Below the pieces are notes generated by a model. It was not told the DNA's origin. It worked only from the letters and a program-made list of their open reading frames with translations, and made no database searches. The position numbers and the translations under genes were made by a program. Of a stretch of 32,000 bases of DNA, positions 1 through 32,000 are shown piece after piece. Numbering within the stretch: position 1 is the first letter of the stretch; every line of letters begins with the position of its first letter. This DNA comes from a virus. The DNA is taken from positions 1 through 32,000 of the IMG/VR virus record IMGVR_UViG_3300035701_000171. One strand, written 5' to 3'.

Positions 1-34
1 GTCCACCACCTTGTGTTTTTATAATTTGGCTCAT
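1..34 (-). CDS. Partial gene, N-terminus of a probable tail fibre or virion protein
   Basis: An ATG at base 34 directly follows the TAG stop of the preceding gene and opens a frame that leaves the window after 11 codons (MSQIIKTQGGG). The tight spacing continues the late operon. I associate short N-termini of this kind, followed by Gly/Pro-rich stretches, with phage tail-fibre proteins, but that is recollection and the fragment is too short to prove it. There is only a weak AAGG upstream. The rest of the gene lies beyond the left edge. Confidence 0.5.
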   Translation of the reverse strand, partial: MSQIIKTQGGG

Positions 35-352
35 CTAAAACGCCTTTATATAGGTGTAAGAGATTGAAAATGTTCCAGAAGCTCCGGTACCATAAAATAT
101 AGTTCCAGCCGGGAAGCATTCTAAATCGTTATCTAAAATAATTGCTTCCCCTCCTGGGAATGTATGCCATACTTGGGACGTGCCTAAGCTGCTCATTGTA
201 ATTTGAATAGGAACCGTTCCTTGATTGTCAAAGATTATTTTACAAGGGTTTGCAATGAGCGTTCCAATTATGACTTGAACACCAGTCATAACAGCGATAA
301 GCTCAGGAGCGGGAAGCTGTATCTGTACCGAGTTATTATTGGGGTTGTACAT
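35..352 (-). CDS. Small beta-rich virion-associated protein, 105 aa, function unknown
   Basis: The start is the ATG at 352, 6 bases after an AAGAGG SD site. A TTG two codons upstream lacks a proper SD. The protein has no signal peptide or membrane segment. It is rich in Thr, Ile and Gly with alternating hydrophobic residues, which suggests a beta-sandwich. It overlaps the end of the upstream 61-aa gene by 17 bases and its stop abuts the next start, so it is co-translated with the tail genes. A minor virion, decoration or fibre-associated role is inferred from position only. Confidence 0.75.
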   Translation of the reverse strand: MYNPNNNSVQIQLPAPELIAVMTGVQVIIGTLIANPCKIIFDNQGTVPIQITMSSLGTSQVWHTFPGGEAIILDNDLECFPAGTIFYGTGASGTFSISYTYIKAF

Positions 353-521
353 GAGCAACCTCTTGTGGGATCTGTTGCGCTTCCTGAATCTTTTGAATTA
401 CGAAACCTTTCATGAAAGAAAGGGCGTCGTGAACTTCACCTAGAGGCGATTCGCACTCACACAATAAAGTGTAAGTGCGCTCTCCAATTTTAGTTTCTAG
501 TTTCGAAATGTTTTTTATCAT
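336..521 (-). CDS. Small conserved-type phage protein, 61 aa, function unknown
   Basis: It starts at an ATG behind AGGTAAAA, ten bases past the fibre gene stop. The N-terminal half (KLETKIGERTYTLLCECESP) looks like two beta strands followed by an amphipathic helix, and the C-terminus is rich in Gln and Glu. Small proteins of this shape commonly follow tail genes in tailed phages. I cannot assign a function. The overlap with the next gene by 17 bases supports translational coupling. Confidence 0.7.
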   Translation of the reverse strand: MIKNISKLETKIGERTYTLLCECESPLGEVHDALSFMKGFVIQKIQEAQQIPQEVAHVQPQ

Positions 522-530
522 TTTTACCTA

Positions 531-2651
531 CTAGGTTTGTCTAAAGATGATGTAAGAGAATGAGCTCTGATCTGTTGCCAATGGTGTTCCTGGTGTGCCT
601 GAAGTAGCACTTGTTACAGTAAAGCTTGTCGCTGCGCTTATATCATATCTAAGCATACCCAGACCTGTAGAGCCGTTTACTGCTGTTCTTGATATGAATA
701 TTCTATCTGCTGATGAAATGTTGGTGTTTAAAATAATTGCTACACCATTGACCAGCGTTCCTGTTCCGATAAAGTCCGTAACAGCTCCACCGTTTAGGCT
801 AATCTTAGTGGCAACATTTGTTAGGTTTACGTCACCTGTTAAATTGACACCACCTGAACCCGCTTGTATTGTGGTTGTCGATGTTGTGTTTGTCGACCCT
901 ACGATTGTTGTTTTTGCCGCACCACCAGTTGCAATGCTGACAGTAGTGATAGATGCGTCTGTAGAAAGACCAAGTGATCCCGTTCCTGAGTTTCCTGTCC
1001 ATGTACCGTTTGTGGATGTAAGAGCAAGTGCCCCTGATCCAGATTGTACGGTCGTTGATGATGTTGTGTTTGTTGAGCCTAGTGTTACACCCTTAACGGC
1101 CGCTCCAGTTGCAAAAGATACAGTTGTATTAGATGCATCGGTTGAAACTCCTAAAGCTCCTGTCCCACTATTTACTGTCAACGCGCCGTTTGTTGAAGTT
1201 AAACTTAAGGCTCCGCTTCCTGATCTAATAGCAGTTGATGAGGTGGTATTTGTTGAGCCAATCGTCAATGCTTTAACGCCTGCACCTGTCACAAGCGAAA
1301 CAGTCGTTGCCGTTGCATCCGTTGATAGTCCTATAGCTCCAATACCTGAATTAATGGTCAATGCACCGCCTGTTGCAGTCACATTTAAAGCACCTGAACC
1401 CGATTGCACGGTTGTCGTGCTTGTGGTGTTTGTGGATCCGAGCGTCGTTGTCTTAACTCCTGCGCCTGTAGCAAAATTGATTGTAGTTGCTGCAGCATCG
1501 GCTGAAATTCCGATAGCTCCCGTGCCAGTTGCTAATGTAAAAATACCATTTGCTGTTGTGTAAGTTGACCCTGCTGTTCCTGTGTTGATATTTACAGCAG
1601 TGACTCCCGTTGTGTTACCAATAGTAATAACTTTAGCAACCGTCGTACCAATTCCGATAGGTCCCGTTCCAGCATCAATAGTAACTGCTGAAGCGCCCGA
1701 CTGATTTCCAATTGTAACCGTCTGAGCAATTGCATTAGCTCCAACCTGTACACCACCACTACCGCCGTTAAGAACAATTTGTGTAGCTCCTGAGCTATTA
1801 CCTACTGTAATAAGGCGCGCAGCTCCTCCAGTACCAACGTTGATATTCTGTGCTACTGAATCGTTACCAATCCCGATAACACCAGCGGAAGAGTTGAGCT
1901 CTAATACACCAACGGAATCAATTAAAACAGTGTCTGCCGAATTTAAAACGATATCACCCGTTCCAGTAGATGTAACCGTGAAGGAGCCAGCTCCCGTGTT
2001 AACATTAACCGCTGTAGTACCTATTGTGTTACCGACTGTGATTGTTCTTGATCCTCCACCTGTACCGATGTTAACGGCACCTGTTGAAGCATCTGAAGCT
2101 AGATTAAGTGCTGTAGCTCCAGTGGTTATGGTAGCTGAACCACTCAGCGAAGCAAGTCCGCTGGCTGCAAGTGTAGTAAAAGCCCCAGCTGCGGGAGTTG
2201 TTCCGCCGATTGCTGGAGCGGCAGCAAAGACAGCTGCGAGATTGGAAGGGGTTACGAATAAAGCAAGCGCTCCCGTTGAAGGAGTTCCTGCAACTGCTTC
2301 AGGATCTGTAGCTAACTGACCAATACCAGCAACGGTTGTAGTAGATACAGGAGCACCAGCAATCGCTAAAGCATCGGCATAAACTTTTGTTGCGACAGGC
2401 TCGTTGTTATCCGTTAGAATGACTGTCCCATATGCGGATGTGGTCGCCTTGTTTACTCCACTTGTATTCCAAACACCACCGCCGTTCGTTTCGTAGATGA
2501 TCCCAGAAACTGCATTGAAAATCTTCGTTCCTGGGGGGTAAACATCACCAGCTCCAGGATCACGGTTTCCAGTGATAAATTGAGGATAAACAAAACCGTC
2601 GATTACGTTAGCGAAGTTTCCGCCTGATTGATTGAATAGCGCAACTGTCAT
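531..2651 (-). CDS. Tail fibre / beta-strand-repeat protein, 706 aa
   Basis: This is a probable receptor-binding or stalk protein of the tail. The start is the ATG at 2651, six bases after GGAGG; a GTG 13 codons upstream would put that SD inside the gene. Residues 1-65 look like an attachment region. Residues 105-145 (GIGQLATDPEAVAGTPSTG) match the tail-fibre repeat type G-[IV]-x-[QE]-LAT-x-x-EA-x-x-GT. Residues 190-370 carry short repeats of the form GTGGxxRxITVGN. From about residue 370 to 610 an exact 60-residue repeat occurs, marked by GSTNTTS at residues 405, 465, 525 and 585. The composition is very rich in Thr, Ser, Gly and Ala with almost no Cys, as in trimeric beta-helical fibres. 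The C-terminal 80 residues leave the repeat pattern and may be the tip. Confidence 0.85.
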   Translation of the reverse strand: MTVALFNQSGGNFANVIDGFVYPQFITGNRDPGAGDVYPPGTKIFNAVSGIIYETNGGGVWNTSGVNKATTSAYGTVILTDNNEPVATKVYADALAIAGAPVSTTTVAGIGQLATDPEAVAGTPSTGALALFVTPSNLAAVFAAAPAIGGTTPAAGAFTTLAASGLASLSGSATITTGATALNLASDASTGAVNIGTGGGSRTITVGNTIGTTAVNVNTGAGSFTVTSTGTGDIVLNSADTVLIDSVGVLELNSSAGVIGIGNDSVAQNINVGTGGAARLITVGNSSGATQIVLNGGSGGVQVGANAIAQTVTIGNQSGASAVTIDAGTGPIGIGTTVAKVITIGNTTGVTAVNINTGTAGSTYTTANGIFTLATGTGAIGISADAAATTINFATGAGVKTTTLGSTNTTSTTTVQSGSGALNVTATGGALTINSGIGAIGLSTDATATTVSLVTGAGVKALTIGSTNTTSSTAIRSGSGALSLTSTNGALTVNSGTGALGVSTDASNTTVSFATGAAVKGVTLGSTNTTSSTTVQSGSGALALTSTNGTWTGNSGTGSLGLSTDASITTVSIATGGAAKTTIVGSTNTTSTTTIQAGSGGVNLTGDVNLTNVATKISLNGGAVTDFIGTGTLVNGVAIILNTNISSADRIFISRTAVNGSTGLGMLRYDISAATSFTVTSATSGTPGTPLATDQSSFSYIIFRQT

Positions 2652-2798
2652 AAAATGCCTCCATAGAGTATTACAGGGTGTCCTATACACTTTTACGACG
2701 GCGATTTCGTATGTCAGCCAGTTGGGTGCGACCCTACACTTGCGCTATCTTTAGATTATCAATCAAATTATTTAAATGCCACATATTTTGTTTTATCT

Positions 2799-3452
2799 CT
2801 AACGCAGACGACGGTAGTTAAATCCTCCAGCTTTTATGTATTGATTGAGCGCTGCACCTAGTGAAGGATTTTTATTTATCCACCATCGACCATATCTGTT
2901 TCTACCATCAGTCCTTGCGCTAGCGTTACCATGAATAAAGGCATTGAATATTGCTGGAGGTATTCCATCGTATTCATACTCTAATCCTCCTTGGAATCGC
3001 ACTCTCATCTTTCCACTTCTCTGATCGTAGTTAGCTCCCCATACATTTGAGCTGTTTAAATCAGCATGTTGTATGCCATCCACTACAGGTTGATTTCCTT
3101 GTGGCATTATTCGAGTTAGCTGTTCGATCGTAGCGTTTAGTGCATTTGGATCGTTGAGTAATAATTGTGTAGCTGGAGTTGGAAACTTTCGCAAATATGA
3201 AATAAATGCTTGTTGTTGTTGTCCAGCTAAAACCCAAAGTAATTGCGCATCGTTAGAAGGATTACCAGGTAATTCATCTGTAGGAGGTGGGCCATTTTGT
3301 TCAGGTGATACATTGTTTTCTGCTCGTGTAACAAGATTTCCTAAAGTTTGAGCTAACATTCCTTGAAATTCATCTGACAAAACTTCTCCGGATTGCATAA
3401 CTTGTTGAACGGCTTGCATAAGTTCTTGGAGAAGCAATTTCCATTCATTCAT
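2799..3452 (-). CDS. Virion-region protein with C-terminal KTSC domain, 217 aa
   Basis: The C-terminal part (about residues 131-200) fits the KTSC domain: SSNVWGANYDQRSGKMRVRF, then YEYDGIPP and a late Asn/Gly-rich turn. KTSC domains are common in phages and in some lysyl-tRNA-synthetase-like proteins, and their biochemical role is not settled. The N-terminal 125 residues are helical and Gln-rich, with a Pro/Asn linker at 48-67. The ATG overlaps the end of the upstream gene (TAAATG), so the two are coupled. A role as an internal or tail protein is inferred from position. The 147 bases downstream, before the fibre gene, hold no gene that I can support. Confidence 0.75.
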   Translation of the reverse strand: MNEWKLLLQELMQAVQQVMQSGEVLSDEFQGMLAQTLGNLVTRAENNVSPEQNGPPPTDELPGNPSNDAQLLWVLAGQQQQAFISYLRKFPTPATQLLLNDPNALNATIEQLTRIMPQGNQPVVDGIQHADLNSSNVWGANYDQRSGKMRVRFQGGLEYEYDGIPPAIFNAFIHGNASARTDGRNRYGRWWINKNPSLGAALNQYIKAGGFNYRRLR

Positions 3453-4100
3453 TTACTGACCCATTCTTTGATTGATTTTGCTTAATATATCCATAAGGGC
3501 TTGTTGTCCTGGTCCTGATTGCCCTTGTTGTTGAGGTTGGTTAGGTTGCTGAGCAGGTGCTTGCACTGTAGGTTGTTGTGATTGTTGAGCTGCTTGTTGT
3601 CCTCCGTATACGGATTCAAGAATATCTTCCCAGGTTGCATTATTTTCCTTCATAAGTTTTTCAATAACTTTATTGAAATCTCCTTCCTTTCTTGGAAGTT
3701 TTGCTAAAGCACCGGCTTGTTTATGAGACTTTCCTGACTTGATATGTTGAGTGATAAATTGATGCAATTCTGGAGAATGCATTTCTACGAGATTTCTCTT
3801 GTCTTGTTGCGTTTGTTCTTTAGGAATAAGTTGTTCCTTAACATACTCCATACCTTCTTTTATGTTTAAACCTGCTGACTGTCCACGCTTTAAGAAATCA
3901 GCAATTTTAGGACTCACTTTTTGAAGTCCTTTCATCGCTAAATCTATAGGAATGTATTCGCTAAGAAATGGTAAAACGCGTGCTCCAGCAGCTCCACTTG
4001 CAATTCCAATAGCTGCATTAACTCCCTTTCCTACTGTACTTCGCATGCGTTGATCACGCATAATTTCTGCTTGATTTGCTTGTTCATCAGGTCTCATCAT
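3453..4100 (-). CDS. Hypothetical virion or internal protein, Gln-rich C-terminus, 215 aa
   Basis: The ATG at 4100 is preceded by GAGG five bases upstream and lies just past the TAA of the upstream gene. An earlier in-frame ATG at 4142 would overlap that gene by 40 bases without an SD. The N-terminus is charged. A short Gly/Ala/Ile-rich segment (about residues 25-45) could interact with membrane. The middle is helical and basic, and the last 60 residues are almost entirely Gln, Pro, Ala and Gly. Together with its neighbours it resembles the internal or ejection-protein cluster of short-tailed phages. That role is inferred. Confidence 0.65.
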   Translation of the reverse strand: MMRPDEQANQAEIMRDQRMRSTVGKGVNAAIGIASGAAGARVLPFLSEYIPIDLAMKGLQKVSPKIADFLKRGQSAGLNIKEGMEYVKEQLIPKEQTQQDKRNLVEMHSPELHQFITQHIKSGKSHKQAGALAKLPRKEGDFNKVIEKLMKENNATWEDILESVYGGQQAAQQSQQPTVQAPAQQPNQPQQQGQSGPGQQALMDILSKINQRMGQ

Positions 4101-4102
4101 AA

Positions 4103-5494
4103 TTACCTCGTGTTCCATGGAAATATTAGGAAGTCTCCCCATTTAGGCAACCAGTCTGTGTTTCTTTCTGGTATCTCTCGTCTTTGTCTATCATTAAGAT
4201 TTAGAGTGTCTATGTTTTGTTTAATCTCATCAAAAAAAGCTTCTTGGTCGAAATATGGATCCTTTTGTCTAAGAGCCCTAGCTATAGAGAGCAAGCTGTC
4301 ATCCTCTCCAATTAGTTTTGAGATATCAGAAGCTGCTTTTCTGGAATTTGCTTCTGTTCTTTTTGGATCAATGACTTCACCGTATTTTGTTTGCTTAAGG
4401 TTCTGAGGATGAAATTTAGATACGTAATTTTTCCATTGTGAGTTTATAGGAAATGCAACAGTTGCAGATGCTTCTGAAGAAAGGCCCATACCTCCATCTA
4501 ATGGCTCTTTTTTAAGAATATTATAATATTCTTCTGAGTTTCCAGAATCTTTGAAAACATCCGAATATTCATTCAGTTTACTTAAAATCTTATCTCCCTT
4601 ACCAAGTGTTTCTATTCCTGTTGTTTTTGCGGTTTTATCAAATTGATTTCTAGCTTTTGCAGTAGCTAACGCTTTTTCTGAAAATTCATGAGCTGCATCT
4701 TCAATTTGTAGATTTGGATTTCTTCTAAGAGCTTTAAGCATTGATCTTTCTAAATTTATTTTCATTTCTCCAGGCAAATCCTGATAAACACCTTCACCAG
4801 TTTTCTGAAATTTAGTTTCAAGTTGTCTATCCAATTCATTTCTTGCAGTAACAGTTCTCTCCATATCTTCTTTCTGTCTTTGTTGAAGTACAGGAGGTAA
4901 TCCAAGTTCTCTGGCTTCTCTATCTTTTGCTCGTTGTTGTGCTTGTTCTGGTAAGAATCCTGCATCTATGTCGTTTAATATTTCTTGATCCATTCTCTGA
5001 GAAGACCAGGGAATTGCCGTTTTTGCAGCTGGATTTATAGTATTTTCATTTATGTTCTCTCGACCTGGAAGACCCCTAGATTGTGTACCTTGTGGAGCTA
5101 ATTTTGTCCCTGGTATCTGTTGATCTTGTTGTTGTGGATTTATACCAAGACTACTCATCCATTGAGCTTCTTGTTCATTCTGAGGAAGATAAGGAGAAGC
5201 TCTGGATTGCTGTTCTGTTCCTCTTCCAGCTGAGTTCCTATATGCATTTCCTTGATTTTGTACTTTTGCTAATTCCGTAAGAGATTGTAAAAGCTGTGGT
5301 GTTGCACCTGGGATAGCTGCTGCTCTAGATAATTGCTGAATAGGTGTTAGATTCTGATGCTCTTCTTCAAATGCTTTCAATCCGGAAGCAAGTCTATTGC
5401 GTTCCATTTCCTTAGGTAATTGTTCGGCTAAACCTTTTCCTAATCCTGTTCCTATACGTCCAAAAATGTTGGCCGGTTTTACAGAATATGCCAT
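4103..5494 (-). CDS. Large helical internal-virion-type protein, 463 aa, function unknown
   Basis: The start ATG follows the upstream stop directly (TAAATG) behind a GGGGAGGGG SD. Residues 1-30 contain a Gly-rich amphipathic stretch (IFGRIGTGLGKGLAEQLPKE). The rest is predicted mostly helical, with many Glu, Lys and Gln residues and an Asn/Gln-rich zone around 75-165. There are no Cys clusters or enzyme motifs that I recognise. Length, composition and place between the tail-hub genes and the fibre gene fit a DNA-ejection or internal core protein. No homology can be named from sequence alone. Confidence 0.7.
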   Translation of the reverse strand: MAYSVKPANIFGRIGTGLGKGLAEQLPKEMERNRLASGLKAFEEEHQNLTPIQQLSRAAAIPGATPQLLQSLTELAKVQNQGNAYRNSAGRGTEQQSRASPYLPQNEQEAQWMSSLGINPQQQDQQIPGTKLAPQGTQSRGLPGRENINENTINPAAKTAIPWSSQRMDQEILNDIDAGFLPEQAQQRAKDREARELGLPPVLQQRQKEDMERTVTARNELDRQLETKFQKTGEGVYQDLPGEMKINLERSMLKALRRNPNLQIEDAAHEFSEKALATAKARNQFDKTAKTTGIETLGKGDKILSKLNEYSDVFKDSGNSEEYYNILKKEPLDGGMGLSSEASATVAFPINSQWKNYVSKFHPQNLKQTKYGEVIDPKRTEANSRKAASDISKLIGEDDSLLSIARALRQKDPYFDQEAFFDEIKQNIDTLNLNDRQRREIPERNTDWLPKWGDFLIFPWNTR

Positions 5495-6211
5495 TTAAAA
5501 TCCCCTCCCCATTCCTGTTTGTCCAAACTTAGGTAAGTTAAATCCTCCAGGTGAAGCATAAGGATTGTTAATTTGTGGACTAGCCGAAGGACCTCCACCA
5601 CCTTGATAAGGACTTGAGTTGGCTCCTACCTTATTTCCACTACCTCCACTAAACCAGTTGCTTGCTTGTGATAAACCGCCTGTTGGTCCACCCATTGCAA
5701 AACCTAATCCTGTACCCACTGCAGGAGCAAGTTGAGATAGAAAACCTTCTGATCCTGGTTGTGCCACTCTATCCTGGCTATATTGTTGTAATCCCTGTTG
5801 ACCAATACCTTGCAGTCCTTGAGCTCCCTGCTGTCTTAGCTGCGCCCTAATAGCACCTAGTCTTTCAGAAAGATCAGTAGCACCTTGAATCTGTGCATTT
5901 CTAAATCCCGAGCTGGATAATCCTCCTGAACCCATTCCGGCAAACTGTTCGGATATTCCAGGCACAATATCTTGATTGTATTGCGTTAATTGTGGAGCAG
6001 CAAATGCATTAAAATCGGCACTGTCATTACCCATAAGATCACGGTAATAATCAGCAGCTTCTCCAAAGACTCCACCTGCACCTCGCTGTTGTCCGGCTTG
6101 TGTCAATTGATTGTAAAGTCCTTCTTGTTCTGGTCTCAACGTAGAAACGTTTTTATGTTTCTCAGGAGATCCAGTAAAGAATTGCCCTAGTGATTTCCAG
6201 AAATTTGCCAT
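5495..6211 (-). CDS. Gly/Gln-rich virion protein, ejection-type candidate, 238 aa
   Basis: The ATG at 6211 sits seven bases after AGGAG. A longer frame that starts 30 codons upstream would lie inside the preceding gene. It begins MANFWKSLGQFFTGSPEKHK, an amphipathic start. A helical Gln-rich core follows (about residues 90-165). Then come a Gly-rich hydrophobic patch (GTGLGFAMGGPTGG, about 178-191) and a Gly/Ser/Pro tail. Small proteins with a C-terminal Gly-rich hydrophobic patch are frequent among podovirus ejection proteins, so that is the best guess. The following gene starts at the TAAATG junction. Confidence 0.65.
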   Translation of the reverse strand: MANFWKSLGQFFTGSPEKHKNVSTLRPEQEGLYNQLTQAGQQRGAGGVFGEAADYYRDLMGNDSADFNAFAAPQLTQYNQDIVPGISEQFAGMGSGGLSSSGFRNAQIQGATDLSERLGAIRAQLRQQGAQGLQGIGQQGLQQYSQDRVAQPGSEGFLSQLAPAVGTGLGFAMGGPTGGLSQASNWFSGGSGNKVGANSSPYQGGGGPSASPQINNPYASPGGFNLPKFGQTGMGRGF

Positions 6212-6212
6212 T

Positions 6213-6737
6213 TTAAAGCTCCTGTATGTACTCCAGCGTAATAAAGCATCGAGTAAAATTCGTCCTGTTTGTTCCTGTCGTGATGATAACATTTGTTGCA
6301 TCCATGCTTAGCTCAATGTTCTGATTAAGCGCTACTGGAGTTGCATATGGTATTGGTAAACTTGTAAATGCAACAGGATCAGTTGCGGACGCCCACATCT
6401 CAATAAGAGTAAAGTTGTTATCTACTGTAATGTTATGAGGAACAGTCTTTACTCCGGCATTAGGTAGAGCGCCAAAGTCAATCACCTTACGCAATATTGT
6501 GCGATACTGCTGCGCTGTTTCGCTTGCTTGTAGATTGATCGACCCAGGAATAAAAGCCTTCCCTGATAGAAGCTCTTCATCTAAGAACCAACCTATCTCA
6601 CGAATGTTCACAGCGTTTGTGATTTTCTTAAGTTGCTCTACAACAAAAGGTCTAGCGTCTTCCCACTTCTCTGGAATAACGTCATAGACGGGTACATAGC
6701 TTTCTAGTACTTGGCTGTCGAGTTGAGATAGTACCAT
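6213..6737 (-). CDS. Tail-region structural protein, 174 aa, function unknown
   Basis: The ATG at 6737 overlaps the junction with the previous stop and has AGGA seven bases upstream. The N-terminal half is helical and charged, including an FLDEELLSGKAF segment. The C-terminal 80 residues alternate as beta strands (HNITVDNNFTLIEMWASATD). Its place between a gp53-like fibre protein and probable ejection proteins suggests a short-tail or baseplate component. No enzyme motif is visible. Confidence 0.7.
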   Translation of the reverse strand: MVLSQLDSQVLESYVPVYDVIPEKWEDARPFVVEQLKKITNAVNIREIGWFLDEELLSGKAFIPGSINLQASETAQQYRTILRKVIDFGALPNAGVKTVPHNITVDNNFTLIEMWASATDPVAFTSLPIPYATPVALNQNIELSMDATNVIITTGTNRTNFTRCFITLEYIQEL

Positions 6738-6738
6738 G

Positions 6739-7389
6739 TTAGTATCCTATTGCCAGGTAGTAAAACCGTCCTGCTGATAATGATCCATCAGAATCTCTTA
6801 AAGCTACTAGAGCGCCTGTAGTAGTAGGAGCTGCTGTAAATTGAACAAAGCCTCTAGTTCGACCTGCTGCTTCTGTAAGACTTAATGTCGCTGAGAAAAA
6901 TGCATTTGGAAACGCAGATGGCCACGTAAGAGTATATGGATTATTAAGAGAGGAAGTTAGTGCAGTCCCCCACTGTAGAATAAGACCCCCAGGCAAGAAA
7001 GTAACACCGCTAGCCGTATGAGTGGGGGCAAAATTCCTTGTCATTGCTACTTTTAGCCCATTACCTGTCAGCCAATAAAGTCCTGTATCAGTACTAGATC
7101 CATCGGTTACACTGCTGCTAAAAAGCTGTCCAATACCTGCGACTGTTACGGGAACACCCTGTGGGTATTGATCTGCTGTTACATAGTTATTTGGTGCATT
7201 TGTTACAGTTGTAGAAACAGGGTTGAAGTGTATGTCTTTGTGATATCCATTCTGTGCTGTTGTATCATCAAATGGAACATGGTCTATGCCAAATGATGTA
7301 TTCGCAGCTGTAAAGTTGCCTTGAATATTCAAATAATCCTGATCTAAGTCCACAGTACCTGTGGGTATGCCTGGTTGGTATATTGGAAT
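6739..7389 (-). CDS. Tail fibre-type protein with gp53-like C-terminal domain, probable AUU start, 216 aa
   Basis: The C-terminal domain (about residues 120-216) fits the gp53-like tail-fibre fold: LPGGLILQWG, then WPSAFPNAFFSATLS, and the closing FYYLAIGY. The first ATG or GTG candidate in frame is a GTG at 7353 with no good SD. Twelve codons further up, an ATT codon at 7389 sits five bases after a perfect AGGAGG, and the upstream gene stops at 7406. The extra N-terminus (IPIYQPGIPTGTVDLDQDY) looks like a genuine phage N-terminus, so I choose ATT, a rare but accepted bacterial start. A weak initiator would also lower its dose relative to neighbours. Confidence 0.75.
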   Translation of the reverse strand: MPIYQPGIPTGTVDLDQDYLNIQGNFTAANTSFGIDHVPFDDTTAQNGYHKDIHFNPVSTTVTNAPNNYVTADQYPQGVPVTVAGIGQLFSSSVTDGSSTDTGLYWLTGNGLKVAMTRNFAPTHTASGVTFLPGGLILQWGTALTSSLNNPYTLTWPSAFPNAFFSATLSLTEAAGRTRGFVQFTAAPTTTGALVALRDSDGSLSAGRFYYLAIGY

Positions 7390-7405
7390 AAAAACCTCCT
7401 ATAAG

Positions 7406-9754
7406 TTAAATATTAGTCATTCGACCGGATTTCCTGATCCACAATATTTGCGCGTCTATTTGCACATTTTTACTTTGCTCTTCCCCTGCCATTTGCGCAT
7501 TAGAAAAAGTGTATTTAAGAGTAAGGAAGTTAGCTCTCGTAGGACAATAAACGCGCTGCCAAAACTTAGAGCCTTCAATACTGCTAAGATTAGATTGCGT
7601 AGTAGGAATAACAGAGTTGAAAAAGGTATCTGGATTAGACACTAGGCTATAGTCGTTAATTTCGTTCTGTGGAGAGGTATTCGATACAAGGTTATCGTCA
7701 TAGTTGAGATAGACAAAAAGACTGATTGCTCCAGGCTGTTCTCTTGAGGTAGAACTCATGAGAATATCGAGATATCCCATCTGAATGCTTTGTCCTTGGT
7801 CCAAAAAGTTAAATTTCTTGCTCTGTACAGAGAAATTTTCTCGTAAGTTGATTAGTCCACCCCCTACATAAGAACCTGCTGGGGCGTCAAGTTGTGGGAT
7901 GTCGAATTGCTCGCTTGTGGAATTGTATTTCCATAACTTAAATGTATTCGCATCCACTACCACAATAGAAAATACTCCTCCATTAAGATTGGCATAAGGG
8001 CTTCCATTAGGAATGCCCGAAATGCCTATCACGAAATCTGTAGACATGTTGTGATTAGGAGATGTAATAACTGTCGGTGTTGTGGTATTAGGAGTGATAT
8101 TGGAGATAAATAGGGATACGTCATTCGTTGTCAGTTGATTCAAATATTCTATAAAGCCTTGTTGGTTTCCACCTACAATTGCAGGTATTCCTTGCGCTTG
8201 TGTAGAGATCCAAGGAAAGTCGCACCGAATCCAAGGGACTTTTGTATTGAGCCAATTTCTTCCAGATTGAGGTTGATAAGTCCCCAGTGTCGTTAATGAA
8301 TCGTTAAATAACGCCCAAGAGTCATTTTCATAGTTGTATACCAGACGCGTATTTGGGAAGATCTGTGAGGACAATCCTATAGGCGCATACTGAGAAGCAA
8401 GCGGTACCGTCCAATAAGCAAGGCGATTGATGAAATCTCGTATCCCATGTACCCGATAGGCGCCGTTATTTGCGTCTTGAATATTGAATACAAAGTCGGG
8501 AATTTTAATATCTATACGTTCTGACTTGTAGCTGTCGCATTCAACAATTCCCTTGTCTCCTATACCGACAAGTGAAGTGTCAAATTGAACTGCTGAGAAT
8601 GGACCTTCTCCTCCCAATTCGCTATTGACTTTCTCTATCTGGAATGGGGCAATTGATCGACCTGTATACCTAAGTTGCCATGTGCTTCTTTCGCAATAGA
8701 TAACAAGATTGTCCCTGACAAACCCAACTGACACGATATCTTCACTTGTAGGTATGTCTAAAAACCCACCTTGTCCGCGTATATCATCTCTCCATGATCC
8801 TGTAGAAGGAGGACCGGCGCTATATGCAATGAAAGGATTCCCGATTGTAGACCATCTGATTCTATTCGAAAAGTTGGTTGATCCTGAAATCGCCCCTCCA
8901 GCATTTCCTCCTTCCCACGTATTGAAAGCAACCATTCTTCCACGAAAAGGAAGGAATGATAGACACCCAACTAACCATGTTGTCGCATCGATTTGACCAA
9001 AATTTGGCGGTCTAAAGTCAACCCATGTCGTTCCATTTGTGATTCTTATAGGATCAGGTGTGTTTTCATTCGAACTGTTGTTGGTTAACCAAAACAGTTT
9101 TTTCCCTGAATCTGTAAAAAAATTGATTGCTGTGCCTGGTATTAGAATAGAACTTACCCAGTAGTTTGTTGACCAAAAAAAATGCGTAGAAGAAACATCA
9201 TTTCCTTGAGCATTCCACGTAGTCCCCGTAATAAATTCTTTAAATCCTGTTGTCGTATTGTCATAGATGTAGGCATAGTTTTGATCAAAAAACACCGTTT
9301 GATCATTCGTGCTATTCTGCAATTCTCGCGTTCTTATGCCCATGACAGGCAGTCCTGGATAGTATTGAACTGCTGTGTTTATATTGGACCCTGCGATTGT
9401 CAGCGTTCCTGTAGCCCTGTTTAATGTCGCCGTACCTGGACCGCTAGTGAGTAAAGCAACTGGACTTGCTCCGCCCGGATCATTGAATAAATTGTTTCCT
9501 ACTGTGAAAGATGCTATTCCTGCCTGTATAGGAAGAGGACCAATAACTACTACTAAATTTCCAGCTCCATCTGTTGTTCCTATATTTCTTTGTAGACGTC
9601 CAAGAAGCTGATATCCTTTCTTCCTTAGGATGCGCTCACGCCAGACATAAGCATTTTGAAGCTGTGGGTATGCATCATCCGGAAGAATAAACTCTTCACG
9701 AGATTGCACCAGTCCACTTGTCATTCCTGTGATCTTAAGGGGGCTGTATGCCAT
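7406..9754 (-). CDS. Tail nozzle / packaged-DNA-stabilisation-like protein, 782 aa
   Basis: This probably forms the tail hub or nozzle beneath the adaptor. It starts MAYSPLKITGMTSGLVQSRE, opens like virion hub proteins (a small N-terminal hook, then PQLQNAYVWRERILRKKGYQ) and is beta-rich throughout. Repeated blades such as FLPFRGRMVAFNTWEGG, LVIYCERSTWQLRYTGRS and LVYNYENDSWALF fit the beta-propeller of P22 gp10/T7 gp12-type nozzles. Around residues 545-630 there is an inserted FCCH-like beta domain (NHNMSTDFVIGISGI, VVDANTFKLWKY). The start follows the adaptor gene stop directly (TAAATG) behind GGGG. Confidence 0.7.
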   Translation of the reverse strand: MAYSPLKITGMTSGLVQSREEFILPDDAYPQLQNAYVWRERILRKKGYQLLGRLQRNIGTTDGAGNLVVVIGPLPIQAGIASFTVGNNLFNDPGGASPVALLTSGPGTATLNRATGTLTIAGSNINTAVQYYPGLPVMGIRTRELQNSTNDQTVFFDQNYAYIYDNTTTGFKEFITGTTWNAQGNDVSSTHFFWSTNYWVSSILIPGTAINFFTDSGKKLFWLTNNSSNENTPDPIRITNGTTWVDFRPPNFGQIDATTWLVGCLSFLPFRGRMVAFNTWEGGNAGGAISGSTNFSNRIRWSTIGNPFIAYSAGPPSTGSWRDDIRGQGGFLDIPTSEDIVSVGFVRDNLVIYCERSTWQLRYTGRSIAPFQIEKVNSELGGEGPFSAVQFDTSLVGIGDKGIVECDSYKSERIDIKIPDFVFNIQDANNGAYRVHGIRDFINRLAYWTVPLASQYAPIGLSSQIFPNTRLVYNYENDSWALFNDSLTTLGTYQPQSGRNWLNTKVPWIRCDFPWISTQAQGIPAIVGGNQQGFIEYLNQLTTNDVSLFISNITPNTTTPTVITSPNHNMSTDFVIGISGIPNGSPYANLNGGVFSIVVVDANTFKLWKYNSTSEQFDIPQLDAPAGSYVGGGLINLRENFSVQSKKFNFLDQGQSIQMGYLDILMSSTSREQPGAISLFVYLNYDDNLVSNTSPQNEINDYSLVSNPDTFFNSVIPTTQSNLSSIEGSKFWQRVYCPTRANFLTLKYTFSNAQMAGEEQSKNVQIDAQILWIRKSGRMTNI

Positions 9755-10894
9755 TTAAAACCCCGGTCCATATCCCCATCCGACGCCATAGCCTCGTTGA
9801 GTTGAGTTAAACATTGTAATGTTGGGCTGAGCAATTTCCTCGATAGCCTGACGCTCTAAAACAAGGGCTTCCTGTCTTTCAAATCCCTCTCTAAGATTCT
9901 CTACGCCTTCCATATCTTGACGTTCTCTAAGTATCTCACGAGCTGTCCCGAAGGCAATATATTGGCTCCATTGTTCAAGTGTTGGATTTTGTGTGATCAT
10001 CATGAATTGAGAAGGAGTCTGAAAAGTCTCAATTTCGCACAGATAGACGTTGTCAGGGACAGGTCGGATTGTAAGTTCATTATTCCAAAATAATACGTTA
10101 TAAGGTCTTCCTACTTGATAGGTTGCAGCCCACACGTTTAGCATCGTCCCAGCAGCTGGGGCAACTGGTAGATTCAATGTAATTTGAGTCGTAACATAAT
10201 TGACCGTTCCACAATATTGTTGCGTCAGTGGAGAGGCAGGAGAAGGAACAGGAAGAGGAGAAAGAGGAGGAATTGCGGGCTGCTGAACATTTAAAGCATC
10301 CAAGTAAACAGGATTTCCAACATTATTTTGTTGAATGAATAGGAGCCTTCCGGTGGTAGTGTTACTTCCGATCCCATTGGCATCAACGACTGCCCCGCCA
10401 TCATCAATAATTCTAATAGGGTTTCCATTAGCATCTATGCCTCCTATAACAACTTGAGTACTTAGAATGCCGAAATTAGGCTGTGGAAAGGGATTTACAT
10501 TACTTCCAAATAATGTAAAGGTAAAACTCGTTGTAATACCATCCCCTCCCACAGGCTGAAACTGGGTAGGAAAGCGTGGGTATAAATTGAATAGCTGTTC
10601 TCGATTCTTAAACAGATTTCCTTGCACTCCCTCAAAATATATAGGGGCACGAAACCCCTGCATATTATTGACGTCTACTGGATACCTATCGACATTCGGG
10701 ATCGTTAGGAATTTGTAAACGCTATGTTGCTGATCAATCTTGATAGCGTATGGGAAGTCCTGGGAATAGAACCTATTCACTGCCTCTTGGATATTAGCAC
10801 TAGAAAGGGCAGCCTCGCTTGCGGAAGCTGTCAAACGTCTTACCTTCTTTTCAATGAAAGTGTACGTTGAATCTGCTGGAAGTACTGATGTCAT
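9755..10894 (-). CDS. Head-to-tail adaptor-like protein with inserted beta domain, 379 aa
   Basis: The C-terminal 80 residues form a long charged helix (FGTAREILRERQDMEGVENL) of the type found in T7 gp11-like adaptors, and the N-terminus (about 25-110) is helical then beta. Between them, residues about 115-270 hold an inserted beta-sandwich with the pattern GDGITTSFTFTL, then IDDGGAV, then GTVNYVTTQITLNLPVAP, which is common in virion proteins. The last residues are Gly/Tyr-rich (GYGVGWGYGPGF). The SD is AAAGGA. The gene is followed without a gap by the nozzle-like gene, which supports a connector role. The exact family is not certain. Confidence 0.65.
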   Translation of the reverse strand: MTSVLPADSTYTFIEKKVRRLTASASEAALSSANIQEAVNRFYSQDFPYAIKIDQQHSVYKFLTIPNVDRYPVDVNNMQGFRAPIYFEGVQGNLFKNREQLFNLYPRFPTQFQPVGGDGITTSFTFTLFGSNVNPFPQPNFGILSTQVVIGGIDANGNPIRIIDDGGAVVDANGIGSNTTTGRLLFIQQNNVGNPVYLDALNVQQPAIPPLSPLPVPSPASPLTQQYCGTVNYVTTQITLNLPVAPAAGTMLNVWAATYQVGRPYNVLFWNNELTIRPVPDNVYLCEIETFQTPSQFMMITQNPTLEQWSQYIAFGTAREILRERQDMEGVENLREGFERQEALVLERQAIEEIAQPNITMFNSTQRGYGVGWGYGPGF

Positions 10895-10920
10895 ATTTTT
10901 CCTTTCTAATCTCTAAAAAT

Positions 10921-11349
10921 CTAGAAGCCTACTGGTGTAAACTTATGAAGCCAGTCGCCTTCTTCATCACGATTTAAAGGAGATTGATTGTCTTGTACTG
11001 GTTTTCCATCTACTTCAAGAAGTCCTTCACGCTTTTTCATAATCTTATTTTTGTCATTCACTTCATTCACTAATCCCAAGGGGATTTCGTATGTTTTTCC
11101 ATGAATGAAACTCCATATTTGAATAGGATCACCAGCGTATTTGCAATACGGTTTAATAAGCCTTTCATGTCTCCCTCTGGAATTCATATACTCTGCTTTA
11201 ACAAGTCGTGAATCTTCTTTCTTTTGACGCTCTAGCTCTTTTTTGTGCTCGGGCTTCATATTCTTAAATTCATCAAATGGAACGCTGTTGGTTAGGGTGT
11301 TAATAAGTCCATGAATCTCACCCGATGCTGTTGCTTGTAATACTGCCAT
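10921..11349 (-). CDS. Hypothetical virion-module protein, 142 aa
   Basis: It starts at an ATG behind AGGA, one base past the upstream stop. The first 50 residues are helical and very rich in Lys and Glu. The middle (RHERLIKPYCKYAGDPIQIW) begins a small compact domain that ends near residue 100, and the tail is acidic. I do not recognise the family. Its place between FCCH-like virion proteins and the adaptor suggests a head-completion or accessory role, which is inference. Confidence 0.65.
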   Translation of the reverse strand: MAVLQATASGEIHGLINTLTNSVPFDEFKNMKPEHKKELERQKKEDSRLVKAEYMNSRGRHERLIKPYCKYAGDPIQIWSFIHGKTYEIPLGLVNEVNDKNKIMKKREGLLEVDGKPVQDNQSPLNRDEEGDWLHKFTPVGF

Positions 11350-11350
11350 G

Positions 11351-11734
11351 TTAATTTCCTATGTTGTCTAAACTTTGAAAAGGTACCTGTCTTGTGCTGT
11401 TACTATATTCAAGATTTCTAGATCCTGCAGGGGATAAACTTGCAGGAGTTATAGAAGTCGATGAACCATTTATAAATGCATCGAAATATGTTGAATCTAT
11501 ATCTAATGCCATCGTAGAGATATTAACACCTAATATCTTTCCAGTCATTCCATTAACCTGATGCATGCCCCATGTTCTAGGAACCGTGAGAAATACCAAC
11601 TGATTTACTTGATACGTATTAGAACCATTGGGTGGTACTGTAAAGCTGACAACCATAGGAAAACTTTGTGTGATTCCAGTGATCAGTAGCATGCTAGGTA
11701 TCTGTATTACACCTGGTAAGTATTGGTTTGACAT
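11351..11734 (-). CDS. FCCH-like small virion protein, 127 aa
   Basis: Residues about 40-105 repeat the C-terminal domain of the upstream 340-aa protein: VFLTVPRTWGMHQVNGMTGK aligns with LHFSVPYSFGMTQMNQLTGK, followed in both by a DIDSxxF segment and a Ser/Pro/Ala loop. This is the beta fold related to the E1 FCCH domain, which occurs in many phage virion proteins. The SD is AAGGA, four bases before ATG, and lies just after a strong hairpin. It is probably a decoration or minor head-tail protein. Confidence 0.7.
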   Translation of the reverse strand: MSNQYLPGVIQIPSMLLITGITQSFPMVVSFTVPPNGSNTYQVNQLVFLTVPRTWGMHQVNGMTGKILGVNISTMALDIDSTYFDAFINGSSTSITPASLSPAGSRNLEYSNSTRQVPFQSLDNIGN

Positions 11735-11749
11735 TAGATCCTTATAGAT

Positions 11750-11774
11750 GGAAGGGGACAGCTTGTCCCCTTCC
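11750..11774 (-). other. Strong hairpin between two virion genes, no U-tract
   Basis: An 11-bp perfect stem (GGAAGGGGACA with TGTCCCCTTCC) closes a 3-base loop seven bases after the stop of the 340-aa gene. On neither strand is it followed by a run of T, so it is not a classic intrinsic terminator. It could slow or partly end transcription, or protect the upstream head mRNA from decay, giving more of the capsid-side proteins than of the tail proteins. Confidence 0.6.
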
Positions 11775-11781
11775 TATTAAA

Positions 11782-12804
11782 TTAATTTTCTAGCTTGTAA
11801 GCCCTCCAGTTAATCTGAGCCGCAGCTGCTCCAGCAGGGCTTTGATCGCCACCACTTAAGAACATATATGGAACAAATTCACCGGTACGAAATGGCTGGT
11901 ATTGAAAGTTATAACCAGTTTGTACAAGTGTCACAGGATCAAACTGGGTCGAAGCACCAGCAGGAGCAACAGTCGCAAAAAGTTGTGCTGTTGGGGATGA
12001 TGCTGATGTTGGGAACGCAAATGTTGTAAATGCGCTAGAATCAATGTCTACTGTCATAGTGTAGTTAGCAGCTGACATGGCAATGATCTTTCCTGTCAGT
12101 TGATTCATTTGAGTCATTCCAAACGAATAAGGAACGCTAAAATGAAGCTTCATACCTACTGCGTAGTACTGTGTTGGATCTACAGATGTTCTCACAACTG
12201 CCTGAGTTGCTTTAGTAATCTCAGTGACATAAAGAAACTGAGGTTCTACAGCAGCGAATTTTGAAATTCTACGTGTAAAACCAGCTGTTGCTGCTGATGC
12301 AAATCCAGCTGCTCGCAATCCAATCAGTGTATAACCCGATCCAGATGTAGTAGAAATCTGGAAGTTCATTCCAGCAATCTGCAACATACCTGTTGTGTCA
12401 TAAAACTGAAGAATATCTCCGTCGGAGTATGTGTTTGTTTGAGAAACAACTGCTGGAGAAGCGGCTGTAACTGCTGTGATGGCACTAGCAGATTGGGCCT
12501 CTACAACTGGTGCAGATGTCACATAAGTGAATCCGTTTGATGCTGTTGATGTTGCAAATGTATCAATCAGTAGAGCATTTGTGCTGTTTGTTTTCTTCCA
12601 ACGAATACCATCGTTAGCAGCAGTAGCACCTAGTCCAAATTTAGGACCGTACCATTCTGCTCTAATAACCACTCCGGTTGCAGGAGCTAATGGCAACTGA
12701 GTGACATTAGTTGTAACGAAATAATCCGCAGAACTTGGTAAAGGAACTTTGACCCCTGCACCTGTTGAAGTAAAAGAACCACCTGTGATGATAGTGAAAG
12801 GCAT
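11782..12804 (-). CDS. Virion protein with C-terminal FCCH-like domain, 340 aa
   Basis: It has a very strong SD (AAGGAGG) five bases before ATG and directly follows the capsid gene, so it is likely abundant. Residues 1-200 are beta-rich with many Ser, Thr and Ala. Residues about 205-290 hold the FCCH-like domain shared with the 127-aa protein (SVPYSFGMTQMNQLTGK). The C-terminal NFQYQPFRTGEFVPYMFLSG segment is not part of the repeat. Head decoration or a minor capsid role is likely from its place and expression, but no family name can be given. Confidence 0.7.
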   Translation of the reverse strand: MPFTIITGGSFTSTGAGVKVPLPSSADYFVTTNVTQLPLAPATGVVIRAEWYGPKFGLGATAANDGIRWKKTNSTNALLIDTFATSTASNGFTYVTSAPVVEAQSASAITAVTAASPAVVSQTNTYSDGDILQFYDTTGMLQIAGMNFQISTTSGSGYTLIGLRAAGFASAATAGFTRRISKFAAVEPQFLYVTEITKATQAVVRTSVDPTQYYAVGMKLHFSVPYSFGMTQMNQLTGKIIAMSAANYTMTVDIDSSAFTTFAFPTSASSPTAQLFATVAPAGASTQFDPVTLVQTGYNFQYQPFRTGEFVPYMFLSGGDQSPAGAAAAQINWRAYKLEN

Positions 12805-12814
12805 TATGTCCTCC

Positions 12815-13777
12815 TTAAGATGGTTGGAAAGTTGTTACATTAAGGCCAGAAATCCAGTTTTGGTTTGTAATCGCACGAGCAATCGCAAATTTGGCGTAAA
12901 GCTGGGAGTTCTGAGCGACAGAAGAAACAACCCAAGGCGGACGATAACCAATAACGGCCGTGTAATTGTTTTGTTCGATTTTGGCTGCTGCTTCTAGTCC
13001 ATACATAGGTACTGTGTAGACCGTGTTACCCTTTAAAGAGATACCAGGAGTTTTTGCGGCCTTAGATGAAACAAAAAATCGAAAACGGCTAATCGAGCAG
13101 TACTCTTCTGGACGAATGCCTTCTTGTGTTGGATATGCTGACTTTAACAACACGCCTTGCACTTTCTGCAAGTCAGATGATAAGTTTGTGTGAGCAAGCG
13201 CGATAAACGCATCACGTACACCAGCAGTACCAAAGCGGAGTGTCGCTTGAAGGTCGGTTAGCATTGTGCGAGCGTCATTTCCAAGAAGGATGTTCTCAAT
13301 GTTGTTTACATCATTCAAGGATATGTTAGAAGGCTGATCTCCGTTTAAACCACCAGTGGCATTGATATATGACACGCTTGAGCTGAAGAGATCTCTCATT
13401 AATAGATCTTCTTTCTCACGCAGCCATTGACCAAGCAATGCGGTAAATTTTGTAAGAGTCTTTGAGTTCTGCCACAAGATGACTTGTTCGTTTGTTACGA
13501 TAGTCTTCGCGTAGATTTCCATTTTCGCATCAATATCCGAACGAACGGGAACTTCTGGAGCTGGGTCAATCCCTGAACCATCGAGTTGTCCACCATCCGT
13601 AGATAGGCGTTCAAATCGAGACATACGAGTTGTTTGACCAACGTAGCTTTCTGCATGATGGAGATCTACCCCGAAGGAGTGGATCAAGTTGAACATTGGA
13701 GTTGAGAGAAGGTCCTCGCTAGCCTGTAAGGGAAGCTCTGGAGCCATGGTATTGATATTTGTAATTCCTGACTGCAT
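12815..13777 (-). CDS. Major capsid protein, N4-gp56 type, 320 aa
   Basis: This is the shell protein of the head. Length, position after the scaffold-type gene and sequence pattern fit the N4-gp56 major capsid family: an N-terminal arm, then YVGQTTRMSRFERLS, GIDPAPEVPVRSDIDAKMEI, a long spine-helix region with the motif LGQWLREKEDLLMRDLF, and a beta-rich C-terminal domain (GNTVYTVPMYGLEAAAKIEQ). The ATG at 13777 has GAGG four bases upstream. A candidate sigma70-type promoter lies 130 bases upstream, which would allow separate high-level expression. There are no cysteines apart from one near residue 227. Confidence 0.82.
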   Translation of the reverse strand: MQSGITNINTMAPELPLQASEDLLSTPMFNLIHSFGVDLHHAESYVGQTTRMSRFERLSTDGGQLDGSGIDPAPEVPVRSDIDAKMEIYAKTIVTNEQVILWQNSKTLTKFTALLGQWLREKEDLLMRDLFSSSVSYINATGGLNGDQPSNISLNDVNNIENILLGNDARTMLTDLQATLRFGTAGVRDAFIALAHTNLSSDLQKVQGVLLKSAYPTQEGIRPEEYCSISRFRFFVSSKAAKTPGISLKGNTVYTVPMYGLEAAAKIEQNNYTAVIGYRPPWVVSSVAQNSQLYAKFAIARAITNQNWISGLNVTTFQPS

Positions 13778-13905
13778 AGGTCCTCGATTTGTAAGGTGAT
13801 GTTCATGGTTGACGAAACCACTAATCAGTCTTACGATGGCGAGACGTACAATGCGGCCAGGAATTGGGAAGACTTGCGAAGTCTAATGTCTAAAGCGCTG
13901 TTTTC

Positions 13906-13934
13906 ACTATATCAAATGAAATATTTACTCACAA
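13906..13934 (-). promoter_or_regulatory. Candidate sigma70-like promoter before the capsid gene
   Basis: On the minus strand TTGTGA and TATAGT are separated by exactly 17 bases, which is close to consensus. It lies in the 173-base gap between a small gene and the capsid gene, one of the longest gaps in the head module. The leader also carries a 6-bp hairpin with a GCG loop at 13870-13884. I see nothing else in this gap. Confidence 0.5.
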
Positions 13935-13950
13935 TACAACATAACTTTAA

Positions 13951-14160
13951 TCATTCTTTTTCATCATTATCATAGTCATAAATTTTTATTTTTCCTGCAT
14001 ATGTGTCTCCAGTCATTTTGCATCCATGTGTAAGCATACCAAGATGATAGCATGCTTTTGTCATTTTATTTTCTATAATTAACTTTGCAATAATTCTAAG
14101 TTCTTTTTCTATTAAGTAGTTAATAGTTGAAACAATTTCTTTGTGGAATTCCTCTTTCAT
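13951..14160 (-). CDS. Small protein of unknown function, 69 aa
   Basis: The ATGA overlap with the preceding stop and the SD GAAGGG support translation. The protein is an amphipathic helix (residues 1-38) followed by a short segment with His, Cys and Met (CYHLGMLTHGCKM) and an acidic tail. No family is recognised. Two Cys and two His in 13 residues could bind a metal, but the spacing matches no known finger. Confidence 0.6.
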   Translation of the reverse strand: MKEEFHKEIVSTINYLIEKELRIIAKLIIENKMTKACYHLGMLTHGCKMTGDTYAGKIKIYDYDNDEKE

Positions 14161-14954
14161 ACACCCTTCCTTACTTGTTGCATTCTAGCCCAATTTTCTG
14201 CTCTTCTTCTTTCCGTTTCTTGCCATCCTTCACGTGGTGACTCTCCAGTAGGAGAGGTTCCAGGAGAAGAAATAGAGCGTGGTTTGTTACTATTTACCTC
14301 CGCTCTAATAGAGTCTTGACGTGCATTAGCTTGATTGGGTATTAGCCTCTTTACAGCGTGATAAATATCATGCCATTTGTCATAACCTTCATTTAAACGT
14401 TGAAGAGGTCTAGAAACTTCAGGATAGTGGTAGTCTAGGTAATCTAATGCCTCTTGGCTACACACTTTATTGAAGTCAGGGAAGTCTTTATTCAAACGTG
14501 TTGGATATTCTCTTTGCTCTCTTTCTTGTTGCTGCCTAGCGAATTGCTGTTCTTTTTGCGCTAAAATAGCCTCTACTTTCTTTTCAATACGCTGTTCTTC
14601 AGTTTCTTCAGAAGAATCATTTATTCCATAGTATTGTTGTTGTGGAGTGGGTGCCTGTTTCGAAAAGGCTGCTTCCATGGCTGCTTTAAGAGCTGATGCT
14701 TCAGCTTCTTTTTCATTAGCTCGTCGCTCTGCTGCTTCCTTGTCAACACGGTCTTTTTTTCGGGCCTCGCGAAATGCGCGCCAATTAGGGTCTTCATTGG
14801 ATTCCGGTTCTTTATTTTCAGGGGGTTTTTGTGCGTTAGTTTCTACTTTTTGATGTGAAATATTTGATTCATTTGGTGAATTGGATACACTGGTTTCAAT
14901 TTGTTGTTTTGCGATAATTTCCGGTTGAGGACTTTCAGGATTCAAAATACCCAT
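14157..14954 (-). CDS. Scaffold-like protein, 265 aa
   Basis: This is a likely head scaffold, used in shell assembly and then lost. It is very hydrophilic, rich in Glu, Gln, Lys and Arg, with a long coiled coil around residues 60-150 (EAAERRANEKEAEASALK). There is a short ordered zone (about 155-205: DFPDFNKVCSQEALDYLDYH) and a basic C-terminus. That profile and the place between portal and capsid genes are typical of scaffold proteins, which have little sequence conservation. The SD is AAGGAG, eight bases before ATG. Confidence 0.7.
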   Translation of the reverse strand: MGILNPESPQPEIIAKQQIETSVSNSPNESNISHQKVETNAQKPPENKEPESNEDPNWRAFREARKKDRVDKEAAERRANEKEAEASALKAAMEAAFSKQAPTPQQQYYGINDSSEETEEQRIEKKVEAILAQKEQQFARQQQEREQREYPTRLNKDFPDFNKVCSQEALDYLDYHYPEVSRPLQRLNEGYDKWHDIYHAVKRLIPNQANARQDSIRAEVNSNKPRSISSPGTSPTGESPREGWQETERRRAENWARMQQVRKGV

Positions 14955-14968
14955 AATAGGATCTCCTT

Positions 14969-15286
14969 GTGATTGATAATAATATTGTAAAAGAAAAGAC
15001 TCAGGATATCAATAGTAATTTTGAACATGAAATAAAAATGCAGAAGTTGCGCGAGGAATTGTCAAAAAGTTTCGAAAATTACAAAAACACAATGAGGATG
15101 CTTACGGCCGATGCGCCTATAGAAACACTTTGCTTACCTTCTACCATTGAGAAAATCCTGTTAAACCATGGCTGTCTGCGTATCTACGATTTGGTTGACT
15201 TGGATTTTACTAAAATCGAAGGGCTCAAGCCTGTTAGAATCAGGAACCTTACAACCAGCCTTAATCAATTCCTCTCTATGATGTAA
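14969..15286 (+). CDS. Small protein with RNA polymerase alpha C-terminal-domain-like fold, 105 aa
   Basis: Residues about 50-102 fit the alpha-CTD pattern: PIETLCLPSTIEKILLNHG, then YDLVDLDFTKIEGLKPVRI and LTTSLNQFL, matching the family layout P-x-x-x-L-x-L, a helix, xDLv, then the HhH-like turn and last helix. The N-terminal 45 residues are a charged coiled helix. The GTG start has AGGA seven bases upstream; an ATG at codon 24 is an alternative with a weaker site. It is alone on the plus strand inside the head module, diverges from the scaffold gene and fills a 206-base space that holds no minus-strand gene. Its last 126 bases overlap the 201-aa gene in antisense. It could bind DNA or host RNA polymerase; the function is not shown. 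Confidence 0.65.
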   Translation: MIDNNIVKEKTQDINSNFEHEIKMQKLREELSKSFENYKNTMRMLTADAPIETLCLPSTIEKILLNHGCLRIYDLVDLDFTKIEGLKPVRIRNLTTSLNQFLSMM

Positions 15287-15766
15287 GAAATATTCATGTT
15301 CTGATGGCATGTTTATCCCACTTTCATAACGTATGTACTGCCAAAATTTACCTTCAAAAAATGCACATGCCCATGCCTGCATGGTTTTGTATCTTTTGTT
15401 GACAACGGCTAAAGAAGATAGTTCTGCCATTACCATATCACTAGGCAGTACCCATAATCTTTTTGTTATTTTTTGCTTGGATTTGTCATACAAAAAAACA
15501 GCTTGGTTAGGACGAGGACTAGGTAGATATGGCCAACAGTAGAACTTTCTACGAATGAGATTTTTAATGAGAGGATCCTTAGACACAAGCATCACTACAC
15601 AAAATTCATTCTCGTTAATCATATCGTTGTATTTTCTAGCCGACTCATATAAGTTCTCGGATATGTCTTCAGACATTGCATAACCAACTTCTAGAGCATC
15701 ATACTTTGTCGTGTCTGACAATGCTTTGAATGACAACTCGCCGGCTGTTTTTCTTTGTGTTTTCAT
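15161..15766 (-). CDS. Conserved-type head-module protein, 201 aa, function unknown
   Basis: It is a compact, ordered protein with SLAVVNKRYKTMQAWACAFF, FEGKFWQYIRYESGINMPSE and a C-terminal EELIKAGCKVP motif. It has no signal peptide, membrane helix or enzyme motif that I recognise. It lies between portal and scaffold genes, where head proteases and small accessory proteins are often found, but no protease triad is evident. Its SD (GGAG) is 11 bases from the ATG and lies within a 12-bp inverted repeat that could hide it. The 3' end overlaps the plus-strand alpha-CTD-like gene by 126 bases. Confidence 0.75.
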   Translation of the reverse strand: MKTQRKTAGELSFKALSDTTKYDALEVGYAMSEDISENLYESARKYNDMINENEFCVVMLVSKDPLIKNLIRRKFYCWPYLPSPRPNQAVFLYDKSKQKITKRLWVLPSDMVMAELSSLAVVNKRYKTMQAWACAFFEGKFWQYIRYESGINMPSEHEYFLHHREELIKAGCKVPDSNRLEPFDFSKIQVNQIVDTQTAMV

Positions 15767-15772
15767 GAGATT

Positions 15773-15991
15773 CTAAGCTCCTATCTTATTGGACTTCTTC
15801 TTTGGATGCATTCCCTTTTCTTTGATTTGATTCTCTAAGATAGGAGCCTCAATATTCATGGGTACAGAAGGAGGAACATTTAAAATATCAATAAATCTGA
15901 TATCCTTAATCTCAATAGAAGTATTTTTTTCTATATAAAACTCTTTTTCTGTTTGTTGTATATCGCAGATTTTTTCAAATGTATTCTTCAT
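15773..15991 (-). CDS. Small protein of unknown function, 72 aa
   Basis: It starts at an ATG seven bases after GAGG and ends seven bases before the next gene. It is mostly hydrophilic with alternating charged residues (TEKEFYIEKNTSIEIKDIRF) and a Lys-rich tail (GMHPKKKSNKIGA). The last 70 bases of the gene carry both arms of an inverted repeat that ends at the next ribosome binding site. No family is recognised. Confidence 0.6.
   Translation of the reverse strand: MKNTFEKICDIQQTEKEFYIEKNTSIEIKDIRFIDILNVPPSVPMNIEAPILENQIKEKGMHPKKKSNKIGA
15777..15847 (-). promoter_or_regulatory. 12-bp inverted repeat that would hide the next ribosome binding site
   Basis: GCTCCTATCTTA (15836-15847 read on the minus strand) is perfectly complementary to TAAGATAGGAGC (15777-15788), with a 47-base loop. 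The second arm contains the GGAG SD of the 201-aa gene. Ribosomes translating the 72-aa gene would have to open this stem, so the downstream gene may be expressed only when the upstream one is translated. The structure is seen in the sequence; the regulatory effect is inferred. Confidence 0.55.
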
Positions 15992-16013
15992 TAATTTACC
16001 TCATTATAATCCA

Positions 16014-16223
16014 TCAGTAATCACACTCATTTATTTTGGTATGTGGTGTAGGTCGATCTTTTCCAGAACGTGGAAGAAATGCACCCCATCCATTTGATTC
16101 ACCAGCTGGTGTAATATCTCTGTTAACTTCCCATTGCTCATTGGGAACTGCGCGGCCAGTACCATGTTTAATCACGTCTGCCGTTTTATTCTTTGTGTAG
16201 TCCGGATTGTGCTTAGTTGCCAT
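16014..16223 (-). CDS. Small basic phage protein, 69 aa, function unknown
   Basis: The ATG at 16223 follows AAGGAG by six bases. A longer frame from 16253 has no SD. The protein is hydrophilic with many Lys, Asn and Pro (MATKHNPDYTKNKTADVIKH) and has no clear fold. Its tight place between other small genes and the portal suggests an accessory head or packaging role, which is inference only. Confidence 0.6.
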   Translation of the reverse strand: MATKHNPDYTKNKTADVIKHGTGRAVPNEQWEVNRDITPAGESNGWGAFLPRSGKDRPTPHTKINECDY

Positions 16224-16265
16224 ATATCTCCTTAATTGTTGGCGGTATTCCACTTAGCAGGAACG

Positions 16266-16284
16266 CGCCTTAATCGCTAAGGCG
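16266..16284 (-). other. Short hairpin after the His-rich gene
   Basis: CGCCTTA and TAAGGCG form a 7-bp stem around a 5-base loop, starting directly at the stop codon of the 68-aa gene. There is no T-run, so termination is not likely. A role in mRNA stability is possible. Confidence 0.35.
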
Positions 16285-16491
16285 TTAATGCTGAGGTTTG
16301 TGTTTCTTCACATAGTTAGACAGAGCATCTACGCTTTGTGTGTAGTCGGAATGCTGACCAAATTCTCCACTGTATTTGGTCCCTCCAACTGCAACGTCAC
16401 CGTGTTTTTTTTCCCAATGTCCCTCATTGAATTGAGGCATTGCGCTCATCTTATCATGTGGATGCGCGCCATGTTTTTTGTGTTCTTTCAT
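16285..16491 (-). CDS. Small His/Lys-rich protein, 68 aa, function unknown
   Basis: The ATG at 16491 has GGGAGA four bases upstream and lies 31 bases after the portal stop; earlier starts would overlap the portal gene without an SD. The protein has about ten His and many Lys (MKEHKKHGAHPHDKMSAM, then KKHGDVAVGGTKYSG). It looks unstructured and may bind metal or nucleic acid. No family is recognised. Confidence 0.55.
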   Translation of the reverse strand: MKEHKKHGAHPHDKMSAMPQFNEGHWEKKHGDVAVGGTKYSGEFGQHSDYTQSVDALSNYVKKHKPQH

Positions 16492-16522
16492 ATGTTCTCC
16501 CATCCAGCTGTGCTGGGCGTTG

Positions 16523-18547
16523 TTATACCGCGCTTTCTTGCGGCTGATTAGCAAGCTTCACAGCTTGAGCATACTCAAAAGCATTCTTAAATTGCATAAA
16601 CTGCATGTCTTCAAGCTCTACCATCATTTTCACTAAGTCTAAATCTGCTTGAGCGTTCTTGTGTTCTGCACTTGCGTGTAGATCTTCCATTTTGGCCATG
16701 CGTTCTCTAGTCGAAGCCATAAGATCCTGTTCTTTAGCCATATCAACTTTAGATTTAGAAAACAGTGACATTATCTTGGCGTTATCCATTTTCTCTTGTT
16801 GTTGAGCTTGTTCTTGCTGTTGCGCTTGTTGCTGCTGGGCCTCATTTTCCATATCCTTAACAACTTGCTGCTTGTTGGTGATAAATGCTGCTCGTATAAT
16901 AGACTTATTTGCAATAGGGATTCCAAGCTCGCGAAAGTGAAGAAGCTGTTGAAGCTCCATTTGTCGTTGGGATGTACTATAATTACCCTCTTCAACAGCG
17001 ACAGCATATTTTTGGCTATGGCTGGACCAAAATCTATCATCTGCATCGCGCCCAAGGATATTTCGGATCTTACCTTTACTGAAGTTTTGACGAATTGCAG
17101 CAAGGCGTATCTTTCCGTACAGGCGCTGCGAGTAGTCGAGTTTATCGAAAACAGTTTGAAGTGTTGTAAGACCTGCTCCCTGACGTAGCATAGACAGAAT
17201 TCCTGCCTTATCGTCTGTTGCGGATCCCAATAATTCTTCATTAACACCTGAGATTTTTGTTATATCTTCTGCAAGGCTATTTGATAGCTCAAGCAAGGAT
17301 TGTGGTATTGCTACTGGCTCGATGCGTTGAATCTCTGCAGGTGTATGCCCTGCTTTCAGAGGGACAAGGAATCCATCACCGCCGCTTGATTGTCTGAATG
17401 CCTTTACGTCTGTCACCACATCTACTGGATAAATCCATCCGGCATTTAAAGAACTTTGTAACAGCTGAAGCTCGATCACCTTTCGCATGTTATATAGAAA
17501 TTGACTGTCTCGTAAATTTCTAATTATACCCATTTTTCGCCATGCATATGCTTGTATATCTTGCTCTATATAGCACTGACAGGGAACAAATGGATACTCA
17601 TCAATACCAAGTAGATTCTTTCCATGATAGACAATCTTACCTGACAGACATAGAACCAGTTTAACAGTTGGAACTTCGATATTCTTCACCTGAAGCCATG
17701 GCTGTTGTTGCAGTACACGCTCCATCATGCCTTCTTCTTCCGCTTCATCCTCTTTCCACTCTACAGACTCACCCGTATATGGATCTAAGACTAGTTTTCC
17801 TGGTCTAGTGCTTCGATAGTAAAATTCATCGTATGTAAATAGGTTTGAAGTTGCAACGTTTTGAAGCTCGGCCTGCATTGGAAAACGCCCGTCTTTCATT
17901 CCACCAGGCTTCATCTTATCGATTTCTTTAGCATAACCAGGCAATAGGGACTTAGCCATCTCTTTACTAGTCCAACGCCTACGCCATATTCCATTACAAT
18001 CGCTAAGGTCTTGCTTGCGTGTATATTGATCTATCAAATAATTATTATAAGCTACTGTATCTGTGAACAGATCACCTGAAACAGGATCGAAAGTGTAATC
18101 TGGATACAGATGTAAAAGTGTTTCACCTGTGTCTAATGCACCCTCAAAAGCCTGAGAAAGGTATTCTTGGAATCCATCACGATCATCGCACCAGCGATTT
18201 ACCTTGTTGTAGTCATCTGCTAATTGATCGCCTTCATCCAAGACAGGAATAGATATTGTAGATTTTCGATTCTTACGTTGATATCCTGCAATCATGTTGA
18301 TGTGACGACGAATCAAGTTGAAATAGAATTTTTGAACGTTTTGTGATTGAGACCCATAGACTTGGTTATAAAGCTGTTGGTCGCCTACCTTGAATCTTTT
18401 ATCAATTGAACCTTGCACCCAGTGACTTGCATTTGTTGGATACTGGCTTGTGTAAAACCAGTCCATCATTTGTTTTAGATCCTTAGCTTGTACATCTGAT
18501 GGGTCTATATATCCCAAAGAATAACCGCCCGATTCGTATGACCCCAT
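16523..18547 (-). CDS. Portal protein, P22-like, 674 aa
   Basis: This is the dodecameric ring through which DNA enters and leaves the head. Length and pattern fit the P22-type portal group: an N-terminal helical wing (FYFNLIRRHINMIAGYQRKN), a long central clip and stem region (LVPLKAGHTPAEIQRIEPVA, then SGVNEELLGSATDDKAGIL), and a C-terminal Gln-rich coiled coil (QQQQAQQQEQAQQQ) that may form a barrel. I place the start at the ATG at 18547, although only GGA lies upstream. A TTG at 18565 would add six residues and has no SD, and a 6-bp hairpin (TGTGAT/ATCACA) lies just above it. Directly upstream are the terminase genes, the usual order. Confidence 0.85.
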   Translation of the reverse strand: MGSYESGGYSLGYIDPSDVQAKDLKQMMDWFYTSQYPTNASHWVQGSIDKRFKVGDQQLYNQVYGSQSQNVQKFYFNLIRRHINMIAGYQRKNRKSTISIPVLDEGDQLADDYNKVNRWCDDRDGFQEYLSQAFEGALDTGETLLHLYPDYTFDPVSGDLFTDTVAYNNYLIDQYTRKQDLSDCNGIWRRRWTSKEMAKSLLPGYAKEIDKMKPGGMKDGRFPMQAELQNVATSNLFTYDEFYYRSTRPGKLVLDPYTGESVEWKEDEAEEEGMMERVLQQQPWLQVKNIEVPTVKLVLCLSGKIVYHGKNLLGIDEYPFVPCQCYIEQDIQAYAWRKMGIIRNLRDSQFLYNMRKVIELQLLQSSLNAGWIYPVDVVTDVKAFRQSSGGDGFLVPLKAGHTPAEIQRIEPVAIPQSLLELSNSLAEDITKISGVNEELLGSATDDKAGILSMLRQGAGLTTLQTVFDKLDYSQRLYGKIRLAAIRQNFSKGKIRNILGRDADDRFWSSHSQKYAVAVEEGNYSTSQRQMELQQLLHFRELGIPIANKSIIRAAFITNKQQVVKDMENEAQQQQAQQQEQAQQQEKMDNAKIMSLFSKSKVDMAKEQDLMASTRERMAKMEDLHASAEHKNAQADLDLVKMMVELEDMQFMQFKNAFEYAQAVKLANQPQESAV

Positions 18548-18621
18548 ATAGCATGTCCATGGCAATGTGATTTAAGTTTTTTATATCACATAACGGAGGA
18601 ATTATCAAATTTTATTTCTCA

Positions 18622-18798
18622 TCAAACAGGAGCCGAACCAAACTTATTTGATTCATCTTTCTCTTCTAAATTCCTATAACTTTCTAGCATGCTTTTACGT
18701 AATATTTTTAATACACGTTTTTTTTCCATTGGAGAAGCTTTTTCCCATTCTTCTTCCAGTCTAGTGCTTACAACGAAAAAAGGCTTATAGGGATCCAT
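18622..18798 (-). CDS. Small protein between terminase and portal, 58 aa
   Basis: The ATG at 18798 follows the terminase stop by one base and has AGGA seven bases upstream; the longer frame that begins inside the terminase gene is not needed. It is a charged helical protein (STRLEEEWEKASPMEKKRVL). No domain is recognised. Small genes between terminase and portal are common in tailed phages. Confidence 0.6.
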   Translation of the reverse strand: MDPYKPFFVVSTRLEEEWEKASPMEKKRVLKILRKSMLESYRNLEEKDESNKFGSAPV

Positions 18799-18799
18799 A

Positions 18800-20074
18800 C
18801 TAAAATCCTGTAATCTGACTATTAAAAGAAGAGTATATGTCATCGTCTTGAAAAACTTTTCTCCTAAGTTGATCATAGCTTATGTTTTCATCGGGATGAC
18901 TAAACTCACCTTGGGGAAATGCTGAACAAACAGCATACCTAAGCGCATCACATATGTGATCGTTCTTCTTAACCGGTTTATCTTCCCCTCTATCTGCTGC
19001 CTTAGAATCCCAAGCATAAGATTGGAGATGCTCTCTTAAAGTTGTGCAACCTTTTTGAATGACTATGTTTTTTCCTCCAATAAACTTTGAGCAGATCTTA
19101 ATGCCAAGTAAGACGTCGTTATTTGCATCCAGTACGGGAAGTTCAGCTTGTCTAAGAGAAATCTTGAGGGACGCTGCCGCAGGGTCCACATAAACTGCAG
19201 ATAAGTTTTTATAACCAATAAACTCTTTGATATCCCGAACGAGTTCCTGATCCGTTTTGGAACGCCCTTTTTTAGCTGAATCGTAGTAATACTCCGCTTC
19301 AACCCGAATTTGCGGCCACTTGTTTGGCGTAACCGCCAATAGAACGGCCGCCGTAGCATTAGTGGTGCCATAATCAATCCCGACAATGTAATAACTCGGA
19401 GCAGGGAAAGGATTTTCATATTCATTATCTTTGTCGTAGCAGTCATATATAGCCCCATGTGCAAGCGCCCATTCACCCAATATGTATCGGTTGTACCACA
19501 TGCCTGTGTAAGAAGCCTTGAGCTGTTGTTTATACTTGTCATCTAGTATAGGATTGTCTTCAAGGTTAAAGCTCCAATGAACCAAGTCTAATCCTGGTTT
19601 GTCAAGATAGTCCTTTTTAAGCCAGTGTGCCGGTCCTTCAGGGTTGCATGTCGCTAGTAGTTTCGCTCCCGGAACTCGTAGGCGTGACTCTAGCATCTTC
19701 CAAAATGGTTCCGGAAGATTCGTCGCCTCGTCGACATAAGCGAGCGCAAGAGTACTCCCTTGAATAGTTGATACAGCAGAGACATCCGGAGCCCCCACAA
19801 ACCATACATCCCGACCGTACAGCCGACTCATTCCCGCTTTCTCTGTTGGACATGGAAAACCTAACCTTCTGTAAAGATGAGTTAGAATATTTCGTTGAAT
19901 AGCCGTTCGGTTAACGCCTATGATCATGGCATCACCAGGTGGTCCATTCTTTAGATCATAGATTAAGCGCTCTATGCTTGAGTATGTCTTACCAGAACTT
20001 ACAGCACCGACCCATATGTTGAATCGATGCGTAGCCTCACAAAAACTTTTATTCTGCTTGGGACTTGTTGGCAT
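18800..20074 (-). CDS. terL: Terminase large subunit, 424 aa
   Basis: This is the packaging motor and nuclease. The ATPase half has Walker A GAVSSGKT (residues 23-30), Walker B LALAYVDEA (108-116, with Asp114-Glu115) and a coupling-type TCNPEGP at 141-147. The nuclease half has GIDYGTTNATA (Asp233), YVDPAA (Asp296) and NDHICDALRYA (Asp371 and Asp375), the RNase H-like metal site. Length matches the Terminase_3/XtmB group. It overlaps the small subunit gene by 26 bases, so it is coupled to it. The packaging strategy (cos or headful) cannot be told from this alone. Confidence 0.95.
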   Translation of the reverse strand: MPTSPKQNKSFCEATHRFNIWVGAVSSGKTYSSIERLIYDLKNGPPGDAMIIGVNRTAIQRNILTHLYRRLGFPCPTEKAGMSRLYGRDVWFVGAPDVSAVSTIQGSTLALAYVDEATNLPEPFWKMLESRLRVPGAKLLATCNPEGPAHWLKKDYLDKPGLDLVHWSFNLEDNPILDDKYKQQLKASYTGMWYNRYILGEWALAHGAIYDCYDKDNEYENPFPAPSYYIVGIDYGTTNATAAVLLAVTPNKWPQIRVEAEYYYDSAKKGRSKTDQELVRDIKEFIGYKNLSAVYVDPAAASLKISLRQAELPVLDANNDVLLGIKICSKFIGGKNIVIQKGCTTLREHLQSYAWDSKAADRGEDKPVKKNDHICDALRYAVCSAFPQGEFSHPDENISYDQLRRKVFQDDDIYSSFNSQITGF

Positions 20075-20462
20075 TATCCTTCAACTCCGCATTTTCGTAT
20101 TGAAGTTGCATAATTAATTGGCTTTGATCGATTTGTTCTTGATTAGCCGCTATAAGATGAGCCATTTCAGGTTCTTTCATACCTAATCTGCATCTAGCTA
20201 GAAAAATAAGCATGGTTGAATTACCTGGAGCTTTATTACTTAAAGCTTTTGCATGAATCATTGCTTTTAAATCTGCTATACCTGCCCCCTGTGGAGTTGC
20301 TCTATATTCTCCGAAATTACAACCATATTCTGTTTTAAATCTTCTGTAGAAAGTATCGTTATCCATCCTGAATTTACCAGCTATTTCAGGACCACTACAG
20401 TCACATTCAATCAGCTTTTCTACAATATCCCAGTTAATTTCTTTTAGAGGCCGACCCGCCAT
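20049..20462 (-). CDS. terS: Terminase small subunit, 137 aa
   Basis: This recognises the packaging site and feeds DNA to TerL. The N-terminus (MAGRPLKEINWDIVEKLIEC) leads to a helix-turn-helix around residues 22-42 (CSGPEIAGKFRMDNDTFYRR). The middle is helical (MIHAKALSNKAPGNSTMLIF), and the C-terminus is a Gln/Asn-rich coiled coil suited to oligomerisation. The SD GGAGG is four bases before ATG. It sits directly upstream of terL behind a candidate promoter. Confidence 0.88.
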   Translation of the reverse strand: MAGRPLKEINWDIVEKLIECDCSGPEIAGKFRMDNDTFYRRFKTEYGCNFGEYRATPQGAGIADLKAMIHAKALSNKAPGNSTMLIFLARCRLGMKEPEMAHLIAANQEQIDQSQLIMQLQYENAELKDNANKSQAE

Positions 20463-20494
20463 GATTCCTCCACAATATACAACATATATTTATA

Positions 20495-20523
20495 TATATA
20501 ATATATATTGTAATATGTGGCAA
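20495..20523 (-). promoter_or_regulatory. Candidate promoter for the terminase and head genes
   Basis: On the minus strand TTGCCA and TATATA are spaced 17 bases apart in the 75-base gap before terS. The gap is a very AT-rich run with several TATA steps, so the exact -10 is uncertain. This could start the late packaging and head operon. Confidence 0.45.
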
Positions 20524-20537
20524 GTGGAATCAATATT

Positions 20538-20747
20538 CTACCATTGGTTAGAAGGACATTCCTCGTTTTGGCATATTTCTCCGTACTTCCAATGATGATG
20601 GCAATAAGGGCATTTCCATTCTTTTTCATACTCTGCATGAGTAGGTGTAGATGCCATTATTGGACAAAAAAACGCGCAACATGCGACGACTAGAACTTCG
20701 AACACGAAAACTGTTAGAGGGGAAATATTCTTAATCATTGTTAACAT
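20538..20747 (-). CDS. Small exported or membrane protein with zinc-ribbon-like motif, 69 aa
   Basis: Residues about 10-31 form a hydrophobic segment (signal peptide or anchor). The C-terminal part has CPYCHHHWKYGEICQNEEC (Cys46, Cys49, Cys59, Cys64 with three His), a zinc-ribbon-like arrangement. The start overlaps the end of the upstream 106-aa gene and has only a weak GAGA; the ATG at codon 4 is an alternative. Small proteins with a membrane segment and zinc knuckle are known in phages, but the role is unknown. Confidence 0.55.
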   Translation of the reverse strand: MLTMIKNISPLTVFVFEVLVVACCAFFCPIMASTPTHAEYEKEWKCPYCHHHWKYGEICQNEECPSNQW

Positions 20748-21051
20748 TTTGTTTCTCGTTATGTTTTTCTTTAATGCACTTTACGAACTCTTCATAAAAA
20801 TTTTCTATGTCACTTTGAAGCAAAACTGATAAATTTATAAAATCAACAAATATGGAAAAAATTTGATCATGTGTTATACTGATGATTTTTTTATTTGAAC
20901 TTTTTTTAATTTCTTCTAAAAAATGATTCACTTTCATAGAGAAAATAGAAAGTTCACCAAATATTTTCCCTACATGCTTTCCATCTCCAACTTTAAATAA
21001 TATTCTATGTATATCTTCTTCTGTAAGGTTGAAAAAGTTTTTATCTTCCAC
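20731..21051 (-). CDS. Hypothetical protein, 106 aa
   Basis: It begins at GTG with GAGG four bases upstream, the same spacing as before terS. It is helical, with residues rich in Lys, Glu, Phe and Ile (FVDFINLSVLLQSDIENFYE). There is no membrane segment of clear length. It overlaps the following gene by 17 bases. Function unknown. Confidence 0.6.
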   Translation of the reverse strand: MEDKNFFNLTEEDIHRILFKVGDGKHVGKIFGELSIFSMKVNHFLEEIKKSSNKKIISITHDQIFSIFVDFINLSVLLQSDIENFYEEFVKCIKEKHNEKQNVNND

Positions 21052-21068
21052 GATTCCTCAAATTGTAA

Positions 21069-21100
21069 GTGAGCCCATATATTTACATACATGGGCCCAC
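21069..21100 (-). terminator. Hairpin after the collagen-like gene, weak terminator candidate
   Basis: A 10-bp stem with one G-U pair (GTGGGCCCAT with ATGGGCTCAC on the minus strand) surrounds a 12-base AT-rich loop, 15 bases after the gene stop. It is followed by TTACAATTT, a poor U-tract. It could end or thin the transcript of the collagen-like gene. Confidence 0.4.
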
Positions 21101-21114
21101 AATATATTACAGAT

Positions 21115-21639
21115 TCAATTTAAGGCAATGACTTCTCCACAGCTATGAGATGCATCATCACCAGGAGCTTGTGTAAATCCGCTGGCAACTGAACCATTAA
21201 CCAAAGCTGAATTTATCCAAAAAGAAAGTGCCCAACTTGGGACAGGAATAGGAACAGGAACAGTGATTTTGGCTTGCGCCTGCCACTGAAGTTGATAAAC
21301 ACCAGCCTTAAGAAACTTAATCTCACCAGTAGAATTCATCATCGTAAGATCAAAATCCAACGCTGAGACTTCATTTTGTGATTCAAAGAGAACTTGATCT
21401 CCTATTTGACCAACATTATAGGGAGCAATCAATTGGATCTTTGAACTGAAGACGTTTGCATATGGAAGCATATGCTCTTCACAATCACAACGTCCTGGAT
21501 CGCCTTTTTGTCCTTGAAGACCTTGTGGTCCTTGGGAACCAGTTTGTCCCGGAATTCCTTGAACTCCAGGAACACCTTGAACCCCTTGAGGACCTTGCAA
21601 ACAACAACATTCATGAAATTTATGTTCATCTTTGCACAT
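21115..21639 (-). CDS. Collagen-like protein with short C1q/TNF-like domain, 174 aa
   Basis: Residues about 15-50 hold twelve G-x-y triplets (GPQGVQGVPGVQGIPG). Cys clusters on both sides (CCC at 11-13, CDC at 51-53) could link chains. Residues about 60-174 resemble the jelly-roll C-terminal domain of BclA/C1q-type proteins (IKFLKAGVYQLQWQAQAKIT, then FWINSALVNGS). It stops at GEVIALN, before the last strand of such domains, so it may be truncated. The SD is AAGGAG. In phages such proteins are fibres or surface adhesins; the isolated position suggests an accessory gene. Confidence 0.75.
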   Translation of the reverse strand: MCKDEHKFHECCCLQGPQGVQGVPGVQGIPGQTGSQGPQGLQGQKGDPGRCDCEEHMLPYANVFSSKIQLIAPYNVGQIGDQVLFESQNEVSALDFDLTMMNSTGEIKFLKAGVYQLQWQAQAKITVPVPIPVPSWALSFWINSALVNGSVASGFTQAPGDDASHSCGEVIALN

Positions 21640-21751
21640 AATTTCGCTCCTTGTTAAAAAATGTCTAGTAGATAAAATCTACCATGACGAATTTAACTTG
21701 ATCAAAAAGAATATTTTGTGCAAATTCCTGTTCAGGATATGTTTGTGAGAA

Positions 21752-22321
21752 TTATTTCCTAGCACAAAATGAACACTTTTCTATGCCAATTAACTGATCC
21801 ACTATGTTCAAACATTCCTGTATACAAAAAAATATATTCTTGTAGGTAGGAACAGGAAAACGTTTAAGGTTCACAAGCGAATGTATATCTCTATATATTT
21901 TTTCGAAACATCTGAATTGTTGTTTTTTGGACGAATGACAAGATGGTATGATATCACTTGAATGCGCACAGTCAAATCCTATCCAATGATCAATCGAATG
22001 CATTAAAGATAGGTTATTGTCGTTGTAAGTAACTCCACCATGGCAATGAATCTTTTGTATGTTTCCTATAGTTTCTTTCGTGTGAAACACATGGTTTTCA
22101 GGTACTTTCACGTACCCGCATAGATGACCACCGAAATAAATATTTTGATTGATAAAATCCGTATGAAACACTCTGTGTACCATGCACTCATGTCCTAGAT
22201 AATCGAATGTAATTTTATCGCACTCCTCTATCCACTCACCATAGCCACAGTTTGAAAGTTTCTGGTCGCATGTAAAAAGAAATATCTCTTCTTTTATTGT
22301 ATAATTTTTATTTTCAACCAT
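21752..22321 (-). CDS. Conserved HGG/GFDCAH-motif phage protein, 189 aa, function unknown
   Basis: It carries HCHGGVTYN (92-100) and WIGFDCAHSSDIIPSC (113-128) with GYVKVPENH (69-77) before them. I recognise this pattern (GYV-x-VP, then HGG-x-T, then GFDCAH-x-x-D) from many phage and bacterial hypothetical proteins, but I know of no proven activity. Invariant-looking His, Cys and Asp residues could bind metal or form an active site. The C-terminal CSFC (183-186) is a possible zinc knuckle. The SD AAGGA is nine bases from ATG. It has no membrane segment. It sits between the recombinase and the collagen-like gene. Confidence 0.75.
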   Translation of the reverse strand: MVENKNYTIKEEIFLFTCDQKLSNCGYGEWIEECDKITFDYLGHECMVHRVFHTDFINQNIYFGGHLCGYVKVPENHVFHTKETIGNIQKIHCHGGVTYNDNNLSLMHSIDHWIGFDCAHSSDIIPSCHSSKKQQFRCFEKIYRDIHSLVNLKRFPVPTYKNIFFCIQECLNIVDQLIGIEKCSFCARK

Positions 22322-22429
22322 TACGTATCATCCTTTTTTTAACCACAAACCTTTACTGTGGAATCAGGATAGAGAATACACGCATCTAGATATTTAATCA
22401 CGAAAATTAACAAAGTATCATATGATCCA

Positions 22430-23002
22430 TTAAACCTTGATGTTTAACTTTTCAAGATATTTATATAAACACGTTCTAGAAATCCCCAATTCTTCCGCTA
22501 TTTTTGTCTTGCTCTTACGTGTAAGTAACTCTTTCTTCAGTATCTCAATATCCCCTTCATTAAGCTTTTCACTTCTCCCTTTGAATCTCCCTAACTTCTT
22601 GGCTATCACAATTCCTTCTTGTTGCCTTTCTCGAATGAAAGCGTATTCAAATTCCGCAAAAGATCCTAGAATATGAAGCATCAAGTTGGAGAAGGAAGAA
22701 TTCTCGTTTGTGAATTCCAGATTCTCTTTTACAAAACAGACTTTTACTTTTTTTTCAGTTATTGTTGTAACGAGCTTCTTCAAGTCATAGACGTTTCGTG
22801 CAAGACGATCCATGCTGTGGACAAAAATAACGTCATCCTCTCTTACAAACTCTAACATCTGCTGCAACTGTGGCCTACCGATTGTTGACTTAGCCGATGC
22901 ATACTCAATAAACTTCTTATCTAACTGTAATTGATCGAGCTGCCTATCTGGATTCTGATCGATTGTGCTAACTCGTATATATCCTATTCGTTTACCGGTC
23001 AT
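22430..23002 (-). CDS. Serine recombinase, resolvase/invertase family, 190 aa
   Basis: The N-terminal catalytic domain has YIRVSTIDQN with the nucleophile Ser12 and Arg10, and MDRLARN (64-70) with conserved Arg66 and Arg69. The E-helix region FAEFEYAFIRERQQEG (116-131) leads to a C-terminal helix-turn-helix (about 164-185, TKIAEELGISRTCLYKYL). Length is that of small resolvases and invertases, not large integrases. It could resolve genome multimers or invert a segment. I see no clear recombination sites next to it. The ATG overlaps the stop of the 55-aa membrane gene (ATGA). Confidence 0.9.
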   Translation of the reverse strand: MTGKRIGYIRVSTIDQNPDRQLDQLQLDKKFIEYASAKSTIGRPQLQQMLEFVREDDVIFVHSMDRLARNVYDLKKLVTTITEKKVKVCFVKENLEFTNENSSFSNLMLHILGSFAEFEYAFIRERQQEGIVIAKKLGRFKGRSEKLNEGDIEILKKELLTRKSKTKIAEELGISRTCLYKYLEKLNIKV

Positions 23003-23166
23003 TTTTTTCCCTTCTTTATAAAAATCTCATATAATTTGTCTGTATGTGCAGATTGTTTAGATATCGATCGTTCAATCTTTTCATTCATTAAATAGAATCC
23101 AATAATCATCGTAATCCACAATACTATAAATTCTATATGACTTTTCAAATGTTTTCCGTCTTGCAT
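22999..23166 (-). CDS. Small single-span membrane protein, 55 aa (easily missed)
   Basis: ATG at 23166 opens a frame that ends at the TGA overlapping the recombinase start (ATGA). Residues about 12-27 (EFIVLWITMIIGFYLM) form a membrane segment, preceded by a short basic N-terminus and followed by a charged tail rich in Lys. This fits the neighbouring membrane genes. There is no clear SD, but the start lies 18 bases after the previous stop, so reinitiation is possible. It accounts for a gap that would otherwise be empty. Confidence 0.55.
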   Translation of the reverse strand: MQDGKHLKSHIEFIVLWITMIIGFYLMNEKIERSISKQSAHTDKLYEIFIKKGKK

Positions 23167-23184
23167 GTATTTAATTATTTGTTA

Positions 23185-23607
23185 TCATTTTTTATTTATC
23201 CTTCCTGCTTCCAATATTGGTAAACCTGCTTCTGTTGGAACATATACAACCTGCATCTGATTTGTCTGAAGTCCTTGAATCCATAGATAACGCAAGTATC
23301 CTTCATTTCCCTTTAAAGAATCACCGATAATTTTATTTGCTTCTGCTACACCTTTAGCTCTAATTACCTCAGCATCTGCTAAATGTTTGGAAGAATCCAT
23401 AAGTGCACGTGCTTCTAATGTCTTAATTTTTCTATTCGATTCCGCTCTAGCAAGTTCAGCTTCTCCATTCTTTCCTTCGCTCCAAACTGTGTAGTTGTGA
23501 TAGATAGCAGACCAACCAAAACAGAAAATCATCAACAATAAAGCAAATGCAAAAATTGAACATACAAAACTAGCTATTCGAGATATCGATATTTCTTCTA
23601 TATTCAT
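23185..23607 (-). CDS. Membrane protein resembling the SPFH/band-7 stalk region, 140 aa
   Basis: One membrane helix (about residues 12-34) is followed by a long helix of the type seen in SPFH or prohibitin-like proteins (AELARAESNRKIKTLEARAL, then HLADAEVIRAKGVAEANKII), and a C-terminal segment MQVVYVPTEAGLPILEAGR. It lacks the full band-7 domain. Small phage proteins of this type often accompany holin-like genes. AAGGA precedes ATG and the start overlaps the upstream stop. The role is unknown; lysis control or host-protease interference are guesses. Confidence 0.65.
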   Translation of the reverse strand: MNIEEISISRIASFVCSIFAFALLLMIFCFGWSAIYHNYTVWSEGKNGEAELARAESNRKIKTLEARALMDSSKHLADAEVIRAKGVAEANKIIGDSLKGNEGYLRYLWIQGLQTNQMQVVYVPTEAGLPILEAGRINKK

Positions 23608-23846
23608 TTTTTGTTCCTTTCTTCTATTGCACAGAGACGTCCATGGAAGTCTTTCATTTCTTGGTGGATCGCATCAATTAGAGCCCGAGTTTCAATCCTA
23701 TTTGCATCCATTTTTATATCTAACGCTCGATAATCTGCACGACTTTCTGATCGTGCCCATAAGAAGATAGCAAATGTCGATCCCATGCAAACAATACTAG
23801 TTAAGATACTAGCTAATGATTGTACAAGTTCTTGTGTCCATTCCAT
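23604..23846 (-). CDS. Holin-like small membrane protein, 80 aa
   Basis: The ATG at 23846 has AGGAG seven bases upstream, which favours it over an earlier start at 23879. One hydrophobic segment (about residues 6-28: LVQSLASILTSIVCMGSTFA) is followed by a charged helical tail (YRALDIKMDANRIETRALID). The layout fits a single-pass membrane protein of holin or pinholin size, but only position and shape support this. It overlaps the SPFH-like gene by 4 bases. Confidence 0.6.
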   Translation of the reverse strand: MEWTQELVQSLASILTSIVCMGSTFAIFLWARSESRADYRALDIKMDANRIETRALIDAIHQEMKDFHGRLCAIEERNKK

Positions 23847-23863
23847 ATGAATACTCCTAAACA

Positions 23864-24031
23864 TCACCATGATCCCCATGGTTGGGATTTTTTTAGTTCT
23901 TTGATGTGATTTTCTAGATCTGAAATCTTTTCTCGTCTTTCATTGTCATATTTTTCTTTTAATTCTCGTAGAATCTCATCCAAGATCTTTTGGTCTTGTT
24001 CTGCTTTCTTCTTTTTCAAAAAATAACTCAT
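23864..24031 (-). CDS. Small coiled-coil protein, first gene of the membrane cassette, 55 aa
   Basis: The ATG at 24031 has GGAG seven bases upstream. It is a Lys/Glu-rich coiled coil (QKILDEILRELKEKYDNERR) with a short N-terminal MSYFLKKKK and ends KSQPWGSW. A strong promoter ends about 16 bases upstream. It could serve as a cytoplasmic partner for the holin-like protein. No family is recognised. Confidence 0.6.
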   Translation of the reverse strand: MSYFLKKKKAEQDQKILDEILRELKEKYDNERREKISDLENHIKELKKSQPWGSW

Positions 24032-24053
24032 GATACTGCTCCATACCTGTAAT

Positions 24054-24083
24054 ACTATAAACAATCATACTACATGTTGTCAA
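24054..24083 (-). promoter_or_regulatory. Strong sigma70-like promoter for the membrane cassette
   Basis: On the minus strand a perfect TTGACA is followed after 18 bases by TATAGT. It lies directly upstream of the first gene of the membrane and recombinase cassette, leaving a leader of about 16 bases. This is the best single promoter match that I found on the minus strand. Confidence 0.65.
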
Positions 24084-24183
24084 CAAATATCGTACGCGTA
24101 ACTTCAAATCAACATACTGTTTTTTTTATTTAGTGTGTCTTTTGGGAGTACCCTATTATTACACTGATTACAAACCTATGACT

Positions 24184-24315
24184 GGTCCAAATGTGAAGAT
24201 TTTGGTGGGACCCTTCGTTAAGGGATGTATTTGTTTCAGGAAATAAAAAGCCGAACTCTTACACAGACAACCACTAGGATGCCGGTTTCCTGGTCGCTCC
24301 ACAACCGGATTTTTT
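24184..24315 (+). ncRNA. Candidate structured plus-strand RNA ending in an intrinsic terminator
   Basis: The 287-base gap between the membrane cassette and the ParB-like gene holds no supportable coding region. On the plus strand it ends with a 6-bp stem (CCGGTT/AACCGG, 24282-24308) followed by TTTTTT, and no plus-strand gene runs into it. Upstream, GGTCC/GGACC (24184-24212) and CCCTT/AAGGG (24211-24224) compete for bases, and CAGGAAA (24237-24243) can pair with TTTCCTG (24286-24292), which would break the terminator. I found no convincing plus promoter. A regulated small RNA is a possibility; chance pairing is not excluded. Confidence 0.3.
24282..24315 (+). terminator. Intrinsic terminator on the plus strand
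   Basis: CCGGTT and AACCGG form a 6-bp stem around a 15-base loop (which holds a weak inner TGG/CCA stem), followed within one base by six T. It faces against the main direction of coding here. On the minus strand the same hairpin is preceded, not followed, by the homopolymer, so it works only for plus-strand transcripts. Confidence 0.55.
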
Positions 24316-24318
24316 CAT

Positions 24319-24795
24319 CTAGAATTCATGTCCGCACGATGGACATTTGTTTTTCTTTTTCTTTTTTTCTTCATCACCGTCTGGTAACTCTTCCGCAATG
24401 TCTTCTTTCGACACTCCAAGTAATTGCTCTTCTGTGAATCCATAACTCAGAAGGTCTAATGGATCCCAAGCATTTGCAAGAACGTCCCAATTCCACTGTC
24501 CCTGATGCAAATTTAGTCCAACGCACATTTCATCAATCTCTTTCTCATTGAGCATGCGATTAGGAACCCAACATTCTACGGTCTTGACTTTATTCTTTTT
24601 CAGGATACGTATTCGTTGATGTCCACCGATGATTGTGTTGTCTTGGTTGATGATAGGCTTATCAATAAGACCGAATTTCTCGATAAAAGTTCCAAGCTTT
24701 TCCACGACTTTCTTGTCTATCTGACGTGGGTTTTTGGGGTTTTCTTTTAGCAGTCTAATTGCGATTGGATGCAAGTTCCATTCAATATCTGTCAT
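24319..24795 (-). CDS. ParB-like (ParB N-terminal/Srx fold) protein with C-terminal zinc knuckle, 158 aa
   Basis: Residues about 10-75 fit the ParB N-terminal domain: LLKENPKNPRQ, then FIEKFGLIDKPIINQDNTII and the core GGHQRIRIL (57-65). In phages such domains are often fused to DNA methylases; here no methylase follows. The C-terminus has a Lys run and then CPSCGHEF (151-158), a short metal-binding knuckle. The SD AGGTGG is four bases before ATG. It may bind DNA or have nuclease activity; a partition role is unlikely without ParA. Confidence 0.75.
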   Translation of the reverse strand: MTDIEWNLHPIAIRLLKENPKNPRQIDKKVVEKLGTFIEKFGLIDKPIINQDNTIIGGHQRIRILKKNKVKTVECWVPNRMLNEKEIDEMCVGLNLHQGQWNWDVLANAWDPLDLLSYGFTEEQLLGVSKEDIAEELPDGDEEKKKKKNKCPSCGHEF

Positions 24796-24844
24796 AAATC
24801 CACCTATTTAAAAAGTTATTTAACTTATATTGCGTTTTATATGA

Positions 24845-24873
24845 TTGATTTTCAATCTACTTCATGTTAAAAT
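24845..24873 (+). promoter_or_regulatory. Candidate plus-strand promoter for the small coiled-coil gene
   Basis: TTGATT and TAAAAT are spaced by 17 bases. The predicted transcript starts about ten bases before the ATG, at or just before the GGAGG. It lies opposite the main direction and serves a single gene. Confidence 0.5.
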
Positions 24874-24890
24874 CTGTATGGAGGTATTTC

Positions 24891-25094
24891 ATGACAAGCG
24901 TTCAATTACAATTTGATTTAGGACCTATTAATGTTCAGCACCAAATCGCTGAACTGGAAATGAGTATGGGAAAAGTTAGGCGCAAGCTTTTCGCAGAAAT
25001 GCAAGAGGTTAAAAACCAATATGCAGAACTTCTAAAAGAACATGAAGCGCTCAAACTTCAACTTCAGGCGTTGAGTCCGTTATCTCAATCCTAA
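24891..25094 (+). CDS. Small coiled-coil protein on the plus strand, 67 aa
   Basis: The ATG at 24891 is six bases after a perfect GGAGG; an in-frame start 9 codons upstream would place that SD inside the gene. After MTSVQLQFDLGPI, the protein is a coiled coil (LEMSMGKVRRKLFAEMQEVK and beyond) and ends in a short Ser-rich tail. It is alone on the plus strand and its 3' end overlaps the RusA-like gene by 44 bases. It could be a small regulator or adaptor. No family is recognised with certainty. Confidence 0.7.
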   Translation: MTSVQLQFDLGPINVQHQIAELEMSMGKVRRKLFAEMQEVKNQYAELLKEHEALKLQLQALSPLSQS

Positions 25095-25467
25095 TCCCAT
25101 AGGCATCACTTTTCTCTTGGTCATACTCCCATTTAAGCCCTGGATGATCGTCGGTTCTGCCTTTCAATGGCTTTAGCTTTCCATCCTTATCCCTGTAGGT
25201 TCGAATCTCTGTTGGAAGAATGCAATCGGCAATCTGATCCTTTATCCACTTGAATGCCATTGGTAAGTTGTCTGACGTGTCTAGCATGCGATTTGACATT
25301 CGAACCATACGAATGGTGCATGGAAGCAAAATAATGCAACCAGAGCGAAGGAAAGCGCGTTTAACGAAGTATTGCTGCGCCCTATGTCTTACACTCGAAG
25401 CAGTCCAGTGCTCTTTCGTGTTTGCTTCGCTAACGGTTTTAATGGGTAGTGTCCAAACAATTTTCAT
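25051..25467 (-). CDS. RusA-like Holliday junction resolvase, 138 aa
   Basis: The layout fits RusA-type endonucleases: an N-terminal strand with basic residues (MKIVWTLPIKTVSEANTKEH), then MLDTSDNLPMAFKWIKDQIA (61-80), and a later GRTDDHPGLKWEY (103-115). Asp63, Asp66, Asp106 and Asp107 could form the metal site, as the paired Asp residues do in RusA. It would cut branched DNA during replication and before packaging. The SD is AGGA, eight bases upstream. It sits downstream of the replication initiator in the same direction. Confidence 0.7.
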   Translation of the reverse strand: MKIVWTLPIKTVSEANTKEHWTASSVRHRAQQYFVKRAFLRSGCIILLPCTIRMVRMSNRMLDTSDNLPMAFKWIKDQIADCILPTEIRTYRDKDGKLKPLKGRTDDHPGLKWEYDQEKSDAYGIRIEITDSTPEVEV

Positions 25468-25477
25468 GTAACAATTC

Positions 25478-25699
25478 CTATTTCCATTCTAATCCCAATT
25501 TGTACGTTATCCTTTGATAGTCTGATTCTCTATCCTCAATAGTCTTATACTCCACAATAATCACTTCATTGTTTGTATGAACTTTTATTTGAAATGGTCT
25601 AGAATTATCGAAATCTTCATCTCTTTGAACACAACAGATCATTTCAATATTTACCATGTAGTGATACTTCTCTTCGTGTCCAATTCCTACGAAATTCAT
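25478..25699 (-). CDS. Small hypothetical protein, 73 aa
   Basis: The ATG at 25699 overlaps the stop of the replication gene (ATGA) and has a weak GGA just upstream; a GTG at 25708 is less likely. It is acidic with beta-type segments (FQIKVHTNNEVIIVEYKTIE). It lies between the replication gene and the RusA-like gene and is probably co-translated with the first. Function unknown. Confidence 0.6.
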   Translation of the reverse strand: MNFVGIGHEEKYHYMVNIEMICCVQRDEDFDNSRPFQIKVHTNNEVIIVEYKTIEDRESDYQRITYKLGLEWK

Positions 25700-26733
25700 T
25701 TTTTCCACATCAGGTTTGTTTTTTTCAGCATGTTATCTAACGTTTTTTCGAAATTCTTGTCTCCAAAGTTAATCGAAAAGCTACTTTTGCTGCTTTTTAG
25801 ATCGAACCAATCTTCAGAAATTCTACATTTCCACCCATCGTAAGCTTCACCATTTTTGAAATTTCGCACCAGATTCTTGTTTCGATCCCTCAACGACCTA
25901 AACTCAGATGCCTTTATTTCTTCTTCTTTGGCCTGCTGCTGCGCTTTTGTGAGTTTTGGATACCCAAGCTCGTCTAATGCATCTTTATACGATTCTGGAT
26001 CATTTGCGATGGCATATAGGTACCTAAGTTTTGCCTTAGGTCTTGAGTCAAGCTTTGGACCCTCTGGACGATTCATGTAGGCAAGCCATCTTGCTAAGTC
26101 TTGAGGTGGTTCTGCTTGCGCGAACTTTTTAGTGAGCGTTTTCTTTTCAGCAGGTGTGAATTCATCGACATCAACCAAGCATGGATGAATTGCCTCATCC
26201 GATTTCTTCTCTTCCTTTTTTCGAGAAAAATTATTATTGCCCGCCGCAGGCGTCTTCTCTTTCCTCATGATTGCGGCTTCGCTCGCAATAATAATTTCTT
26301 TCTCTTGAGTCTCTTCTGAAAGAAGAGAAGAAAGAGTTTCTTTTGTACCTGATAATTTGTGAGGGGTACCCCTCCTAAATTGTGAGGGGTCAGAATTATT
26401 TGAATTTTCTTCAGAAACATCGCTCACAATCATTTCATAGTAGGTTTTCTGCTTACCCCTCTTACCCCTAACTTCCTTGCGAATTAGGCCTTTTTTGATC
26501 AAATTTCGCACTGCATTTAAAACGTTCGTCTCTGAGCAGCCTGTGAGCGATGAAAGTTGAGAAAGACTAATTCGATCTTTTTCTTTGTGCCATCCAAAAG
26601 TCTTGCGCATGATGATGAGTAGAACCTTGAGTTCGACTTCTTTTAAGACTTTTATCCAATGAGAAAACAGACAATTTGGTGTCTGTGTGTAATTAGGCGG
26701 TGTGAACCCTTTGGTGCTTCTAACTGTACTCAT
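25696..26733 (-). CDS. Phage replication initiator, lambda O-like, 345 aa
   Basis: The N-terminal domain is a winged helix of the phage replication O type (FTPPNYTQTPNCLFSHWIKV, then helix-turn-helix ISLSQLSSLTGCSETNVLNA at about 55-74). It would bind iterons in the origin and recruit a helicase or loader. The middle (about 110-200) is a hydrophilic linker encoded by repeat-rich DNA. The C-terminus (about 200-345) is helical and ends in DNLRD-like charged segments (SEFRSLRDRNKNLVRN). The ATG at 26733 has AAGGA seven bases upstream. An earlier start at 26856 has no SD and a non-phage-like N-terminus. Confidence 0.8.
   Translation of the reverse strand: MSTVRSTKGFTPPNYTQTPNCLFSHWIKVLKEVELKVLLIIMRKTFGWHKEKDRISLSQLSSLTGCSETNVLNAVRNLIKKGLIRKEVRGKRGKQKTYYEMIVSDVSEENSNNSDPSQFRRGTPHKLSGTKETLSSLLSEETQEKEIIIASEAAIMRKEKTPAAGNNNFSRKKEEKKSDEAIHPCLVDVDEFTPAEKKTLTKKFAQAEPPQDLARWLAYMNRPEGPKLDSRPKAKLRYLYAIANDPESYKDALDELGYPKLTKAQQQAKEEEIKASEFRSLRDRNKNLVRNFKNGEAYDGWKCRISEDWFDLKSSKSSFSINFGDKNFEKTLDNMLKKTNLMWKK
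26228..26469. other. Candidate replication origin inside the O-like gene
   Basis: Within the linker-coding part lie two 15-base direct repeats (TAATTTGTGAGGGGT at 26353-26367 and TAAATTGTGAGGGGT at 26376-26390, 14 of 15 equal, 23 bases apart), and a perfect 14-base palindrome (GAGGGGTACCCCTC, 26361-26374). A tandem 9-base repeat (CTTACCCCT twice, 26452-26469) and an AT-rich stretch between them follow. A perfect 13-bp inverted repeat (AAATTATTATTGC at 26228-26240 and GCAATAATAATTT at 26285-26297) lies to the left. Lambda places its origin in the same part of gene O. Function is inferred. Confidence 0.5.
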
Positions 26734-26771
26734 AAAATTTTCCTTTACATCGCTATAGGTTTTTTTGCAAC

Positions 26772-26899
26772 CAAACGTTGAAAGAAAATTCGAAATCCCA
26801 TACACTAAAAGCAGCTTTTGGCTTCGGTGTTTTAGGTTTTGAAAGTCTTCTTTCAACTCTTAATGTTGGTTTTCAACGTTGTTTTTTCCTTCAACGTTG
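26772..26899. promoter_or_regulatory. Three CAACGTTG-type palindromic sites upstream of the replication gene
   Basis: The 8-base palindrome CAACGTTG occurs at 26874-26881 and 26892-26899 (18 bases apart), each as TTCAACGTTGTT. A near copy (AAACGTTG within TTTCAACGTTTGG on the minus strand) lies at 26773-26780. They sit in the leader of the replication gene, and one overlaps the -35 of the plus-strand promoter candidate. They could be operators for the Cro-like protein or another regulator. Confidence 0.4.
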
Positions 26900-27010
26900 T
26901 TGTTAGTGAGTTTCTTCCAGGATTAGTTAAATTTTCCCTGGATAGAATTGGGTCACGTTTAGGTTTTATGGTGTGTTGTGTTCTTCCGAGATGCAGCACA
27001 CCATTTTTAT
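26778..27010 (+). ncRNA. Candidate antisense RNA, OOP-like, with promoter and terminator
   Basis: On the plus strand TTGAAA and TACACT (26778-26806, 17-base spacing) could start an RNA near 26813. An 11-bp stem with one G-U pair (26968-26978 with 26994-27004) followed by TTTTT ends it near 27009. The RNA of about 195 bases would be antisense to the leader between the Cro-like gene and the replication gene. In lambda, OOP RNA lies at the matching place and is also antisense. The 346-base gap (26734-27079) otherwise holds only a doubtful 76-codon frame. No transcription evidence exists here. Confidence 0.4.
26968..27008 (+). terminator. Intrinsic terminator on the plus strand before the Cro-like gene
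   Basis: ATGGTGTG pairs with CACACCAT, extended inwards by one U-G and two further pairs to 11 bp, with a 15-base loop and five T directly after the stem. On the minus strand no T-run follows. It ends any plus-strand transcript before it enters the Cro-like gene in antisense. Confidence 0.55.
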
Positions 27011-27079
27011 TCTCGGGATGGTGAAATTCTATCCTTTTTGTCTTTTTTGTCACACAAGAAGTGGTAAATTTCTTTTCAT

Positions 27080-27322
27080 TCACATACTTTTCAGTTCATC
27101 CACAGCGATTTTAGCTTTCTCTTTTTTCTTATGTGGGCATGGCTCAATCTTCACTATTCCATTTGTAGTACGTGATATGTCTCTTGATAGACGTAAACTT
27201 GGATAACATCTCTTTTTCATAACCCTATCCATATGCTGACGACTACACTCCATAATATCTGCGAACTCAGAAAGCGTGATACCCATTTCTTTTAAATAAG
27301 ATTGTAGACTCTTAACTTCCAT
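27080..27322 (-). CDS. Cro-like helix-turn-helix regulator, 80 aa
   Basis: Residues about 12-36 form a helix-turn-helix (GITLSEFADIMECSRQHMDR) followed by a wing-like segment (SLRLSRDISRTTNGIV), as in Cro/CI-type small regulators. The C-terminus is Lys-rich. It has an AAGGAG SD five bases before ATG. It is the first gene of the leftward replication operon and diverges from the recombination operon, as cro does in lambdoid phages. It likely binds the repeats between the two promoters. A Cro role is inferred from fold and place. Confidence 0.75.
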   Translation of the reverse strand: MEVKSLQSYLKEMGITLSEFADIMECSRQHMDRVMKKRCYPSLRLSRDISRTTNGIVKIEPCPHKKKEKAKIAVDELKSM

Positions 27323-27353
27323 ATAAACTCCTTGTTGAAGGTTTCGTTCTACT

Positions 27354-27383
27354 TTTATGCCATAACGTTACATTTTTATGCAA
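27354..27383 (-). promoter_or_regulatory. Candidate promoter for the Cro-like gene
   Basis: On the minus strand TTGCAT and CATAAA are spaced by 18 bases, with a leader of about 25 bases to the ATG. The match is moderate. It faces away from the plus-strand early promoter, giving a divergent pair. Confidence 0.35.
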
Positions 27384-27405
27384 CATGTAGCTAATGTTTA
27401 CGAAA

Positions 27406-27438
27406 AGATGACATGTATGTTGACGTAAAATGTCATCT
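27406..27438. promoter_or_regulatory. Operator-like inverted repeat in the divergent control region
   Basis: AGATGACAT (27406-27414) and ATGTCATCT (27430-27438) are perfect 9-base arms, 15 bases apart. They straddle the -35 of the plus-strand early promoter, so a bound dimer or pair of dimers would block it. This is the best candidate operator for the Cro-like protein. Binding is inferred. Confidence 0.5.
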
Positions 27439-27449
27439 CAGTTTACAAT
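27420..27449 (+). promoter_or_regulatory. Early promoter for the recombination operon
   Basis: TTGACG and TACAAT are spaced by 18 bases, a strong sigma70-type match. The leader of about 100 bases contains the 10-bp hairpin described next. It matches the role of lambda PL, driving the annealing protein and exonuclease genes. Confidence 0.6.
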
Positions 27450-27478
27450 AAGTAACGTACCGGCAAGAACGCAGGTAC

Positions 27479-27521
27479 AAAAAAAAAGTCACTCTCTAGC
27501 CACCAAGCAAAAGAGAGTGAC
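27479..27521 (-). terminator. Intrinsic terminator on the minus strand, in the leader of the plus operon
   Basis: GTCACTCTCT and AGAGAGTGAC form a perfect 10-bp stem with a 14-base loop. On the minus strand it is followed by nine T, a textbook terminator. It would stop antisense transcripts coming from the recombination genes before they reach the divergent promoters. On the plus strand the hairpin lacks a T-run and lies in the 5' leader. Confidence 0.7.
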
Positions 27522-27555
27522 ATGAATACAAATTTCTTGAATAGTGGAGAAAAAG

Positions 27556-28503
27556 ATGCATTCTACGAAAAGCACAGACGTAAAAAGAAATTCACGACCA
27601 GCTGGTCAGTATCATATCGCACCATCTGGTTTTGTACAATCAGGATCCAATATGCAAGAGATGGTCGAAATACAACCCAAAATTAATCACAAAATGGTTG
27701 AAATACAACCCACTCATTCGCCTCAAAAACATGAAGAAAACATTGCCTTTTCTGTTATTGAGCAAGTTGTGATGCAGGGTGATTTGTCAAAGCTAAATTC
27801 TGAACAGCGCGTAATCTATTACAGAAGAGTGTGTGAAAGTGCTGGTCTCAATCCTCTAACGCGTCCTTTTGATTACATTCTTTTGAATGGAAAACTTACC
27901 TTATACGCCAAAAAGGATTGCACAGAACAGTTACGCAAGTTGAACGGTGTTTCGATTGAAAGATTGGAGGACAAATTTGTTGATGATCTGTATATCGTTA
28001 AGGCTTTTGCCAAAACGAAAGATGGTCGTATGGATGCTGCTACTGGAGCTGTGACAATTGGCAATCTGAAAGGAGAAGCTAAAGCTAACGCAATCATGAA
28101 AGCTGAAACTAAGGCTAAACGTCGTGTAACTCTTAGCATCTCTGGAATGGGTTGGACAGATGAAAGCGAAGTGGATTCTATTCCAAGTGCAAAACACGTA
28201 GATATTGACATGAGTACAGGGGAATTTAAGGGAAATAGCACGGAATTAAATCGAAATACCCCGCAAAAAAAACCCATGCATTCTGATCAGGTTCATGAGC
28301 TAGAAGATATTCTAGCTGAATGTGATGAACGTTACACAAAAACTTTTTACCAATATCTGAAAAACGCATATGGATTTGATCATTTATCAGGTGCTCCAGA
28401 AGAACTTTATGCAAGAATAAAAAACGCGGCTATGCAGAATGCGCGTGAAACGTTGGATAGAAAAACAAACGCAATCAAATCTGAAGAAATGGTGTGTACA
28501 TGA
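27556..28503 (+). CDS. Single-strand annealing recombination protein, RecT-like, 315 aa
   Basis: The core (about residues 60-215) has GLNPLTRPFDYILLNGKLTL, then YAKKDCTEQLRKLNG, and GEAKANAIMKAETKAKRRVT leading to SGMGWTDESEV. I recognise this as the group of phage recombination proteins usually paired with a YqaJ exonuclease; the exact class (RecT, Erf or Rad52-like) is unsure. The N-terminal 45 residues are low-complexity and contain the repeat MVEIQP twice. The C-terminal 60 residues are a helical tail. The ATG at 27556 has GGAGA seven bases upstream; a GTG four codons earlier is possible. It is first in the plus operon. Confidence 0.75.
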   Translation: MHSTKSTDVKRNSRPAGQYHIAPSGFVQSGSNMQEMVEIQPKINHKMVEIQPTHSPQKHEENIAFSVIEQVVMQGDLSKLNSEQRVIYYRRVCESAGLNPLTRPFDYILLNGKLTLYAKKDCTEQLRKLNGVSIERLEDKFVDDLYIVKAFAKTKDGRMDAATGAVTIGNLKGEAKANAIMKAETKAKRRVTLSISGMGWTDESEVDSIPSAKHVDIDMSTGEFKGNSTELNRNTPQKKPMHSDQVHELEDILAECDERYTKTFYQYLKNAYGFDHLSGAPEELYARIKNAAMQNARETLDRKTNAIKSEEMVCT

Positions 28504-28676
28504 CAGCTCAACAGGAAATAAACGAAGTTTGTGAGAATGCTTCTGAATGGATGGAAATGACAGATGACCCCGCTTTGTTAGCGGCGGTCATCCTAGCAAA
28601 TAAAGTTGTTGAGCTAAAAGAACATATAGATTTCTTACAGAAAAGGTTGAAATATGAAATATCCAAACAGAATTGA
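28500..28676 (+). CDS. Small acidic helical protein, 58 aa
   Basis: The ATGA overlap with the annealing-protein stop and the 23-base overlap with the exonuclease start place it in the same operon. It is helical (NEVCENASEWMEMTDDPALL, then KVVELKEHIDFLQKRLKYEI). It may be a partner of the exonuclease or the annealing protein, but nothing in the sequence proves it. Confidence 0.6.
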   Translation: MTAQQEINEVCENASEWMEMTDDPALLAAVILANKVVELKEHIDFLQKRLKYEISKQN

Positions 28677-29511
28677 CGTAGAACAGGGTTCTCCAGAATG
28701 GCATGCTCTTAGAAAGACTAAGATTACGGCAACAGACGCAGCGGTAATACTTGGTGTTTCTCCTTGGAAGACGCGTGCACAACTATACAATGAAAAGCTA
28801 TCAGAAGAAACTACAACGTTTGCTAACGATCGTATGCAGAGAGGATTAGCGTTAGAACCCATCGCTCGATCTCTATTCACTATACAGACAGGGATTTTTG
28901 TTGAACCTGCTGTATTGGTAAAGGATTGGGCGATGGCATCTCTTGATGGAATAAGCGAAGATGGTACGCAGATTGTAGAAATAAAATGTCCGGGTGATAA
29001 AGACCATGCTTTGTCAGTAATCGGTAAGGTTCCTGATCATTATTACCCCCAATTGCAACATCAAATGTACGTATGCGACCTACAGGAAGCGTATTATTTT
29101 AGCTTTGATGGAGTAGATGGTGTGTGGTTGAAGGTAAATCGTGATGAAGATTACATCACAAAGATGATAGAAGAAGAGCAAAAGTTTTATCAATGCTTAG
29201 TCAATAAAACACCTCCTCAAAGTTCTGAAACCGAGTATGTCGAAAGGGATGATAAAGAATGGGAACAATTTGCTTCACGATGGAAATTAGTGACAGACTC
29301 AATAAAATCCTTAGAGAAAGAAGAGGAAGAATTGCGCTCTCAACTCGTATCATTGAGTGGTCAATACAATACGAAAGGAGCGGGAGTTTCCCTATGTCAA
29401 ATACAGAGAAGGGGAAGTGTAGATTACTCGAAGATTCCCGAATTGAAGTCGATCGATCTAGAAGTTTATAGAAAATCTTCTATCACAAGTTGGAGATTAA
29501 CCTCTTCATAA
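28654..29511 (+). CDS. YqaJ / lambda-type exonuclease, 285 aa
   Basis: This would degrade one strand of double-stranded ends to feed the annealing protein. Motifs fit the YqaJ family: QGSPEWHALRKTKITATDAA (11-30), MQRGLALEPIA with Arg63-Gly64 and Glu68, SLDGI with Asp98, VEIKCPG with Glu109 and Lys111, and YPQLQHQMYV (131-140). These give the PD-(D/E)xK metal site. The C-terminal 90 residues add a coiled helix (SIKSLEKEEEELRSQLVSLS). An AAAGG SD lies eight bases before ATG. The stop lies in the A-run of the next terminator. Confidence 0.9.
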   Translation: MKYPNRIDVEQGSPEWHALRKTKITATDAAVILGVSPWKTRAQLYNEKLSEETTTFANDRMQRGLALEPIARSLFTIQTGIFVEPAVLVKDWAMASLDGISEDGTQIVEIKCPGDKDHALSVIGKVPDHYYPQLQHQMYVCDLQEAYYFSFDGVDGVWLKVNRDEDYITKMIEEEQKFYQCLVNKTPPQSSETEYVERDDKEWEQFASRWKLVTDSIKSLEKEEEELRSQLVSLSGQYNTKGAGVSLCQIQRRGSVDYSKIPELKSIDLEVYRKSSITSWRLTSS

Positions 29512-29557
29512 AAAAAGTCGAGCATATTGAGGATGTTCAGAACCCAATATGCTCGAC
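29510..29557 (-). terminator. Strong intrinsic terminator on the minus strand
   Basis: GTCGAGCATATTG and CAATATGCTCGAC form a perfect 13-bp stem with a 15-base loop. On the minus strand seven T follow at once. It ends the minus-strand tail and small-protein transcript from 29.6-32 kb and keeps it out of the plus-strand recombination genes. On the plus strand there is no T-run. Confidence 0.85.
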
Positions 29558-29604
29558 AGTTAGACACAGACTTGATGAGGGTCAGTTAGGATTGTCTAAA
29601 AATT

Positions 29605-29787
29605 CTAATACTCGTGAGCATTTTTTGCTCTTACTTTGAGTGATTTAGCAGCTGAAGAAGCTTCTTTCTTTTCTACAAGTTCGTGTTTCTTCTTTGTCTT
29701 TGAGGTAGTTCTTTTTGCTTCTTTTTCGTAATGTTCTGCATCTTTCTCTAAAGCTTTTGACGCCTTTTTCATAATTAGTTTATGCAT
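29605..29787 (-). CDS. Small Lys-rich basic protein, 60 aa
   Basis: The ATG at 29787 has AAGGA seven bases upstream, and the upstream gene ends two bases before it. More than a quarter of residues are Lys, in a helical pattern with Ala and Glu (LIMKKASKALEKDAEHYEKE). This suggests a nucleic-acid-binding or virion DNA-condensing protein, but there is no proof. It is the last gene before the terminator. Confidence 0.65.
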   Translation of the reverse strand: MHKLIMKKASKALEKDAEHYEKEAKRTTSKTKKKHELVEKKEASSAAKSLKVRAKNAHEY

Positions 29788-29788
29788 T

Positions 29789-29941
29789 CTAATGTCCTTT
29801 CTTCATGGGGATTTTTGCACCAGATTCACGCGCTTTGGATAATGCAATTGCTACTGCTTGCTTCTGAGGCTTTCCTTCATGAACTTCTGTAGAAATATTC
29901 TTAGAGATTGTCTTTTGGCTCTTGCCTTTCTTCAGTGGCAT
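29789..29941 (-). CDS. Small conserved phage protein, DUF6496-like, 50 aa (easily missed)
   Basis: ATG at 29941 with AGGA four bases upstream opens a 50-codon frame. The segment [20 protein letters not shown] (22-41) after a basic start ([16 protein letters not shown]) is the hallmark of a small phage protein family that I recall as DUF6496; the number is from memory. Such proteins are widespread and of unknown function, perhaps DNA-binding. The stop overlaps the start region of the next gene closely. Confidence 0.8.
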
Positions 29942-29947
29942 ATGTTC

Positions 29948-30085
29948 CTATGATGCTGGGATATTGTTAATGATAGTTGCGCCTACAACATCATTCTGTT
30001 TTTCTTTCGCCAATGAGAATGTAATAGAGCATGTACATGCTGATAGCAGTATTACAAAGGTTATGAATAAAACGATTTTTGTCAT
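29948..30085 (-). CDS. Small lipoprotein, 45 aa
   Basis: The ATG at 30085 has AAAGG six bases upstream. It begins MTKIVLFITFVILLSAC, a lipoprotein signal peptide with lipobox LSAC, leaving a mature part of about 30 residues. An outer-membrane spanin subunit is one option for such a size, but no partner is proven. The previous gene ends one base before the start. Confidence 0.65.
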   Translation of the reverse strand: MTKIVLFITFVILLSACTCSITFSLAKEKQNDVVGATIINNIPAS

Positions 30086-30086
30086 A

Positions 30087-30419
30087 TCAAACCTTTTGAT
30101 AAAAACCCCATGAATGCAACAAGAAGGAAACATTCATAGGGCCCAAGTAAAGATGAGGAACGCTAATTTGACTATAGATAAACAAAGATTTTTTTGGCAA
30201 TATCTTCTTAAAAGAAGGTTTCAATGATTGAACGTGTGTCGTGTGTTGCGTGTTTTTTTGTGGTGTTGGTGATTCTTTTTGTGTGCTTACTGATGTACGA
30301 CATCCTGTTAGACATCGACACAGAATTCCAATTGCTACACCGAAAAATAGAGCTAATGCTTTAAGCGGTCCAATAGAATCCAGACATGCTAAAAAATGCA
30401 GCAGTTGAGAAATTCGCAT
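30087..30419 (-). CDS. Second lipoprotein-like protein overlapping the tail gene, about 110 aa
   Basis: The frame overlaps the last 59 bases of the tail-appendage gene if the ATG at 30419 is used; that ATG has no SD. An ATT at 30374 with GGA four bases upstream is another possible start. A hydrophobic stretch (LKALALFFGVAIGILCRCLT) ends in LTGC, a possible lipobox. The remainder is Thr/Gln/Lys-rich then Ser/Pro/Leu-rich. Together with the next LSAC lipoprotein it may form a spanin-like pair. The start is not settled. Confidence 0.45.
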   Translation of the reverse strand: MRISQLLHFLACLDSIGPLKALALFFGVAIGILCRCLTGCRTSVSTQKESPTPQKNTQHTTHVQSLKPSFKKILPKKSLFIYSQISVPHLYLGPMNVSFLLHSWGFYQKV

Positions 30420-31677
30420 CTGTAATTTGCGTTGATACACCTGTGTCACCAATACCCGTTGCTATAACGAAATTTGTGTTTGGAGCAACACTTGCTATAA
30501 CTTGTGTAGTGCTTGCCGGGAATGTAACACCAGTTCCAGAAAAATTGCATGGATATGTAAATCCCGCAGATGAATCATTTGCGGAGGTTGATGGTAAAGT
30601 CACTTGAAAATTTCCAGTACTGGAACCAACAACCAAAACTTGGAAGAATAGATTGAAATATGTCATTTGACCAACAACCCAATATTTACCCGTTGGTGCA
30701 GTCGTAAAAGTTAAACCTGTGTTACCACCACCAAATGTAACCACAGGAGTCCATGTTGATGATCTACCAAATGCTCTGTCTGTAATATTTGGTACTGTAG
30801 AAGCAAAACTTGTGTTTGTGAATGTAAATGGTGTTACAACAAGTGATCCTGTACCGGTTTCCGTAATTGGAGTTGCATTTGTACTGTCTATATCAGAATC
30901 AAAAATATTTGCAGAAGCTCCTGTACCAATAGTCACAGAAACTCCTGCACCAGTAGTTATCCTAGAATAAATCACATTACTGGAAGCTCCACCTGTAGAA
31001 TTGCTAGTAAAAACACTATTATTTCCAGCAGCACAGGAACAGAAAAATAAATTATTTTGAGATGAATTTCCTGTGCTACTATTAAATCTTACGTTTGCTA
31101 TACAATGATAAAGATTTGCCGATCCACCAGAACATGAATTATTTGTACCATTTGATCCTGTTAATATACATCTGTAAAGATTTAAAACGCTCGCTCCTGA
31201 TTTAGCATAATTGTTCAATCCTCCAGATCCAGTGTTGTTTATTAAACATTTATGCACATTAAAAACGGAACTTGCATTGCTGTTTGTTATATTTAATGCG
31301 CTTTTTGTCGGTGTAATGAAATAACAATTAGAAAAGTTAAGATTTGTTTGTTGAGATCCACTTGCTGTCACAATTTCTGTTGCTGCATTATCTTGAAAAC
31401 GAATTCCACTAATGGAAACAGTCCCTGTAAATGTTGCTGTTACAGCTCCTATGATTGTAACGTTTGCCGTATAATCTTCTGAAGAAAATGAGCAAAGATC
31501 AACTCCAGCTTTCAATGTGATGTTTTCTGAATATGAACCTGTTCTAATAAAAATCGTATCTCCAGCACTAGCCGAAGTCAAAGCACTCGCTATAGTTGTG
31601 TGAGTTCCTTGTCCTTCAGTTGCAGATACAATCCATTTCGCTACTCCAAAATTATTGTCGGCAGTTGTTGTCGGCAT
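30361..31677 (-). CDS. Beta-helix tail appendage (tailspike-like) protein, 438 aa
   Basis: After a short start (MPTTTADNNFGVAKWIVSA) comes a pectin-lyase-like region: a GTHTTIASALTSASAGDTIF opening with the phrase IRTGSYSENI, typical of parallel beta-helices, and repeated turns such as LNFSNCYFI, FNVHKCLINN, LNLYRCILTG and ANLYHCIANV (about 105-215). The C-terminal 150 residues form a separate beta domain (NFQVTLPSTSANDSSAGF) also found in the next gene to the right. It likely binds or cuts a surface sugar; no catalytic residues can be named. The SD is GGAG. Confidence 0.8.
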   Translation of the reverse strand: MPTTTADNNFGVAKWIVSATEGQGTHTTIASALTSASAGDTIFIRTGSYSENITLKAGVDLCSFSSEDYTANVTIIGAVTATFTGTVSISGIRFQDNAATEIVTASGSQQTNLNFSNCYFITPTKSALNITNSNASSVFNVHKCLINNTGSGGLNNYAKSGASVLNLYRCILTGSNGTNNSCSGGSANLYHCIANVRFNSSTGNSSQNNLFFCSCAAGNNSVFTSNSTGGASSNVIYSRITTGAGVSVTIGTGASANIFDSDIDSTNATPITETGTGSLVVTPFTFTNTSFASTVPNITDRAFGRSSTWTPVVTFGGGNTGLTFTTAPTGKYWVVGQMTYFNLFFQVLVVGSSTGNFQVTLPSTSANDSSAGFTYPCNFSGTGVTFPASTTQVIASVAPNTNFVIATGIGDTGVSTQITDANFSTAAFFSMSGFYWTA

Positions 31678-31686
31678 AAGTCTCCG

Positions 31687-32000
31687 TTAAGCAGTCCAAT
31701 ATAAACCAGATGCGCTGAAAAAGGCTGTGTTCGAGAAATGTGCATCTGTTAATGCTGTTAAGACTCCAGTCGCTCCAATTCCACTTGCAGTCATGAATGC
31801 ATTGTTAGGTGCAATCCCACCGAATACTTCGGTTGTTGATGCTGGAAATGTAACGCCTGTTCCAGAAAAGTTAATTGTAATCTTAAATCCTGCACTGGAG
31901 TCATTTGCTGATGTGAATGGTAATGTGACTTGAAAGGCACCAGTGCTGGAGCCTTTTGATGACATAAGAAATGACATGTTGAAATAGATCATTTGACCAA
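31687..32000 (-). CDS. C-terminal part of another tail-fibre protein, cut by the right edge
   Basis: The frame is open to the edge; the bases before the first ATG encode Gly-Gln as in the paralogue, so that ATG is not the start. About 100 residues are visible and match the C-terminal domain of the neighbouring tail appendage (FQVTLPFTSANDSSAGF, FSGTGVTFPASTTEV, then SGLYWTA). This is the shared C-terminal module of two tail proteins. It ends nine bases before the next gene. Confidence 0.8.
   Translation of the reverse strand, partial: GQMIYFNMSFLMSSKGSSTGAFQVTLPFTSANDSSAGFKITINFSGTGVTFPASTTEVFGGIAPNNAFMTASGIGATGVLTALTDAHFSNTAFFSASGLYWTA

Follow-up and report, generated by a model that had tools for sequence, protein, structure and literature searches.

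A conserved phage gene with a predicted alpha-CTD-fold product overlaps a head-module gene on the opposite strand

Gene organization and conservation of the plus-strand gene

The DNA analysed, hereafter the window, comprises 32,000 nucleotides and corresponds to an entire 32-kb virus record (IMGVR_UViG_3300035701_000171), with a P22-like portal protein gene (16523-18565; PF16510, E = 5.6e-65) and a terminase large subunit gene (18800-20074) on the minus strand. Other minus-strand genes encode a probable major coat protein (12815-13777), assigned by its position and very high conservation, a conserved 201-aa protein (15161-15766) that gave no match to any family (Pfam, PHROGs) or fold, and a charged 265-aa protein between portal and coat (14157-14954), which is a likely scaffold by position and composition only and has no family match in Pfam or PHROGs. 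The plus-strand gene studied here (14969-15286) starts with GTG, codes for 105 aa, is placed head to head with the 265-aa gene and overlaps the 3' end of the 201-aa gene. Elsewhere in the window (22430-23002 and 21115-21639) a serine recombinase of the DNA invertase family was found near a short collagen-like gene of the tail-fibre type, an arrangement that could mean invertible tail-fibre genes. Another plus-strand ORF, of 322 codons (595-1563), is antisense to a minus-strand gene for a 719-aa protein (531-2690).

The only match in the genome collection was a 16.5-kb contig in a Bacteroidetes metagenome-assembled genome (MAG). The gene layout of this contig is that of the phage throughout, so the match does not settle the host, and the contig may have been mis-binned. 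Strong use of Shine-Dalgarno sequences is unusual for Bacteroidota hosts. A relative of this MAG carries, at locus positions 1351-1674 and separate from rpoA, a small ORF (about 107 aa) that clearly matches alpha-CTD (32 bits) and whose product is rich in cysteine at the N-terminus.

Searches with the single 105-aa sequence gave nothing convincing in Pfam, PHROGs, the PDB or scanned viral contigs, where exact patterns were too strict, and only chance-level matches by tblastn of annotated phages. The loci of relatives were fetched by their portal and coat genes, that is, independently of the plus-strand ORF, which makes the conservation test unbiased for it. The ORF was present in 132 loci obtained in this way (tblastn), with 88 distinct full-length copies showing 32-64% identity to the query, and it was found in all 123 loci that hold both flanking genes (the window's own fragment is left out of this count), always on the strand opposite to the portal gene. 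Loci fetched through the 201-aa neighbour contained it in 77 of 77 cases. When the family itself was used, both flanking genes were found in 78 of 80 loci, the remaining two ending just beside the gene, and these 80 loci revealed no other genomic context. The fetches share many contigs, so these counts are not mutually independent and the fair number is that of the 88 distinct copies, all with the same place and strand.

The start codon is conserved in the 88 copies (ATG in 66, GTG in 15 and TTG in 7), the family ranges from 91 to 128 aa, and four residues (Y38, L64, R71 and F101) are invariant in the alignment of 84 homologues. Outside the overlap, the codon positions vary in the order expected of coding DNA (third more than first, first more than second). 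Judged by this conservation, the ORF at 14969-15286 is a genuine, conserved gene, and the observation from which the analysis started, an ORF on the opposite strand of the head module, was confirmed.

Predicted fold and contact residues of the product

A profile of the 84 homologues ranked alpha-CTD first among PDB sequences (1doq, E = 0.037, weak by itself), and 10 of the 16 matches in this search were alpha subunits. The AlphaFold model (mean pLDDT 81) has a single long helix at residues 3-46, in the part encoded by codons 1-46 (14969-15106), and then a compact domain at about residues 48-104 (codons 48-104, 15110-15280). Foldseek comparison with the PDB placed alpha subunits or complexes containing alpha-CTD at ranks 1-19, with probability up to 1.00 and, in good superpositions, an rmsd of 1.0-1.2 Å over 58 columns. 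The first match of a different kind, a RAD51-complex chain, was at rank 20, with other helix-hairpin-helix proteins ranking lower. The predicted model contains both elements of the alpha-CTD fold, the non-standard helix and the helix-hairpin-helix, the latter encoded by codons 79-98 (15203-15262; family consensus DFTKIKGLGxxRIRxLTxxL).

Profile-profile comparison by hhalign gave moderate similarity to a broader mixed set of alpha-CTD sequences (P = 0.0018) and nothing useful with a narrow Bacteroidota set. At the curated threshold of PF03118 the 105-aa protein was unmatched and nothing in the record was over the cut-off, and 2 of the 84 homologues matched this family (best E = 0.00045). Taken with the predicted structure, these results support the assignment of the product to the alpha-CTD version of the helix-hairpin-helix fold. 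The earlier note, made by eye, had fitted residues of about 50-102 to alpha-CTD, a range that matches the compact domain of the model, and had described a helical N-terminus, which corresponds to the long helix. Its alternative of a general helix-hairpin-helix domain was disfavoured by both Foldseek and the profile search.

Compared with the alpha-CTD of RNA polymerase (PF03118), which was the best structural and the best profile match, the phage protein has the same fold, helix order and hairpin, but it is stand-alone and three residues shorter between two helices. The alpha N-terminal domain is not joined on, the N-terminal helix being found in its place across the family (91-128 aa). E. coli numbering was transferred through the profile-profile alignment and the Salmonella alpha sequence. 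In alpha-CTD, the UP-element DNA contacts are R265, N268, G296, K298 and S299, and the sigma-contact determinant is formed by D259 and E261. In the phage family, the R265 position is occupied by V, T, A or S, the K298 position by V, R or T and the N268 position by K, N or T, and an arginine, conserved in most members, stands at the S299 position. Among the UP-element contacts only G296 is kept in most members, with K in the window copy. The sigma-contact positions are I, V or T (D259) and C (E261), and are not conserved. The hairpin GLG and the arginine three residues on are conserved in most members, although in the window copy K87 replaces the second G of this motif, which is G in 85% of the family. 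The domain is not basic, with a mean net charge of -0.8. Since neither R265 and K298 nor the sigma-contact residues are conserved, binding of UP elements in the known way, by the canonical residues, appears unlikely on sequence grounds, against the suggestion that the protein could bind these promoter elements.

The same residues bear on the main rival of a transcription role, namely a protein of nucleic-acid binding or head assembly that has only the fold in common with alpha-CTD and would act through its helix-hairpin-helix on phage DNA, in head assembly or packaging, and not on RNA polymerase. The retention of the hairpin GLG and its arginine while the alpha-CTD-specific contacts are lost is consistent with such a protein, as is the fixed place of the gene within the head module, beside the portal and scaffold-like genes, in every relative. 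However, the gene is on the strand opposite to all head genes, the domain has no net positive charge, and alpha-CTD was favoured over generic helix-hairpin-helix domains in both the structural and the profile search. This explanation is regarded as tentative, but it has to be taken seriously.

Among viral proteins compared by structure (Foldseek), two direct family members came first, followed mostly by phage proteins annotated as RNA polymerase alpha C-terminal. The two members (A0A6J5LGT9 and A0A6J5LGC0, from uncultured Caudovirales phages; 52% and 47% identity over the full length) are named "uncharacterised", with neither function nor fold. The annotated proteins (A0A6J5MNY7 and those of Mycobacterium phage Mithril and Rhodococcus phage Finch) are also small and have an alpha-CTD-fold domain, with identity to the protein described here near 20% over the aligned part. 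Bacillus phage Goe8 (QDP42789.1) and Microbacterium phage Mazun (gp26) likewise encode small alpha-CTD-domain proteins, but their genes run in the same direction as the neighbouring genes, antisense coding is not annotated, and the domain keeps an arginine at the R265 position, unlike that of the present family. Our literature searches returned no description of a stand-alone alpha-CTD-like phage protein, which is not proof that none exists. Phage proteins with this domain are thus a kind already known from public records, and what is new is a subfamily with conserved coding on both strands.

Antisense overlap and selection on both frames

The earlier note was silent on the overlap of the plus-strand gene with the conserved minus-strand gene for the 201-aa protein. 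The two genes overlap tail to tail over 126 nt (15161-15286) with exactly complementary codons (phase 123:321, alias -0), and the same phase was found in 88 of 88 relatives, with an overlap length of 129 nt in 56 and 126 nt in 14 of them. The alpha-CTD part, which is the second half of the plus-strand gene, is therefore encoded codon for codon antisense to the conserved C-terminus (the last 41 codons) of the 201-aa protein. Within the overlap, the segment GATTTTACTAAAATC (15203-15217) is near-palindromic and reads DFTKI on the plus strand and DFSKI on the minus strand, both motifs being conserved in the family.

Pairs of relatives at 75-85% identity showed change rates of 0.224, 0.044 and 0.277 at codon positions 1, 2 and 3 in the overlap, compared to 0.210, 0.126 and 0.442 outside it. 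The shared middle position is thus nearly frozen, with comparable rates at positions 1 and 3, whereas selection on one gene alone predicts that its third position would be the most variable. In the overlapping part of the neighbour, TTA or CTA was used in none of 183 leucine codons (46% outside) and TCA in none of 249 serine codons (28% outside), these three codons being stops when read on the opposite strand. At the overlap boundary, the neighbour's synonymous codon differences drop from 0.59 to 0.34, and they stay low through to its end. The frozen middle position, the avoidance of stop-making codons and the synonymous drop together indicate that both frames are constrained: wobble freedom is lost in both, and codons that would stop the other frame are avoided. 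On these substitution and codon-usage patterns, purifying selection acts on both products in the overlap, the same DNA being selected for two proteins.

The ORF might also be spurious, an antisense frame that stays open only because the 201-aa gene is conserved. In favour of this, the exactly complementary phase tends to produce longer antisense overlaps (PMC8903798) and correlated conservation. Against it, over half of the ORF is outside the overlap and shows conservation at the protein level, TTA, CTA and TCA are avoided by the neighbour in the overlap only, the gene has a Shine-Dalgarno sequence and a conserved start, and the product is predicted with fair confidence to fold into a known domain. 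This reading is already contradicted by the data and is considered extremely improbable. A conserved gene whose product has the alpha-CTD fold and which is dual-coded with its neighbour is, by comparison with the functional proposals below, a reading held with high confidence.

The model of the 201-aa protein is confident to about residue 160 and poor past about residue 170, with the overlap starting at residue 161, and disorder is predicted for its tail, opposite the folded alpha-CTD domain. Probably, the 201-aa gene was extended into an older alpha-CTD-like gene.

Two proteins from opposite strands of one DNA are also found in the antisense overlapping gene pairs of bacteria and viruses (PMC7457138, PMC7017920, PMC8903798). 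In the available text of these surveys and reviews, which count annotated overlaps or discuss expression evidence, there is no folded transcription-related domain with both strands selected across a phage group. In the present case, by contrast, both frames show selection in dozens of divergent phages, and a folded domain can be recognised in one of the two products. Antisense cases make up about 6.6% of annotated overlaps in viruses, the codon-aligned ones tending to be longer (PMC8903798), and the functionality of prokaryotic antisense proteins continues to be debated (PMC7457138).

Translation signals and proposed role

Two divergent ribosome-binding sites are nested at 14955-14968, where AGGA (14958-14961) serves the plus-strand gene and CTCCTT (14963-14968), read as AAGGAG on the minus strand, serves the 265-aa gene. 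In the relatives, the plus-strand Shine-Dalgarno sequence GGAG at -11 to -8 abuts a CTCC at -6 to -3, which is that of the divergent scaffold-like gene. The mean energy of the anti-Shine-Dalgarno duplex upstream of the plus-strand gene was -5.8 kcal/mol, compared to -1.5 for shuffled sequences. The nested sites of the window and its relatives make up a near-palindrome (GGAG-N-CTCC), the two start codons being separated by about 15 nt, and this arrangement is conserved group-wide.

A promoter search on the plus strand over 350 bp upstream in 86 relatives performed no better than on shuffled sequences, and promoter-like sites around the gene numbered 5, fewer than expected by chance. The scaffold-like gene varies little at synonymous sites over its first 40 codons, but this was rejected as a promoter signal, because few residues align there and the same-residue pairs come from close relatives. 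A terminator-like plus-strand hairpin was observed at 15366-15384, 79-84 nt past the stop of the plus-strand gene and inside the 201-aa gene. It coincides with conserved codons of the 201-aa protein, and a terminator-like site within 200 nt after the gene was found in only 7 of the 88 relatives. The opposite strand and the gene's own ribosome-binding site favour expression apart from the late head genes, and to this extent support the timing of its own that had been proposed, although the promoter that would sustain it was not found.

A function of the plus-strand transcript itself, as an antisense RNA repressing the 201-aa and scaffold-like genes with the protein being secondary, was also considered. 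Such a transcript would run antisense across the ends of two head genes, and mutual repression in cis is possible between convergent antisense loci, as described for a different system (PMC12720443). Conservation at the protein level, the codon pattern in the non-overlapping half, the conserved start and the Shine-Dalgarno sequence require translation, so that antisense RNA can only be an additional role, and as the main function it is improbable.

The explanation preferred here is an accessory transcription protein. The alpha-CTD-fold protein would be translated from a plus-strand transcript, apart from the late minus-strand head operon, using the plus-strand member of the nested pair of ribosome-binding sites. 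It would probably dimerise via the long N-terminal helix, possibly a coiled coil or dimerisation arm, and its alpha-CTD-like surface may touch RNA polymerase or activators, DNA being contacted through the hairpin in addition or instead. With the convergent, mutually antisense layout, the plus-strand transcript and the head-gene transcript would interfere in cis. Redirection of host RNA polymerase, as put forward in the earlier note, is a possible role, and the interpretation given there is partly supported overall. The loss of the alpha-CTD contacts to DNA and sigma, the domain not being basic, the weak sequence similarity, the lack of a Pfam match and of a promoter all weigh against a role in transcription, which is somewhat doubtful on its own, and the explanation as a whole, joining the conserved dual-coded gene to this role, is finely balanced. 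A further and rather unlikely proposal is that the protein is the phage group's stand-alone mimic of alpha-CTD with a rewired contact surface, encoded antisense to a head gene, and that the two strands are each translated from nested ribosome-binding sites, with both products being of importance. The locus would then constitute a built-in switch: host RNA polymerase would be altered by the mimic, whose own transcript would be mutually exclusive with the late head transcript.

Few antisense overlaps between protein-coding genes are well supported. In the one described here, the signs of selection on two strands are legible across dozens of divergent phages, one of the products has an identifiable predicted fold, and two ribosome-binding sites are nested at the junction. 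The family also adds a divergent alpha-CTD-fold group to the set of phage proteins with a possible action on host RNA polymerase.
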